Shown one piece after another: positions 1 to 64,000 of a stretch of 64,000 nucleotides of DNA (the stretch's first letter is position 1; each line of letters begins with the position of its first letter). Location of the stretch: NCBI RefSeq assembly GCF_030689685.1, contig NZ_JAUYEY010000101.1, forward strand, positions 1 to 64,000, given 5' to 3'. Source of the stretch: Polaromonas sp. Its GTDB lineage: Bacteria > Pseudomonadota > Gammaproteobacteria > Burkholderiales > Burkholderiaceae_C. The position numbers and the translations under genes are program-made. Below the pieces are notes generated by a model that did no database searches, was not told where the DNA came from, and was given only the letters and a program-made list of their open reading frames with translations.

Positions 1-1
1 C

Positions 2-127
2 CTTGACGCGCTGGAGGAGCAGCTTGCACTGGGACTCAGAACTTTGGAGCAAAACCCTGAAACTGTGCGCACCATTGTCTCTTGGGATTGGATTGTGAGC
101 TCCTTGATTACTTCATTTATGAAGTAG
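2..127 (+). CDS. 3' end of a truncated-by-window gene, possibly IS630-type transposase C-terminus
   Basis: An open frame enters from the left edge and runs 41 codons to TAG at 125-127. The peptide is charged and then aromatic, with the stretch 'NPETVRTIVSWDWI'. From memory, IS630-type DDE transposases often end in a pattern of this kind (proline, VR, then hydrophobic and Trp-Ile). I infer an insertion-sequence remnant or end. The frame overlaps the 3' end of the convergent thioesterase gene by 15 bases. The window cuts off the catalytic part, so neither family nor completeness can be confirmed; it could be an unrelated protein tail. Confidence 0.4.
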   Translation, partial: LDALEEQLALGLRTLEQNPETVRTIVSWDWIVSSLITSFMK

Positions 128-913
128 AAATGGAATTACCAGTAAATTGCCGGACTCGTTCCACAACTGCGCGGTTTGGTCGAAGTAGCCGTTGCAAAAA
201 GCCTGGGCTTGGCTCTGCCCCAGCAGGTAGCCGCTATCGGTGGCCTGCAGCAGCGCCGCATCAGCATGGTAGTACACCGTCATCGAGACGGTACCAATCG
301 GTACCAGCAGCGGACGGCGGCGCCAGATTCGGGGAAAAAACACGTCCGACAACGCAGTCAGCGAAGCAAAGTCCAGCGGGCGCGGCGGGTCGTCGCGCAG
401 CCACAGGCGGGTGCGGCTGATGCCCAGGTCGGCGCCGTTCCATTCGGCAGGAATCGCGCCTTCGGCAAAACGCATTTCATAACGCTTGACCCATTCGACC
501 CGCGCCAGGCCGCTGGCACGCGGCACATCACTCGGTGCAGGAACTTCCGGCATCGTGTGTTCGTCGGCACCCCAGGTCTCGCGCCGCAAGCCAAAAAAGG
601 CGGTGCCGGTCAGCACCGTCTCGCCGTTCTGTTGCATCTCGATCACCCAGTGCTGGGTGGAGCGGTTGGTACGCGCCGGCCGGGCAATCACGGTGAACGG
701 CCCGTCGGCCAGGGCGGCGGCAAAGTTGACGGTCAGAGAAATCGGATCGCCCAGACGCTGCGGATGCTGAAGCACGGCATTCAAGGCCTGCGCCGCCGTG
801 ACGCCGCCGAAGGGCCCAACCATGTTGGCATAGGCGACGCTGGTGTGGCCCACAAAAGCACCATCGGCCTGGGGCTGCAGTGCGACAGCCGTATCAAAGG
901 GGTGGGAGATCAT
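113..913 (-). CDS. acyl-CoA thioesterase family protein (double hotdog)
   Basis: This 266-residue protein has the layout of TesB-like/thioesterase-superfamily proteins: two hotdog halves with 'GPFGGVTAAQALNAV' near residue 33 and 'PIGTVSMTVYYH' in the second half. It probably hydrolyses acyl-CoA to free acid in the cytosol. It is the last gene of the minus-strand fatty-acid oxidation run, downstream of the thiolase. No signal peptide or membrane segment is seen. The final residues after 'WNESGNLL' do not look like a normal family end, and they are encoded where the convergent left-edge ORF ends, so the terminus may have been replaced by an insertion. The enzyme class is fairly secure; the substrate is not known. 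Confidence 0.82.
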   Translation of the reverse strand: MISHPFDTAVALQPQADGAFVGHTSVAYANMVGPFGGVTAAQALNAVLQHPQRLGDPISLTVNFAAALADGPFTVIARPARTNRSTQHWVIEMQQNGETVLTGTAFFGLRRETWGADEHTMPEVPAPSDVPRASGLARVEWVKRYEMRFAEGAIPAEWNGADLGISRTRLWLRDDPPRPLDFASLTALSDVFFPRIWRRRPLLVPIGTVSMTVYYHADAALLQATDSGYLLGQSQAQAFCNGYFDQTAQLWNESGNLLVIPFLLHK

Positions 914-1008
914 GACTGGAGTATGCCGTCGCTGGTGGTATCAGGCAGTCATGCCGGTGACGCGGTCCACCGGACGGGCCGGCCGCGCATCGCCGCAACC
1001 GCGGTCGT

Positions 1009-1076
1009 CAACGTACTTCAGGTACATGAGGATGGGGAGCACCGGACCAACGCCGCAGATCGCCCGCGCAGGAGCC
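1009..1076. repeat. dispersed intergenic repeat, copy 1 (partner at 25626-25713)
   Basis: The spacer between the thiolase and thioesterase genes carries 'ACATGAGGAT' followed by 'GAGCACCG' and a 'GCAGA..GCGCAG' tail. The same order recurs with scattered mismatches at 25626-25713. I recognise it as a Comamonadaceae-type intergenic repeat. Both copies lie in the same orientation relative to the minus-strand genes around them. Confidence 0.6.
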
Positions 1077-2273
1077 CTACACCCGTTCGAAGATGCCGGC
1101 GGCGCCTTGTCCCATCCCCACACACATCGTCACCATGCCGTACTTGAGCTGATGGCGGTGCAGCGCATGAATCACGGTTGCCGCGCGGATCGCCCCGGTG
1201 GCGCCCAGCGGATGGCCCAGTGCAATCGCGCCGCCCATGGGGTTGACCTTCGCGGCGTTCAAGCCCAGCGTGTTGATGACGGCCAGCGACTGCGCGGCAA
1301 AGGCTTCGTTCAACTCGTACCAGTCGATGTCGTCCTGCTGCAGGCCCGCATAACGCAGCGCAGCCGGAATCGCCTCTATCGGGCCTATACCCATGATGTG
1401 CGGCGGCACGCCCTTGGCGGCGTAGCTGACAAAACGCGCCAGCGGCTTCAGGCCAAATTCCTTCACCGCTTTTTCGCTGGCCAGGATCAGCGCGCCGGCG
1501 CCGTCGGACGTTTGCGAGCTGTTGCCCGCAGTGACCGAACCCCGCGCGGCAAAAACCGTTTTGAGTTTGGCCAGGCCTTCCAGCGAGGTGTCAGGGCGCG
1601 GGCCTTCGTCCAGGCTCACGGTGCGGGTTTTGCCAATCACCTCACCACTGTCCAGATCGGGCGAACGGTCTGTGACCTCGACCGGCGTGATCTCGGCGCT
1701 GAACTCACCGCTCTGCTGCGCCTTGATCGCCTTCAGGTGCGACTCGAGTGCAAACTGGTCTTGCGCCTCGCGCGACACTTTCCACTGCTGCGCGACTTTT
1801 TCGGCCGTCAACCCCATGCCGTAGGCAATGCCGATGTTCTCGTCGTTGCCAAACATGGCCGGCGAGAGCGAGGGTGAGTTACCCGACATCGGCACCATGC
1901 TCATGCTTTCGGTGCCGGCAGCAATCATCACATCGGCTTCACCGACACGGATGCGATCGGCCGCCATCTGCACTGCGGAAAGTCCCGAAGCGCAGAAGCG
2001 GTTGACGGTGATGCCGCCCACGCTGGTCGGCAGGCCGGCTAGCACCGCGCCTATGCGCGCGATGTTCAGGCCCTGCGGGCCCTCGGGGATCGCGCAGCCG
2101 CAGATGATGTCTTCAATCGCCTTGGGGTCCAGCGAAGGCACTTGCGCCAGCGCGGCCTGCAGCGCGCGCACCAGCAGCTCGTCGGGTCGGGTGTTGCGGA
2201 AAAAGCCCCGGTGCGAGCGCCCAATGGGCGTGCGCGTGGCGGCAACGATGTAGGCTTCCTGGACTTGTTTCAT
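1077..2273 (-). CDS. acetyl-CoA C-acyltransferase (thiolase)
   Basis: This is a 398-residue degradative-type thiolase that cleaves 3-ketoacyl-CoA with CoA in the last beta-oxidation step. The acyl-accepting Cys94 is in 'NRFCASGLS'. The His-containing 'GHPLGATG' and the C-terminal Cys motif 'CVGMGQGAAG' are intact. I start it at the internal ATG (2273), preceded by AAGGAA at good spacing, rather than at 2315, because 'MKQVQEAYIVAATRTPIGR' is the normal N-terminus. It acts with the dehydrogenase/hydratase and acyl-CoA dehydrogenase encoded upstream in the same direction. A DUF559 cassette separates it from the preceding hotdog gene. Confidence 0.93.
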   Translation of the reverse strand: MKQVQEAYIVAATRTPIGRSHRGFFRNTRPDELLVRALQAALAQVPSLDPKAIEDIICGCAIPEGPQGLNIARIGAVLAGLPTSVGGITVNRFCASGLSAVQMAADRIRVGEADVMIAAGTESMSMVPMSGNSPSLSPAMFGNDENIGIAYGMGLTAEKVAQQWKVSREAQDQFALESHLKAIKAQQSGEFSAEITPVEVTDRSPDLDSGEVIGKTRTVSLDEGPRPDTSLEGLAKLKTVFAARGSVTAGNSSQTSDGAGALILASEKAVKEFGLKPLARFVSYAAKGVPPHIMGIGPIEAIPAALRYAGLQQDDIDWYELNEAFAAQSLAVINTLGLNAAKVNPMGGAIALGHPLGATGAIRAATVIHALHRHQLKYGMVTMCVGMGQGAAGIFERV

Positions 2274-2324
2274 GGGTAGTTCCTTGTTTCTCAATAAGTT
2301 GGCTTGGTAGGACAAAGGCTGCTG

Positions 2325-2496
2325 CCCTCACCCTAACCCTCTCCCGCAAGCGGGAGAGGGGACTGGGTACAGGATTCGGGCCCTTCTTGCTCCCTCTCCC
2401 GCTTGCGGGAGAGGGCCGGGGTGAGGGCTGCCGTGTGACCGCGCGTAGCGCCCGTTTCCACCCTCTCCCGCTTGCGGGAGAGGGCTGGGGTGAGGG
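2325..2496. repeat. three REP-like palindromic repeats (copies A, B, C)
   Basis: Each copy has a 24-base perfect or near-perfect palindrome (CCCTCTCCCGC/GCGGGAGAGGG) with a one-sided 12-base tail ending in GTGAGGG. Palindromes are at 2337-2360 (A), 2392-2415 (B) and 2461-2484 (C). A carries its tail on the left, B and C on the right, so A points opposite to B and C. B and C palindromes start 69 bases apart, a multiple of three, so the minus-strand DUF559 frame reads through them as the same peptide twice. Confidence 0.85.
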
Positions 2497-2824
2497 TCTG
2501 CGCGACTTGCAGTATTTTTTCCAGTACTGCTTCCGTCTGAAGCAGCACGTCGTTGTTCCAGAATCGAAGTGTTTGAAAACCAAGCGCTGCCATGTCGTTG
2601 CTGCGTTTTTGGTCGCTGGAGATACCTGCGTCGGTAGCGTGCTGGCCACCATCGAGCTCTATCACCAGCGCCAGTTCCACGCACACAAAGTCTGCGAAAT
2701 AATGACCGACCGGGTGCTGGCGGCGAAACTTCAGGCCGCCCAGTTGCCGGCCACGCAACTTCGACCAAAGCAGGGCTTCCGCATCCGTTGAAACCTTGCG
2801 CAACGCGCGTGCGCGTACCCTCAC
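2333..2824 (-). CDS. DUF559 endonuclease-like protein in a repeat-bounded cassette
   Basis: The core, about residues 5-115 from the start used here, matches DUF559 (Vsr-like, PD-(D/E)XK fold) proteins: 'LWSKLRGRQLGGLKFRRQH', then 'YFADF' and 'VIELDGGQH' with the acidic residues expected of the nuclease site, and 'LRFWNNDVL'. Biochemical function of the family is largely unproven. The track start at 2887 adds residues translated from repeat D. A GTG at 2824-2822 inside repeat D is preceded by a purine-rich GGGAGAGGG at ribosome-binding distance and fits the domain edge better. The C-terminal 45 or so residues are translated repeats C, B and A, and the TAG stop is inside A. The cassette interrupts the fatty-acid operon between the hotdog gene and the thiolase. 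Confidence 0.7.
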   Translation of the reverse strand: MRVRARALRKVSTDAEALLWSKLRGRQLGGLKFRRQHPVGHYFADFVCVELALVIELDGGQHATDAGISSDQKRSNDMAALGFQTLRFWNNDVLLQTEAVLEKILQVAQTLTPALSRKRERVETGATRGHTAALTPALSRKREREQEGPESCTQSPLPLAGEG

Positions 2825-2853
2825 CCCAGCCCTCTCCCGCGTGCGGGAGAGGG
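2818..2853. repeat. REP-like palindromic repeat, copy D
   Basis: Same family as copies A-C: palindrome at 2830-2853 with the CCCTCACCCC tail on its left. Read on the minus strand it provides GGGAGAGGG followed by GTGAGGG, a ribosome-binding-site-like stretch and a candidate start codon for the DUF559 gene. Confidence 0.85.
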
Positions 2854-2883
2854 GGCCGGACGGAGCGGAGGTCTGCGAAGCCA

Positions 2884-3396
2884 TCACGGCACTGGCTTCC
2901 TCGGGCCGGCCGGAATCCAGGCCCAGACAAACTCACATTCGACCGGGTTCACGCCGACCTCGTCGGTGACAGTCACCGGCACAGTCACTTCGCCCTTGTC
3001 ACTGGCCTGCATCAAGGCGCGCTGCGCATCACTGAGGGTGGCCACCGCGCGCAAGGCGCCTGTGGCGCGCTTTTTGAACGCCATCTTCAGCTCCTTGGCC
3101 AACGGGACGCAGTCGTCGCGCACATTCATGCCGACCACCATGCCTGTGGCAGTTTCTGCCAGCAGGTTCATCGCCGAGGCGTGGATGCCACCAATGTGGT
3201 TTTGCACCTTCTTCTCGTTCTTGATGCCGATCTCCACTTGGTGGCGGGTCATCTGCAAAAAGTCGAGCCCGGCCGTGCCGGCGAAAGGCACGGCGCGGCG
3301 CAACACCACGCTGCGAAACCAGGGCCGCGCAAAAGCCGGCACTTCAGACAGCCGTTCTAGCTGCCGCTCCAGGCGGTTGGGTGTGTGATCGCTCAT
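2884..3396 (-). CDS. DUF4442 hotdog-fold protein
   Basis: A 170-residue protein of the DUF4442 hotdog superfamily, related to small acyl-CoA thioesterases. The central 'VQNHIGGIHASAMNLLAETATG' is the usual family helix region. A thioesterase or acyl-CoA-binding role in beta-oxidation is plausible from the fold and from its place directly after the hydratase/dehydrogenase gene, but the reaction has not been shown for this group. It has no signal peptide. A Comamonadaceae-type repeat fills the 114-base gap upstream. Confidence 0.8.
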   Translation of the reverse strand: MSDHTPNRLERQLERLSEVPAFARPWFRSVVLRRAVPFAGTAGLDFLQMTRHQVEIGIKNEKKVQNHIGGIHASAMNLLAETATGMVVGMNVRDDCVPLAKELKMAFKKRATGALRAVATLSDAQRALMQASDKGEVTVPVTVTDEVGVNPVECEFVWAWIPAGPRKPVP

Positions 3397-3422
3397 GGTT
3401 GCTTTCCAACCAGCGAACGCCG

Positions 3423-3508
3423 CGGAACCGGCTTCGCCGGGCCGTAGGCGTTGCCCCCTGCAAGGGGGGAAGGCGCTACACGCAGTGAGCGTCCGACGGG
3501 GGTGTGCA
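3423..3508. repeat. operon-spacer repeat with nested hairpins, copy 1
   Basis: Three small hairpins in a row: CCGGCTTCGCCGG, CCCCCTGCAAGGGGG, and a GCGC..GTGAGCG arm, in about 85 bases. It lies between the bifunctional hydratase gene and the DUF4442 gene. Related copies are at 6015-6099 and, inverted on the plus strand, 15999-16073. Confidence 0.8.
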
Positions 3509-3510
3509 TA

Positions 3511-5934
3511 TCAATTACGCACAGGTTTGCCGGTGCTCATCATGCCCATGATCCGCTCCTGGGTTTTCGGGTGTTCGAGCAACGAGCAAAAGGCCTTGCG
3601 CTCCAGCGTCATCAAATACTCCTCTGTCACCAGCGAGCCGGCATCCACGTCGCCGCCGCAGACCACATTGGCAATCAGGCTGGCAATGTGGAAGTCGTGT
3701 GCGCTGATAAAGCCGCCGTCGCGCATATTGACCAGCTGGCCCTTGATGGTGGCCAGGCCGCTGCGGCCCACGACCGGGAAAGGCCTTCTGGAGGGCGCGC
3801 GGTAGCCCGAGGTAAACAGCGCGCGCGCCTCGTTGAGCGCGACAAACAACAGCTCGTCCTTGTTCGCAACAATCACGTCACTGTCCAGCAGGTAACCAAT
3901 CTTGCGGCTTTCAATCGCGCTGGTGCCGACTTTGGCCATGGCCGCAGCGGTAAAACCTTCAGTCAGGAAAGGCAGGATGTCCTTGTTGGTCGAGGCGGCT
4001 GCGTTTTCAGCTGCGCGGCGCGCGATGTAGGCCAGACCACCAGCACCTGGCACCAGGCCCACGCCCACCTCCACCAGGCCGATGTAGCTCTCCATCGCGG
4101 CCACACGTTTGGCTGAATACACCGCCAGCTCGCAGCCGCCGCCCAGCGCCAGGCCACGGATGGCAGAGACGACCGGCACTGATGCGTACCGCAGTTTGAG
4201 CATCACGTTCTGCAGCTCGGCCTCAGCGCCTTCAATCGCGCTGGCCCCGCCCATCATGAAAGCAGGCAACATGGCCTGCAAGTCGGCGCCGGCAGAAAAC
4301 ATCTCGTCGTTGGACCAGATGACCAAACCCTTGTAACTTTTTTCGGCCAGGTCCACGCCCAGGCCCAAGCCTTCTGCCACATCCGGGCCGATCGCGTGCA
4401 TCTTGGTCTTGATGCTGGCGATCACCACGTCGCCCTGTTCGCCGTCCAGCGTCCACAGGCGGATGGAATCGTCCTCATGCAGCGTGGTTCCGGCCGTCGT
4501 GAATGAAGGCGCGTTGGCGCCCAGCACGTTTTCGGGGAAGAACTGGCGCTGATGCACCGGCAATTCGCGGCGCGCGATGAACTTGTTGGCCGACGCGCTC
4601 CACGAGCCTTCCGGCGTGTGCACGCCACCGGCGTCAGCCACCGGGCCCTTGAACACCCACGCGGGCAAGGGCGCTTTGCTGATGGCCTTGCCCGAGTCAA
4701 TGTCCTCCTTGATCCAGTTCGCCACCTGCAGCCAGCCAGCCTCTTGCCACAACTCGAACGGACCCTGCTTGGCACCAAAGCCCCAGCGCATCGCAAAGTC
4801 AATGTCGCGCGCGCTGTCGGCAATACTTTCCAGGTGCACGGCGGCATAGTGAAACTGGTCGCGCAATATGGCCCAGAGAAAACGCGGCTCGGCGCCTTCG
4901 GCGTCGCGCAGCAACTTCAGGCGTTCGCCAGCAGGCTTTTTGAGCATGCGACCGACCACCTCGTTGGCCTTGGCGCCAGCGGCCACATACTCCATGCTCT
5001 CCGGGTCCAGGCGCATGATGTCGCGGCCCACCTTCTTGTAAAAACCCGCGCCGGTTTTCTGGCCCAGGTTTTTCGCTTCGAGCAGCTTGGCCAGCACAGG
5101 CGGCGTACCGTAGATGTCAGAAAACGGATCTTCCACTTTTCCGCTGCCAACGGGTCCCAGGTTGTTCTGCAAGGTCTTGATGACATGGGCCATGGTGTCC
5201 AGACCCACCACGTCGGCGGTGCGGAAAGTGCCGGAGCTGGCGCGTCCAAGTTTTTTGCCCGTCAGGTCATCGACCACGTCATAACTCAAACCAAAAGTCT
5301 CAGCCTCCTTGATGGTGGCCAACATGCCGGCGATGCCGACGCGGTTGGCAATGAAGTTGGGTGTGTCGTGTGCGCGGATCACACCTTTGCCCAGGCCGCT
5401 GGTTACAAAGGCTTCCAGATCGTCCATCACCTTGGGTTCGGTGGTCGGTGTGTTGATCAGCTCAACCAGCGTCATGTAGCGCGGCGGGTTGAAAAAGTGG
5501 ATGCCGCAAAAACGCGGCTTGATCGATGCGGGCAAGGCCTCGCTGAGTTGGGTGATCGACAGGCCCGAGGTGTTGCTGGCCACGATCGCGCCTTCACCGA
5601 TGAAAGGCGCGATCTTGTGGTACAGGTCGGTCTTCCAGTCCATGCGCTCGGCAATCGCCTCGATGATCAGGTCGCACTCTTTCAGAACATCCATGTGTTC
5701 TTCGTAGTTGGCCTGACCAATCAGGGCCGCGTCTTCCGGCACGCCGAGAGGTGCGGGCTTGAGCTTTTTCAACCCTTCAACTGCCCTGGTCACAATGCCG
5801 TTCTTCGGGCCTTCCTTCGCAGGCAGGTCAAACAGCACCACCGGAATCTTGAGATTGACCAGGTGGGCGGCAATTTGCGCACCCATCACACCGGCGCCTA
5901 ACACAGCGACTTTTTTGACTTGAAAGCGGGACAT
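3511..5934 (-). CDS. bifunctional 3-hydroxyacyl-CoA dehydrogenase / enoyl-CoA hydratase
   Basis: This 807-residue protein has the FadN-like order: NAD-binding 3-hydroxyacyl-CoA dehydrogenase first ('VAVLGAGVMGAQIAAHL', residues 9-25), its C-terminal dimerisation domain around 320-420, then a crotonase domain from about 480 to 700 ('FSAGADLQAML', 'ALGGGCELAVYSAKR', 'GLVEVGVGLVPGAGG' with the catalytic Glu). It would hydrate enoyl-CoA and oxidise the 3-hydroxyacyl-CoA. This order is the reverse of E. coli FadB, and the length fits the family. It is flanked on both sides by copies of the same repeat and is probably cotranscribed with the acyl-CoA dehydrogenase and thiolase. Confidence 0.93.
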   Translation of the reverse strand: MSRFQVKKVAVLGAGVMGAQIAAHLVNLKIPVVLFDLPAKEGPKNGIVTRAVEGLKKLKPAPLGVPEDAALIGQANYEEHMDVLKECDLIIEAIAERMDWKTDLYHKIAPFIGEGAIVASNTSGLSITQLSEALPASIKPRFCGIHFFNPPRYMTLVELINTPTTEPKVMDDLEAFVTSGLGKGVIRAHDTPNFIANRVGIAGMLATIKEAETFGLSYDVVDDLTGKKLGRASSGTFRTADVVGLDTMAHVIKTLQNNLGPVGSGKVEDPFSDIYGTPPVLAKLLEAKNLGQKTGAGFYKKVGRDIMRLDPESMEYVAAGAKANEVVGRMLKKPAGERLKLLRDAEGAEPRFLWAILRDQFHYAAVHLESIADSARDIDFAMRWGFGAKQGPFELWQEAGWLQVANWIKEDIDSGKAISKAPLPAWVFKGPVADAGGVHTPEGSWSASANKFIARRELPVHQRQFFPENVLGANAPSFTTAGTTLHEDDSIRLWTLDGEQGDVVIASIKTKMHAIGPDVAEGLGLGVDLAEKSYKGLVIWSNDEMFSAGADLQAMLPAFMMGGASAIEGAEAELQNVMLKLRYASVPVVSAIRGLALGGGCELAVYSAKRVAAMESYIGLVEVGVGLVPGAGGLAYIARRAAENAAASTNKDILPFLTEGFTAAAMAKVGTSAIESRKIGYLLDSDVIVANKDELLFVALNEARALFTSGYRAPSRRPFPVVGRSGLATIKGQLVNMRDGGFISAHDFHIASLIANVVCGGDVDAGSLVTEEYLMTLERKAFCSLLEHPKTQERIMGMMSTGKPVRN

Positions 5935-6014
5935 GGTTTCGTTCCTTATTGACTACTTATCTCGGCTTGCTGCGCACCCTCGCTACTCAACGTGGCTCCC
6001 AAGCCAGTGACAGC

Positions 6015-6099
6015 GTGGAACCGGCTATGCCGGGCCACAGGTGTCGCCCCTGCAAGGGGGGATGCGGCTACACGAAGTGAGCCGCAGGCGGGGTGTGCC
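6015..6099. repeat. operon-spacer repeat with nested hairpins, copy 2
   Basis: Sequence order as in copy 1 (CCGGCTATGCCGG, CCCCTGCAAGGGG, then GCGGCTACACGAAGTGAGCCGC) and the same orientation. It fills most of the 167-base gap between the DUF2147 gene and the bifunctional beta-oxidation gene. Confidence 0.8.
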
Positions 6100-6101
6100 A
6101 T

Positions 6102-6536
6102 CTACTGAATTCGGACCCAGGTCTGGGTGCGGCCGAAGGGGCCGAACGAGCCCCGGACTTCAAGTTTTTTGCCCGCGTCGATGGGCGTCATGCGCAGGCC
6201 GTAGTTGCGGCCGTTTTCGGGGTCCAGAATCTTGCCGCCCTCCCACACATCTTTGCCTTCGGCCTTTTTGGCGCCACGAATGATTTCAAGCCCGAGGATC
6301 GGTTTGTCCTTGCGGTCGTCACTGCACTGATCGCAGACATCGTCTGGCTTGATGTCTTTGCGGATGCGCTTGTCGACTTTTCCGCTCAGCACCCCGCTGG
6401 TTTCAACAATCCGGATCTCGGCTTTCGCCTCGCCGGTCTTGTCGTCCAGGTTGCGCCAAAGGCCCACAGGCGTCATCTGGGCAAATCCATAACCGCAAGT
6501 TGCTACAAAAATAATAGCTGTCAGTGCACGTTTCAT
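6102..6536 (-). CDS. DUF2147 secreted protein
   Basis: A 144-residue protein with a Sec-type signal peptide ('MKRALTAIIFVATCGYGFAQ', cleavage likely after the Ala before Gln) followed by a DUF2147 domain that starts 'PVGLWRNLDDKTGE' and contains 'WEGGKILDPENGRNY'. The start at 6536 is preferred over 6584 because it gives a clean signal peptide and has CTGGAG upstream. The family is small, probably periplasmic and of unknown function. It lies inside the beta-oxidation operon, as in some related genomes from memory, so it may be carried along or have an envelope role. Part of its signal-peptide coding sequence is a dispersed AT-rich repeat. Confidence 0.85.
   Translation of the reverse strand: MKRALTAIIFVATCGYGFAQMTPVGLWRNLDDKTGEAKAEIRIVETSGVLSGKVDKRIRKDIKPDDVCDQCSDDRKDKPILGLEIIRGAKKAEGKDVWEGGKILDPENGRNYGLRMTPIDAGKKLEVRGSFGPFGRTQTWVRIQ
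6500..6528. repeat. AT-rich 'TTGCTA...AATAGCTG' repeat inside a signal-peptide coding region
   Basis: The stretch TTGCTACAAAAATAATAGCT with its GC-rich tail matches copies at 15024-15084, 20005-20029, 21040-21096, 22586-22620 and 63432-63462. Here it encodes part of the DUF2147 protein's signal peptide. Confidence 0.55.
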
Positions 6537-6583
6537 AAGGGCTCCAGGGGTAAAAGGCTTGAAGAGTTGAAGAAAAAGGGGCA

Positions 6584-8380
6584 TCAGGCGAGGGCGGCGT
6601 CGGTGTCCATCAACACCTGGCTGCCGCTGCGCGCGGTGCGCATCAGTGTGGCGGTCTCGGGGAACAGCTTGGCGAAGTAAAAGCGAGCCGTCTGCAACTT
6701 GGCAAGGTAAAAACTATCTGCGTTTCCGGCCGCAACTTCGCGCAGCGCCACCTGCGCCATGCGCGCCCAGAAATAACCAAACACCAGATGGCCGGCGACA
6801 CGCAGGTAATCCACCGCCGCAGCGCCCACTTCGTCGGGGTTCTGGAAGCCCTTGAAGCCGATCTCGGTCGTGAACTTGGTCATCTGGTCGGCCAGCAAGG
6901 CCAGTGGGTTGATGAACTCGGCCATCTTTTCGTTGACGCCTTCTTCAGCCACCAGCGCACCAACAGATAAGCCAAATTTTTTAAGGGTCGCACCGTTGTT
7001 GCCGAGGATTTTGCGGCCCAGCAAGTCCAGCGACTGGATGGTGTTGGTGCCTTCATAAATCATGTTGATGCGGTTGTCGCGCACAAACTGTTCCATGCCC
7101 CATTCCCTGATGTAACCATGGCCGCCAAAAACCTGCATGCAAGCGTTGGTCGCAATGTGGCCGTTGTCGGTCAAGAAGGCCTTGACGATGGGCGTCAACA
7201 GCGACAGGATTTCGCCGCTGTCCTTGCGCACTTTCTCGTCGGGGTGGTAGTGCTCCTTGTCCAGCAGCACTGCGCAATAAATCGCCAGGGCCCGGCCGCC
7301 TTCGGCATAGGCCTTGGCCGTCAGCAGCATCTTGCGCACGTCGGGGTGGACGATGATCGGGTCTGCGGCCAAGTCCTTGGCTTTCACGCCCGACAGCGAG
7401 CGCATCTGGATGCGGTCTTTGGCATAAGCCAGCGCGTTCTGGTAGGCCACCTCGGTCAGGCCCAGCGACTGGTTGCCGACGCCCAGGCGCGCCGCATTCA
7501 TCATCACAAACATGCCCTGCATGCCTTTGTTGGGCTGGCCGACCAGCGTGCCGATCGCGCCGTCGATGACGATTTGCGCGGTCGCGTTGCCGTGGATGCC
7601 CATTTTGTGCTCCAGGCCACCGCAGTAGATGCCGTTGCGTGCACCCAGCGTGCCATCTGCGTTGACCAGAAACTTGGGCACGATGAACAGGCTGACGCCT
7701 TTGATGCCTGGCGGCGCATCGGTCAGGCGGGCCAGCACCAGGTGGATGATGTTGCCCGCCATATCGTGCTCACCGGCACTGATGAAAATTTTGTTGCCGG
7801 TAATTTTGTAAGTGCCGTCGGGCTGCGGCTCGGCCTTGGTGCGCATCAGGCCCAGGTCGGTGCCGCAGTGCGGCTCGGTCAGGCACATGGTGCCGGTCCA
7901 TTCGCCGCTGGTCATTTTTTGCAGATAGGTCTTTTTCTGCTCATCGGTGCCATGGGCGTGCAGGGCGGCATGGGCGCCATGGGTCAGGCCAGGGTACATG
8001 GTCCAGGCCTGGTTGGCGCTGTTGAGCATTTCGTAGAAACACTGGTTGACCACCAGCGGCAAGCCCTGGCCGCCAAATTCAGGGTCGCCGCTCAGCGCGG
8101 GCCAGCCGCCTTCGACGTATTTTTTGTAGGCCTCCTTGAAGCCTTTCGGCGTAGTGACGGCGTGTGTCACCGGGTCCAGCTTGCAACCCTCTTCGTCACC
8201 GCTGATATTGAGCGGAAGAATGACCTCGCTGGCGAACTTGCCTCCTTCTTCGAGGATGGCATTGATGGTGTCCACGTCGGCGTCCGCATACTTGGCAATT
8301 GGCTTGAGCTCTTCGGTGACCTTGAGCACTTCGTGCATGACAAATTGCATGTCACGCAGCGGCGGGGAATATTGGGGCAT
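6584..8380 (-). CDS. acyl-CoA dehydrogenase
   Basis: This 598-residue enzyme is of the long acyl-CoA dehydrogenase type with an extra C-terminal domain. It oxidises acyl-CoA to trans-2-enoyl-CoA using FAD. Visible signatures are 'MCLTEPHCGTDLGLMRTKA' (flavin/substrate region, about residue 160), 'HKMGIHGNATAQ' and the catalytic-Glu region 'NMIYEGTNTIQSLDLLGRK'. The start at 8380 has AAAGGA eight bases upstream and gives the usual N-terminus 'MPQYSPPLRDMQFVMHEVL'; the longer track ORF runs into the regulator gene. It is the first enzyme gene after the TetR regulator and probably heads the operon. Confidence 0.93.
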   Translation of the reverse strand: MPQYSPPLRDMQFVMHEVLKVTEELKPIAKYADADVDTINAILEEGGKFASEVILPLNISGDEEGCKLDPVTHAVTTPKGFKEAYKKYVEGGWPALSGDPEFGGQGLPLVVNQCFYEMLNSANQAWTMYPGLTHGAHAALHAHGTDEQKKTYLQKMTSGEWTGTMCLTEPHCGTDLGLMRTKAEPQPDGTYKITGNKIFISAGEHDMAGNIIHLVLARLTDAPPGIKGVSLFIVPKFLVNADGTLGARNGIYCGGLEHKMGIHGNATAQIVIDGAIGTLVGQPNKGMQGMFVMMNAARLGVGNQSLGLTEVAYQNALAYAKDRIQMRSLSGVKAKDLAADPIIVHPDVRKMLLTAKAYAEGGRALAIYCAVLLDKEHYHPDEKVRKDSGEILSLLTPIVKAFLTDNGHIATNACMQVFGGHGYIREWGMEQFVRDNRINMIYEGTNTIQSLDLLGRKILGNNGATLKKFGLSVGALVAEEGVNEKMAEFINPLALLADQMTKFTTEIGFKGFQNPDEVGAAAVDYLRVAGHLVFGYFWARMAQVALREVAAGNADSFYLAKLQTARFYFAKLFPETATLMRTARSGSQVLMDTDAALA

Positions 8381-8426
8381 GGCTATGTCCTTTGAAAGGG
8401 AAAATGAAATGGAAAAAGAGGAAAGC

Positions 8427-9125
8427 CTAGACAGGCTTGGGCAGCGGCGATGCAAGCGCGCCGCCGTTGCCGTAACGCGCCAGAATGCTCTGAAAAGCCT
8501 GCAGGGTCCGCTCGATGGAACCCGGCGTTTTGAGAAAACGTGCCTCGTAATGCAGCGCCAGGATCAGGCCGTGGATTTCGAAGGCAATCTGGCGTTCGTC
8601 GGCGTCGGCGCGCAAATGGCCGGCCTCCTTGGCCAGCTCGACGGCGCGGTACATGGCGGCCAGCCAGGTCTGCACCGAGGTCGCCAGTGCGTCGCGCACC
8701 GGTCCCGGTCGGTCGTCAAATTCGACCGCGCCGCTGATGAAAATGCAGCCCGACTGCAACTCGACCGCCACACGCTTCATCCAGTTGCCGAACAGCGCCT
8801 GCACACGCGGCAGGCCTCTAGCTTCCTTGAGGGCGGGGTAAAACACCTCTTCCTCGAAACGCGCGAAATACTCGCGGATCACGGAAATCTGCAGCTCTTC
8901 GCGCGAGCCGAAGTGGGCAAACACCCCTGATTTGCTCATGCCCATGACTTCTGCCAGTGCGCCTATGCTCAGGCCTTCGAGGCCGATCTGCGTGGCCAGG
9001 CCCAGCGCGGCATCCACAATGGCGGCTTTGGTCTGCTGGCCTTTCTGCATGCCGACTGGCGCCGCACGGGCGTTCTCGCGCGCTCCCGGGCGGGCAGACT
9101 TGACAGGAAGTTCGGTAACGGACAT
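8427..9125 (-). CDS. TetR-family transcriptional regulator
   Basis: A 232-residue TetR regulator. The N-terminal helix-turn-helix is 'IGALAEVMGMSKSGVFAHFGSREEL', about residues 48-72, followed by a helical ligand domain. From position it probably represses the fatty-acid oxidation operon, with an acyl-CoA or fatty acid as inducer; this is inference. I start at the internal ATG (9125) because the track start at 9173 would place a perfect inverted repeat (9142-9155) inside the coding region, whereas it makes sense as an autoregulatory operator just upstream. The gene ends 46 bases before the acyl-CoA dehydrogenase start and points the same way. Confidence 0.87.
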   Translation of the reverse strand: MSVTELPVKSARPGARENARAAPVGMQKGQQTKAAIVDAALGLATQIGLEGLSIGALAEVMGMSKSGVFAHFGSREELQISVIREYFARFEEEVFYPALKEARGLPRVQALFGNWMKRVAVELQSGCIFISGAVEFDDRPGPVRDALATSVQTWLAAMYRAVELAKEAGHLRADADERQIAFEIHGLILALHYEARFLKTPGSIERTLQAFQSILARYGNGGALASPLPKPV

Positions 9126-9141
9126 GGAGGCCAGACAAAAA

Positions 9142-9155
9142 AGAACGACCGTTCT
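9142..9155. promoter_or_regulatory. probable TetR operator (AGAACG-AC-CGTTCT)
   Basis: A 6+6 perfect inverted repeat with a two-base centre, 17 bases upstream of the TetR ATG. Spacing and symmetry suit a TetR dimer and suggest autorepression. No second copy was noticed next to the acyl-CoA dehydrogenase start. Confidence 0.55.
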
Positions 9156-9255
9156 ATTTTGCCGCAAAACCAATGCTCACCCTACCGTCCCTGCAAAAAA
9201 AATGGGATTTATAGAGGCCAACGTCTAAGCAAATCGAGGGTAAACCCGCAATCCC

Positions 9256-11628
<2,373 letters not shown>

Positions 11629-11656
11629 GCGGTGCTGGCGGGCGCCTGCTGCGGGC

Positions 11657-12505
11657 TTATAGCTTGAAGGGAACCACGAGCTGACGCTGCTCGCCCAAGC
11701 CCTCAATGCCCAAGGTCATGACATCGCCTTTTTTCAGGTACATCGGCGGCTTCATGCCCAGGCCGACGCCGGGCGGCGTGCCGGTGGTAATCACGTCGCC
11801 GGGTAGCAAGGTCATGAACTGGCTGCAGTAACTGACGATTTTGGCCACGCTGAAGATCATGGTCCTGGTGTTGCCAGTCTGCATGCGCGTGCCGTTGAGG
11901 TCCAGCCACATGGCGAGTTTCTGCGGATTCGGCACGTCGTCGCGCGTGACCAGCCACGGGCCCAGCGGGCCGAAGGTGTCGCAGCCCTTGCCCTTGTCCC
12001 AAGTGCCGCCACGCTCGATCTGGAACTCGCGCTCGCTGACATCGTTGATGGTGCAATAACCGGCGACAAAATTCAGCGCATCTTTTTGCGACACATAACG
12101 CGCGCGGCTGCCGATCACCACGCCGAGCTCGACCTCCCAGTCGCTCTTGACCGAGCCCTTGGGCAGCATCACCGCATCATTGGGCCCCTGGATGCAACTG
12201 GTGGCCTTCATGAACACCACGGGCTCGGGCGGTATCGGCAGGCCCGATTCGGCCGCGTGGTCGGCGTAGTTCAGGCCGATGGCGATGAACTTGCCCACAC
12301 CGGCCACCGGACTGCCCAGGCGCGGCGAACCCTTCACGAGCGGCAGCGTGGCCGTCTTGAGCCGGCGCAGCTTCGCCAGCGCGGCGTCGCCGAGCTGGTC
12401 CGGGCCGATGTCCTTGACCACCGCACTGAGGTCGCGCAGCTTGCCATCGGCATCGATGAGGCCGGGTTTTTCCTTGCCGGGATTGCCGTAACGAACGAGT
12501 TTCAT
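11657..12505 (-). CDS. fumarylacetoacetate hydrolase family protein
   Basis: A 282-residue FAH-family enzyme with metal-binding acidic residues in 'SDWEVELGVVIGSRA' and the glycine-rich 'GDVITTGTPPGVGLG' near the C-terminus. The family hydrolyses or decarboxylates diketo-acids; in bacterial L-fucose/L-rhamnose-type pathways such proteins cleave 2,4-diketo-3-deoxy sugar acids to pyruvate and a hydroxy acid. The start at 12505 has AGAAGGA upstream and gives 'MKLVRYGNPGKEKPG'. With two SDR genes directly upstream in the same operon, and a divergent transporter and dehydratase, cleavage of an oxidised 3-deoxy sugar acid is a reasonable inference; the exact substrate is open. Confidence 0.87.
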   Translation of the reverse strand: MKLVRYGNPGKEKPGLIDADGKLRDLSAVVKDIGPDQLGDAALAKLRRLKTATLPLVKGSPRLGSPVAGVGKFIAIGLNYADHAAESGLPIPPEPVVFMKATSCIQGPNDAVMLPKGSVKSDWEVELGVVIGSRARYVSQKDALNFVAGYCTINDVSEREFQIERGGTWDKGKGCDTFGPLGPWLVTRDDVPNPQKLAMWLDLNGTRMQTGNTRTMIFSVAKIVSYCSQFMTLLPGDVITTGTPPGVGLGMKPPMYLKKGDVMTLGIEGLGEQRQLVVPFKL

Positions 12506-12528
12506 GATTTTCCTTCTGGTTAAACAAT

Positions 12529-13275
12529 TCAGTATGTGGAGCGGCCGCCCGAGAGGTCGAAGACCGCGCCGGTCGAAAAGGAACATTCTTCAGTGCACAG
12601 CCAGCCCACCATGGCAGCGACTTCTTCCGGCGTGCCGAAGCGGCCCATGGGGATTTTCGACAGCATGAAGGCAATGTGTTCGGCGCTCATCTGGTCAAAG
12701 ATTGCGGTCTTGACGGCGGCCGGCGTCACGCAGTTGACGCGAACGCCGGTGTCGGCGAGTTCCTTGCCCAGCGACTTGGTCAGCGCAATCACCGCGGCCT
12801 TGCTGGCGCTGTAGGCGCTGGCGTTCGGGTTGCCGTCTTTTCCAGCGACCGAGGCGATATTGACAATGCGGCCGTAGTTGCGGGCGCGCATCAGCGGAAC
12901 AATCTCGCGGCAGCAGTGAAACAAGCCGTTGAGGTTGACCTGCATCACCTGCTGCCAGGCCTCGGGCGGGTAGTCCCAGACCTTGACATTGGGGCCGGTG
13001 ACGCCGGCACTGTTGACCAGCACGTCGACAGCGTACGTGTGTGCCACCGTCTGCTGCACGGCGCGCACCACGCTGGCGTGGTCGCCCACATCGACCGCGA
13101 CCATGCGTACACCCGCACCGAGTTCCCCGGCCGCACGGGCCAGCGCATCGCTGTCCCGGTCCCACAGCGTCACGGTGGCGCCCGAAGCCAGCAGGCGCTG
13201 CGCAATTGCAAAGCCCAGGCCCGCCGCGCCGCCGGTGACCACCGCATGGCGGCTCGCCAGGTCAAGCTGGTTCAT
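12529..13275 (-). CDS. SDR-family oxidoreductase
   Basis: A 248-residue classical short-chain dehydrogenase: cofactor motif 'TGGAAGLG' (residues 14-21), 'NSAG', and the catalytic Tyr-Lys in 'YSASKAA'. Its start overlaps the stop of the next SDR by four bases (ATGA), which points to translational coupling, and it is followed closely by the FAH gene. In 3-deoxy sugar-acid pathways an SDR oxidises 2-keto-3-deoxy acids before FAH cleavage, so that step is a candidate role. An Asp after the second strand ('LWDRDSD') hints at NAD preference. The substrate is not provable from sequence. Confidence 0.87.
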   Translation of the reverse strand: MNQLDLASRHAVVTGGAAGLGFAIAQRLLASGATVTLWDRDSDALARAAGELGAGVRMVAVDVGDHASVVRAVQQTVAHTYAVDVLVNSAGVTGPNVKVWDYPPEAWQQVMQVNLNGLFHCCREIVPLMRARNYGRIVNIASVAGKDGNPNASAYSASKAAVIALTKSLGKELADTGVRVNCVTPAAVKTAIFDQMSAEHIAFMLSKIPMGRFGTPEEVAAMVGWLCTEECSFSTGAVFDLSGGRSTY

Positions 13276-14015
13276 ATCGTCATGCCGCCGTCGATGTTGT
13301 AGGACTGGCCGGTGACAAAGGCCGACTCATCGCTGGCCAGAAAAGTCACCAGCGGTGCGATTTCATGGGCCTGCGCAAGGCGGCCCATGGGCTGGCGCGC
13401 CACAAAGTTTTTGCGCGCCTCAACCGGGTCCTCAAACACATTGATGCGGTCTTGCAGCGACGGGGTATCGACCGTGCCGGGGCAGATGGCATTGCAGCGC
13501 ACGCCCTGCATCACGAAGTCAGCCGCCACACTTTTGGTCAGACCGATGACTGCAGCCTTGGACGCGCTGTAGATGAAGCGGCTTGGCAACCCTTTGATGC
13601 TGCAGACACTGGCCATGTTGATGATGCTGCCGCCGCCCTTGCCGTTGTTGTTGGCCAGCATTTTGGGCAGCGCCGCCTGGATGGTCCAGTACTGCGAGCG
13701 CACATTGAGGTTGAAGGCGAACTCCCACTCCTCGTCGGTGGCCTGCAGGATGGAGCCGGCATGCACAAAGCCGGCGCAGTTGAACAGCACATGCAGCGCC
13801 GGCATGTCGGCGATCACCCTGGCGATCGCCGCCTTGTCGAGCACATTGAGCGCCACGGCGTGGATGTTGGCCACCCCGTCATAAGCAGCCAGCAGCTTCT
13901 CGTTGACGTCGGTGGCCCAGACCTGCGCGCCTTCTGCCGCCATGGCCAGTGCGCTGGCTTTGCCGATGCCCTGCCCAGCGGCGGTGACCAGCGCGGTTTT
14001 TCCTTGAAGTCTCAT
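13272..14015 (-). CDS. SDR-family oxidoreductase (second copy)
   Basis: A 247-residue classical SDR: 'TAAGQGIG' cofactor motif, 'NCAG', catalytic 'YSASKAA', and a C-terminal 'TGQSYNIDGGMTI'. The start at 14015 is chosen because AAAGGAAAC sits just upstream and the family N-terminus is 'MRLQGKTALVTAAGQ'; the longer track ORF has no family match at its front. It heads the minus-strand operon SDR-SDR-FAH and is divergent from the GntR regulator, with a palindromic site between. It resembles sugar-acid SDRs such as 2-keto-3-deoxy-L-fuconate dehydrogenase in general form; that identity is an inference. Confidence 0.87.
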   Translation of the reverse strand: MRLQGKTALVTAAGQGIGKASALAMAAEGAQVWATDVNEKLLAAYDGVANIHAVALNVLDKAAIARVIADMPALHVLFNCAGFVHAGSILQATDEEWEFAFNLNVRSQYWTIQAALPKMLANNNGKGGGSIINMASVCSIKGLPSRFIYSASKAAVIGLTKSVAADFVMQGVRCNAICPGTVDTPSLQDRINVFEDPVEARKNFVARQPMGRLAQAHEIAPLVTFLASDESAFVTGQSYNIDGGMTI

Positions 14016-14108
14016 CTGTGTTTCCTTTGGGGATGCGATACGCCGACGGTCGGACAAGCCGCACAGGGTTTTGCCGGATACGGGTGCCGGGGAATTCATG
14101 GGATTATG

Positions 14109-14133
14109 AATTGGCCTTACCACTTGTCCAATT
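14109..14133. promoter_or_regulatory. probable GntR-type operator in the divergent spacer
   Basis: Inverted repeat AATTGG-13-CCAATT, with an inner TGGccttaCCA, in the 150-base spacer between SDR and GntR genes. AATTGG/CCAATT arms recall UxuR/ExuR-type operators. It lies 33 bases before the GntR start codon, well placed to control both directions. Confidence 0.5.
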
Positions 14134-14165
14134 CTGGCTAACCCTTAAGTTGCCATACCTCACCC

Positions 14166-14924
14166 ATGCCACTGCAAACCGTCGAGCCCCAACGCCTGTA
14201 CCGCCAGATTGCGGGGCAACTGCGCACGCTGATTGTGTCGGGCGAGTTTGCGGTGGGCACACGCTTGCCGGCGGAGCGAGACTTGGCACGGCAATTGGGG
14301 GTCAGCCGGCCGTCGGTGCGTGAAGCCCTGATTGCCATGGAAGTCGAGGGCTGGGTCGAAGTGCGCACCGGCTCGGGCGTGTATGTGCTGGACCGCAGCA
14401 GCCACGCTGCTGCAGCCGCTGCCAGTCGGCCGCAGATTGCCCCCGACGAATGGGGACCGCTGGAGCTGATACGCGCGCGCCGTGTGATTGAAGGTGAAAT
14501 CGCCTCGATCGCGGCGCTGCAGGCCAAACGCAAACACATCACCGCAATGACCAAGGCGCTGGAAGTCATGAAGAAGGACGCCAACCGCGGCGTGCTGCCA
14601 CTGGAAGGAGACCGGGCCTTTCACACAGCGATTGTCGAATCGTCGGACAACGTCGTGCTGATCGAAACCGTGCAGCGTTTCTGGGACTCGCGGCGCGGCC
14701 CGCTGTTCGAGCGGCTGGGTGGTTACTTTGAAAACATGGAGTCCTGGTGCGCCGCCATCAGCGAGCACGAAGCCATTTTGCAGGCGGTGCGCGACCACGA
14801 CGCTGCGGCCGCCCGCCTGGCCATGCATGCCCACATGGACAACTCGCACACCCGTTTCAGCGTGAGCTGGCGCCAGGCGCGGCAGCTCAAGGAGCCTTTT
14901 GCCAGCCTGGCGAAGACCGGGTGA
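14166..14924 (+). CDS. GntR/FCD-family transcriptional regulator
   Basis: A 252-residue FadR-subfamily GntR protein: N-terminal winged helix ('GEFAVGTRLPAERDLARQLGVSRPSVREALIAMEVEGW', split here only to locate residues 26-63) and an FCD ligand domain with the metal-type histidines in 'DRAFHTAIVESSDN' and 'SEHEAILQAV'. It is like UxuR/LldR-type regulators, which respond to sugar acids or hydroxy acids. It stands between the SDR-FAH operon and the TRAP/dehydratase operon and very probably regulates both through the palindrome upstream. The coding start is the first ATG after that site; the next gene follows after 75 bases. Confidence 0.88.
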   Translation: MPLQTVEPQRLYRQIAGQLRTLIVSGEFAVGTRLPAERDLARQLGVSRPSVREALIAMEVEGWVEVRTGSGVYVLDRSSHAAAAAASRPQIAPDEWGPLELIRARRVIEGEIASIAALQAKRKHITAMTKALEVMKKDANRGVLPLEGDRAFHTAIVESSDNVVLIETVQRFWDSRRGPLFERLGGYFENMESWCAAISEHEAILQAVRDHDAAAARLAMHAHMDNSHTRFSVSWRQARQLKEPFASLAKTG

Positions 14925-14999
14925 CCCATGAACCGCGATGTACGGCTGGCTTGTACATCGTTTCCCTTTGAAGCCAGTAAACCACCAAGAGGAGACACC

Positions 15000-15998
15000 A
15001 TGAAAGCACTGACAAGAAAACAATTTGCTATTAAAACAATAGCTGCTTGCGCCATATTTGCGGGGGTTACAGCCACTTTTGGCGTAGCAAATGCCCAAAC
15101 CAAACTGAAATGGGCCCACGTGTATGAAACCTCCGAGCCCTACCACAAGTGGTCGGTCTGGGCCGGTGAAGAGTTCAAGAAACGCACCAACGGCAAGTAT
15201 GAAATCCAGGTTTTTCCGGCCTCCAGCCTGGGCAAGGAAAGCGACATCAACCAGGGCCTGCAACTGGGCACGGTGGACATCATCCTGACGGGCGCCTCTT
15301 TCGCCTCCAACTCCTACCCGCGCCTGGCCGTCAGCTACTACCCCTTCACCTTCCGCGATGCCGACCACGTGATCAAGTATGGCAAAAGCGACGTGTTCAA
15401 GGAGTTGACCGAAGGCTACAAAAAAGCCACCGGCAACACCGTGACCGCCCTGACCTACTACGGCGCGCGCCATGCCACCAGCAACAAACTGTTCAAGAAC
15501 TGCGACGAGATGAAGGGCATCAAGATGCGCGTGCCGGATTCCCCGGCCTACACCGCCCTGCCACGCGCCTGCGGCGCCAACCCGACGCCGATTGCCTTTG
15601 CCGAGGTCTACCTGGCGCTGCAGAACGGCACCGTGGATGCACAGGAAAACCCGCTGCCCACCATTGAAGCCAAGAAGTTCTATGAGGTGCAGAAAAACAT
15701 CATCCTGACCGGCCACATCGCCGACGCCCTGCTGACCGTGATTGCACCCAGCCTCTGGGGCAAGCTGTCGCCGGCCGAGCAGAAGATCCTGTCTGACGTG
15801 ACGCAGGAAGCCGCGGTCAACGCCACCAACGACATCAGGAAGCGCGAAGGCGAGCTGGTCGAGGAGTTCAAGAAGAAAGGCAACAACGTCGTGACGGTGG
15901 ACCGTGCCGACTTCCAGCAGCGCGTGCTCAAGGCCATCACCTTCGAGTCCATGAAACTGGACAAGAAGGACTGGGACCGCGTGGTAAATATCAAATAA
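15000..15998 (+). CDS. dctP: TRAP transporter substrate-binding protein (DctP family)
   Basis: A 332-residue periplasmic solute receptor with a signal peptide ('FAIKTIAACAIFAGVTATFGVANAQ') and the DctP signatures 'WAGEEFKKRTNGKYEIQVFP' and 'GIKMRVPDSPAYTALPRA'. The Arg in 'KMRVPDSP' is the carboxylate-binding Arg of the family. It delivers an organic or sugar acid to the membrane subunits encoded next. The start at 15000 has GAGGAG upstream; the track ORF start at 14928 is too early. A hairpin-rich repeat separates it from dctQ, which may let it be made in excess. Part of the signal-peptide coding region is a dispersed AT-rich repeat. Confidence 0.92.
   Translation: MKALTRKQFAIKTIAACAIFAGVTATFGVANAQTKLKWAHVYETSEPYHKWSVWAGEEFKKRTNGKYEIQVFPASSLGKESDINQGLQLGTVDIILTGASFASNSYPRLAVSYYPFTFRDADHVIKYGKSDVFKELTEGYKKATGNTVTALTYYGARHATSNKLFKNCDEMKGIKMRVPDSPAYTALPRACGANPTPIAFAEVYLALQNGTVDAQENPLPTIEAKKFYEVQKNIILTGHIADALLTVIAPSLWGKLSPAEQKILSDVTQEAAVNATNDIRKREGELVEEFKKKGNNVVTVDRADFQQRVLKAITFESMKLDKKDWDRVVNIK
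15024..15084. repeat. AT-rich 'TTGCTATTAAAA-AATAGCTG' repeat within dctP signal-peptide coding sequence
   Basis: TTTGCTATTAAAACAATAGC and a following GC-rich tail encode 'FAIKTIAACAIFAG'. It matches the element at 6500, 20005, 21040, 22586 and 63432 and differs in base composition from the rest of the gene. Confidence 0.6.
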
Positions 15999-16073
15999 CC
16001 CCCCGAAGCGGCTCACTGCCGTGAGCCGCCTCCCCCAGGGGGCGACACCAGCGGCCCGGCAAAGCCGTCTCCG
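15999..16073. repeat. operon-spacer repeat with nested hairpins, copy 3
   Basis: Reverse complement of the copies at 3423 and 6015 on the plus strand, which gives it the same orientation relative to transcription as they have. It includes GGCTCACTGCCGTGAGCC and CCCCCAGGGGG hairpins and lies directly after the dctP stop codon. Confidence 0.8.
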
Positions 16074-16113
16074 TGCTGTCCTGTCTTTTGATTAGTAACT
16101 TGCAGGCATATCC

Positions 16114-16686
16114 ATGACCCCATCAATTGACGAGATGGCCCCCGTGATGGGGGCCGACGGCGAGTTCCACGCGCAGGACGAAGCCGTGGACCTCTCTGGC
16201 ACCACACTGGAAGGCTGGGTGGCGCTGGGCTTCTTCTGGATCCTGGGCGCTACGGTGTTCTACCAGTTCTTCACCCGCTACGTGTTGAACGATTCGGCCG
16301 CCTGGACCGAGGAGATCGCGCGTTACCTGCTGATCGCCGTGGTGTTCACCGGCGCCACCATCGGCGTGATCAAGAACAACCACATCCAGGTCGACTTTTT
16401 CTACAAGTTCATGCCCAGGCCGGTGAGCCGTGCGATGGCGACGGTGGTGGATCTGGTGCGCATCGGCTTCTTCGCGGTCGCCACCGTTCTGACCGGGATG
16501 ATGATGCTCAAGCTCGGCAGCAATTCGCGCATGACCATGGTCGATCTGCCGATGAACTGGATCTACGGTATCTGCATGCTCGGCTTTGCCGCCATGACCT
16601 TCCGCTCGGTACAGATTGCGCTGTTTCACCGAAGGCGCGGCTACAGCGTCCTGGAGCGCCCCGAGTCCTCGATGGACGACAAATAA
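16114..16686 (+). CDS. dctQ: TRAP transporter small membrane subunit (DctQ family)
   Basis: A 190-residue protein with four likely membrane spans, beginning at about residues 33-50 ('GWVALGFFWILGATVFYQFF'). It shows the DctQ pattern 'FTRYVLNDSAAWTEEIARYLLI'. It pairs with the large permease DctM, encoded 12 bases downstream, to take up a carboxylate with sodium or proton symport. The polar 30-residue N-terminal extension before the first span is longer than usual. No further specificity can be read from this subunit. Confidence 0.9.
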   Translation: MTPSIDEMAPVMGADGEFHAQDEAVDLSGTTLEGWVALGFFWILGATVFYQFFTRYVLNDSAAWTEEIARYLLIAVVFTGATIGVIKNNHIQVDFFYKFMPRPVSRAMATVVDLVRIGFFAVATVLTGMMMLKLGSNSRMTMVDLPMNWIYGICMLGFAAMTFRSVQIALFHRRRGYSVLERPESSMDDK

Positions 16687-16698
16687 CACACATCCACC

Positions 16699-18093
16699 AT
16701 GCTCAAAATCATTTTTCTCCTGCTCATGAGCGGCGGCATCCCGGTCGCCATCGCGATGGCCGGCTCTTCGCTGATCTACATCTGGTGGACCGGCAACCTG
16801 CCCAGCTTTGTGGTGATCCACCGCATGGTCAGCGGCATCGACAGCTTCCCGCTGCTGGCTGTGCCCTTCTTTATCCTGGCTGGCAACCTGATGAACAATG
16901 CCGGCATCACCAACCGCATCTACAACTATGCGCTGGCGCTGGTGGGCTGGATGAAAGGCGGGCTGGGCCATGTCAACGTGGTCGGCTCGGTGGTGTTTGC
17001 CGGCATGAGCGGCACGGCGATTGCCGACGCGGCGGGTCTGGGCACCATCGAAATCAAGGCCATGACGGAGCACGGCTACAGCAAGGAATTTGCCGTCGGC
17101 GTGACGGCCGCATCGGCCACGCTGGGCCCCATCATCCCGCCCAGTCTGCCGTTTGTGATCTACGGCATGATGGCCAACGTCAGCGTGGGCGCCCTCTTCC
17201 TGGCCGGCATCCTGCCGGGCCTGCTGATGGCCCTGCTCATGATGCTGACGGTGGCGTATTTTGCGCACCGCAACGGCTGGGGCGCCGACGTCAAGTTTGA
17301 ATGGCCGCGCGTGATCAAGGCCCTGGCCGAAACCCTGGTCGTCGCTGGCTGGCCGCTGGTGTTGTGGCTGCTGATCGTCAAGGCCGGGTTTCCGGCGCAG
17401 ATCACGGTGTTCGCCGGATTGATTGTCCTTTTTGCCGCTGACAAATTCTTCAAATTCCAGGCGGTGTTACCCATCATGACGCCGGTGCTGCTGATAGGCG
17501 GCATGACCACCGGCATCTTCACGCCCACCGAAGGCGCGATTGCCGCCTGCCTGTGGGCCATGGTGCTGGGCTTCGCCTGGTACCGCACGCTGAACTGGAA
17601 GATGTTCATCAAGGTCTCGCTGGACACCGTGGAAACCACGGCCACGGTGCTGTTCATCGTCGCCGCCGCCAGCATTTTCGGCTGGATGCTGACCGCCACC
17701 GGCGTGACGGCGGCGATCTCGGAGTGGGTGCTGGGTTTTACCAAGGAGCCCTGGGTCTTTCTGCTGCTGGCCAACCTATTGATGCTGTTTGTCGGCTGCT
17801 TCCTCGAACCCACGGCCGCCATCACCATCCTCGTGCCCATCCTGGTACCGATCTGCCAGCAGCTGGGCATAGACCTCGTTCACTTCGGCCTGGTGATGGT
17901 GCTCAACCTCATGATCGGCCTGCTGCACCCGCCCATGGGCATGGTGCTGTTTGTGCTTGCGCGGGTGGCCAGGCTCTCGGTGGAGCGCACGACGATGGCC
18001 ATCCTGCCGTGGCTGGTGCCCCTGCTGGGCTCGCTGGTCATCATCACCTACTTCCCCAAGCTGGTGTTATGGCTGCCGAAGATGTTTTACTGA
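16699..18093 (+). CDS. dctM: TRAP transporter large permease (DctM family)
   Basis: A 464-residue hydrophobic permease with about 12 membrane spans. Family signatures are 'FPLLAVPFFILAGNLMNNAG', 'VFAGMSGTAIADAAGLG' and 'TLGPIIPPSLPFVIYG'. It forms the translocation path of the TRAP system encoded by the two preceding genes. The length is somewhat above the usual 425-430, mainly in the middle hydrophilic and hydrophobic region around residues 200-270. It ends 332 bases before the altronate-dehydratase gene; that gap contains a large inverted repeat. Confidence 0.92.
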   Translation: MLKIIFLLLMSGGIPVAIAMAGSSLIYIWWTGNLPSFVVIHRMVSGIDSFPLLAVPFFILAGNLMNNAGITNRIYNYALALVGWMKGGLGHVNVVGSVVFAGMSGTAIADAAGLGTIEIKAMTEHGYSKEFAVGVTAASATLGPIIPPSLPFVIYGMMANVSVGALFLAGILPGLLMALLMMLTVAYFAHRNGWGADVKFEWPRVIKALAETLVVAGWPLVLWLLIVKAGFPAQITVFAGLIVLFAADKFFKFQAVLPIMTPVLLIGGMTTGIFTPTEGAIAACLWAMVLGFAWYRTLNWKMFIKVSLDTVETTATVLFIVAAASIFGWMLTATGVTAAISEWVLGFTKEPWVFLLLANLLMLFVGCFLEPTAAITILVPILVPICQQLGIDLVHFGLVMVLNLMIGLLHPPMGMVLFVLARVARLSVERTTMAILPWLVPLLGSLVIITYFPKLVLWLPKMFY

Positions 18094-18268
18094 AAGACTG
18101 ACGGCCATGCCAGCCAAGCCCAGCGATACAACCGACGCGGCGCTCAGCTACGCGGCTGTCCCCCGACCTGCGGCCTCCTCCTTGATGCCGCTGCGCCGAG
18201 CGCCGCACCGGCATGATCCGGCGGGCCCAGCAGCTTATCGTGCCACGCGAGCCAACCCCATCACCCGA

Positions 18269-18367
18269 TTGGGAGGTTGGGGCGGGTGGCGAAGCGAAAT
18301 CAAGGAGGAGCAGTGGCCATAAGCCACGCGGGGGACATTCGCGTAGCCATCCGCCCCAACCTCCCAA
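18269..18367. repeat. large inverted repeat in the dctM-uxaA spacer
   Basis: Two 22-base arms (18269-18290 and 18346-18367) pair with a single mismatch around a 55-base loop. The arms begin TTGGGAGGTTGGGGCGG. The loop contains a small GTGGC/GCCAC hairpin and a GGAGGAG stretch. The whole 332-base spacer 18094-18425 has no convincing ORF; this hairpin is the only structure I see in it. It could be an attenuator, a processing site or a small non-autonomous mobile repeat. Confidence 0.6.
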
Positions 18368-18425
18368 GCTGGAACTGCAGAACCATGCCCTGATTTTGAA
18401 ACTCACATCACCATTGCCCAAACCT

Positions 18426-19952
18426 ATGACCCCCTTCATACGACTTCATCCCGCCGACGATGTGCTCATCGCCAGATCACAACTGGTGGGTGGCGCGCAG
18501 GCCGAAAACGTCACCGTACGCGGCCTGATCCCGCCGGGCCACAAGGTTGCTACCCGTGCCATTGCGGCCGGCGAACCGGTGCGGCGCTACAACCAGATCA
18601 TCGGTTTTGCCAGCCAGCCGATTGCGGCGGGCGAACATGTGCACACGCACAACCTCGACATGGGCCCGGACAAGGGCGACTTTGCGCGCGACTATGCCTA
18701 TGGCGCGGACGTCAAGCCTGCGCCGACCCGGCGGGAGGCGACTTTCATGGGTATCAAACGTGCCGATGGCCGCGTCGCGACGCGCAACTACATAGGCGTG
18801 CTGACCAGCGTGAACTGCTCGGCCACCGCCGCGCGCGCGATCGCTGATCACTTTTCGCGCCAGACCAACCCGTCGGCGCTGGCGGCGTTTCCGAATGTCG
18901 ACGGCGTGGTCGCGCTGACGCACGGCACCGGCTGCGGCATGGACGACAAGGGCATGGGCATGCAGATCCTGGAACGCACGCTGACCGGCTACGCCACCCA
19001 CGCCAACTTTGCCGCGGTGCTGGTGGTCGGCCTGGGCTGCGAGGCCAACCAGATCAATGCCTGGCTGGCGCACAGCGCGCTGCGCGAAGGCGACAACTTC
19101 CGCGTCTTCAACATCCAGGACACCGGCGGCACCCGCAAGACGGTGGACAAAGGCATCAGCCTGATCAAGGAGATGCTGCCGCGCGCCAACGACATCAAAC
19201 GCGAGCCCTGCAGCGCGGCCCACATCACCATCGGCCTGCAGTGCGGCGGCTCCGACGGCTATTCCGGCATCAGCGCGAACCCGGCGCTGGGCGCGGCGGT
19301 GGACCTGCTGGTGGCCCACGGCGGCACCGCCATCCTGTCGGAGACGCCCGAGGTTTACGGCGCCGAACATTTGCTGACGCGCCGCGCCGTCAAACGCGAG
19401 GTCGGCGAAAAGCTGGTTGAACGCATCAAGTGGTGGGAGCACTACACCGAGATCAACGGCGGCGAGATGAACAACAACCCCTCGCCCGGCAACAAGGCCG
19501 GCGGCCTGACCACCATTCTCGAAAAATCGCTGGGCGCCGTAGCCAAGGGCGGCACCAGCAACCTCGAGGCGGTCTACGAATACGCCGAAGCGGTGGGCGC
19601 GCATGGCTTTGTCTACATGGACACGCCGGGTTACGACCCGGTCAGTGCTACCGGCCAGGTGGCCGGCGGCGCCAACCTGATCTGCTTTACCACCGGCCGC
19701 GGCTCGGCTTACGGCTGCGCGCCCTCGCCTTCCCTGAAGCTGGCGACCAACTCGGCCCTGTGGCGCAAGCAGGAAGAAGACATGGACATCAACTGCGGCG
19801 AAATCATCGACGGCGCCAGCACGGTGGCCGAGATGGGCCAGCGCATCTTCGAGCTGGTGCTGGCGACGGCGTCCGGCGACAAAAGCAAAAGCGAGGCGCA
19901 CGGTTATGGGCAAAACGAGTTTGTGCCCTGGCAGGTCGGCGCCGTGATGTAA
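18426..19952 (+). CDS. UxaA-family sugar-acid dehydratase (altronate dehydratase type)
   Basis: A 508-residue full-length enzyme: an N-terminal SAF domain (residues about 8-80) followed by the altronate/galactarate dehydratase body with 'HGTGCGMDDKGMGMQILERT', 'GLQCGGSDGYSGISANP' and the C-terminal 'TTGRGSAYGCAPSPSLKLATN'. These enzymes dehydrate aldonates such as D-altronate to 2-keto-3-deoxy acids in an iron-dependent reaction. The start at 18426 is the family N-terminus ('MTPFIRLHPADDVLIA'); the track ORF runs upstream through non-coding repeat sequence. The following Ldh-type gene starts 13 bases later. D-altronate or a close aldonate is the likely substrate. Confidence 0.87.
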   Translation: MTPFIRLHPADDVLIARSQLVGGAQAENVTVRGLIPPGHKVATRAIAAGEPVRRYNQIIGFASQPIAAGEHVHTHNLDMGPDKGDFARDYAYGADVKPAPTRREATFMGIKRADGRVATRNYIGVLTSVNCSATAARAIADHFSRQTNPSALAAFPNVDGVVALTHGTGCGMDDKGMGMQILERTLTGYATHANFAAVLVVGLGCEANQINAWLAHSALREGDNFRVFNIQDTGGTRKTVDKGISLIKEMLPRANDIKREPCSAAHITIGLQCGGSDGYSGISANPALGAAVDLLVAHGGTAILSETPEVYGAEHLLTRRAVKREVGEKLVERIKWWEHYTEINGGEMNNNPSPGNKAGGLTTILEKSLGAVAKGGTSNLEAVYEYAEAVGAHGFVYMDTPGYDPVSATGQVAGGANLICFTTGRGSAYGCAPSPSLKLATNSALWRKQEEDMDINCGEIIDGASTVAEMGQRIFELVLATASGDKSKSEAHGYGQNEFVPWQVGAVM

Positions 19953-19965
19953 ACAGCCATTCTTT

Positions 19966-21030
19966 ATGCAAAAAATACTTCCAGCCCTCGCCCTGCAAGC
20001 GCAGGTAGCTACTGTTTTGATAGCGGCCGGCAGCAGCGACGAAGAAGCCAGCGCTGTCGCCGCCAACCTCGTCTTCGCCAACCTGAGCGGCCACGACTCC
20101 CACGGCGTCGGCATGTTGCCGCGTTATGTGGACGCGGTGCTCGAGGGCGGGCTGATCCCCAACAATAGCCTGCGCGTGCTGCTGGACACCGGTTCGCTGC
20201 TCACGCTGGACGGCCAGCGCGGTTACGGCCAGGTGGTCGGCCAGCTGGCCATGGCGCTCGGCATGGAACGCGCCAAAACCCACGGCAGCTGCATCATGAC
20301 GCTGGCCAATTCGCACCACCTGGGCCGCATCGGCCACTTTGCCGAGATGGCGGTGGCGCAAGGCCTGGTCTCCATGCACTTCGTCAACGTGTTGTCGCGC
20401 CCGGTGGTCGCGCCTTTCGGCGGCGCCGACGGGCGTTATGGCACCAACCCCTGCTGCATCGGCATTCCGCTAGCGGGGCGTGAACCCTTCATCCTCGATT
20501 TCGCCACCAGCCGCGTTGCGCAAGGCAAGATGCGCGTCGCCCACAACGAAGGCCAGCAGGTAGCACCCGGCATGCTGATCGACGAGTTTGGCCGCGCCAC
20601 CACCAACCCCGGCGTGGTGGTGGTGCCACAGAGCAATGGCCTGTTCGGTGCGCTGATGGCGTTTGGTGAACACAAGGGTTACGGTATGGCGGTTGCCTGC
20701 GAACTGCTGGGCGGGGCGCTGACCGGCAGCGGCACTGCGCACAAACCGGCCGACCCAGCCATACGCGCCGTCATCAACGGCATGCTGACCATCCTGATCG
20801 ATCCGGCCAAGCTGGGCACCCAGGCCAGTTTCGAGCAGGAGGCGTTGGCTTTTGCCGACTGGCTCAAAGCCGCACCGGCCGCACCCGGCACCGACGCCGT
20901 GCTCATCGCCGGCGACCCGGAGCGCGCCAAACGCCTGCAGCGCCAGGACAGCGGCATAGAGGTCGACAAGGAGACCTGGCGGGAAATCGTGGCGGCCGGC
21001 CGCAAGGTCGGTGTGTCGCTGCCGGAGTGA
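19966..21030 (+). CDS. Ldh-family (malate/L-lactate dehydrogenase type) oxidoreductase
   Basis: A 354-residue protein of the NAD(P)-dependent malate/L-lactate/ureidoglycolate/2,3-diketo-L-gulonate dehydrogenase family. Visible are 'LSGHDSHGVGMLPRYVDA' with the catalytic His, 'MTLANSHHLGRIGHFAEMA' and 'GGADGRYGTNPCCIGIPL'. It interconverts a 2-hydroxy acid and a 2-keto acid. In this operon, right after the dehydratase, it might oxidise an aldonate or reduce a keto acid product such as the FAH cleavage product; I cannot choose. The Val-Leu-Ile codons near residue 14-20 come from an AT-rich dispersed repeat copy. Confidence 0.87.
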   Translation: MQKILPALALQAQVATVLIAAGSSDEEASAVAANLVFANLSGHDSHGVGMLPRYVDAVLEGGLIPNNSLRVLLDTGSLLTLDGQRGYGQVVGQLAMALGMERAKTHGSCIMTLANSHHLGRIGHFAEMAVAQGLVSMHFVNVLSRPVVAPFGGADGRYGTNPCCIGIPLAGREPFILDFATSRVAQGKMRVAHNEGQQVAPGMLIDEFGRATTNPGVVVVPQSNGLFGALMAFGEHKGYGMAVACELLGGALTGSGTAHKPADPAIRAVINGMLTILIDPAKLGTQASFEQEALAFADWLKAAPAAPGTDAVLIAGDPERAKRLQRQDSGIEVDKETWREIVAAGRKVGVSLPE

Positions 21031-21039
21031 GCTCCGGTT

Positions 21040-21096
21040 TTACTATGAAATTGATAGCTGTCTGCCCATGCCACGCATGGGCTGGAAGCCAAAATG
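21040..21096. repeat. dispersed 'GATAGCTG...CATGGGCTGGAAGCCAAAATG' repeat in a gene start region
   Basis: An intergenic copy of the AT-rich element with its full tail, including the hairpin GCCCATGCCACGCATGGGC. Its last bases supply GGAAG and the ATG at 21094 used as start of the next ORF. Confidence 0.65.
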
Positions 21097-22530
21097 ATTC
21101 CAAATTCTGCTGACATGGCAGGCCGACTGAACAGCGCCGCCCTGCCCGCCCTCGCCGCCCGCAGCATCCATGTTCCCGGCTACCCGCGCAGCGGCGCGCC
21201 CGGCGTGGTTCACCTGGGCCTGGGCGCTTTTTTCCGCGCACATCAGGCGCTGGTATTCGACACACTGCTACAGCGAGGCGATACGCGCTGGGGCGTGTTC
21301 GGCGTGGCCATGCGCAGCACGGCACTCGCCGACAGCCTGCAGGCGCAGGACGGCCTCTACGCGGTACAGGTGGCCAGCAGCGCCGGCAGCCAATGGCAGG
21401 TTGGCGGCGCGATCTGGCAGACCGCCGTGGCCGCGCGCGCGCCGGCTTGGGTGGTTCAGTCCATCGCCGCGCCGTCCACACGCTGGCTCACGCTGACCGT
21501 CACCGAAAAAGGCTACAGGCCCGAACTGGCTCAGTTGATTGTTCAGGGCCTGTCCGCGCGCCTGGCGGCGGGTCTGCCCGGCCTGACCATCGCGTCCTGC
21601 GACAACCTGGTGGGCAACGGCCGCCAGTTGCAGGCGCTGTGTCTGGCCGCCGCCCAAACAGTGGGCCCGGCGCTGGCGGACTGGGTGGCCGGCAACTGCG
21701 CCTTCCCCAACAGCATGGTGGACCGCATCGTGCCCGCGGCGACGCCTCAGCGCCTGGCCGCGGCGCGCGAAGCCTTGGGTGTGGCCGACGAAGCTGCGCT
21801 CGGCACGGAAGCCTTCTGGGAGTGGGTGATAGAGCGCCGCTTCGCCGATGCCTCCGACGCCGATACCCTGGCCGCTGCCGGCGTCACCGTGGTGGATGAT
21901 GTCGCGCCTTTCGAAGCCGCCAAGCTGCGCCTGCTCAACGGCAGCCACACCGCCATGGCCTGTATGGGCGCGGTGGCGGGCTGGCCGGTGATCGGCGAGT
22001 GCATCATGCAGCCGGCGGTGCGCAGCTTCATTCATGGCTTGATGACGCAGGAGGTCGGCCCGCAACTGGCACGCCCGGACTGGCCGGCTTACCGCGACGC
22101 GCTGCTGGCGCGTTTTGCCAACCCGGCCCTGCAGCACAGCGTGCACCAGATCGCCAACGACTCCTCGCAGAAAATCCCGCAGCGCTGGCCACCCTCGGTG
22201 CTGGGCGCGCTGCGCGCCGGCCTGCCGGTGGACCACCTGGCATTTGCGGCCGCAGCCTGGATGCGTTATCTGCGCGGCAGCGACGAGCTGGGGCAGTCCT
22301 ATGCCATGCACGACCCGATGGCCGGCGAGCTGCAGGCGCTGGCATTGGCGCATGCCGGCGATGCGGCGGCCAGCGTGCAGGCGCTGGGCAGGCTGCCGGC
22401 GATCTGGGACGAGGTGTTGTCGAATGATCAGCGCTGGCTGGCACTCGTCACGCGCCGCCTGGACGCCATCGGCCGTTTGGGGGTGCTGGGCGCGCTGGTA
22501 AAGCTGCAGGCGGGGCTGGACGGCGAATAG
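21094..22530 (+). CDS. mannitol dehydrogenase family protein (fructuronate/tagaturonate reductase type)
   Basis: A 478-residue polyol/aldonate dehydrogenase with N-terminal Rossmann start 'GVVHLGLGAFFRAHQALVFD' and C-terminal domain motif 'KLRLLNGSHTAMA', where the Lys and Asn-His positions are catalytic in mannitol dehydrogenase. UxuB-like members interconvert D-fructuronate and D-mannonate, and others act on tagaturonate or sugar alcohols. The neighbouring altronate-type dehydratase makes an aldonate/keturonate pair likely. The start is either ATG at 21094, whose ribosome site lies in a dispersed repeat, or ATG at 21115. It is the last gene of the plus-strand operon and faces slmA. Confidence 0.87.
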   Translation: MIPNSADMAGRLNSAALPALAARSIHVPGYPRSGAPGVVHLGLGAFFRAHQALVFDTLLQRGDTRWGVFGVAMRSTALADSLQAQDGLYAVQVASSAGSQWQVGGAIWQTAVAARAPAWVVQSIAAPSTRWLTLTVTEKGYRPELAQLIVQGLSARLAAGLPGLTIASCDNLVGNGRQLQALCLAAAQTVGPALADWVAGNCAFPNSMVDRIVPAATPQRLAAAREALGVADEAALGTEAFWEWVIERRFADASDADTLAAAGVTVVDDVAPFEAAKLRLLNGSHTAMACMGAVAGWPVIGECIMQPAVRSFIHGLMTQEVGPQLARPDWPAYRDALLARFANPALQHSVHQIANDSSQKIPQRWPPSVLGALRAGLPVDHLAFAAAAWMRYLRGSDELGQSYAMHDPMAGELQALALAHAGDAAASVQALGRLPAIWDEVLSNDQRWLALVTRRLDAIGRLGVLGALVKLQAGLDGE

Positions 22531-22585
22531 CCTCTTTGCCCGGATTTGATGAGCCGAATCGCCCTCCAGCCCACGACTGGCAAGC

Positions 22586-22620
22586 GCAAACAGCTCCTGA
22601 TTTGATAGCGCCTTAGCGCC
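22586..22620. repeat. degenerate AT-rich repeat between convergent genes
   Basis: CTGATTTGATAGCGCCTTAGCGCC, a shortened copy of the 'TTGATAGCTG' element, in the 97-base gap between convergent genes. The embedded GCGCCTTAGCGC could act as a weak bidirectional hairpin; no T-run follows. Confidence 0.45.
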
Positions 22621-22627
22621 CGACGGA

Positions 22628-23263
22628 TCAGCCCAGCAGCATGCCCAGGCTGGTGTCCAGGTGTTCGGACGGCAGGCGCTTGAAGCCGGAGCGTGAATAA
22701 CGCTGCAGCCGGCCCATCATGAAAGCCACGATGACCGAGGCCTGGACCTGGGCCTGCACCGTCGGCATGGCCGCGCCCTCGGAGGCTGCGCCTTCGCGCA
22801 GGCTTTGCTTGAGGCTGGTTTCGAGCTTGTCGAAAAACTGGTTCATGCGCTCCTGCAGGCGCTCGTTCTCGAACACCAGGGCGTCGCCGGCCATGACGCG
22901 GGTCATGCCGGGGTTTTTCTCGGCGAACTGCAGCAGCATCATGACCAGCTTGCGGGTGCGCACGCCCGGGTCGGTTTCGCGTTCGGTGATCTGGTTGACC
23001 AGGGTGAACACGGTTTGTTCGATGAACTCGATCAGCCCCTCGAACATCTGCGCCTTGCTGGCGAAGTGGCGGTAGAGCGCGGCCTCGCTGACATCGAGCC
23101 GCGCGGCCAGCGCCGAAGTCGTGATGCGCTCCGCACCCGGCTGCTCGAGCATGGTCGCCAGCGCCTGCAGGATCTGCACGCGGCGCTCGCCCGGCTTGGG
23201 CCGCTTGCGCGTCGCGGCTGCTGCGGGGAGGTCAGGGCTCACTTCAGACTCGAACTCGGACAT
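22628..23263 (-). CDS. slmA: nucleoid occlusion factor SlmA (TetR-like)
   Basis: A 211-residue TetR-fold protein matching SlmA: 'KPGERRVQILQALATMLEQPG', HTH 'ITTSALAARLDVSEAALYRHFASKAQMFEGLIEFIE', and 'GMTRVMAGDALVFENERLQERM' in the C-terminal domain. SlmA binds sites across the chromosome and blocks FtsZ assembly over the nucleoid. ATG at 23263 is chosen over 23317 to remove a stretch without family match. In betaproteobacteria slmA is commonly found close to argB, and it is here apart from the inserted two-component pair. It reads convergently with the sugar-acid operon. Confidence 0.9.
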   Translation of the reverse strand: MSEFESEVSPDLPAAAATRKRPKPGERRVQILQALATMLEQPGAERITTSALAARLDVSEAALYRHFASKAQMFEGLIEFIEQTVFTLVNQITERETDPGVRTRKLVMMLLQFAEKNPGMTRVMAGDALVFENERLQERMNQFFDKLETSLKQSLREGAASEGAAMPTVQAQVQASVIVAFMMGRLQRYSRSGFKRLPSEHLDTSLGMLLG

Positions 23264-23388
23264 AGGCGGCGTTGTAAGAGATGTTTCAAAAGCTAAAGAC
23301 TGACTGGATTCTCTCACAGCTTATAGGGGCATCTGCAGCGCCCGCCAGAAGGGTCCGTCGGGACGGAAAGGCTGGCGCCGGTGCGTTT

Positions 23389-24852
23389 TCAGGCCGCCAG
23401 CGGCATGACAAGCCGCACGCGCAGACCGCCCTGCACACCGGCCGACGCCAGCGAGAGTTGCGCGCCATGCAGGCGCGCGATCTCGTCGGCAATCGCCAGC
23501 CCCAGGCCATTGCCTTCGCCGGTGGTGCCAGGCACGCGGTAGAAGCGCTCCAGCGCGCGCGCCCGTTCGCCAGCGGGGATGCCGGGCCCGTCGTCTTCCA
23601 CCTCCACCACCACCTGCGTACGGCCGGATGCCGGGTCCTCCCGTTGCCGGCAACGCAGGGTCACGGTGCCGCCGGCCGGGGTGTATTTCACAGCGTTGTC
23701 CACCAGGTTGCTCACCAGTTCGCGCAGCATCCACTCATGGCCGGCCACCTGGGCAAAACCGGCGTCCAGCCCCAGATCGATGTTTTTGGCGTGCGCGGCG
23801 TCCAGGTGCAGGGCCAGCACTGCCTCGCACAAATCCTTGAGGTCCACCCGCTGCCGCGGCTGGCTCGCCATGCTGGAGGCATCGGCGCGCGACAGGGCCA
23901 ACAACTGGTTGGCCAGTTGCGAGGTGCGCCGGGTGGCGCTGCGCAGGGCAGTGATTTTTTCCGCCGACAGGGTCAGCCGCCCGCCCGCGGCCGGTGCGCC
24001 TGCCGCCTGGGCCCAGGCTTCCACCTGGGCCTGCAGCCCGGCCAGCGGAGTGCGCAGTTGGTGCGCGGCATCGGCCACAAAGCGGCGCTGGCCTTCGGCC
24101 TGGTCGTTGACCAGCGCAAACAGCCGGTTCAACGAGGCCACCAGCGGCTGGACCTCTGCTGGCGTGCTGCCGGGATCGATGGCACTGAGATCGCGCGGCG
24201 AGCGGCGCTCGACCGCGTCCTTCAGCGCCAGCAAGGGCCTGAGCGCGCGGGTGACCGCCCAGTTAACCGCAAACCCAGCCGCCAGCACCAGCACCAGATT
24301 CGGCAGCAACACCTTGAACATCACCGAACGCACCCACTGCTGGCGCGCGTCGGAACCGTCGGCCAGTTGCAGAATCAGCTCGCCGGCGGCGGTCCGGGCG
24401 CGCTGCACCGCAATCCGGTAGGTCACGCCCTTTTCTTCCATGCTGTGCAGCTCGGGCTCGCGGGTGGCGGGAAGTACCACGCTGATCCAGCGCTCGCCAG
24501 CCAGGAAGTTGCCCGCTTCGTCCGAAATCCGGTAGCCGGCAAAACCGCTGTGCGCCTTGAAGAATTCTTCCAGCGGCGGCGCCAGCAGCATCACCGGCGC
24601 ACCGCCCGGGACGCCGGGCGCCAGCACCGAATCAGCCAGCAGCGGGATCAGCCGGGTCAGTTGCTGGTCCTGCTGCAGGGCGGCATTGCCGGCGGCCTGG
24701 TAATCGAAGTAAACACTGACCAGCGCAAACAGGCTCAGCGGCAGGAGCAGCAGCAGCAGCAAGCGACGCTGCAGGCCGGATTTCATGGCGGCCGGCAGGC
24801 TCTCGGCAGCGGTGTCCGGCTGGTCTGCGGAGGCGCCGGGGGGCGGGCTCAT
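23389..24852 (-). CDS. TctE-like sensor histidine kinase
   Basis: About 487 residues. After a Pro-rich cytosolic N-terminus comes TM1 ('LLLLLLLPLSLFALVSVYF'), a periplasmic sensor region, TM2 ('VLLPNLVLVLAAGFAVNWAV'), HAMP-like linker, HisKA with His in 'FVADAAHQLRTPLAGL', and HATPase ('NLVDNAVKYTPAGG', 'DDGPGIP', 'GNGLGLAIADEIARLHG'). This is the TctE layout of kinases that sense tricarboxylates and other organic acids. The start at 24852 follows the response-regulator stop by 28 bases; the longer ORF would overlap it. It very probably phosphorylates the OmpR-type regulator encoded immediately upstream. The true ligand is unknown. Confidence 0.88.
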   Translation of the reverse strand: MSPPPGASADQPDTAAESLPAAMKSGLQRRLLLLLLLPLSLFALVSVYFDYQAAGNAALQQDQQLTRLIPLLADSVLAPGVPGGAPVMLLAPPLEEFFKAHSGFAGYRISDEAGNFLAGERWISVVLPATREPELHSMEEKGVTYRIAVQRARTAAGELILQLADGSDARQQWVRSVMFKVLLPNLVLVLAAGFAVNWAVTRALRPLLALKDAVERRSPRDLSAIDPGSTPAEVQPLVASLNRLFALVNDQAEGQRRFVADAAHQLRTPLAGLQAQVEAWAQAAGAPAAGGRLTLSAEKITALRSATRRTSQLANQLLALSRADASSMASQPRQRVDLKDLCEAVLALHLDAAHAKNIDLGLDAGFAQVAGHEWMLRELVSNLVDNAVKYTPAGGTVTLRCRQREDPASGRTQVVVEVEDDGPGIPAGERARALERFYRVPGTTGEGNGLGLAIADEIARLHGAQLSLASAGVQGGLRVRLVMPLAA

Positions 24853-24880
24853 GGCGGCGCTCGGCAAGGCCTGCCGCGGC

Positions 24881-25567
24881 TCAGCCGCCGGCCGGCGCTG
24901 CATCCACCAGCTCCAGCCGGTAACCGAAGCCGCGGATGGAGCGCAGGGCCACGCCATGCGGCTCAAGCTTGCCGCGCAGGCGCGAGATATACACCTCGAT
25001 GGCGTTGGGCGTGATTTCCTTGTCCCAGCCGGTCAGGGCAGCCAGCAGCTTTTCCTTGCTGGCGGGTTTGGGGGCGTGGATCAGCAGGTACTCCATCACC
25101 GTCCATTCGCGCGGGCCGAGCTCGATCAGCTGGCCGTTGGCGCGCGCCTGGCGGTTTGCGGAATCGAGCTCCAGGCTGCCGAAACTCAGGATGGCGCTGG
25201 TGGCGGCCTGGGAGCGGCGCAGCAAGGCGCGCAGGCGGGCCAGCAGCTCGGGCAGCTCAAAGGGTTTGACCATGTAGTCGTCGGCGCCCAGATCCAGCCC
25301 CTGCACCCGGTCTTCCAGCGCGTCGCGCGCGGTCAGGATCAGCACCGGCATCGCCACACCGCGGCTGCGCAGGTGCCGCGTGAGCTCCAGGCCATCGGTA
25401 CGCGGCAGGCCGATGTCAATGATGGCCGCATCAAAACTCTCCGCCAGCAGCACTTCCTCCGCGCGCTCGGCGCTGCCGACCCAGTCCACCGCATAACCGG
25501 CGTCGCTGAGCCCCAGCTTGATGCCGCTGGCGAGCATGACGTCGTCTTCAACTAAAAGGAGCCTCAT
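24881..25567 (-). CDS. OmpR-family response regulator (TctD-like)
   Basis: A 228-residue two-domain regulator: receiver with acidic pocket 'LLLVEDDVMLASG', phospho-acceptor Asp in 'AAIIDIGLPRTDGLEL' and Lys in 'DDYMVKPFELPELLARL', then an OmpR/PhoB winged helix ('LGPREWTVMEYLLIHAPKPASKEKLLAAL', 'VEVYISRLRGKL'-type end). It is the partner of the TctE-like kinase encoded 28 bases downstream. Targets are not visible; no porin or TctABC transporter gene is adjacent in this window, so the system may act elsewhere in the genome. Confidence 0.9.
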   Translation of the reverse strand: MRLLLVEDDVMLASGIKLGLSDAGYAVDWVGSAERAEEVLLAESFDAAIIDIGLPRTDGLELTRHLRSRGVAMPVLILTARDALEDRVQGLDLGADDYMVKPFELPELLARLRALLRRSQAATSAILSFGSLELDSANRQARANGQLIELGPREWTVMEYLLIHAPKPASKEKLLAALTGWDKEITPNAIEVYISRLRGKLEPHGVALRSIRGFGYRLELVDAAPAGG

Positions 25568-25625
25568 GGACCTCGAGCAAGTTGAGACGCGTTCAGGAAG
25601 CGTAGCGAGCGGCTGTCAGGCTAGG

Positions 25626-25713
25626 CGCACGGAGCACAGCAACCGGAATGTGCTTGAGGCACATGAGGATTGCGAGCACCGCGCAACAACGCATGGCAGA
25701 CGCGCAGTAGCTT
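25626..25713. repeat. dispersed intergenic repeat, copy 2
   Basis: GAGCACAGCAACCGGAATGT, then GAGGCACATGAGGATTGCGA and a GCAGACGCGCAG tail, matching 1009-1076 with mismatches. It fills the 156-base gap between argB and the response-regulator gene. Confidence 0.6.
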
Positions 25714-25723
25714 CATGGGCGCG

Positions 25724-28629
<2,906 letters not shown>

Positions 28630-28707
28630 TGCCCGACACAGGCTGGAGAAAAGGGCGCTTTCGACGTACCCCAACCGGCTCCCACGCCCAAGCTCGCTTC
28701 CCTGATT

Positions 28708-30030
28708 TCATGTTTTTATCAACCGATCTTCATATTTAGCGTGCTGCACGTCCCCGCTATGCTGCCCTAGTGTTACCTCACGACCATGAAAGCCGTAAGC
28801 CAACAGGACACCCAGCGACACACAGAAAAAATCGCCGATGTAGGCATCGTACAGGGATGAGTTGAACAGGCAGGACACGGCGAGAGCCAGCAATACCGAC
28901 TGACCTGCACGGGCAATGGGACGGTCCATCTTGCGCAGGTCAAACAAGATCGCCCCAAAAAATGAGAACAAGAGGAGTATTCCGCCCACCCCCAGCTGCA
29001 CACCCCACAAAAGAAACTCCTGATGAGGGTTGCCGTGTGATTGAGCACCAAAGCTCTGATGAAGGGGACTTTTCAGCTGCTCGATTCTGTTGTACTCCGT
29101 CACCCAGCTCCCAGCACCGGAACCCATCAGGGGTTTCTGGGAAATCGCTTCCCCAGAAGTTGTCCAGAACTTTAATCTGGTGCCGGATGAGCTCTCCTGT
29201 CCAGTCTTGGCGGAATAAGCTACTACCTCCGACTTGACAGCAGACAATCTTTGCGCCACTTTGTCAAAGCTGAGAAATACCACCACCAGCACCAACGGCG
29301 GCACCAACAGGGAAGCGAACCGATACCTTTTGGGCAAAGCAAAAAAAATGGCCAGCGACAACACCGCTATTCCTACGACATGCCCGGTGCGCCCGGTAAA
29401 AACAACAAACACGCACCCCAAGGCCAGTGCCGATACCGTGATGGCTGCGTAAAACAAAAAACGATTCGGTGCAAAGGTTCTTAGATGCCAGAAAACGGCC
29501 GCCACCACCGCGCTCATGATGCTCTGGTCAAGATAGCTGGAAAAGACAGCAGAGGCAGTTGTCGCCATGTTTGAAGTGGCCCATGGAACCGGCACATGAA
29601 AATGCAGTGCCCAAGAACCAAGAAGCAAGAATATTTGTCCCCCCAGAAAGAAGATCAATGCATAAACAGCCTCACGGCGGGTCTGAATCAATGCTAAAAG
29701 TGCAGGAATAAGCAGAAATTTTCCGTACTTGCCGATCGCACCAAGCGCATTGTCCAGGGGGGCAGAAGTCCACAGAAGACTGACCGCAAAAACCAGTACA
29801 ACGACAGTCGCCAACAGCGGAGTCCACATGTGCTGCAAGGCTGCACCGCTTGAGGCCGCCCGGTTGCCCCGCAACAGCACGACCAGCAAAGTCACAACCA
29901 GCAAGACCTTGCTGATGCTGATGATGGCCATAGACAGCCCCACCGACGCGGCAACCAGACACACCAGAGCCAGGCGCATTCCGGGGCTTTTCAGTATCAA
30001 CGGTTTGCCTTCAATGCGATACGCCGTCAC
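28708..30030 (-). CDS. O-antigen ligase family membrane protein
   Basis: A 440-residue polytopic protein, about 12 spans, with the Wzy_C/WaaL-type periplasmic loop before residue 350. 'SHGNPHQEFLLWGVQLGVGG' contains the His-rich motif of O-antigen ligases. It probably transfers finished polysaccharide to lipid A-core, though some family members are polymerases or protein O-oligosaccharyltransferases. The track start is a GTG at 30030 that overlaps the sugar-transferase 3' end; ATG at 29979 is an alternative, and neither has a strong ribosome site. A separate Wzy-like protein is encoded at 37.1-38.4 kb, which favours a ligase role here. Confidence 0.8.
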   Translation of the reverse strand: MTAYRIEGKPLILKSPGMRLALVCLVAASVGLSMAIISISKVLLVVTLLVVLLRGNRAASSGAALQHMWTPLLATVVVLVFAVSLLWTSAPLDNALGAIGKYGKFLLIPALLALIQTRREAVYALIFFLGGQIFLLLGSWALHFHVPVPWATSNMATTASAVFSSYLDQSIMSAVVAAVFWHLRTFAPNRFLFYAAITVSALALGCVFVVFTGRTGHVVGIAVLSLAIFFALPKRYRFASLLVPPLVLVVVFLSFDKVAQRLSAVKSEVVAYSAKTGQESSSGTRLKFWTTSGEAISQKPLMGSGAGSWVTEYNRIEQLKSPLHQSFGAQSHGNPHQEFLLWGVQLGVGGILLLFSFFGAILFDLRKMDRPIARAGQSVLLALAVSCLFNSSLYDAYIGDFFCVSLGVLLAYGFHGREVTLGQHSGDVQHAKYEDRLIKT

Positions 30031-30571
30031 GCTGCAGCACTTTCACAAAAGTGAGCCAGACAATACGCACGTCAAACCAAAGTGATCGACGCTGGAGATA
30101 CTCAACATCAAGCTTTACCTTGTCGGGTATGGGCAGCTCGTCGCGGCCATTGACTTGCGCCCACCCCGTCAGCCCCGGCACCAGCTCATGCACACCCTGC
30201 TGCGTGCGCAACGCAATCAAGTCATGTTGGTTGAACAGCGCAGGCCGGGGGCCGACAAAACTCATGTCGCCGACCAGGATGCTCCACAGCTGGGGCAACT
30301 CGTCGAGGCTGCTCTTCCTCAAAAAACTGCCGATCAACGTCAGATGGACCTTGGGGTCGGCCAGCAAATGCGTGGCCACCGCCGGCGTGCCCACCCGCAT
30401 GCTGCGGAACTTGGGCATTTTGAAAATTTTGTTGTGGCGCCCTACCCGGTCGGACCAGTACAAAGCGGGGCCGGGAGACGTCAAACGTACCATCACCCAC
30501 ACCAGCAATACCGGTACGACTAAAACCACAGCGGCGGCCAAGGCCAGCAACAAATCAAAGACCCGCTTCAC
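30011..30571 (-). CDS. initiating sugar-phosphate transferase (undecaprenyl-phosphate type)
   Basis: A 186-residue monotopic phosphoglycosyl transferase of the short bacterial sugar transferase type: an N-terminal hydrophobic helix, then 'KFRSMRVGTP', 'RKSSLDELPQLWSILVGDMSFVGPRPAL' with the catalytic Asp-Glu, and 'PGLTGWAQVNGRDELP'. It would load the first sugar-1-phosphate on undecaprenyl phosphate. GTG at 30571 is selected: AAGGA lies seven bases upstream and the family N-terminus is 'KRVFDLLLA'; the track ORF extends 40 residues into the previous gene. The adjacent WbpM/WbpV-like pair suggests that the initiating sugar is QuiNAc or a relative. Confidence 0.88.
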   Translation of the reverse strand: MKRVFDLLLALAAAVVLVVPVLLVWVMVRLTSPGPALYWSDRVGRHNKIFKMPKFRSMRVGTPAVATHLLADPKVHLTLIGSFLRKSSLDELPQLWSILVGDMSFVGPRPALFNQHDLIALRTQQGVHELVPGLTGWAQVNGRDELPIPDKVKLDVEYLQRRSLWFDVRIVWLTFVKVLQRDGVSH

Positions 30572-31514
30572 GCCCACATCCTTTTGCTGCTTTTCTGAGT
30601 CCCTCGTCCAGCGACAGCGGCGTCCAGTCCAACAATCGCCGTGTTTTCTCAATATCCACCTGCAAAGACCCGCACAGTCGCTGTGCCACATCCTGCTTTC
30701 CCACCAGAGCTGCCGCCAATTTCAGCCAACTGACCGGCGCAGGAATCAAACGCGCAGGGCAACCCATGGCCTGGCCCATGCGACGCAACAGCTCGGTGGT
30801 GGAAACATCTTCACCATCGGATACCAGAAAGGTTTGGTTGGCCGCAGCAGGATGCGTGAGGCACGTCACGATCAAATCAACCAGGTTGTCCAGCGCCACC
30901 AGACTACGTTGGTTATGAACGGCGCCCAGTGGCAGGGGCACACCGCGCGCAAGCCAGCGCATCATGGCGGCAAAATTGGCCTTGACCCCTGGACCGTAGA
31001 CCAAGGGCGGGCGGATGATAACCACTTCCATGCCCGTCTGCGAAGTAATCTCATGCAAACCCTGCTCGGCCTCCATCTTCGAAACCCCATACGCGTCCAG
31101 CGGTGCAGGCGCATCGTCTGCCGTGAACGAACGCCCAAGCTGAGTTGCCTCGCCATTGACCTTGATGGAACTGACAAAAACAAACCGCCGCACACCGGCT
31201 GCGGCAGCTTGCCGGGCCAGATTCAAGGTGCCTTGCACATTGACCCGGCGAAACTCGTCCAGCGGATTGGCAGCCGTATCAGCCATCACATGCACGCGCG
31301 CAGCACAGTGCACAACAGCAGAAACGCCCTCAAGCGCAACGGACCACTCGGTAGAGGGTTCCAAGTCACCCGTCACTCGGGGAAGCACTCTCTCTGGCCA
31401 CTGCTGGTTATCTCGCCGCAAAGCAACGACCACGCGCCGCGACGCATCTTCAGCCAGCAAGCGCCGCACCACTGCTTTGCCGACAAAGCCTGTCGCCCCA
31501 GTTACAAGAATCAT
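30555..31514 (-). CDS. NAD-dependent epimerase/reductase (WbpV-like, UDP-QuiNAc branch)
   Basis: A 319-residue extended SDR: 'ILVTGATGFVGKAVVRRLL', 'VVHCAARVHVM', catalytic 'YGVSKMEAE' (Tyr-Lys), and 'IRPPLVYGPGVKANF'. Proteins of this type, next to a short sugar transferase and a WbpM-type dehydratase, reduce or 4-epimerise UDP-4-keto-6-deoxy-GlcNAc (WbpV in Pseudomonas aeruginosa O6 makes UDP-QuiNAc). The gene overlaps the sugar-transferase start by 17 bases. Assignment to reductase rather than epimerase rests on neighbourhood and family resemblance, not on a diagnostic residue. Confidence 0.83.
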   Translation of the reverse strand: MILVTGATGFVGKAVVRRLLAEDASRRVVVALRRDNQQWPERVLPRVTGDLEPSTEWSVALEGVSAVVHCAARVHVMADTAANPLDEFRRVNVQGTLNLARQAAAAGVRRFVFVSSIKVNGEATQLGRSFTADDAPAPLDAYGVSKMEAEQGLHEITSQTGMEVVIIRPPLVYGPGVKANFAAMMRWLARGVPLPLGAVHNQRSLVALDNLVDLIVTCLTHPAAANQTFLVSDGEDVSTTELLRRMGQAMGCPARLIPAPVSWLKLAAALVGKQDVAQRLCGSLQVDIEKTRRLLDWTPLSLDEGLRKAAKGCGREAGL

Positions 31515-31536
31515 GCCCGGATACCCTCGCCGGGAT

Positions 31537-32667
31537 TCACGCCTTCCTCCATACTTTTCTGTTCACAAAATCCGTGTAGCTCAAAATAATTCGAACAATC
31601 TTGTCTGATACGTTTTCTGGCGCATAGTCATTCACCATGCGCAAGACGCGCTGTGCCCCGCGCGGCTGAGTCGCCAATACGTCCAGCCCCTGCAGCATGC
31701 GGTCAACATCCATGCCCACAAACATGACAGCAGCCTCTTCGAATCCTTCAGGCCGTTCGTGCATCTCGCGTAAATTCAGAGCCGGAAAGTTAAGAATTGA
31801 AGATTCTTCTGTGATCGTGCCGCTGTCTGACAACACCGCGCGCGCTCCCGTTTGGAGCCGAACATAATCGAGAAAACCAAACGGCTTATGGAACTGCACC
31901 AAGGCGTTGGCAGTGAGCCCCATGGCGTCCATGCGCTTTCGGGTGCGGGGGTGGGTAGACACGATCACCGGCAAGCGGAACTGCCCCGCTAGCGCATTCA
32001 AAACATTAAACAATCGTCGCAGGTTTTCCGGTGCATCCACATTTTCTTCACGGTGCGAACTGATCAGGAAATATTGGTCCTCTCTCAAGTCGAGGCGGGA
32101 CAGGACGGTAGACGCTTCTACTCCCGAACGGTAATACTCAATCACTTCGCGCATCGGGCTACCGGTCTTGATCACCTGATCAGGTGGCAACCCCTCGCGG
32201 AGCAAATACTCTCGCGCAATATCGCTATATGTGAGATTAATGTCTGAAGTGTGATCAACAATGCGCCGGTTAATTTCCTCGGGAACCCGAAAGTCAAAAC
32301 AGCGGTTACCGGCCTCCATGTGAAAGATGGGAATCTTTCGGCGCTTGGCTGAAATGGCAGCGAGGCAACTGTTGGTGTCGCCAAGCAGCAGCAAAGCCTC
32401 GGGCACGTGCGCCTGCATTACTTTATCGGCCGCAATAATCACCTGACCAATGGTCTCAGCCGCTGAAGCACCTGCAGCCTCCAAAAATGCGTCGGGTTTG
32501 CGAATACCCAGGTCACTGAAAAACACTTCATTGAGCTCGTAGTCGTAGTTTTGCCCGGTATGCACTAGTACGTGCTCGCAGTGCCGATCCAGTTTATCGA
32601 TGACACGCGACAGACGGATGATTTCGGGCCGGGTACCCACAATCGTCATGACCTTGAGCTTACGCAT
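31537..32667 (-). CDS. fnlC: UDP-N-acetyl-L-fucosamine synthase (C-2 epimerase)
   Basis: A 376-residue non-hydrolysing UDP-GlcNAc 2-epimerase-family enzyme. Motifs are 'VMTIVGTRPEIIRLSRVID', 'LVHTGQNYDYELNEVFF', 'HMEAGNRCFDFRVPEEINRR' and 'VLSDSGTITEESSILNFPALN'. The 'NRCFD' variant and length match FnlC/WbjD/CapG rather than WecB. It performs the final C-2 epimerisation giving UDP-L-FucNAc. It overlaps fnlA by eight bases and follows fnlB and wbuB, the same four-gene neighbourhood as in E. coli O26. Confidence 0.9.
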   Translation of the reverse strand: MRKLKVMTIVGTRPEIIRLSRVIDKLDRHCEHVLVHTGQNYDYELNEVFFSDLGIRKPDAFLEAAGASAAETIGQVIIAADKVMQAHVPEALLLLGDTNSCLAAISAKRRKIPIFHMEAGNRCFDFRVPEEINRRIVDHTSDINLTYSDIAREYLLREGLPPDQVIKTGSPMREVIEYYRSGVEASTVLSRLDLREDQYFLISSHREENVDAPENLRRLFNVLNALAGQFRLPVIVSTHPRTRKRMDAMGLTANALVQFHKPFGFLDYVRLQTGARAVLSDSGTITEESSILNFPALNLREMHERPEGFEEAAVMFVGMDVDRMLQGLDVLATQPRGAQRVLRMVNDYAPENVSDKIVRIILSYTDFVNRKVWRKA

Positions 32668-33664
32668 GAACGGCCTCGCGAATAATCTCTAGCTTCATCA
32701 ACACTTTTTTGACTTGCTCAACATCCAGGCGATGTGTATTGTGCGAGGTGTAATCGTCAATTTCGGAAATTTCGGTTTCACCTTCTACAAAATACTTGTC
32801 ATAGTTCAGGTCGCGCGAATCGGCAGGAATCCGGTAGTAGCCCCCCAAGTCGTCGGCGCGCGCCATTTCCTCGCGTGACACCAGTGATTCATAAAGTTTC
32901 TCGCCATGACGGGTGCCAATGATCTTGATGTCGTTGGTGTCACGCAAGAGCTCCTTCATGGCTTGCGCCAGATCGCCCACCGTAGACGCCGGTGCCTTTT
33001 GCACAAAGATATCGCCTGGCTTTGCGTTTTCAAAGGCATACAACACCAGATCAACGGACTCATCAAGAGACATCAGAAAGCGCGTCATGTTCGGATCGGT
33101 GATAGTCAGCGGCTTGCCCAATTGCAACTGATCAAGGAACAACGGAATCACTGAACCACGTGAAGCCATGACGTTGCCATAGCGAGTGGCCGACAATACC
33201 GTCTTGCCCGGCAGGCGCGACTTGGCCACCATCACCTTCTCCATCATGGCCTTGGAGATGCCCATGGCGTTGATCGGATACACCGCCTTGTCAGTACTGA
33301 GCACCACGCAGCGCTCCACCTCATTGGCGATGGCGGCCCGCATCACGTTTTCAGCACCTTGCACATTGGTACGCAGTGCTTCCATGGGATAGAACTCGCA
33401 CGATGGAACCTGTTTTAAAGCAGCGGCGTGGAACACATAGTCCACACCACGCAGCGCGTCATGCACGCTGTCGTACTCCCGTACATCACCAATGTAGAAC
33501 TTGACCTTGTCGCTCTTGAGCGCAATGCGCATGTCTTCCTGCTTTTTCTCATCGCGACTGAAAACGCGAATTTCGGCAAAGTCCGAATGCAAAAAACGGT
33601 TGAGCACCGCATTGCCGAATGAACCCGTTCCGCCTGTGATAAGCAATACCTTGTCCTTGAACAT
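32660..33664 (-). CDS. fnlA: UDP-GlcNAc 4,6-dehydratase/5-epimerase (FnlA/WbjB)
   Basis: A 334-residue extended SDR with 'LLITGGTGSFGNAVLNRFL', 'YVFHAAALKQVPSCEFYPMEA' and 'VYPINAMGISKAMMEKVM', where Met-Lys replaces the usual Tyr-Lys as in the inverting dehydratases. It removes water from UDP-GlcNAc and inverts C-5 (and C-3), the first step to UDP-L-FucNAc. It is flanked by fnlB (24 bases upstream) and fnlC (8-base overlap downstream). The family is secure; close relatives PseB and CapD can look alike, but the neighbours settle FnlA. Confidence 0.9.
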   Translation of the reverse strand: MFKDKVLLITGGTGSFGNAVLNRFLHSDFAEIRVFSRDEKKQEDMRIALKSDKVKFYIGDVREYDSVHDALRGVDYVFHAAALKQVPSCEFYPMEALRTNVQGAENVMRAAIANEVERCVVLSTDKAVYPINAMGISKAMMEKVMVAKSRLPGKTVLSATRYGNVMASRGSVIPLFLDQLQLGKPLTITDPNMTRFLMSLDESVDLVLYAFENAKPGDIFVQKAPASTVGDLAQAMKELLRDTNDIKIIGTRHGEKLYESLVSREEMARADDLGGYYRIPADSRDLNYDKYFVEGETEISEIDDYTSHNTHRLDVEQVKKVLMKLEIIREAVHA

Positions 33665-33688
33665 TCTTTCCTCTGTAGCTAATCTTGA

Positions 33689-34558
33689 TCAAGCGAATTC
33701 ATGCATCCGACGCACCAGTTCCGGCCAGGGCTGGGGCTGGTAACCGGACACTTCCCGGAACCTGGATGAGTCGAGGGAACGATCAATTGCAAGCCTGTCA
33801 TCTGGCGTGATGTCTATGGTTTTGCCGTAAGCCTTGGCTATCAATGTCAAGAGGTCGAACTTGTTGATCGGCTCCGCAGACACATGATAGACACCATGCA
33901 ATTCGGGATGCACAAGCACATGATCCCGAATCACCCGCGCCAACTCCACCGTGGGCAAGCCAGAAAAAATCGCACGCCGAAACCCTCTGACACCACCCTG
34001 ATGCGCCAGAAACCATCCCACCAGGCTGTGCGCGCCGCTCAACTCATGACCGATGATGGAGGTGCGCAGCGTGATGGCATGCGGGTAATCCACCTCGCCG
34101 AGATACTTGCTCCGCCCGTACAGATCCTTGGCATCAGACATATCAGCCTCGGTGTACATACCCTTGGCACCAGAAAACACACAATCCGTACTCATGTGAA
34201 CCAGCCGGGCGCCAGCCACATCGCAAAGCCGGGCCAGCCGATGCGGCAGCAACGAATTGATGGGAATGGCCGCCAGCGGGTCATCCGCTTCGGCGAGCTG
34301 TTTGACCAAGCCAATGCAGTTGATGACCACATCCGGCCGCGCCTTGGCAAACAAGCCGATCAAACTGTCCATGTTTTCCACATCCACCCCGAAGATCACA
34401 CGATCGGACAGTTCTTCCGGCAACAATCGAAGGGCGCTGGTTGAGCGAGCCGACGCCAACACCTCATACCCCGGACTTTGTGCAAACAAGCGCAGCACAG
34501 CGTTGCCCAGCATGCCTGAGGCACCGAGCACCAACACCTTGGTCTTCTTATCTGACAT
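33689..34558 (-). CDS. fnlB: RmlD-like reductase of the UDP-L-FucNAc pathway
   Basis: About 289 residues with a Rossmann start 'VLVLGASGMLGNAVLRLFA', 'DVVINCIGLVKQLAEADDP', and catalytic Tyr-Lys in 'LYGRSKYLGEVDYP'. It is RmlD-like and lacks the C-terminal cupin of the longer WbjC/CapF proteins, as I recall for E. coli-type FnlB. It reduces the 4-keto intermediate made by FnlA. The start could be ATG 34579 (8-base overlap with wbuB) or ATG 34558; I use the latter because the extra 'MVEQKRT' has no family counterpart. Neither start has a strong ribosome site. Confidence 0.85.
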   Translation of the reverse strand: MSDKKTKVLVLGASGMLGNAVLRLFAQSPGYEVLASARSTSALRLLPEELSDRVIFGVDVENMDSLIGLFAKARPDVVINCIGLVKQLAEADDPLAAIPINSLLPHRLARLCDVAGARLVHMSTDCVFSGAKGMYTEADMSDAKDLYGRSKYLGEVDYPHAITLRTSIIGHELSGAHSLVGWFLAHQGGVRGFRRAIFSGLPTVELARVIRDHVLVHPELHGVYHVSAEPINKFDLLTLIAKAYGKTIDITPDDRLAIDRSLDSSRFREVSGYQPQPWPELVRRMHEFA

Positions 34559-34571
34559 AGTTCTTTTCTGT

Positions 34572-35819
34572 TCAACCATTTTTTGTCTCTGTGCCAGCCG
34601 CCAGCCTCTCGCTCACAATTTCGGAAAGAGTTTGAGCCAGTCGCCGGGCGAGCAACTTCGGCTCGAAATGCTGTTCGTAATACAAGCTCCCACACTTCCC
34701 CATTCGTTGTCTTTCTTCGGGCAAAGCATCACGCAGTTGTATCACTGCTTCTGCCAAAGCCTGTGCATCCTCCGCCGGACAGGCTACGCCGGCGCCGGAC
34801 TCTACCACCACACGCGCGCCCTCACCGTCCAGCGAGGCAATAATTGGCCGTCCCGCAGCCAGATAGGCCTGTACTTTGCTCGGCACCGTCTGGCTCATGA
34901 TAGGGTCTCGGACCAAACTGACTAAAACGGCCGATGCTTGGGCCAGAATGCCTGGCATATCCGACGGTGGGTAGCGGCCGGGCATCCCGACATTGTCCAG
35001 ACCGAGCCGCCGAGTCTCCTGCTGCAGCCATTCGCTGCGGCTACCGCTACCGACCAGTACAAACCGCACATCTGACTCTTCGCGCAGCAACTGTGCAGCG
35101 GCGAGCACAGTATCAAGCGCCTGCACGGTACCCAGGTTGCCCGCGAAAACGACATTAAATCCGGGCTCAAGTTGTAGTGGGCACGCGCTATCTGTGTCGG
35201 GCTTCGAGAATGCCAATTCGCCCGGGTTCGGGTGGTAAGCCACTGGCGTGCAGCCTGCCATCCGCACCACCGGCTCGACGAAGGCCTGCGACTGCACCAG
35301 CAACAAATCGTTCTTCCGGTAAATCCAACGCACGATCGCCGACACGGCGCCCAGGACCTTCTGGTTACGAACAAACCCTGTCGCACTCAGGCTCTCTGGC
35401 CAGAGATCCTGTACCCAAGTGACCAGCTTGGCCCCTTTGATCCACCTCAGCCACACGGCCGGTATCACCTGCAGGATTGGCGAAGGTGCGTAAACGAGAA
35501 TCGCGTCGACGCGTTGACCACGCAACAACCAGGGCCCAAACACGGCAGCCGACACCACGAACGACAAGTAATTCAGTGCAAGGCGAAGTGCGGAGCCACT
35601 GCCGCGCGGCACCAGGGGCACGCGGTGGATCGTCAGACCGTCGCGGATCTGTGTGCGTAGTGCCGCCGCCGAGTAGCCGGGCGGGACTACACCATCGGGA
35701 TAGTTCGGCTGCCCGGTCAGCACTGTCACGGCGCAACCGGTGTCGCGCAGCGACTGCACGACCTCGGTAATGCGGAATGTCTCCGGCCAGAAATACTGAC
35801 TCAAGACCAGGACTCTCAT
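34572..35819 (-). CDS. wbuB: L-fucosamine transferase (WbuB-like GT4)
   Basis: A 415-residue GT-B glycosyltransferase: 'MRVLVLSQYFWPETFRITEVV' N-terminus, 'DLWPESLSATGFVRN' and the donor-site 'GFNVVFAGNLGTVQALDTVL' ending in 'VPSKVQAYLAAGRPIIAS'. This matches WbuB/WbjE-type transferases that add L-FucNAc and almost always sit beside fnlABC, as here. It acts at the cytosolic face of the inner membrane on the undecaprenyl-linked oligosaccharide. Donor assignment is by neighbourhood; acceptor unknown. Confidence 0.87.
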   Translation of the reverse strand: MRVLVLSQYFWPETFRITEVVQSLRDTGCAVTVLTGQPNYPDGVVPPGYSAAALRTQIRDGLTIHRVPLVPRGSGSALRLALNYLSFVVSAAVFGPWLLRGQRVDAILVYAPSPILQVIPAVWLRWIKGAKLVTWVQDLWPESLSATGFVRNQKVLGAVSAIVRWIYRKNDLLLVQSQAFVEPVVRMAGCTPVAYHPNPGELAFSKPDTDSACPLQLEPGFNVVFAGNLGTVQALDTVLAAAQLLREESDVRFVLVGSGSRSEWLQQETRRLGLDNVGMPGRYPPSDMPGILAQASAVLVSLVRDPIMSQTVPSKVQAYLAAGRPIIASLDGEGARVVVESGAGVACPAEDAQALAEAVIQLRDALPEERQRMGKCGSLYYEQHFEPKLLARRLAQTLSEIVSERLAAGTETKNG

Positions 35820-35826
35820 GGCCGGC

Positions 35827-37107
35827 CTATGACCTCAGTCTTTCGCAGGCATCTTTTTCGGAAAATTCTGAACAATCCCCCCATATATCGTGCGAAGCAC
35901 TCTTGCTGATAAGGTGCTTATAGATATCAACCATCTTTACTACATTTGCAGCGATATCAAAGTTTTTTACAGCCAGTTGATAGGCAGCTTCTCCCATGCG
36001 ATCCAATTCCTCTGGATGAGTGTAAAAAAAGGTGACGGCGTCAACAATTGCCAACGGATCTTTAGCAGAGATACAAATACCCGTCTGACCATTTACTATC
36101 GTATCTTCTAATGGATTGTCTACGGCCACAATACTGGGCACACGTGAAAATGCGGCCTCGAAAACGGGACGTCCACAAGCATTCAGGTGTGAAGGAAAAC
36201 ATAATATATCGATAGAATCGTAAACTCTTTTCACGTCAGCCGTAAAGCCTTTGATCTTTACACTTTCACCCAAGCCATATTTATTAATCATAGATTCCAG
36301 TTCCGCGCGTACGTCTGCAGCAAATCCGAATCGTTTTAATAGATAACCTTTAATCCCTCGCAGTTTTCTTGGGTTTTCTCCTACCAGGAGAAACTCCACC
36401 GCGAGACCGGCCTGAGTGCAAAGACGCGCGGTCTCAACAAATTCGTAAACGCCTTTTAACTTCAGAAGACCTCCCACACAGCCCACACGTAGTGGTTTCT
36501 CCGGAGAAAATCTCCGATAGGAGTTTTGACTACTGCTAGTGCGTGGAACGTCAGACAAAGGAAAGCCATTGCGTACAATTTCGACGGATAAGTCCTTTGG
36601 CAAACTCTCTCGAACCGTGCAATCAATCGCCACTACTTGATCAACGTAGCGACGTATCAGATGCTTCAATAATCTTCCGCGTAGTCCATCTGTCATTGGC
36701 CGTTGCACTGAGCGCACATGCATGACAATTGGAGCCTTAAACAAACGCTTAGCCATGATTGCCGCGGGTATCGCAGTTAATTCGTTCACATGAATAATAT
36801 CAACGGCGCCCCACTTCCGTTTTGCGGCTCGCAACGCAATGAAGGTCGGTAACAAAAAAGCCAGCTCACGCATTAGCACTAACCACCTCAAGCCTCGGTA
36901 ATAGCTAAAGAAGGTGTTGTCAAATTGTGTTAGCCCAGCGGCTGTGACAACTGAAATGTTCTCTTTTTCTAGAATGGCTGCAAACTGCCCCTTTTGGGAA
37001 ACAACATACGGCTGAACAAAACCACCAGAAAGTGCCCTCAGCAATTCAAGCAAACTTCTTGAGGCACCGCCAAACGCTCCTATTGGATGAATATATAATA
37101 TATTCAA
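35827..37107 (-). CDS. glycosyltransferase family 4 protein
   Basis: A 426-residue GT-B enzyme: N-terminal 'MNILYIHPIGAFGGASRSLLELL', donor domain from about residue 200 ('KPLRVGCVGGLLKLKGVYEFVE'), 'DILCFPSHLNACGRPVFEAAFSRVPSIVA' with the usual nucleotide-sugar Glu. It probably adds one residue of the repeat unit; the sugar is unknown. Its start overlaps the stop of the Wzy-like gene by four bases. It is markedly more AT-rich than the fnl genes downstream, so this stretch likely has a different origin. Confidence 0.85.
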   Translation of the reverse strand: MNILYIHPIGAFGGASRSLLELLRALSGGFVQPYVVSQKGQFAAILEKENISVVTAAGLTQFDNTFFSYYRGLRWLVLMRELAFLLPTFIALRAAKRKWGAVDIIHVNELTAIPAAIMAKRLFKAPIVMHVRSVQRPMTDGLRGRLLKHLIRRYVDQVVAIDCTVRESLPKDLSVEIVRNGFPLSDVPRTSSSQNSYRRFSPEKPLRVGCVGGLLKLKGVYEFVETARLCTQAGLAVEFLLVGENPRKLRGIKGYLLKRFGFAADVRAELESMINKYGLGESVKIKGFTADVKRVYDSIDILCFPSHLNACGRPVFEAAFSRVPSIVAVDNPLEDTIVNGQTGICISAKDPLAIVDAVTFFYTHPEELDRMGEAAYQLAVKNFDIAANVVKMVDIYKHLISKSASHDIWGDCSEFSEKDACERLRS

Positions 37108-38363
37108 ACTGCAATTCTCCCACGGGGGGCGTCTCTATTATTTAAAATAGTTTTTCTTTTTTGCATGATCAGAATAAGCAAGACTGTTGCAATCAACCCG
37201 ACTATGTTTGATATATGGAATAACTGTGTTATAGCGCCACCGTTCAGCCAAGGGAGCACATTGAAGCAAAAGTACGTTGCACAAATCGTGGCCCCAATAT
37301 CATTTCCATTATGCAGAAGATGCCCCAACCAGCGATACATAAGTCCCACAATTGCCCCGGCAACAGAAGAAATGACAAAAACACCAAACACACCACCTGC
37401 AACAAGACCTTCCGAAAATGGAGTCCCCGTTATGCTGTGTCCAGCTGCTATTATTTCCAACGGGATACCAGCGAGATAACTAATCATCCAATCGTAGTGA
37501 AAAAGCATCCAATTATATTGGTCATTTCTATCCAGCCCAAATAACGTAAGAGTGGTATCACCAATAGCAGCTAGCAATGTTGGAAAATATCTCGGAAACT
37601 CCTCGCCATCAGCATATATAGTCCAAATATACCAAGAAACATCACCTTGAATTACGGTCACCCTACTTAGCAGATAACTGAATACATCAGTGGAGCCTTC
37701 AATTTCAGAATCGAATATGAAGAAAAAAATCAACATCGTAAAAACAACAAAACCCGCAAGCTTTAACATTGTCACTATCCGAATACTCCAATACATCACC
37801 AAGAATGCCGGTAACAACATCGCCGCAGATGTTGTTTTAAATCCCCACGTCGATCCAATTAAAAAAGCCACTGCCATATTTGAAAATAAGTAAATCTTGT
37901 TCGAGTTTTTTTTTGTGGTCCGTAAAAACAATAATGTCGAATAAGCGAGTAATGCAGGAACAATAAACTTCGTCATTAGATTTGGGAAGGCACCAAAGGT
38001 ACCAAGCCCAGCACGAAACTCGCCCTTTGGAATACTCCCAATCCAAACATTAATCGCGCCAAAGCCGAATAACATTAGAAGCAAAAAGAGCAATGTTAAT
38101 ATTAGAAATAATTTTGAAAATTGGCGAAAAACTTTTTCGGCTTTAGCCGTAGTTGGAGGCCGACTAACAGTATTCTGTTTATTACAAAAGAAAGAAAACA
38201 TTAGTGCAACCACTAAAATATTAACAACGTACAGCGCATAAGCAACTGTGGCACCACTGGGATAACCCCCGATGCCTACCGATAAAGCGTATTCACCGCG
38301 TTCAACCAACCAAATTCCAATTAGTGGCGTCCCAAGAACCAAAGCAATCAGATATTTGTACAT
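37104..38363 (-). CDS. wzy: O-antigen polymerase-like membrane protein (Wzy candidate)
   Basis: A 419-residue polytopic protein with roughly 10-12 hydrophobic segments and a long periplasmic loop around residues 220-310 ('VTVIQGDVSWYIWTIYADGE', 'IPLEIIAAGHSITGTPFSEG'). It looks like WzyE/oligosaccharide repeat unit polymerases, which link repeat units in the periplasm. Wzy proteins are poorly conserved, so topology and position in a Wzx/Wzy cluster carry the call. The gene is very AT-rich compared with the window, typical for horizontally acquired polymerase genes. It is translationally coupled to the downstream GT4 gene. Confidence 0.75.
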   Translation of the reverse strand: MYKYLIALVLGTPLIGIWLVERGEYALSVGIGGYPSGATVAYALYVVNILVVALMFSFFCNKQNTVSRPPTTAKAEKVFRQFSKLFLILTLLFLLLMLFGFGAINVWIGSIPKGEFRAGLGTFGAFPNLMTKFIVPALLAYSTLLFLRTTKKNSNKIYLFSNMAVAFLIGSTWGFKTTSAAMLLPAFLVMYWSIRIVTMLKLAGFVVFTMLIFFFIFDSEIEGSTDVFSYLLSRVTVIQGDVSWYIWTIYADGEEFPRYFPTLLAAIGDTTLTLFGLDRNDQYNWMLFHYDWMISYLAGIPLEIIAAGHSITGTPFSEGLVAGGVFGVFVISSVAGAIVGLMYRWLGHLLHNGNDIGATICATYFCFNVLPWLNGGAITQLFHISNIVGLIATVLLILIMQKRKTILNNRDAPRGRIAV

Positions 38364-38410
38364 AGAAAGTCAGTAAAGTATTTTTCCAATGTAAAAGCAC
38401 CAAACGGCAG

Positions 38411-39547
38411 TTAGTTTTTTTTGACGAGTGAATTAACCATTTTATAGACTGTTAAGCAAAAGTCCCAAACAGGTTTTTCGGATGAATATTCAGAGTGCTG
38501 GACATTGGAGTTTGCAATATATTTTTCCAGTCGCTCTTGTTGCCACCCCATTTTCTTAAGAAAATACCGTTTGTCTTCTTCCAATGACTCCGCCGATGGG
38601 TAAGGAATTCCCTCCAAACCTGTCAAAGCTTCATCCCTTTTCATTTGACCAGACGCAACAAGCGTGCTTAGGTGAAGTCTTCGTTTATCAACCAAAAACT
38701 TGTTGGGCAAGATATAGCCTTGGTAAAAACGAGTAAAGATGGACTCGTAGTGCTTGTACGGGTAGGGTTTATAGCCATAGTTACTTTGCAGTGCCTCCAT
38801 AGCTGAGTTTTTATTAAAGTCAAAATAATCCAGAAACGGTGTCCAATGGATTCTGCGCACAAACTCAAACCATATAAAGTTCATCGTACCTATCGTCGGA
38901 AATGTTTCGAGTCGTGTCACCCCGCCTCGCTTTCCCAGAGCTTTAATATGTCTTTTGTCGAATTTTAGCCAATTCCACCCCTCCGGCATTCGCATACCCT
39001 CAGTCGCTTGGTTCGATCCCGATAATATGAATTTTGTTTTGTACTTTCCCGCTTGCTGGTAATTGACGGCAAGCATTGCGTTATCGTAGAGCAACTCTAC
39101 ATCGATCACATTGGCATCGAAAAAGGCCTGCATTAATCTTTTATACTCGCTCCAATCGATAACATGCGTATAAAGATCAACGCCCAACCCGCGCACCAAA
39201 TTGGCGATATTGTTCTGCGCCAATTCTGAGTTCCAGCCGTTATCCATATGCACAGCAAGGGGTCGCAAGCCAAGTTTGACCGCTTGAACCAAGACCCATG
39301 AACTGTCCACGCCACCGGAAACACCTATGACGCAATCGTAAGGTTTGCCTTTTCCTGCTGCTTTGACTTTGGCTACAAAAGCATCTAGTTCTTGCGTGCG
39401 TTGGAACGGGTCTTTGTGCAATATATGACCGGAGCGCGCCAAGAACTCTGTACAGTAATCGCATACGCCGTGTTCATCGAAATAAATGTCAGATGCTGAG
39501 GTGTCCATCACACAGCGTGTGCATACTTGATACGATTTGTTCTTCAT
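38411..39547 (-). CDS. N-acetyl sugar amidotransferase, triad 1 (WbuX/WbpG/PseA family)
   Basis: A 378-residue PP-loop ATPase: N-terminal zinc-ribbon-like Cys pairs ('CTRCVMDTSASDIYF', 'CDYC'), pyrophosphatase loop 'GVSGGVDSSWVLVQAV', and an ADP-linked recognition body. Such enzymes activate an N-acetyl group with ATP and replace oxygen by ammonia, giving an acetamidino sugar; ammonia comes from a HisH/HisF-like pair. Exactly such a pair is encoded directly upstream with a four-base overlap to HisF. The substrate may be a diacetamido-uronate or the nonulosonate. The gene is AT-rich. A second triad lies at 47.3-49.9 kb. Confidence 0.87.
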   Translation of the reverse strand: MKNKSYQVCTRCVMDTSASDIYFDEHGVCDYCTEFLARSGHILHKDPFQRTQELDAFVAKVKAAGKGKPYDCVIGVSGGVDSSWVLVQAVKLGLRPLAVHMDNGWNSELAQNNIANLVRGLGVDLYTHVIDWSEYKRLMQAFFDANVIDVELLYDNAMLAVNYQQAGKYKTKFILSGSNQATEGMRMPEGWNWLKFDKRHIKALGKRGGVTRLETFPTIGTMNFIWFEFVRRIHWTPFLDYFDFNKNSAMEALQSNYGYKPYPYKHYESIFTRFYQGYILPNKFLVDKRRLHLSTLVASGQMKRDEALTGLEGIPYPSAESLEEDKRYFLKKMGWQQERLEKYIANSNVQHSEYSSEKPVWDFCLTVYKMVNSLVKKN

Positions 39548-40308
39548 TGATTACTTAACAAAATTTCGAGTTCTTGGTAAAGGGGGTAAGTAATCAGCAC
39601 AGCCCTGTGCGGCCCGTGAAATACAAAAAATGCACCGGCCGCAACCGCGCTCGCCCCCGCGCTGACGCCGGCCTTGATGTCTTGAAGGCTGCCAACGCCG
39701 CCAAGAGCAATCATGGGTACTGAAAGCGTGGTGCCGGCTTCACGAATCAGGTCAATATCCATACCTTTCATTTCGCCATCCCGATCAACTGCGTTGATCA
39801 ATACCTCCCCTGCGCCAGCCGTCACCGCTTGCCGGGCGAAATCCAGCCAAGCCAGCTTGTGGACCTTACCCGAGCGACTTTCGTACAGTTCAGGCCTTTT
39901 CAGCCAGTTTCGTTTCACATCTACCGATGCGACCACACTCTGGCTGCCAAAGCGCTCTGCAATGCGCGAGATGAGAGTCATGTCATCCAGCGCGGCGGAC
40001 TGTAGACAAATCTTCTCTACCCCAAGATCGAAAATCCGCGCGGCCTGCTCCACCGAGCGCACACCGCCGCCGTAGCAAAGCGGCATAAAGCACTCCCCGG
40101 CAAACAGCTCGATCATGGCGTAATCAGGCTCCTGGCCGCGCTTGGAGGCGACGATATCAAGAACCATCAATTCATCGACTTCCTTATCGTTGAAGATGCG
40201 GATAGCATTGATCGGGTCGCCAACATACTTGGCGTCCCTAAACTGACGCGTCTTTACCAGGCCGCCATCTCGCAAGAGCAGGGCTGGGACGACTCGATGT
40301 TTAAGCAA
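39544..40308 (-). CDS. HisF-like ammonia-accepting subunit, triad 1
   Basis: A 254-residue (beta/alpha)8 HisF paralogue. The TTG at 40308 is taken as start: it has GGAG seven bases upstream, overlaps the HisH stop by eight bases and gives the family start 'LLKHRVVPALLLRDGG'. In true HisF the first catalytic Asp follows at position 11; here it is Leu ('ALLLRDG'), while the second Asp remains ('ASVDVKRNW'). This argues against imidazole-glycerol-phosphate synthesis and for a dedicated ammonia conduit to the amidotransferase. It belongs with HisH and the 378-residue amidotransferase as one coupled unit. Confidence 0.87.
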   Translation of the reverse strand: MLKHRVVPALLLRDGGLVKTRQFRDAKYVGDPINAIRIFNDKEVDELMVLDIVASKRGQEPDYAMIELFAGECFMPLCYGGGVRSVEQAARIFDLGVEKICLQSAALDDMTLISRIAERFGSQSVVASVDVKRNWLKRPELYESRSGKVHKLAWLDFARQAVTAGAGEVLINAVDRDGEMKGMDIDLIREAGTTLSVPMIALGGVGSLQDIKAGVSAGASAVAAGAFFVFHGPHRAVLITYPLYQELEILLSNQ

Positions 40309-40921
40309 CTTCAAACTCCACAAAGCGGCGCATCAACGCCATGCCAAAGCGATGACTCTTCTCGGGATGGAACTGAACGCCAAAAATATTATTGCGCTGA
40401 AAGGCGGCGACAAAATCATCGCCATAATGTGTCAACGCGATCGGGTCGGCGGAGTCATTGCAGCTCACTCGATACGAGTGCACGAAATAAAAGCGCTGCT
40501 CCTCATCGTCCGAAGAAACAAGGGGATTCTCCCGAAGCACTCGTAAGGTATTCCAGCCCATATGCGGCACCCGCAATTCCCGTGCTTCCGACGCAGGGAA
40601 ACGCCGAACTTCGGCGTCGATCCAGCCCAACCCGGGCAAAGCTCCTTCTTCGCTTGATCGACACATCAACTGCATGCCGAGACAAATCCCCAAAATCGGA
40701 ATACGAGCCTCAAGCGCGGACGAACTCAATGCCGTAAGCAACTTGCGGGAGGTTAGCTGCGCCATACCATGGTTGAAGGCTCCTACACCAGGAATCACCA
40801 ACTTTCGCGCTGCCAGCACCTCCTCGGGTGAGGCGATGCGCTGCGCCGTGCCGCCCGCGCGTTCGATCATACGAATAACAGAGCCAACATTACCAGCGCC
40901 ATAATCAAGAACAGAGATCAT
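40301..40921 (-). CDS. HisH-like glutaminase subunit, triad 1
   Basis: A 206-residue class-I glutamine amidotransferase: oxyanion strand 'VIPGVGAFNHGM', nucleophile Cys in 'GICLGMQLMC', and the His-Glu pair in 'FGVQFHPEKSH'. It releases ammonia from glutamine for the HisF-like partner. It overlaps HisF by eight bases and shares one base with the stop of the preceding gene (TAATG). Together with the amidotransferase gene downstream, it supplies the acetamidino nitrogen of a surface sugar, not histidine. Confidence 0.88.
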   Translation of the reverse strand: MISVLDYGAGNVGSVIRMIERAGGTAQRIASPEEVLAARKLVIPGVGAFNHGMAQLTSRKLLTALSSSALEARIPILGICLGMQLMCRSSEEGALPGLGWIDAEVRRFPASEARELRVPHMGWNTLRVLRENPLVSSDDEEQRFYFVHSYRVSCNDSADPIALTHYGDDFVAAFQRNNIFGVQFHPEKSHRFGMALMRRFVEFEVA

Positions 40922-42399
40922 TACCGAACCGCCTGTTCAATGAAATCAAGATAATTGCGCTGCCAGTTGGGTGCCCAGATATTCTGTATCTGCTGTGTGC
41001 TAACCCGCCCCGCATTTTCGTCGAGTACCAAGCGCGCCAGTTCATTCACATCCGAAAAACCCTGGAATGGGTGCACGGGAAAGCCGAACCGGGCCTTGGG
41101 TGTGTCCCAAATGAACACTTTGGGAACCAGACCAATAGCCTCAAACAATCCAGTAGAAACCTCGCTCACCACCGATCCCGCCTCCCGGAAAGAGCTGTAA
41201 ATATCCTGGTGGGCGTCAACCCGAACGTTCCCCGCGAACCCATCCGGATATTTGGCCCAAACGCTGGCGCGCTCTTCCGGATGGGGCCGAAACACCACTT
41301 CAGCGATGCTCCCCAATGTGGCAGTGAGGCGCTCACAGAACTCCAAGTAACGGATAGTCTCTCGTCCATCGCCGAGCACCAGAATATGCTGTTCCTTTTC
41401 TGATACACAAGCCGAAGCTCCGAGCGTCTCAGATCGATGGGGATTGCCAATTACAACCTTTTGCACGGGCGCATTGATTTGCTCACCCCACCAGGATCCA
41501 AACGTTAAAAAATAGTCGGGAAATATCTGTCTATAACGATGATCATTCAAAATAGCAGGCGCGTAGTTATAAGCATCATGCCCTGCGGAAACCGCGCCAT
41601 GCTGATACTCGGCCGTCACCATACCTAAATGCCTAGCTGCAAGAATGGCGCTCGCATTATCCGCACTGCCGTAACAGGCCTCTTCCTTAATCAGCAGATG
41701 CGCATTTGTTTTTTTGAAAAAAGATCGATAGGTTCGGTAACGCGGCAATAATGAAGCAGCACCACTGGTGCAGATATTTTGAAGCCATTGGCGTCGCACT
41801 TCGTTAATATTCCAACCGAGCATATTTTCTGCTCGTTGACTGACCAAATTGACCAATGCCCGAGCTGACTCCCGATAGCCGCCAGTTCTTAGCCGTCCAC
41901 TCAACGCCCCCTCGACCCGCAAAGGAGTATGCAGTAATACATTGGTGTGATGGCGAGGAAAAGGCCATTTCCAGCCGAATAAATCCTCAATCACAAAAGT
42001 CTGATTTGGAGCTGCTGCGACAAAATAATCACTTAAACAATTAAAGTATGATCCATTGCGTTCGATCAGACGTGCACCGGTCGCCATCAGCACGATTGGA
42101 TGGTGATTGAGCGACCAGAGATGTAAAGCGTTATGCGCAAAGGAACGAGAGATCATTGCTGCGGTTCTTAGCCTTGATCGAGAACGTAGCGCCCCCCCCT
42201 CGACAACGAGAGGCGTCCCGTAGAGCAGATCGCCCATCATCAGACGTATGAATGTGGACCGTATCGTCGACCACAGCGGTATACCAGTATCGGGGCAGCA
42301 AATTCCCAACACCTCGGCGGAATCTTCAATCCGTAAAATATCATTGAGCGAAATTTCATCCCGCGAACGATTCGCTTCTAGGCTGTTGATTTGCGTCAT
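40921..42399 (-). CDS. unrecognised glycosyltransferase-like surface-carbohydrate protein
   Basis: 492 residues from ATG 42399, which has AAGGGAAAA upstream and starts 13 bases after the SDR stop. No firm family. The C-terminal half reads like a GT-B donor domain: 'AEYQHGAVSAGHDAYNY', 'PDYFLTFGSWWGEQI', 'VVIGNPHRSE', 'HILVLGDGRETIRYLEF', 'VVFRPHPEERASVWAKYP', 'SEVSTGLFEAIGLVPKVFI'. The H-G and RPHPEE motifs recall CDP-glycerol/capsule-type and sialyl-type transferases at a distance. There is no membrane span or signal peptide. Position between the amidination triad and the nonulosonate genes suggests it transfers the modified nonulosonate or another decorated sugar. Function not established. 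Confidence 0.6.
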   Translation of the reverse strand: MTQINSLEANRSRDEISLNDILRIEDSAEVLGICCPDTGIPLWSTIRSTFIRLMMGDLLYGTPLVVEGGALRSRSRLRTAAMISRSFAHNALHLWSLNHHPIVLMATGARLIERNGSYFNCLSDYFVAAAPNQTFVIEDLFGWKWPFPRHHTNVLLHTPLRVEGALSGRLRTGGYRESARALVNLVSQRAENMLGWNINEVRRQWLQNICTSGAASLLPRYRTYRSFFKKTNAHLLIKEEACYGSADNASAILAARHLGMVTAEYQHGAVSAGHDAYNYAPAILNDHRYRQIFPDYFLTFGSWWGEQINAPVQKVVIGNPHRSETLGASACVSEKEQHILVLGDGRETIRYLEFCERLTATLGSIAEVVFRPHPEERASVWAKYPDGFAGNVRVDAHQDIYSSFREAGSVVSEVSTGLFEAIGLVPKVFIWDTPKARFGFPVHPFQGFSDVNELARLVLDENAGRVSTQQIQNIWAPNWQRNYLDFIEQAVR

Positions 42400-42412
42400 T
42401 TTTCCCTTACGA

Positions 42413-43183
42413 TTAAAGACCAAATCCGTCGTCAACAACAATATTCTGCCCGTTCACGTACGCTGACATATCGCTTAACAGATATGCCAACGTTCCGCAG
42501 ATATCCGATTTATCAAGCATACCTTTGTTAATACATTGTTTACGATATGCCTCAAGAAATGGCATTGGTTGATTATCAAAAATACCGCCCGGGCTGAGTG
42601 TGTTGACGCGGATATTCATGCCTTTAAAATATTTTGCCATGTATTTTGTCAGGTGGATGATGCTCGATTTGATCGCCGCATATTCAACCGGCATAGTCAT
42701 CGACGTGTTTTCATAAACCTCGAATTTTGGCGCCACGACACCATAAATTGATGCGATGTTGACGATGTTCCCATGACCTTGTTTCTGAAAAAAACGTGCT
42801 AACTGCTGGCTTGTCAGAAAGTATCCACCCAGATTGTGATTTAGATTTTCACAGAAGTCAGTGAAATCAACGTCAAAAAAATGACGCCCATAATTTCTAT
42901 TTCGAGGATAAGCATTATTTACAAGTGAATCGATTCGTCCATAACGATCCTGCAACCTCTCAATCATTGCCGTTATCGACGCCTTGGAAGTGATATCAAG
43001 GTGGATAGAGTCGATGCGAGATGAATGAAGTTCCTGACTGAGTTTCTCTTTCACTCGAACGCTAAGTTCTTCATTGATATCCGCAATAATCGCTATGCCT
43101 TGCTGTTCTGTTATCGTTTTTACAAATTCTTGGCCGATCAATCCCGCTCCGCCCGTGATAATAACGACTTTGTTTTTTAACAT
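42413..43183 (-). CDS. SDR-family oxidoreductase (PtmA-like, nonulosonate locus)
   Basis: A 256-residue SDR with 'VVIITGGAGLIGQEFVKTI', 'LVNNAYPRNRNYGRHFFDVD' and the active site in 'PVEYAAIKSSIIHLTKYMA' (Tyr-x3-Lys). The NNAYPRN segment is the feature I associate with PtmA-like SDRs of Campylobacter legionaminic-acid loci, whose exact step I am not certain of. ATG 43183 is chosen; two in-frame Met codons lie 12 and 30 bases upstream. An IS5-type element begins 71 bases upstream, so this gene has been separated from the aminotransferase gene with which it probably formed one operon. AT-rich. Confidence 0.8.
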   Translation of the reverse strand: MLKNKVVIITGGAGLIGQEFVKTITEQQGIAIIADINEELSVRVKEKLSQELHSSRIDSIHLDITSKASITAMIERLQDRYGRIDSLVNNAYPRNRNYGRHFFDVDFTDFCENLNHNLGGYFLTSQQLARFFQKQGHGNIVNIASIYGVVAPKFEVYENTSMTMPVEYAAIKSSIIHLTKYMAKYFKGMNIRVNTLSPGGIFDNQPMPFLEAYRKQCINKGMLDKSDICGTLAYLLSDMSAYVNGQNIVVDDGFGL

Positions 43184-43254
43184 TTTTTCTCGCATTTTGG
43201 ATAAATAAACCACCTACATTAATATCGAGATCGTTATTTTTAAAACCTGCTTAA

Positions 43255-44600
43255 CAGGCTGCTGAAATACCTGCTGCGCCAGCGCAGCAGCTGACTCGAA
43301 GCGGTTTATTTTTGCGGTTCTGTTTCATATTTTGAGATTCCAGTGCTTTTTGAGCTTTTTGTTATTGGTTTGAAGCTCTGCTGCCGCCGTTTTTACCCCT
43401 CACTGCGCCTGCAGACGGATTTGCCCCAGGGTGCGCATACGCGTCAAGTTGTACGCGGCCATCGTCAGCACAAACATCTGATCGACCCGCTCAAGCCCGC
43501 GCACCATCACCTGCCGAATCCGGCCCACGGTCTTGGCCCAGCCAAAGCCCTGCTCGATCAGTTTTCTCTTTTGCTGCGAAACGGCGTAGCCGTCTGTCTG
43601 TGCAATGGCATCGGGCACTGCCGAGCGCCGGCCTGAAGTGTTCTGCGCCACATGCGGCGTTACTTTCATCTCCAGGCAGGCCTCGATGAACTCTTGCGCG
43701 TCATAGCCTTTGTCTGCGCCCAGCGTGATCTCGGCTTTCGCATCGCCTGCTGCCTGGCTTGCATCATGGATCATCGCCTTGGCCGCTTCTCGCTCAGCGT
43801 GCCCGTCGGCCGTGGTCACCACGGCGTTGGCTATCAGCCCATGGCGGTTGTCCGTCAGGGTATGGCCTATGAAGCGAAGCTCGCTGCCCGTCTTGCCCTT
43901 GCGGTAGAGCCGGGCGTCAAGGTCAGTCGTCGATTCGTGCGTCTCGTTGCTGCGAGTCTGGCCTTTGAAGCTGCCACCGCCGTGGTGATCGTCACTGCCG
44001 TCTTTGCGCACAAAGCTCTTGTGGCCCGCCCAGGCCTGGATGAGTGTGCCGTCCACGCTGAAGTGTTCGCCCGAGAGCCAGTCTTGTTTGTCGGCGACTT
44101 CGAGCACATGGTTGAACAGCTCAATGACCGCGTCATGCGCTATCAGGCGTTCGCGGTTCTTGGTGAAGACTGTGGGCACCCAGACGGCATCGTCCATGGC
44201 AAGACCTATAAACCAGCGAAACAGCAAGTTGTACCGGGTCTGCTCCATGAGCTGGCGCTCCGAGCGCACGCTGTAGAACACCTGCAAGAGCATGGCGCGC
44301 AGCAGTTTCTCGGGGGCGATGCTGGGCCGGCCGCCTTTGATATCGGCCTCGTACATTCCGGCAAACAGCGCATCCATCTTCACCAGGGCCTCGTTGACCA
44401 TCTGGCGTATGGGCCGCAAAGGATGATCGGCTGGAACGAAGTCTTCCAGGTGGCGCATCGTAAACAGGCGTTCGGTGAAAGTGTCGGCTCCGCGCATGGT
44501 GATCACTTGGCTTATATCTGGTGAAAAAAAAAGGCTGCCTCAGATAAACGCTTGAGGCACCATCTCGGCGGACTTCGCTCCGAGGTATTTCAGCAGCCTA
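43255..44600 (-). mobile_element. complete IS5/IS1182-type insertion sequence
   Basis: A 1346-base element. Terminal inverted repeats AGGCTGCTGAAATACCT lie at 43256-43272 and as reverse complement at 44583-44599, 17/17 identical. Direct TTAA copies at 43251-43254 and 44601-44604 fit a four-base YTAR-type target duplication. Subterminal hairpins at 43271-43290 (CTGCTGCGC/GCGCAGCAG) and 44536-44559 (TGCCTCA/TGAGGCA) flank the single transposase gene. It sits 22 bases past the aminotransferase stop and 71 bases before the SDR start, so no gene is broken. Intact ends and gene suggest a fairly recent insertion. Confidence 0.88.
43400..44506 (-). CDS. IS5/IS1182-family DDE transposase
   Basis: A 368-residue transposase with the N-terminal DUF772-like region ('FVPADHPLRPIRQMVNEAL', 'SVRSERQLMEQTRYNLLFRWFIGL') and a DDE core: first Asp in 'FSVDGTLIQAWAG', second in 'GADKGYDAQEFI', Glu in 'EQGFGWAKTVGR'. 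It would cut and join the element ends. The frame is uninterrupted, so the element may be active. Two starts are possible, ATG 44506 or the third codon beyond. Confidence 0.9.
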   Translation of the reverse strand: MITMRGADTFTERLFTMRHLEDFVPADHPLRPIRQMVNEALVKMDALFAGMYEADIKGGRPSIAPEKLLRAMLLQVFYSVRSERQLMEQTRYNLLFRWFIGLAMDDAVWVPTVFTKNRERLIAHDAVIELFNHVLEVADKQDWLSGEHFSVDGTLIQAWAGHKSFVRKDGSDDHHGGGSFKGQTRSNETHESTTDLDARLYRKGKTGSELRFIGHTLTDNRHGLIANAVVTTADGHAEREAAKAMIHDASQAAGDAKAEITLGADKGYDAQEFIEACLEMKVTPHVAQNTSGRRSAVPDAIAQTDGYAVSQQKRKLIEQGFGWAKTVGRIRQVMVRGLERVDQMFVLTMAAYNLTRMRTLGQIRLQAQ

Positions 44601-44625
44601 TTAAGTGATAACACTGCAAGATTCA

Positions 44626-45918
44626 TCAGTTGTATTTCCTGAAAACCGGTTTGATGGCAGGACCGTTGAGATATTTTTCGACACCCTCGTTAAGTGCGAG
44701 TCGATAGATTTTGAAAGATTGTTCGATGGCACGTTCAGTAACAGCAAGCTCATCTTCATCGTGCCGATAGCATAAAGCGATCCAAGGCATAAGCACACCG
44801 TTACGGATCATTTCCTGCGAGAACAGTGTCCGAAGGTCCAACGAGTTCGCGCCGGATTCATCCAAAGTTAAGTAGTAAGGGGAACAGGCTATACCGCCAA
44901 TCTTAAAGCTATGTCCGATGCCATGAGCTTCCGCCTGTCGCTGCATCATGGCGGTTAGTTTACGACCGTAGTCCCACAAGTGTTCAACGACCTTATGCTT
45001 TTGCATGAATCGGATCGTAGCAATAAAAGCGCCCAAGCCACACATCTCGGCGCCATGCGTTGTGGACAACAGGAATACCCGCTCTCGTCCTTCTAACTCA
45101 ATAGCACCAAGCTCCATGATTTCTCGTTTGCCCGCGATGCAGGCCACCGAAAAACCGTTGGCCATTGCCTTACCAAAGGTGCACAAATCCGGGGTAACAC
45201 CATAAGTATGTTGCGCTCCCTTCATGTGCCAGCGGAACCCTGTGATCATTTCATCCAACACAAAGACAATACCGTGCGCCCGACATAGCTCTTGCACTCG
45301 CTGCAAGAAACCATCCTTGGGCTCTTCGATAGCAGCCGGTTCCAAGACTACACAGGCAATCTTCTCAGGGTGCTGCGCTATCAATGCCTCCAATGAGACG
45401 ATGTCGTTGTAGCGGAACGTCTTGATCTTCTCGATGGTTTCTTGCGGTATGCCACGCGTGAGCGGCGTCGAAGCTATAAACCAGTCGTCATACGAAAAGA
45501 ATGGATGCTCTGCGCAACGTGCCACCAACTCTCTTCCTGTATACGCACGCGCAAGCTTGACTGCGGCAGAAACAGCAGTGGAACCATTCTTGGTGAACTT
45601 CACCATATCCACGGAATCGATCAAATCAATCAGCAACTCCGATGCCTCCAATTCAATCATCGATGGTCGCGTCAGATTGTTACCGTTTCTGATCTGGGAA
45701 ATGGCGGCAGAATCAATTTCATCTTCAGCGTAGCCTATATTTACTGCACGCAATGCCATGCCGTAATCCAGATATTTAGTACCCTCATGGTCATAAATAT
45801 ATGAACCTTTACCCCGAGTCAAAATTTCCGGAACATTAGTAGGATATTGGTCGTAGCCACGCGAATAGGTATGTGCGCCACCAGGTATAGCTTTGAGCAG
45901 TCGTTCTTGGAAATTCAT
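44626..45918 (-). CDS. class-III aminotransferase (glutamate-1-semialdehyde aminomutase-like)
   Basis: A 430-residue PLP enzyme with 'SYIYDHEGTKYLDYGMALRA', 'KFTKNGSTAVSAAVKLARAYTGR', 'VFVLDEMITGFRWHMKG' and PLP-Lys in 'LCTFGKAMANGFSVAC'. It resembles HemL in sequence, but sits in a nonulosonate operon directly after the cytidylyltransferase gene with a four-base overlap, so it is more likely a sugar or side-chain aminotransferase than a haem enzyme. It would add an amino group to a keto position of the nonulosonate or of its substituent. Its 3' neighbour is the IS element. Confidence 0.82.
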   Translation of the reverse strand: MNFQERLLKAIPGGAHTYSRGYDQYPTNVPEILTRGKGSYIYDHEGTKYLDYGMALRAVNIGYAEDEIDSAAISQIRNGNNLTRPSMIELEASELLIDLIDSVDMVKFTKNGSTAVSAAVKLARAYTGRELVARCAEHPFFSYDDWFIASTPLTRGIPQETIEKIKTFRYNDIVSLEALIAQHPEKIACVVLEPAAIEEPKDGFLQRVQELCRAHGIVFVLDEMITGFRWHMKGAQHTYGVTPDLCTFGKAMANGFSVACIAGKREIMELGAIELEGRERVFLLSTTHGAEMCGLGAFIATIRFMQKHKVVEHLWDYGRKLTAMMQRQAEAHGIGHSFKIGGIACSPYYLTLDESGANSLDLRTLFSQEMIRNGVLMPWIALCYRHDEDELAVTERAIEQSFKIYRLALNEGVEKYLNGPAIKPVFRKYN

Positions 45919-46628
45919 TTGCTAAGCCCTTTCATTTCAATTAAAGCTTCCAGCATTTTAAAATCATCAATATCATCAATTTCCAATGATTTCCACTTTG
46001 GCACTTCGTAGCCGATGGTGTCCGCATGATAGAACGAGCGCTGCGCACGCAGCACGTCGATATAAGATGCATAGAGCGTGCCCTCTAGAAAATACAGCGG
46101 CTCAATGTCCTGTCGACGCAAGCCAGTCGGCTGGCGCTCTAGGTACGGCCTCAAACGGTCACTGTCCTCACGGCGGAAAATGAAAGCCGGATGCATGCTT
46201 TCCACCCGGCAAACGCTGACAATCGAGCCAGCACCAGACTCGACCAAGCGCGCCAAACCTTGATCAATATCGGACGGTTCACGCAATGGTGAGGTTGGTT
46301 CCAGCAGAACGACGATGTCGAAGTGGCGGCCGGACGCCGCTAAGACGTCCATCGCATGCAATACAACATCGATGGATGAAGCTGTGTCCCCAGACAGCTC
46401 TTCCGGGCGCATGAACGGCACCTCGGCACCGGCCTGCCGCGCTGCGTCAGCAATGGCAGGGTCATCGGTGCTAACCACAATCGCATCTAAGCACCCCGCC
46501 GCCTTGGCGGCATCGATGGTCCAGGCAATCAGTGGCTTACCGCTTAGGAGGCGGACATTCTTTCCAGGCAAACCCTTCGATCCGCCACGTGCAGTCACCA
46601 ACCCAAGAATCTTCAAATTTTCAATCAA
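45915..46628 (-). CDS. legF: CMP-nonulosonate cytidylyltransferase (LegF/NeuA family)
   Basis: A 237-residue acylneuraminate cytidylyltransferase: CTP-binding 'ILGLVTARGGSKGLPGKNVRLL', 'VVSTDDPAIADAARQAGAEV', 'VLLEPTSPLREPSDIDQGLARL' and the C-terminal 'SLEIDDIDDFKMLEAL' with metal-binding Asp. It activates a nine-carbon keto-sugar acid with CTP. Presence of LegB/C/H/G/I-like genes in the same operon favours legionaminic acid or an isomer over neuraminic acid. Overlaps the aminotransferase gene by four bases. Confidence 0.88.
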   Translation of the reverse strand: MIENLKILGLVTARGGSKGLPGKNVRLLSGKPLIAWTIDAAKAAGCLDAIVVSTDDPAIADAARQAGAEVPFMRPEELSGDTASSIDVVLHAMDVLAASGRHFDIVVLLEPTSPLREPSDIDQGLARLVESGAGSIVSVCRVESMHPAFIFRREDSDRLRPYLERQPTGLRRQDIEPLYFLEGTLYASYIDVLRAQRSFYHADTIGYEVPKWKSLEIDDIDDFKMLEALIEMKGLSK

Positions 46629-46645
46629 AATAATCTCCGTTTAGA

Positions 46646-47311
46646 TCAGTTTGCAGGCGCATCAAAACAGCGTGTGCGCACAGATTTCTCGTTATGCAGG
46701 AAGCGTTGATCTGGATATTGTCCGACCACCACGGTGGATGAAGGAACGTCAAGATTGACAATCATGCAATTTGCTGCCAGCACCACGTCATCGCCCAGCC
46801 TACAGTTGCCGAGTACGCTGGTGCGCGAGTACAGAATTGTTCCAGTACCAAATTTCGGATAAACATCTGTGACTGCGCCGATCGTACAGTTCTGGTAAAC
46901 GACTAAATAGTCCTGGTAGCGCGCATGCCCCAGCACTGTTCCCAGTGGATGCACCAGCATGAAAATATCCGGCATTGCCACTGAATAGAACAGGTCCAGA
47001 CCATGCAGTATTTTGTTGAGATAGAACAGACGGGTAGGCAGCTCAGTTGCACCATTCTCGCGCCACACCGTATTGGCAAAGAAGTACAGCAGTATCGCCA
47101 TGTGGTCGCCGTTGAGATGGTCGAACAGTACCGCTTTGTCGCGCTGGTAGTATTTACGTTCTATGCGTGCGAAGCAATGCGCAACTCTCTCCAGCGCTCG
47201 CCCAAACAGTCTCGCATCCGCCGCATCGCTCACATAGCCGTCAGGCAGATGATGGGCAAGAAGCTGCATCACATATCTCTGTAGGTTGGCTTGCGACAAG
47301 CTAGACTGCAT
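46646..47311 (-). CDS. left-handed beta-helix acyltransferase-like protein
   Basis: 221 residues from the ATG at 47311, immediately after the HisF stop; the track start at 47404 lies in HisF. The N-terminal half is helical; the C-terminal half (about residues 115-205) has hexapeptide-like turns ('DVYPKFGTGTILYSRTSVLG', 'LGDDVVLAANCMIVNLDVPS'), resembling serine O-acetyltransferases (CysE-like) in form. It probably O- or N-acylates the nonulosonate or a related sugar. It is distinct from the NeuD/LegH-type acetyltransferase encoded at 53.2 kb. Ribosome site weak; substrate unknown. Confidence 0.65.
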   Translation of the reverse strand: MQSSLSQANLQRYVMQLLAHHLPDGYVSDAADARLFGRALERVAHCFARIERKYYQRDKAVLFDHLNGDHMAILLYFFANTVWRENGATELPTRLFYLNKILHGLDLFYSVAMPDIFMLVHPLGTVLGHARYQDYLVVYQNCTIGAVTDVYPKFGTGTILYSRTSVLGNCRLGDDVVLAANCMIVNLDVPSSTVVVGQYPDQRFLHNEKSVRTRCFDAPAN

Positions 47312-47312
47312 T

Positions 47313-48074
47313 TTATTTGAGCATCCGCATAGGGATATCGAGATTGCGCAAGTAGGAGCGTGCGCGTATCGGATTGTTGTCACCAAAGTGAAAAATGCTG
47401 GCACAAGCCGCCGCAGATGCAGCCGTATTCTTCAGAAGTGACACCAAGTGCATAAAGTTTCCTGCGCCGCCGCATACGATTACAGGCACGGGAACTGCGG
47501 ACGCTATTAGCGCTGCAATCTCAAGATCATAGCCTTGCATTACGCCGTCCTGATCAATCGAATTTAGAAAAATCTCGCCTGCACCCAACGCCACAAGATG
47601 ACGAGCATGGTCTACGGGGTCGATGCCTGTGGCTTCAGTCCCGCACCGAATCCAGACTCGAGCACCGTTTTCACCGTGGCGGTAGTCAATACCTGCAACG
47701 ACACATTGACTGCCAAAGCGTTCAGCAATTTCACTGATTAAACTCGGGTTGGTTACTGCTGCTGTCGTCACGACAATTTTGTCCGCGCCGGCCAACAAAA
47801 GTTGGCGCACATCGTCGATCGATTCGATACCACCGCCTGCAGCTAGTGGCATGAAACACTCGGTCGCAGCTTCTCTAACGATATCAATAAGTTTTTTTTT
47901 CGAATACCTACTGGACGCAATGTCAAGAAACACCAACTCATCCGCATCCTGTGCGCTGTAGATGCGAACAGCGGTTTTAGGATTGCCCGTATCTCGATAG
48001 TTGGCGAATTGCACGCCTTTGACCATTCGGCCATCGCGCAGAAGCAAGACCGGGATAACGCGCTTCTTCAGCAT
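47313..48074 (-). CDS. HisF-like ammonia-accepting subunit, triad 2
   Basis: 253 residues from ATG 48074, overlapping the HisH stop by seven bases. N-terminus 'MLKKRVIPVLLLRDGRMVKG' matches HisF, with Leu at position 11 in place of the catalytic Asp, exactly as in triad 1; the second Asp is kept ('VVAGIDYRHG'). The phosphate-binding loops ('VCGGAGNFMHL', 'ASIFHFGDNN') are present. It is expected to channel ammonia from HisH to the 392-residue amidotransferase encoded just upstream, not to make imidazole-glycerol phosphate. It differs clearly from the triad-1 copy, so it is an old paralogue, not a fresh duplicate. Confidence 0.87.
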   Translation of the reverse strand: MLKKRVIPVLLLRDGRMVKGVQFANYRDTGNPKTAVRIYSAQDADELVFLDIASSRYSKKKLIDIVREAATECFMPLAAGGGIESIDDVRQLLLAGADKIVVTTAAVTNPSLISEIAERFGSQCVVAGIDYRHGENGARVWIRCGTEATGIDPVDHARHLVALGAGEIFLNSIDQDGVMQGYDLEIAALIASAVPVPVIVCGGAGNFMHLVSLLKNTAASAAACASIFHFGDNNPIRARSYLRNLDIPMRMLK

Positions 48075-48685
48075 TCCATATTCCACTCGACAAAATTCTT
48101 GAGGATCCGCAATCCAGAGGGTTGACTTTTTTCCGGATGAAACTGCATGCCGACTACATTGCCACTGGCCACACTCGCCACGATGTCACCACCAAAATTG
48201 CAGATTGCAATGACGTCGTCCGGGTTATCCGGAATACAGTGATAGGAGTGAACGAAATAGAAGTCAACATGCTGCTTGATCCCGCGAAATACGGGATGTG
48301 GCTCAATTCGAGAAAGATTGTTCCAACCCACGTGTGGGACCTTGTTCGGTGGAGACGGCCTTAAGCGAACAACTGCACCGCCAATCAGGCCTAAACCGGG
48401 CGTTGGCCCGTGCTCTTCGCCACGATCAAACAACAGTTGCATGCCAAGACAGATGCCGAGCATTGGTCGACCAGTAGCAGCATACTTCCTCAAAGAATTG
48501 GCCCAACCGGTGTTAACAAGCGTCGCCATTGCCGCGCCGAATGAACCCACGCCCGGGAGAATCAACCTCTCAAATTCCAGCGCCCTCTCCGGGTCGTTGC
48601 AGATATGTGCTTGATATCCGAGATGATCGAAAGCATTTCGGACAGATGCCAGGTTTCCGACACCGTAATCCACGATTGCAATCAT
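48068..48685 (-). CDS. HisH-like glutaminase subunit, triad 2
   Basis: A 205-residue class-I glutamine amidotransferase: 'ILPGVGSFGAAMATLV', nucleophile Cys in 'LGICLGMQLLFDRGEEHG', and 'VGMQFHPEKSQPSGL' with His-Glu. It provides ammonia for the second HisF-like subunit, whose start it overlaps. It lies five bases after the amidotransferase stop, so amidotransferase-HisH-HisF form one tightly coupled set. It belongs to sugar amidination, since the family copies in such clusters are separate from histidine biosynthesis. Confidence 0.88.
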   Translation of the reverse strand: MIAIVDYGVGNLASVRNAFDHLGYQAHICNDPERALEFERLILPGVGSFGAAMATLVNTGWANSLRKYAATGRPMLGICLGMQLLFDRGEEHGPTPGLGLIGGAVVRLRPSPPNKVPHVGWNNLSRIEPHPVFRGIKQHVDFYFVHSYHCIPDNPDDVIAICNFGGDIVASVASGNVVGMQFHPEKSQPSGLRILKNFVEWNMEC

Positions 48686-48690
48686 GGTTT

Positions 48691-49869
48691 TTACCGATTA
48701 TCTTCCCGATACCACTGGGCAAAATCCCAAGATTGCTTGGCTAACGGAATGTTCGAAAAATTCGGCTGGTGTGGCGGAATCACCATCTGCCCAACGAACT
48801 GATTGAACTCCTGCTCCGTAAGACCCATATATTCAAGAAAAACCTCTAGTGAGGGTGGCTTCCGCCCATCAAATTCCTCATTAAGACGGCGAGCCTCTTC
48901 CGGCTCCATCCTACCGGAACGCACATGAAATGCATTGATTTGCGCCACGCGGCTATAGCCGCGTTTGAGAAACTTAATATAGTCTCGCGTACCCTGCATA
49001 AAACATTCTATTTTTTCACCATGATCATTGATCTCACGAGGCACTCCCTCAATCTCGTCGACCTGCCAACCGAGCTCACGCTTGATGATCTCCGTGTTCT
49101 TGGTGTAATCCCAGGGAATGAAGCTTCCGAGAGGAACTGAGCAATAATTCAGCGCTTTTAGCTCCTTGACATCGGGATAGGTATAAGGAATAAGGTCACG
49201 TTTGTCAACCGGACTATCCGGACGATCAATCATGCCGTGCATATCCTCAGCGGTAATACCCAGTGTCCGCAACATATTAAATTTCTTGTCGTCTTCGTAT
49301 TCGATTTCATCATCAAGATAATCGTAATACGCGGTAATCTCGGACTGCGTCTCGCCCCAGAATACAAGAGAAACCTTGTACATCAGGGCCACCCGGAGAG
49401 GGTACGAGTAAATGCCTGTATGACAATGCCAACAGAAATCAGTCTTACGGATAAATGATTCGAGCATCAAACGCTTGACTATTTTCCAGTTTGGCTGGAA
49501 GTCGATCACGTCGACGCCTAGTTTTTTGAACGTCCGCTGGTTGTTTTCTTCCACGACTTGTCGCATGAAGCCATGGTTGAAACGCACCACAAGGGGTTTA
49601 AGATTATATTCTTTCATTAGATAGTACAACTGAAACGTGCTGTCCTTTCCACCCGAAAACGGGATAATGCAGTCGTAGTCAGCTTTCCCACGATATTTCT
49701 CGATTAATTTATCCAGAAGTCGCTTTCGTTCATCCCAATCGATTACTTGTTGCTTGTGCGCAGCGCCACGGCAGATATTGCATATGCCCCGCGTGTCATA
49801 TTCGATTGTTTCATACGTTTCAGGCAAACCGCATTTCACACAGCGCCTCAGCAATGGAAAACTTGTCAT
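48691..49869 (-). CDS. N-acetyl sugar amidotransferase, triad 2 (PtmG-like)
   Basis: A 392-residue PP-loop enzyme with Cys pairs in 'LRRCVKCGLPETYETIEYD' and 'GICNICRG', the ATP loop 'DCIIPFSGGKDSTFQLYYLM' and a further 'CWHCHTG' Cys pair. It is diverged from the triad-1 amidotransferase (SGGKDS versus SGGVDS, different C-terminus) and is closer in appearance to the copies in Campylobacter legionaminic-acid loci. It likely converts an acetamido group of the nonulosonate to acetamidino using ATP and HisH/HisF-derived ammonia. Position between legF and the CBS-guanylyltransferase supports this. Confidence 0.85.
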   Translation of the reverse strand: MTSFPLLRRCVKCGLPETYETIEYDTRGICNICRGAAHKQQVIDWDERKRLLDKLIEKYRGKADYDCIIPFSGGKDSTFQLYYLMKEYNLKPLVVRFNHGFMRQVVEENNQRTFKKLGVDVIDFQPNWKIVKRLMLESFIRKTDFCWHCHTGIYSYPLRVALMYKVSLVFWGETQSEITAYYDYLDDEIEYEDDKKFNMLRTLGITAEDMHGMIDRPDSPVDKRDLIPYTYPDVKELKALNYCSVPLGSFIPWDYTKNTEIIKRELGWQVDEIEGVPREINDHGEKIECFMQGTRDYIKFLKRGYSRVAQINAFHVRSGRMEPEEARRLNEEFDGRKPPSLEVFLEYMGLTEQEFNQFVGQMVIPPHQPNFSNIPLAKQSWDFAQWYREDNR

Positions 49870-50006
49870 ATATGTAGTACCTCTTAGTTTCTTATGAATT
49901 CGTTCTTCACAATGTGTGAACGAAGGATTTTCCAGCGGACGTACGACTGTACGAAAATCTTGTTGACTCTGCTATATCAACCCACAAGGGTTCCCGCTTA
50001 TCCAAC

Positions 50007-51068
50007 TCAGGACCTTGAGTTCGATAACACATGAGGGGCTAGCTCGAAATCACTAGGCCTGCCCACGTCCAGCCAGGGTTCATGCATTGGGTAGGCCACC
50101 GTGCGTTTGGCCTTCGCTTGGAGGCGCTCAAACAGGGTGGGCATATCGCAATGGGCATCATCAATCAAGACACTCAGCGCGCCCGGGTCAAGGGCATAAA
50201 CGCCGGCATTGATATGGCTGCGGGCCACGGGCTTTTCCTCAAAACCGACAATTTCGACACCTTTAGTCTGCACCACGCCAAAGGGGTGCTGCCATTCGTG
50301 CACACGCACGGCCATGGTGGCGGCTGCGTCGTAGCGCATATGAAAATCGAGCAGTTCGCCGTAGCGGATATCGGTAATAACATCGCCGTTGGTGACCACG
50401 AACGGAGCATCAGGACATGGATTGAGCAAGCCCAGTGCGCCGGCCGTGCCCAAGGGGGACTTCTCGCGCAGGTAATCGACCTGTACGCCCAAACGCTCGC
50501 CATTGCCAAAGTGATTTTCAATCATATGCCCCAGATAATGAATGGCTAGCACAAAGTGGCTAAAGCCCTCCAACTTGGCACGCTCGATGATGTGCTCCAG
50601 AAGGGGTTTGCCTGCCACAGGTAACAAGGGTTTGGGGCAGTTTTCCGTGTGCGGGCGTAGTCGCGTACCCATCCCACCGGCCATGATGACCATCAGGTTG
50701 GAACGCGTTGGTAAGGTGGTGATTTCATCCCAGAGATGCAAGCCCACGACATGGTGGTGCTCATCGACCACGGGAATCTGCTGGATTTTATTCGCAACCA
50801 TGAGCTGCATGACCATGTCACGCCCCATTTCAGGCGGCACCACCAGCGCATTGCGATGGATGACGCTTGCGATCGGGCTATCGAGATCCAGTCTCTTAAG
50901 CAAGCCACGCCGAATATCGCCGTCAGAAATCGTACCCTCTAGCTCCGCCCTGTCGTTGACGACCAAGACGATCTTGATCGAGACTTGGTCGAGGTTACGT
51001 ATCGCCTGCTGTATGGTGGCATTAGCGGGGAGAATGGCCTCGCGCCAGCGTTCTTCAGTTGAGCTCAC
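50007..51068 (-). CDS. ptmE: CBS-domain nucleotidyltransferase (PtmE-like, sugar-1-P guanylyltransferase)
   Basis: A 353-residue fusion: paired CBS domains (about residues 10-120; 'GTISDGDIRRGLLKRLDL', 'QIPVVDEHHHVVGLH') and a sugar-nucleotidyltransferase domain with 'VIMAGGMGTRLRPHTENCPKP' and 'FVVTNGDVITDIRYGELL'. Campylobacter PtmE of this layout makes GDP-glucosamine for the GDP-linked route to legionaminic acid. That implies the downstream Leg enzymes here may also use GDP-sugars. The CBS pair suggests control by a nucleotide. A 137-base gap, the longest between genes in this block, follows its stop and holds two short palindromes. Confidence 0.85.
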   Translation of the reverse strand: MSSTEERWREAILPANATIQQAIRNLDQVSIKIVLVVNDRAELEGTISDGDIRRGLLKRLDLDSPIASVIHRNALVVPPEMGRDMVMQLMVANKIQQIPVVDEHHHVVGLHLWDEITTLPTRSNLMVIMAGGMGTRLRPHTENCPKPLLPVAGKPLLEHIIERAKLEGFSHFVLAIHYLGHMIENHFGNGERLGVQVDYLREKSPLGTAGALGLLNPCPDAPFVVTNGDVITDIRYGELLDFHMRYDAAATMAVRVHEWQHPFGVVQTKGVEIVGFEEKPVARSHINAGVYALDPGALSVLIDDAHCDMPTLFERLQAKAKRTVAYPMHEPWLDVGRPSDFELAPHVLSNSRS

Positions 51069-51083
51069 TTTTTGCGCCCCAAG

Positions 51084-52247
51084 TCAACATTCAGGTAGGT
51101 CATAAAAAGCTTTCTTGGCTATGCCATCAATGGAATATTGCTTTATGGTTTCAACCACTCGCTTACTTGCACCACCCTCTCCGTAGGGGTTGGCAACATG
51201 GTTCAAACTTGCTTGAAACTCGGGGGAGTAAAGTTTTTGCAGAGACGCAGTTATGTCTAATCGGTTAGGTTCGCAATTGATGACAGTTTCAGCGTGCAAT
51301 CGGCCCCGCTGGCGATCACCGATGTTGATTGTTCCCTTCTTAAAACTAGGTACTTCGGTCAAGCCGCTGGAAGAATTACCCACCACGCCATCAACTTGGG
51401 CAATGCACGATAAATAACGCAGTTGCCCAAGGGAAATGTAGGCGCGGGCGTTTGGGTGTTGTGCAACAAATTGCTCCACCATCCTGATCAGCTCCCGGCC
51501 ATCGGTATCAGCGTTAGGCATGGTGAAAATAAGTTGCGTGTCCCTTAGCGGGGCCAAGGCTGCCAGTAGTTCTGCCATCTGGTCCACGGCGGTTGTCGCC
51601 TCAAGAGTGGCTGGATGAAAGGTAATCAGCAGATTTTTTTGACCGAGTTTGAAGTTGAGCGACGCTTCTAGCGTTGCACGGTCAAGAATTTTTAAGCGTT
51701 TGATGTTGTCAACGCCCAGGCCACCGACAAGAAACACGCGTTCAGGCTGTTCGCCAAGTTGGACAACGCGCTGACGGTATTCTTCTGCTGCAACAAAATG
51801 AAGGTGTGACATCTTGGTGATCGAATGACGAAGCGCCTCATCAAAAGCCCCCTCAGTGCTCTCTCCGCCATGCAAGTGCGCCACCGGTATGCGGGCAACC
51901 AAGGCGGCAGTCACCGCCGAAAAAATTTCGAAGCGGTCGCCAAGCACCACGATCAGATCGGGCTGCAATTCGTTCAATGCATCGGAAAAACCGATCAACC
52001 CTAGGCCCATGGATTTAGCGATGCCCACGGGAGTGTCTGAACTGGTCAACATTTCAACCTTGCGGTCGATCTGGAAGCCGTCTTTCTCGATCTCGCGATA
52101 GGTGAGGCCGAACTCAGGCGACAGGTGCATACCGGTCGCAATAATCTGTAGTGTTAGCTCGGGATCATCCTTGATGCCTTGCATGACCCAGCGCATCAAG
52201 CCGTATTCGGCTCGGGTGCCGGTGATGACACAAATTTTGCGGGTCAT
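51084..52247 (-). CDS. legG: hydrolysing NDP-sugar 2-epimerase (LegG/NeuC family)
   Basis: A 387-residue NeuC-like enzyme: 'ICVITGTRAEYGLMRWVMQG', 'DLIVVLGDRFEIFSAVTAAL', 'PVAHLHGGESTEGAFDEALRHSITKMSHLHF' region and 'GVVGNSSSGLTEVPSFKKGT'. The HGGE and 'RHSITKM' motifs separate hydrolysing epimerases from WecB. It removes the nucleotide and inverts C-2, giving 2,4-diacetamido-2,4,6-trideoxy-mannose (the 6-deoxy precursor of legionaminic acid). Its start overlaps the stop of the synthase gene (legI) by four bases. GDP or UDP as leaving group cannot be read from sequence; ptmE next door favours GDP. Confidence 0.9.
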   Translation of the reverse strand: MTRKICVITGTRAEYGLMRWVMQGIKDDPELTLQIIATGMHLSPEFGLTYREIEKDGFQIDRKVEMLTSSDTPVGIAKSMGLGLIGFSDALNELQPDLIVVLGDRFEIFSAVTAALVARIPVAHLHGGESTEGAFDEALRHSITKMSHLHFVAAEEYRQRVVQLGEQPERVFLVGGLGVDNIKRLKILDRATLEASLNFKLGQKNLLITFHPATLEATTAVDQMAELLAALAPLRDTQLIFTMPNADTDGRELIRMVEQFVAQHPNARAYISLGQLRYLSCIAQVDGVVGNSSSGLTEVPSFKKGTINIGDRQRGRLHAETVINCEPNRLDITASLQKLYSPEFQASLNHVANPYGEGGASKRVVETIKQYSIDGIAKKAFYDLPEC

Positions 52248-53251
52248 AGCTCGATCAACTCGTCTGCCACAAAATCGCGTGGCGCGACGTTACCCAAGAC
52301 TTCATCCCAACGCATTGGAGAGACGCCAGTACCGGGGCGCTTGGTGGTGATGTTTTGCGCACTAAAGACCTCGCCGGCCTTTATAGCTTGGCTGGCCACC
52401 AGTGATTTACGGGCGACCGGTTTGTTCCTGGCTTCGCTCGGGGTGAGGCGCTTGATGCCATCGCCCAGCGCGATTTCTATATTCCGAATGGCAGCCACCA
52501 TGGCTTTGAGTTCTTCTGGCTCAAGGCTGGCTTGGTGGTCGGGGCCGGGCAGACTGCGGTCAAGGGTAAAGTGTTTTTCAATGACAGAAGCGCCCATGGC
52601 CACGGCGGCAATCGCCACCTCGATACCCTGCGTGTGATCTGAATAGCCCACCGCTACACCAAAGGCCGCATGAATGCTTTGCATTGCGCGCAGGTTTACC
52701 TCATTCATAGGTGTGGGGTATTCGGTTGTACAGTGCAATACCGTTACTTGGGAGCGTGCTGTGCCCGCCTGCTCCAGTACGTCAATAGCAGCTTCTATAT
52801 CGCCCAGCGTTGCCATGCCAGTGGAAAGGATAACGTTTTTGCCAAGTTGGCCGATATGACGCAAGTAGGGCAGGTTGGTGATCTCTCCGGAAGGAATCTT
52901 GAAATGGTCCTGGCCAAGACTCAGCAGTAGATCGACGCTTTCGATATCAAAGCCAGTGGAGAAAAAACCTACGTTACGCAACGCACAGTGATCAATGAGA
53001 ACTTTGTGCATGTCAGCGCTGAGCTCCAGGCGGCGAAGCATTTCATGTTGTGATTCTTGGCTGTCTGTAGTCTGGGTCTGGTAGGCAGCCTTTTCGGCGG
53101 TACGAGTGACTAGGCGGTTGGCGTTAAAAGTTTGAAACTTGACGATATCTACGTCAGCCTCAGCCGCCACATCAATTAACTTCTTGGCTAAGTCGAGGTC
53201 GCCGTTATGGTTGACACCGGCTTCGGCGATGATGAGTGTTCGGTTTTTCAT
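52244..53251 (-). CDS. legI: nonulosonate synthase (LegI/NeuB family)
   Basis: A 335-residue NeuB-type synthase: TIM barrel with 'IIAEAGVNHNGDLDLAKKLI', 'DIVKFQTFNANRLVT', 'KIPSGEITNLPYLRHIGQLG', 'HCTTEYPTPMNEVNLRAM', 'GYSDHTQGIEVAIAAVAMGA' and a C-terminal SAF antifreeze-like domain from about residue 275. It condenses phosphoenolpyruvate with the six-carbon precursor made by LegG. The operon partners indicate legionaminic acid or an isomer, not sialic acid. Four-base overlaps at both ends couple it to legG and the acetyltransferase. Confidence 0.9.
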   Translation of the reverse strand: MKNRTLIIAEAGVNHNGDLDLAKKLIDVAAEADVDIVKFQTFNANRLVTRTAEKAAYQTQTTDSQESQHEMLRRLELSADMHKVLIDHCALRNVGFFSTGFDIESVDLLLSLGQDHFKIPSGEITNLPYLRHIGQLGKNVILSTGMATLGDIEAAIDVLEQAGTARSQVTVLHCTTEYPTPMNEVNLRAMQSIHAAFGVAVGYSDHTQGIEVAIAAVAMGASVIEKHFTLDRSLPGPDHQASLEPEELKAMVAAIRNIEIALGDGIKRLTPSEARNKPVARKSLVASQAIKAGEVFSAQNITTKRPGTGVSPMRWDEVLGNVAPRDFVADELIEL

Positions 53252-53877
53252 GAGTTATCGTTACCCACAAAGCGGGCGTGAGCTGCCTGGTTGTGCCGCA
53301 CAGAGAGACCCATCCCCACAATGCAGCGCTCCCCAAGCGTAATGCCCTCTTTAATGACGCTGCCACTGCCAACAAAGCTGCCTGCGCCAATATGCACATC
53401 GCCGTTGAGGATGGCGCCGGTGGAGATATGGCAGTGGTCTTCGACTGTCGCACCATGCTCAAGCAGCGCACGGGTATTGATGATGCAGTTGTTACCTACC
53501 CTGGCGCCAGCATTGACAATGGCGCCGTGCATCACGATGGCACCTGCGCCAATGGTAGCGTGACAGGAGACATGAGCGCTAGGCGCAATGATGGCTGGCA
53601 ATTGAAACCCGAGTTCGATGGCTTGCTGAAAGAGGCGGATGCGGTGGTCGGGCGTCTGTATCTGACCTACGGTGATAAAGGCATATTGATAATCTTTGGT
53701 CAGTTGCGGTAAATCACCGTCCGTGGCGATGACCGGATAACCGAGGTGTTGGGTATTCATTTCCTCTGGTACGCCGATCAGCCCAGCGATCTGGTATCCG
53801 CCATCCTGCTCGATCACATCAATACACGCATGGGCGTGGCCACCGGCACCGATCAAGATAATTTTTGGTTTGCTCAT
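53248..53877 (-). CDS. legH: sugar N-acetyltransferase (LegH/NeuD/PglD type)
   Basis: A 209-residue acetyltransferase: Rossmann-like N-terminus 'IILIGAGGHAHACIDVIEQD' and a left-handed beta-helix ('VSCHATIGAGAIVMHGAIVN', 'CIINTRALLEHGATVEDHCH'). The His in 'HGATVEDHCHIS' is the expected catalytic base. It would N-acetylate the 4-amino sugar made by LegC, as LegH/PglD do; NeuD-type O-acetylation is the alternative. Overlaps the aminotransferase stop and synthase start by four bases each. Confidence 0.85.
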   Translation of the reverse strand: MSKPKIILIGAGGHAHACIDVIEQDGGYQIAGLIGVPEEMNTQHLGYPVIATDGDLPQLTKDYQYAFITVGQIQTPDHRIRLFQQAIELGFQLPAIIAPSAHVSCHATIGAGAIVMHGAIVNAGARVGNNCIINTRALLEHGATVEDHCHISTGAILNGDVHIGAGSFVGSGSVIKEGITLGERCIVGMGLSVRHNQAAHARFVGNDNS

Positions 53878-55061
53878 GAGTTGACAGGAACCAGACCGGA
53901 ACTGCTAGGGATATTAATCAAGCGCCTCTCCAGCGATTCAGCCACTGGCAAAGGCGCTTTCGGAGTGCTGGAGTACATTGGCATACGATGCATCAGCGTC
54001 CAGACCGGGCGTGTCATCAGGCCGGCGTCGTTAGTGGCGGCCAGCACAGCATCGCGCTGGTCAGAAAGGGATTCGTCGAGCAACAGCGTCTGCAGCCAGT
54101 AGTTGCTGCAGCACCCCGCTGGTTCAGCGACGAGGCTAACACCTGGAATACCGGCGAAACTCGACTGATAACAATCGAACAAATGACGTTTTTCTCTCAA
54201 AAAGCCAGGCAGCTGCTCAAGCTGGGCACAGCCCAGCGCAGCATTCAGATTGGGCAGCCGGTAGTTGTATCCCACTTCGTCATGCAGAAAGTTCCAGCGA
54301 TGCGGCAGTTTTGCCGTGGTGGTCAGGTGCTTTGCGCGTGCGCCCAATTCGAGGTCATTGGTGAGGATGGCGCCCCCGCCACCAGTCGTGATGGTTTTGT
54401 TGCCATTGAAACTTAAGGTGCCCATCAGGCCGAAGGTTCCGGTGTGGCGTCCGCCCACGGTGCTGCCCAGCGATTCGGCGGCGTCTTCAATGAGTTGCAG
54501 GCGGAAGTCGTGCGCCACCGCGAGCAACGCTTCAATGTCAACGGGATGCCCGAAAGTGTGCATTGGCACCATCGCGCGAATGATCCGGCCGGTGCTGCGG
54601 TTGATACAGTGGCCGTCGCGCATCTCGGTCGTGGCCGACAGGTAGTCTCGCAGTGCGTGGGCGTCCATGCCGAGCGAGCGCTCCTCGCTGTCAACAAAAT
54701 GCGGTGTTGCTTGGCAATAGGCCACGGCGTTGGCGGTGGCGATGAAGGTCAACGCGGGCAACAGCACCTCGTCCCCAGCTTCTACTCCCGCCAGGCGCAG
54801 TGCCACGTGCAGTGCGGCTGTGCCGTTGACCACGGCTACCGCACGCTTGGCGCCGGTAAACGCCGCTAGGTCATCTTCGAAACGATCAACAAACTTGCCC
54901 ACCGAGGATACAAAGGTTGAATCGAGACATTCCTTCAGGTAGATCCATTCATTGCCGCGAAAACGCGGCTCGTGCAGGGCAAGCGGCCCATTGCCTACCA
55001 CGGCGGAGATGGCTTGCACGATTTCTTGAGGAAGATCGCGTTGCATATCCACGGGGCTCAT
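53874..55061 (-). CDS. legC: LegC-type PLP aminotransferase (DegT/DnrJ/EryC1)
   Basis: 395 residues from ATG 55061, which overlaps the legB stop (ATGA). DegT-family signatures include 'RAVAVVNGTAALHVALRLAGV', 'LIEDAAESLGSTVGGRHTG', the PLP Lys in 'LSFNGNKTITTGGGG' and 'NYRLPNLNAALGCAQLEQL'. It transfers the amino group from glutamate to C-4 of the 4-keto-6-deoxy sugar produced by LegB. The track start at 55115 lies within legB and adds residues with no match. Confidence 0.9.
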   Translation of the reverse strand: MSPVDMQRDLPQEIVQAISAVVGNGPLALHEPRFRGNEWIYLKECLDSTFVSSVGKFVDRFEDDLAAFTGAKRAVAVVNGTAALHVALRLAGVEAGDEVLLPALTFIATANAVAYCQATPHFVDSEERSLGMDAHALRDYLSATTEMRDGHCINRSTGRIIRAMVPMHTFGHPVDIEALLAVAHDFRLQLIEDAAESLGSTVGGRHTGTFGLMGTLSFNGNKTITTGGGGAILTNDLELGARAKHLTTTAKLPHRWNFLHDEVGYNYRLPNLNAALGCAQLEQLPGFLREKRHLFDCYQSSFAGIPGVSLVAEPAGCCSNYWLQTLLLDESLSDQRDAVLAATNDAGLMTRPVWTLMHRMPMYSSTPKAPLPVAESLERRLINIPSSSGLVPVNS

Positions 55062-56056
55062 AGGTTGTAGAGGTCGGCTTTGTAAGCCGACAGGTTGGCG
55101 CGTTCGCGAAACCAAGCGATGGTCTCTGTCAGGCCGCGCAAGAATCCTTCGCGGCTACCGTATTGGGGTTGCCAGCTCAGAAGTTCTCGTGCTTTGGTGT
55201 TGGATGCCCACAGGCGTTCAACTTCGCTTTTCTCAGGACGCAAACGTTGTTTGTCCGTAATGATTTCGATGGTTGTGCCCATGGCCTCTGCGATGGCGTG
55301 GGCAGTGTCGCCAATAGATATTTCGAAATTACTGCCCAAGTTAATGACTTCACCAACGCCACGGTCTGACTCCAGGGCGGCGATAAAACCAGCCACTGTG
55401 TCGGCCACGTAGTTGAAGTCGCGTGTGGGCGACACCGCACCGAGTTTGATCTGACGCTGCCCATGGGCAATCTGGGTGATGATGGTCGGGATCACGGCAC
55501 GAGCGGACTGGCGTGGGCCGTAGGTGTTGAAGGGCCGCAACAGCGTAACTGGTGTACCAAACGATGAATAAAACGACATGGCAATTTGATCGGCACCAAT
55601 CTTGCTAGCCGAATAAGGCGATTGGCCTTGCAGCGGATGATCTTCGGTTATCGGCACGAAGCGCGCCGTGCCGTACACCTCGCTCGTCGACGTCTGCACC
55701 ACCTTGCTCACGCCAAGGTCGCGCGCCGCCTGGATGATGTTAAGCGTGCCCTTGATGTTGGTGTCGACGTAGGTGTCGGGCGAATGGTACGAATACGGGA
55801 TGGCGATCAGAGCTGCGAGGTGCAGCACCGCGTCGCAGTCTTTCATGGCAGTACGCACTCCGTTGGGGTCTCGCACGTCGCCAGCGAACACTTCAAACTT
55901 GCCTTTGACGTCTGCCCCGCAGTGGTCGAGCCACCCCCAGGAGTTGAACGAGTTGTAGAGTACGAATGCCCGAACATCGTAGCCCGCGCGCACAAGCGCT
56001 TCAGTAAGGTGGGAGCCGATGAAGCCGTCGGCGCCGGTAATCAGGATTTTTTTCAT
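55058..56056 (-). CDS. legB: LegB-type NAD-dependent 4,6-dehydratase
   Basis: A 332-residue extended SDR: 'ILITGADGFIGSHLTEALVR', 'VLHLAALIAIPYSYHSPDTYVDTN', active site in 'PYSASKIGADQIAMSFYSSF' (Tyr-x3-Lys) and 'TLLRPFNTYGPRQSARAVIPT'. The 'LIAIPYSY' and SARAVIPT segments are typical of LegB. It makes the 4-keto-6-deoxy-hexosamine nucleotide, entry step to the legionaminic branch. It is the first gene of the coupled legB-C-H-I-G chain, 34 bases after the flippase stop. Confidence 0.9.
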   Translation of the reverse strand: MKKILITGADGFIGSHLTEALVRAGYDVRAFVLYNSFNSWGWLDHCGADVKGKFEVFAGDVRDPNGVRTAMKDCDAVLHLAALIAIPYSYHSPDTYVDTNIKGTLNIIQAARDLGVSKVVQTSTSEVYGTARFVPITEDHPLQGQSPYSASKIGADQIAMSFYSSFGTPVTLLRPFNTYGPRQSARAVIPTIITQIAHGQRQIKLGAVSPTRDFNYVADTVAGFIAALESDRGVGEVINLGSNFEISIGDTAHAIAEAMGTTIEIITDKQRLRPEKSEVERLWASNTKARELLSWQPQYGSREGFLRGLTETIAWFRERANLSAYKADLYNL

Positions 56057-56090
56057 GAGTCGTATTAAATAATTCGTATAGACGCGGTCG

Positions 56091-57365
56091 TCAGCCGGCC
56101 GTTGACCGGAGTGCTTTCAACCAAGGCATTGGGTGTACTTTATGAGCAAGCCACCACGTACCAATAAAACTAAGCGCATGTGTCCACATGAACGCCTGCC
56201 CCGCGCCAGCAAGGCCGTTATGCTCAACGAGAATGAACATCAAAGGAATGTTTACAAGACCAGAAACAAAGGTAACCGCAGCAAGAACCTTGGTTTTGCT
56301 CTCAAAAAAAACGTAGTTGGTAACCATGTAATAACAGCCACCAAATGCAAAGCCCAGGGCGATATAAATTACGAGCTCTCCTGCTGCCCGAAAAGACTCG
56401 CCCACCAGAAAACCAAGAAACATCGGCGCCGAGAGACCAAAAGCTGCGGCGGCCGCAAACACCAAGACAAAATAAAGATAGGTCCCTCTGACAATCGCTA
56501 CACGCAAAGCCTCGGTTGGTTTTGATAGATTTTTCATGAGCCAGGGTGCGTAAGCCTTATTGAAAGACTCAGTTACGAGGCCCAGAGCTTGCCCAACCTG
56601 CAATGCAACCATGTATATGCCAGCGTGAGCTACATCGAGCAGCCTGACAATAATAAACCGGTCAGCGGCGACTATCAATAATCCGCCAATCACATGAGGT
56701 ATCAGCGGAACACCAAATTTCAAGGCATCGCGGTAGTGCACATGCCAGCCGCCGGGAAACCGCAGCAGACCATCCCTTAATAGCCACCACAGAGCAATTA
56801 TCCCAAACAGCATGACTGCCACAGACTGGCCCAGAACCCGTCCTTCCCAAGCCATTCCAACTATTAGTATCAAGACCAGCGAAACAGCCGCATTAAGCAA
56901 GCTTTGAGTTATCTGGAACGTCCCGTATTTTTTTGCTTCCCCAAAAACCTGCCAAAGTGAAAGCCGAATATTGCCAAGGAACTGGAAGCCGGAAAGCACA
57001 ACCGCCGCCAGGAGCCAATCAGAGGGCACGCCGGAGACCCCTGCCAGCCACGACCCAAATACAGCAATCAGCAGGAAGAGCACGGACGTGCTAATCACCA
57101 AAATTCCGACACAGGTGCCGACATACTCGGCCAGTTCCTTTTTCTCCATTTGGAAGTAGCGAACCCCTATGGCGCCGTGCACACTCAGGCCGGTGAATGC
57201 GCCAAACACGCTGAGCACAATGCCAAACATGGCTACGATGCCGTAGTCGGCTGGCGTGAGCACCCGGGTCAAAATCGGCAAAAGCAGGAACGGAATTCCG
57301 GCATTGAGGATGTTGGCCCCAAAATAAATCGCCGAGTTGCCGAAAAGCCTGTTCTGAGGGTTCAC
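56091..57365 (-). CDS. wzx: O-antigen/polysaccharide flippase (Wzx family)
   Basis: A 424-residue integral membrane protein with about 12 spans and the MOP-superfamily N-terminus 'NSAIYFGANILNAGIPFLLLPILTRVLTPADYGIVAM'-like arrangement (residues 10-45), then long hydrophobic stretches ending near 'FMWTHALSFIGTWWLAHKV'. It is expected to flip undecaprenyl-linked repeat units to the periplasm. Its start overlaps the wbpE stop by four bases. It is the only flippase seen in the cluster, so it must handle the full repeat unit. Confidence 0.88.
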   Translation of the reverse strand: MNPQNRLFGNSAIYFGANILNAGIPFLLLPILTRVLTPADYGIVAMFGIVLSVFGAFTGLSVHGAIGVRYFQMEKKELAEYVGTCVGILVISTSVLFLLIAVFGSWLAGVSGVPSDWLLAAVVLSGFQFLGNIRLSLWQVFGEAKKYGTFQITQSLLNAAVSLVLILIVGMAWEGRVLGQSVAVMLFGIIALWWLLRDGLLRFPGGWHVHYRDALKFGVPLIPHVIGGLLIVAADRFIIVRLLDVAHAGIYMVALQVGQALGLVTESFNKAYAPWLMKNLSKPTEALRVAIVRGTYLYFVLVFAAAAAFGLSAPMFLGFLVGESFRAAGELVIYIALGFAFGGCYYMVTNYVFFESKTKVLAAVTFVSGLVNIPLMFILVEHNGLAGAGQAFMWTHALSFIGTWWLAHKVHPMPWLKALRSTAG

Positions 57366-58480
57366 TGCAAGCTGGCCCCGTTAGCTGCGAGGCTCTGCGC
57401 AATATGGCGCTGCTCCGATGCTGTCAAACCGGGACTCATCGGCAAACTTATCACTTGTTCGGCCACTTTATCGCCCACCGGCAAATAGGTGGCACTGTCG
57501 GCCACAGCTGGCTGCTTGTTCAGCGGAATCGGGTAATGCACAGCGCTGGGGATACCGGCCTGCCTGAGCTTTTCCTGCACTGCATCGCGTTTCTGGACAC
57601 GAATGGTGTATTGCGCCCAGGCGCTGGTGTTGTGGGGTTCGATGTAAGGCAGCGCCAGTACGTTTGGCTGACTGAAGTCAGCCCTACCGGATGCAATGAC
57701 GTTGTTGTACCGCCCGGCCACTTGCTGGCGTAAGGCGATTTCTTCATCCAGTACGGCCAGCTTGGGCAGCAGGATGGCGGCTTGAAGCGTGTCCAGGCGG
57801 CTGTTCACGCCCACGCGGATGTGGTGGTAGCGCCGGTCTTGCCCGTGGCGGGCGATCTGGCGCATAACTTTGGCCAACTCATCGTCGTTGGTGAAAATGG
57901 CACCGCCATCACCATAGCAGCCCAGCGGTTTGCTGGGGAAGAAGCTGGCGCAGGCAATGGTGCTGAGATTGCAGCTTTTGCTGCCTTTGTAGCTGGCGCC
58001 AAAACTCTGCGCTGCATCTTCAATGACCGGTATGCCATGCCTGGCGGCAATGGCGTTGATGGCGTCGAAGTCTGCGCACTGGCCGTACAGGCTGACCGGA
58101 ATGATGGCTTTGGTACGCGGGGCGATGGCGGCTTCAAGCAACTTGGGGTCCAGGTTGTAAGTGCGCGGGTCGATGTCCACATAGACCGGTTTGGCACCGA
58201 GCAGGGCTACGGTTTCGGCGGTGGCAATGTAAGTAAAGCCCGGGGTGATGACTTCGTCACCGGGGCCAATGCCCAGCGCCATTTGCGCAATCTGCAGAGC
58301 GTCGGTGCCGTTGGCTACGCTGATGCAGTACTTTGCGCCGGTGTAGTCGGCTAGTTTTTCTTCGAGCTCGGCGACTTCGGGGCCAAGTATGTATTGACCG
58401 TGATCCAGCACGCGCTGGATGCCAGCGTCGATTTCGGTTTTGAGACGCCGGTATTGGCTTTTCAGGTCGATGAATTCCAT
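57362..58480 (-). CDS. wbpE: UDP-3-keto-uronate aminotransferase (WbpE/WlbC family)
   Basis: A 372-residue DegT-family PLP enzyme: 'MEFIDLKSQYRRLKTEIDAG', 'YCISVANGTDALQIAQMAL', 'VIEDAAQSFGASYKGSKSCN', PLP Lys in 'CASFFPSKPLGCYGDGGAI', 'GVNSRLDTLQAAILLPKL'. It aminates C-3 of the 3-keto-GlcNAcA nucleotide. It lies immediately downstream of wbpD, B and A, in the conserved pathway order. Its 12-base distance to wbpD and four-base overlap with wzx place it in the same transcript. Confidence 0.9.
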   Translation of the reverse strand: MEFIDLKSQYRRLKTEIDAGIQRVLDHGQYILGPEVAELEEKLADYTGAKYCISVANGTDALQIAQMALGIGPGDEVITPGFTYIATAETVALLGAKPVYVDIDPRTYNLDPKLLEAAIAPRTKAIIPVSLYGQCADFDAINAIAARHGIPVIEDAAQSFGASYKGSKSCNLSTIACASFFPSKPLGCYGDGGAIFTNDDELAKVMRQIARHGQDRRYHHIRVGVNSRLDTLQAAILLPKLAVLDEEIALRQQVAGRYNNVIASGRADFSQPNVLALPYIEPHNTSAWAQYTIRVQKRDAVQEKLRQAGIPSAVHYPIPLNKQPAVADSATYLPVGDKVAEQVISLPMSPGLTASEQRHIAQSLAANGASLQ

Positions 58481-58492
58481 GATTTTCTTAGC

Positions 58493-61338
<2,846 letters not shown>

Positions 61339-61342
<4 letters not shown>

Positions 61343-61719
61343 GACGATTTGACGGTTTCTGGGACAGGTTTGCTTTGGGCTGTGTTCATTTCCGACTTCA
61401 GCGCTTCAATCTCAAGCGTGAGGCTTTCATATTCGGCCACCTTGCGCCCCAGAAAGCGGACGGTGAGACCGGCTTTTTCGGTAACGCCCGTGGGCGTGAG
61501 CAGGTAGGCGTAAGCCAGCTTGTTCTGGCTTTTCTTGAAGCTCTGCATCTTGATAAAACCCTTGCCCAGCAATGCCTTGAGGCAATAGTTGGTTTTGCCA
61601 AGGCTCACCCCCAGCGCTTCGGCCAACTCGCGCTGGCTCAGCTGCGGGTTGGCCTCTAAAAGGCGCAAGACCTTGAGATGGTTTTCTTCTTGCAGGGAAG
61701 GGAATTCACAAGTGTTCAT
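61339..61719 (-). CDS. MarR-family EPS-associated transcriptional regulator
   Basis: A 126-residue winged-helix protein: '[47 protein letters not shown]' forms the HTH and wing (residues 13-60), then a helical tail ending in a possible coiled coil. It matches the small MarR-like regulators that accompany exopolysaccharide clusters in Proteobacteria. It is encoded first in the wbpA-led section and probably controls it. The ATG at 61719 lies inside a 15-base palindrome and has no ribosome site; a -10-like element only about 13 bases upstream points to a very short leader. Confidence 0.87.
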
Positions 61720-61741
61720 TTAGTGAACGCAGATACTAGCA
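61714..61741 (-). promoter_or_regulatory. putative promoter and autoregulatory operator of the EPS regulator
   Basis: GTTCATTTAGTGAAC (61714-61728) is a 5+5 inverted repeat that covers the start codon of the MarR gene. On the minus strand an extended -10-like TGCTAGTAT (61741-61733) lies just upstream. No good -35 is seen. If real, the transcript starts within a few bases of the ATG and the operator blocks it directly. Confidence 0.45.
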
Positions 61742-61806
61742 CGTCTTGATGGGGGGTCGTAGAAGAGAGGTGCATTGATGCGCTGCTCAGCCACCTATCG
61801 CCACCA

Positions 61807-62349
61807 TCAAAATGTCTGGGCATCACGCAATGCCAGACCTTGCTGGTCTTTGGCTGAAAGACTGGGCTGTTGGCCGATGGGCCACTGGATACCAATGGCA
61901 GAGTCATTCCACGCAATGCAACGCTCATGCTCCGGCGCATAGTAGTCGGTGGTTTTGTACAGGAAGTCCGCCGACTCGCTTGTCACCACAAACCCATGCG
62001 CAAACCCCGGCGGCACCCACAACTGCCGGTGATTTTCTTCGCTCAACTCAACGCCCACCCACTTTCCAAAAGTCGGCGAGGACTTGCGAATATCCACCGC
62101 TACATCAAACACTGCCCCGCGCACTACCCGCACCAGCTTGCCTTGGAACTGCTGGATCTGGTAATGCAGCCCGCGCAGCACGCCTTTGGCACTACGGCTG
62201 TGGTTGTCCTGCACAAACTGGTAATTGCTACCGGTTGCTATGTTGAAGGCTTTCTGGTTGAAGCTTTCAAAGAAAAAACCACGGGCGTCGCCAAATACCT
62301 TGGGTTCGATGATGAGGACGCCAGGAATGGCGGTGGAGATCACGTTCAT
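61807..62349 (-). CDS. rmlC: dTDP-4-dehydrorhamnose 3,5-epimerase
   Basis: A 180-residue cupin epimerase: 'PGVLIIEPKVFGDARGFFFE', 'FVQDNHSRSAKGVLRGLHYQ', catalytic His-Asp region 'GAVFDVAVDIRKSSPTFGKW', 'LWVPPGFAHGFVV' and 'YKTTDYYAPEHERCIAWND'. It carries out the third step to dTDP-L-rhamnose. ATG 62349 gives the normal start; the track ORF start at 62454 runs back through rmlA and a palindromic repeat. That repeat lies only 16 bases upstream, and no clear ribosome site remains, so translation may be weak. A short gap separates it from the MarR-type gene. Confidence 0.92.
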   Translation of the reverse strand: MNVISTAIPGVLIIEPKVFGDARGFFFESFNQKAFNIATGSNYQFVQDNHSRSAKGVLRGLHYQIQQFQGKLVRVVRGAVFDVAVDIRKSSPTFGKWVGVELSEENHRQLWVPPGFAHGFVVTSESADFLYKTTDYYAPEHERCIAWNDSAIGIQWPIGQQPSLSAKDQQGLALRDAQTF

Positions 62350-62364
62350 GATGAAATCTGAAGA

Positions 62365-62396
62365 CCTGGATCCCGGATCAAGCCCGGGATGACAGG
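62365..62396. repeat. palindromic '[10 protein letters not shown]' repeat at the rmlA/rmlC junction
   Basis: Arms ATCCCGG and CCGGGAT with CCTG/CAGG outer bases. On the minus strand it reads GTCATCCCGGGCTTGATCCG, a widespread bacterial intergenic palindrome. The rmlA stop codon (62378-62380) lies inside it. Confidence 0.75.
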
Positions 62397-63276
62397 AGAC
62401 CGAACAGATACTGGCCGTAACCATTCTTAGCCAGAGGTCCAGCCAGCTTTTCAAGCTGCTCGGAGGTGATAAAGCCGTTGCGCCAGGCGATTTCTTCAGG
62501 GCAAGCGATCTTCAGGCCCTGCCTGCGCTCCAGCGTGGCGATGAACTGGCCGGCTTCCAACAGGCTGTCATGCGTGCCGGTGTCCAGCCAGGCGTAGCCG
62601 CGCTGCATGATCTGCACGTTGAGCTGTCCGCGCTCAAGGTAGGCCTGGTTGACTGCGGTGATTTCGAGCTCGCCGCGCGCGCTGGGTTTCACGGCCTTGG
62701 CAATATCGGCGATCTGGTTGTCGTAAAAATACAGGCCGGTGACGGCAAAGTTGCTCTTAGGGTTGGCGGGGTTTTCCTCAATGCTCTTGGCCTTGCCGTG
62801 GCCATCGAAGGCGACGACACCGTAGCGTTCGGGGGCTTGCACATGGGAGGCAAATACCTTGGCGCCGCTGGCCTGGCTGTCAGCGCTTGAGAGCAAATTC
62901 ACAAAATCATGGCCGTAAAACAGGTTGTCACCGAGCACCAGGGCGCTAGGGGCATTGCCTACAAACTGCTCGCCGATGATGAAGGCTTGCGCCAGGCCGT
63001 CCGGGCTGGGCTGCACGGCGTATTGAGACTCATGCCCCACTGGCTGCCGTCGCCCAGCAGTTGCGTAAAGCGCGGCGTGTCTTGCGGGGTGCTGATGATT
63101 AAAACGTCACGGATACCGGCCAGCATCAGGGTGCTGAGCGGGTAATAAATCATGGGCTTGTCGTACACCGGGAGCAGTTGCTTGCTGATGGCCAGGGTGG
63201 CCGGGTGTAGCCGGCTGCCGGAGCCGCCCGCGAGGATGATGCCTTTGCGTGGAGTCATGGCCATCTTGTTTTCCAT
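62378..63276 (-). pseudogene. rmlA: glucose-1-phosphate thymidylyltransferase, frameshifted
   Basis: Two frames together make one RmlA. The first (from 63276 or 63264) has '[20 protein letters not shown]', '[20 protein letters not shown]' and ends its match at '[10 protein letters not shown]'. The second resumes at '[21 protein letters not shown]' and continues through '[13 protein letters not shown]', '[14 protein letters not shown]' and '[12 protein letters not shown]'. One base is missing near 63025 (CTCAAT where CTCCAAT would keep frame). In addition the last residues 'LLSSRA' and the stop come from a palindromic repeat. It is either a true inactive copy or a sequencing error plus a repeat-altered tail. 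Its product would make dTDP-glucose for rhamnose. Confidence 0.85.
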
Positions 63277-63278
63277 AT

Positions 63279-64000
63279 TCAAAGGATTTCGGCCAGCATG
63301 CGGTCCACGCCTTGCTGCCACGCGGGGAGCTGTAGGCCGAAGGTGGCTTGCAGCTTGGCGGTGTTTAGGCGCGAGTTGTGCGGGCGCCTGGCGGGCGTGG
63401 GGAAGGCGCTGGTGGGCACGGGGGCGACTTCTTTTGCTATTATATTAATAGCATAATGCGCACGTTCTGCTTGGGCTAACACGTGTTTTGCATACCCATT
63501 CCAGGTGGTTTCGCCGCTGGCTGCCAGATGGTAAAGGCCCGCGGCCTGCGGCTGCGCCATGGCCTGGCGAATGGCGTGGGCCGTCACATCGGCAATCAAC
63601 TCGGCGCCGGTGGGTGCGCCCCACTGGTCGTCAATCACGGTGAGTCGTTCGCGCTCCTGCGCCAGACGCAGCATGGTTTTGGCAAAGTTGCTACCGCGTG
63701 CCGCGTAAACCCAGCTAGTTCTGAAGATCAGGTGCCGGCTGCAGTGGGCCGCTATCAGCTGCTCGCCTTCGAGCTTGGTCTGGCCGTATACACTGAGCGG
63801 AGCGGGCGTGTCGGTTTCAATCCACGGCTGGCTGCCGCTGCCGTCAAACACGTAGTCGGTGGAGTAGTGCACCAGCCAGGCGCCGAGCTTGTGCGCCTCT
63901 TGCGCCAGCAGGCCGGGGGCCAACGCATTGATGAGGCGGGCAGATTCGGGCTCGCTTTCGGCCTTGTCGACTGCGGTATGTGCGGCGGCATTGACGATGA
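63279..64000 (-). CDS. rmlD: dTDP-4-dehydrorhamnose reductase (5' end outside window)
   Basis: The frame is open from the right edge to a stop at 63279, about 240 residues of RmlD: '[20 protein letters not shown]', '[14 protein letters not shown]', catalytic Tyr-Lys in '[18 protein letters not shown]', '[19 protein letters not shown]', '[20 protein letters not shown]' and the C-terminal '[20 protein letters not shown]'. The track start at 63923 is only an internal TTG. It reduces dTDP-4-keto-rhamnose to dTDP-L-rhamnose. Order rmlD-rmlA-rmlC fits the usual rmlBDAC operon, with rmlB expected outside. An AT-rich repeat copy lies within its C-terminal half. Confidence 0.92.
63432..63462. repeat. 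AT-rich repeat inside rmlD
   Basis: TTTTGCTATTATATTAATAGC with an AT-rich core in otherwise GC-rich rmlD; on the minus strand it encodes 'YAINIIAKE'. It is related to the elements at 6500 and 15024 and lies in a region of RmlD that varies between homologues. Confidence 0.5.

Follow-up and report, generated by a model that had tools for sequence, protein, structure and literature searches.

A predicted nuclease of the DUF559/YcjD family is linked to boxC/PIT-type repeat motifs in many bacterial phyla

Triplex repeats of the boxC/PIT kind have been known since the 1990s and are present in hundreds of bacterial genomes; we know of no partner enzyme for them, and their rise and spread are an open question. 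The motif is described as boxC/PIT/TM; a G/C-rich form of this kind is present in >260 genomes, formation of a triplex in vitro has been shown for the E. coli version only, no mobility activities were ever found near it, and its origin has been called unclear (PMC4666352). The other described system of closest resemblance is the REP-RAYT/REPIN partnership, in which a mostly chromosomal gene for a nuclease, in this case an HUH (Y1) enzyme, lies between inverted copies of a dispersed palindrome of its own, the type of repeat follows the lineage of the enzyme, and orphan repeats and inverted pairs are also found. The palindrome of a REP is defined by a tag, GTAG or CGTC, at one of its ends (PMC3733652).

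The DUF559/YcjD family (PF04480, PRK09767; 3hrl, NGO0050) is described as having an unknown function, and the portions of the literature available to us mention no association of the family with repeats. Among enzymes of related fold, the EDxHD homing endonuclease I-Bth0305I is a mobile-intron protein, and Vsr, which of the repair enzymes with this fold is the nearest, acts as a nickase on T:G mismatches; no triplex motifs are known for either. YcjD has earlier been placed near Vsr (PMC1189080).

In the 64,000-nt stretch of Polaromonas DNA that was analysed (referred to here as the window), four copies of the 24-nt palindrome CCCTCTCCCGCNNGCGGGAGAGGG, for which 0.02 copies are expected by chance in the window, frame a single DUF559 gene, as a sequence-only reading of this DNA had claimed. 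The palindromes which that reading took as the repeat unit are real, but each copy is longer and carries a G-rich tail (GGGGTGAGGG or AGGGTGAGGG), the whole unit of 36 nt consisting of a pyrimidine arm, a 2-nt loop, the purine arm GCGGGAGAGGG, a 2-nt linker and the tail. The features of the locus are as follows:

2325-2360, minus strand: putative triplex motif A, gene strand CCCTCTCCCGCTTGCGGGAGAGGG-TT-AGGGTGAGGG; palindrome 2337-2360, tail 2325-2334, directed away from the gene
2392-2427, plus strand: putative triplex motif B; palindrome 2392-2415, linker CC, tail GGGGTGAGGG toward the gene
2461-2496, plus strand: putative triplex motif C; palindrome 2461-2484, linker CT, tail GGGGTGAGGG toward the gene
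2818-2853, minus strand: putative triplex motif D, gene strand CCCTCTCCCGCACGCGGGAGAGGG-CT-GGGGTGAGGG; palindrome 2830-2853, tail toward the gene
2333-2887, minus strand: predicted DUF559 (YcjD-like) endonuclease ORF, with a PF04480 profile match
2504-2821, minus strand: DUF559 domain (PF04480) of predicted Vsr-like nuclease fold; invariant E15, D44 and E55-x-DG-x-QH (domain numbering)
2884-3396, minus strand: DUF4442-type gene, upstream in the operon (context only); its stop overlaps the DUF559 ATG
1077-2315, minus strand: thiolase (acetyl-CoA acyltransferase) gene, downstream in the operon (context only)

All four motifs are read by the DUF559 ORF, motif D being translated near the N-terminus and motifs C, B and A as the C-terminus. 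The stop codon (TAG, 2335-2333) lies within motif A, and motifs B and C, which are spaced 69 nt apart, share one reading frame and are repeated in the translation, both as had been proposed. The GTG start that had been placed in the right-hand copy is indeed in frame (2824-2822, in motif D) and provides an alternative start, but an in-frame ATG at 2884-2882 appears the most likely start, since it overlaps the DUF4442 stop (TGATG) and is conserved in a relative (L175 of genome G004). Across loci the ORF extends into the 3' motif in 32 of 43 cases; a start codon inside the repeat was rejected as a general feature, the GTG of the tail being in frame at only 10 of 42 loci. The DUF559 gene of the window is the sole one in its 4.11-Mb genome, in which a looser core of the palindrome, CCTCTCCCN(1-9)GGGAGAGG, has 86 dispersed copies, four of them inside 600 bp (binomial p ~1e-9); for comparison, the boxC 38-mer occupies a median of 18 places per E. 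coli genome.

By sequence and by fold, the window protein is a direct member of the DUF559/YcjD family. It matches PF04480 with an E-value of 9e-36 (122.5 bits against a cut-off of 20.6), the family signature D..ExDGxQH is present in its alignments, and its AF2 model has a pLDDT of 88.7. Foldseek matches of the model include NGO0050 (3hrl; E 7.5e-9), the catalytic domain of I-Bth0305I (3r3p; 3e-4) and Vsr (1vsr; 1e-3), with ~16-25% identity to the latter two in the fold alignments, and sequence profiles agree with these matches (I-Bth0305I, hmmsearch E 3e-4). The closest folds in the PDB outside DUF559 are those of I-Bth0305I, Vsr and the restriction enzyme PvuRts1I. As modelled, the window protein is a single-domain Vsr-like protein of the PD-(D/E)XK nuclease fold, and it is predicted to be a nuclease. 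Matches to Toxin B chains in a search of PDB sequences (E 0.03 or worse) were dismissed as chance, and comparison with known defence models yielded only marginal PADLOC matches (E 3e-4 and 0.007), which do not assign the protein to any of them. Comparison with 50,697 phage records gave no match to the DUF559 nuclease, and of 72,556 plasmid records only 23 matched, a number of these being of chromosome size, which indicates that the nuclease is chromosomal.

Judged from their letters, the palindromes of the window belong to the boxC/PIT/TM class of intrastrand-triplex motifs, with which they share a palindrome plus mirrored purine tail of ~37 nt, dispersal over the genome, inverted pairs and variability among strains. 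In such a motif a loop joins the pyrimidine arm to the purine arm, and a short linker (usually 2-3 nt) leads on to a purine tail, which is predicted to fold antiparallel onto the purine arm (G*GC, A*AT, T*AT). The tails of the examined types mirror the purine arm and do not complement it, A being matched by A or T. This is directly readable in all four window copies and is illustrated by the arm and tail pairs GGGAGAGGG + GGGGTGAGGG, GGGGGAAGG + GGATGGGGG, GGGAGAAGG + GGGATGAGGG, GGGAAAGG + AGGTTAGGGG, AAAGGGGGG + GGGGGGATTT and AGGAGGGGG + GGGGGTGGT. The same rule fits types with very different letters (viz. CCCCCCTTT/AAAGGGGGG + GGGGGGATTT and CCCCCTCCT/AGGAGGGGG + GGGGGTGGTG). For 84 distinct asymmetric combinations of stem and tail, the mirror score is 649, compared with a mean of 579 and a maximum of 601 in 2000 permutations. 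The letters of the motif vary between lineages, and stem and tail co-vary by the triplex rule. A G-quadruplex may be formed instead of a triplex as a physical alternative; however, the position-by-position mirror matching of A with A or T is a prediction of the triplex. Rfam matches were all far below the gathering scores and were set aside as chance hairpins. A variant of the motif with an extra small hairpin between the stem and the mirrored tail is found at L048, L101, L103, L113, L122 and L126 (e.g., GGGGAGAAGG-TGCCCGAAGGGC-GGATGAGG).

The occurrence of the motif beside DUF559 genes was examined in 80 named loci, which were collected by scanning GTDB genomes and represent Pseudomonadota, Desulfobacterota, Chloroflexi, Gastranaerophilales, Aminicenantes, Nitrospirales, Dadabacteria and other groups. 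A de novo search for inverted repeats spanning the gene, with a score of at least 18 counted as positive, was applied to 72 usable DUF559 loci (L141, which matched only through runs of N, was left out) and identified such repeats at 50 of these 72 loci versus 1 of 646 other ORFs from the same loci (Fisher p ~2e-58). The raw control count was 2/647, from which L126:8877-9248 was removed, being itself a second DUF559 gene (E 4.9e-41). The proposal, set out beforehand, that DUF559 genes are flanked by the palindrome more often than other genes has thus held for genes of this class and palindromes of this kind. With a detector for a hairpin plus mirrored tail, the density of motifs is 4.5/kb within 150 nt of the gene, 1.0 at 150-300 nt, 0.09 at 0.3-1 kb and 0.03 at 3-10 kb, and the tail of the nearest motif is directed toward the gene in 80 cases and away from it in 21. 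Motifs are present at 21 of 26 strong DUF559 loci from different gammaproteobacterial families, and at none of 16 weak PF04480 matches of other subfamilies; DUF559 loci lacking the motif also occur (e.g., L021/L178). The common core is found in 23 of 27 genomes with a strong DUF559 versus 24 of 113 without one (p 9e-10), and genomes that lack the gene commonly contain orphan motifs (G083, G120 and G111 have 59, 78 and 27 copies, respectively). The nuclease and the motif are physically linked across many phyla. In Mesorhizobium atlanticum, two closely similar DUF559 genes (L126:8877-9248 and 9962-10333) lie 1 kb apart, both with long inverted repeats and similar neighbours, and apparently represent the tandem duplication of a larger module.

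The types of nuclease and motif also co-vary. On a tree of 113 DUF559 domains, which has few columns and many open forks and for which the relatedness of the host species is a confounder, the motif type undergoes 23 changes versus 34.2 after shuffling, and none of 200 shuffled sets was as low. Genomes with two nucleases help against this confounder: paralogues with different motif types are found within G118, G154, G147 and G159, and GGGAGAGGG motifs accompany one paralogue and AAAGGGGGG motifs the other in both G118 and G154, the two AAAGGGGGG nucleases grouping together and with L121. In G070, whose nucleases bear the AGGAGGGGG type, this type is found 14 times, and only one other of 140 genomes contains it. 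Copies of the AAA type are most numerous in G047, G156, G154, G118 and G100; nucleases of this type are present in G156 (L065), G154 and G118, and the copies in G047 and G100 are not accounted for. G047 contains 39 copies of a CCCCCTTT..AAAGGGGG motif (e.g., C5:23631-23727), many of them forming REPIN-like inverted pairs 65 nt apart, and its sole detected DUF559 gene has another motif type.

The cassette of the window lies between the DUF4442 and thiolase genes, and 14 of the 17 congeners that have the neighbouring gene contain neither cassette nor motif at this junction. The spacer without a cassette measures 37-87 nt in the 13 of these congeners measured directly, and in the fourteenth (L185), where a truncated match masks the true spacer, it is by eye similar to the others. 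A motif-DUF559-motif arrangement is present at the junction in the Polaromonas genome of the window (G000) and in G004, and G016 has a DUF559 gene without the motif. In the congeners L017 and L022, DUF559 is found in the same operon with other types of palindrome (CCTTCCCCC..GGGGGAAGG + GGGATGGGGG and CCCTCCCCC..GGGGGAGGG + GGGGAGGGGG, respectively), and in Variovorax (L070) it lies between a fadJ-like gene and the thiolase gene. The clean presence or absence of the cassette among related strains, which had been anticipated, is seen at this site, and it may reflect either gain or loss, since Variovorax has a DUF559 gene in the same operon. Near relatives mostly have DUF559 at a common site, i.e. 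by vertical inheritance, and transfer with ends bounded by the motifs was rejected, the pairs L104/L147 and L070/L107 having common flanks over 2.9 kb.

Three near-identical DUF559 cassettes are present in different contexts in G070 (L149, L150 and L151), where they are bounded by long inverted ends (CAAAGGTATCTACACAAGTTG...) and apparent 9-bp duplications (GTGCAGATT, GTTTGTAAC). These units are inserted into another palindromic repeat (GGTTTGTAACC). A conventional transposase has probably moved them, since the same ends occur elsewhere without DUF559 or motifs, and the G070 cassettes were for this reason not accepted as proof of self-mobility. The triplex motifs are not the outer ends of this sole copied cassette, and the genome of the window holds no second copy of its own. 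That genome does contain a small multi-copy element (L004, L005, L008 and L009, around positions 1400-1650), which in L004, L005 and L009 has the ends GGTAACTACTCAG / CTGAGTAGTTACC or close to these and an inverted pair of triplex motifs in its middle. It can be concluded from these elements that cassettes and motif pairs are mobile, but not that DUF559 is the agent of their movement.

In E. coli K-12, ycjD (b1289, 1351407-1351760) encodes a DUF559 protein of the same class as that of the window, and the boxC version of the motif sits next to it: in its surroundings (L186, L188), intact and decayed boxC copies are located on the 3' side and a long perfect hairpin on the 5' side. The gene occupies the sapF-fabI site and is present in ~3,363 of 5,426 complete E. 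coli genomes. Eight ycjD-negative genomes that were inspected have an efflux operon at the site, the eefRABCD operon being known there in other phylogroups (PMC12817139), and these sites were therefore rejected as clean empty sites. Genomes with ycjD contain 13-27 boxC places and those without it 1-17 (median 20 versus 4; p 3e-10). However, ST69-like ycjD-positive strains (the label is inferred from a 12-nt longer ORF named in PMC12817139) have 10-15 boxC places, like their ycjD-negative relatives. Since these strains carry the gene without having more motifs, the correlation is a lineage effect and was discarded as independent evidence.

The linkage, the orientation of the tails, the triplex rule, the co-variation of types and the nuclease fold together make us nearly certain that the DUF559 nuclease and the motif have a real functional link. 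The reading that we favour, with a probability of roughly one half, is that the YcjD/DUF559 nuclease and its cognate triplex motifs form a partnership resembling REP-RAYT. The nuclease would recognise its own motif, probably in a single strand that has become exposed and has folded, as happens during replication, and would introduce a nick or cut in the motif or next to it. As the broken ends are repaired or copied, single motifs and inverted pairs would be dispersed over the genome, and the same process would keep motifs on both sides of the nuclease's own gene. Recognition, cutting and spreading by DUF559 are steps that we infer. A more specific form of this reading, which we hold more tentatively, is that a Vsr-like nuclease with an intrastrand DNA triplex as its substrate may cut its own motif and so spread or maintain both the boxC/PIT repeats and its own gene, the shape of the triplex and not its sequence being conserved across phyla. 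The orphan motifs in genomes without the gene, the mostly vertical inheritance, the ends of the G070 units and the motif-free DUF559 loci all speak against the favoured partnership.

The main rival to the REP-RAYT-like reading is policing or autoregulation, in which the nuclease removes or repairs triplexes, or the breaks arising from them, and the adjacent motifs act as a sensor or operator that tunes expression to the triplex load, without any spreading. The role of Vsr as a repair nickase of the same fold is in keeping with it, as are the vertical inheritance and the position of motifs at <150 nt on both sides with tails toward the gene, which would suit an autoregulatory site. Triplex motifs also block polymerases in vitro and have been tied to genome instability (PMC4666352). 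A sensor, however, would have no need of two inverted copies or of motif types that differ between paralogues of the same genome, and many genomes have dozens of motifs but no gene; we consider this explanation rather unlikely. Fragility of the motifs could also account for the association if they capture foreign DNA and DUF559 were merely inserted there, or carried by an ordinary element derived from an insertion sequence, with no enzymatic relation. The surroundings of the motif are hypervariable in E. coli (PMC4666352), the unit that contains the G070 cassette has long inverted ends and is accompanied by 9-bp duplications, and a motif pair of the Polaromonas genome lies inside another small inverted-repeat element. 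Against such capture, among the genes compared only the DUF559 family is so flanked (1/646 for others; 0/16 for weak PF04480 matches), the empty sites of 14 congeners are without a motif, and neither the orientation nor the nuclease-specific motif type would be expected, which makes it quite unlikely.

Very unlikely, in our assessment, is a selfish gene of the homing type, whose nuclease would, like I-Bth0305I, cut alleles lacking the gene, repair then copying the gene in. The match in fold and profile to the catalytic domain of that protein and the polymorphism of the site within one genus agree with homing, but the motifs are intact on both sides, with no single split site, and no motif is present at the 14 empty junctions; homing would call for a split site that is intact in the empty allele, which, supposing the motif to be the recognition site, is not what is found here. 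The near absence of matches in phage and plasmid records is a further point against it. Finally, the link could be purely regulatory: the motifs would do no more than signal transcription or the mRNA end for the DUF559 gene, or would contribute useful extra residues to the protein. Hairpins do lie near the ends of the gene, and the ORFs often reach into the 3' motif; however, other genes with ordinary terminators give no such signal (1/646), the tail GTG is seldom in frame, and earlier work found no promoter or terminator activity of the motif (PMC4666352), making a purely regulatory link highly improbable.

The REP-RAYT-like partnership that we favour shares with its namesake, by analogy and not by homology, the flanked chromosomal nuclease gene, the repeat type that follows the enzyme, the orphan repeats and the inverted pairs. 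The likeness to REP-RAYT that had been suggested thus stands for arrangement and co-variation but not for sequence, the nuclease having no sequence relation to RAYTs. The DUF559 module has a Vsr-like PD-(D/E)XK fold in place of an HUH enzyme and a motif with a triplex-forming mirrored tail in place of a tagged hairpin, and on direct reading none of the window copies carries a GTAG or CGTC tag. A RAYT was also rejected as the partner at this locus, as the window protein matches only DUF559 and, below the cut-off, MTES_1575; the single Y1_Tnp match of the genome is a RAYT-like transposase gene on another contig (L039, G000:C16:45529-45852). Since enzyme, repeat structure and end tags all differ, we regard the pairing as a new kind of repeat partnership and not as a RAYT variant, which it would count as by arrangement alone. 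The system had been thought possibly undescribed: the repeat is in fact known as boxC/PIT/TM and is a triplex motif, not a simple hairpin (PMC4666352), and the protein family is likewise known, but a link between the two is absent from those parts of the open-licence literature that we found, and the partnership is new as far as that searchable literature goes. No gene had been linked to the boxC/PIT/TM motif before, and the nuclease family linked to it here comes with motif types of quite different letters.

These results suggest DUF559 as a candidate for the long-missing enzyme partner of the boxC/PIT repeats, and the link in turn provides the DUF559 family with a candidate function. The presence of a compact nuclease of this family in E. 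coli K-12 (ycjD) makes the boxC/PIT question testable in a laboratory strain. If the favoured reading is true, DUF559 would be the first enzyme known to us with a DNA triplex as its natural target, and the REP-RAYT type of partnership would have arisen more than once from unrelated parts.
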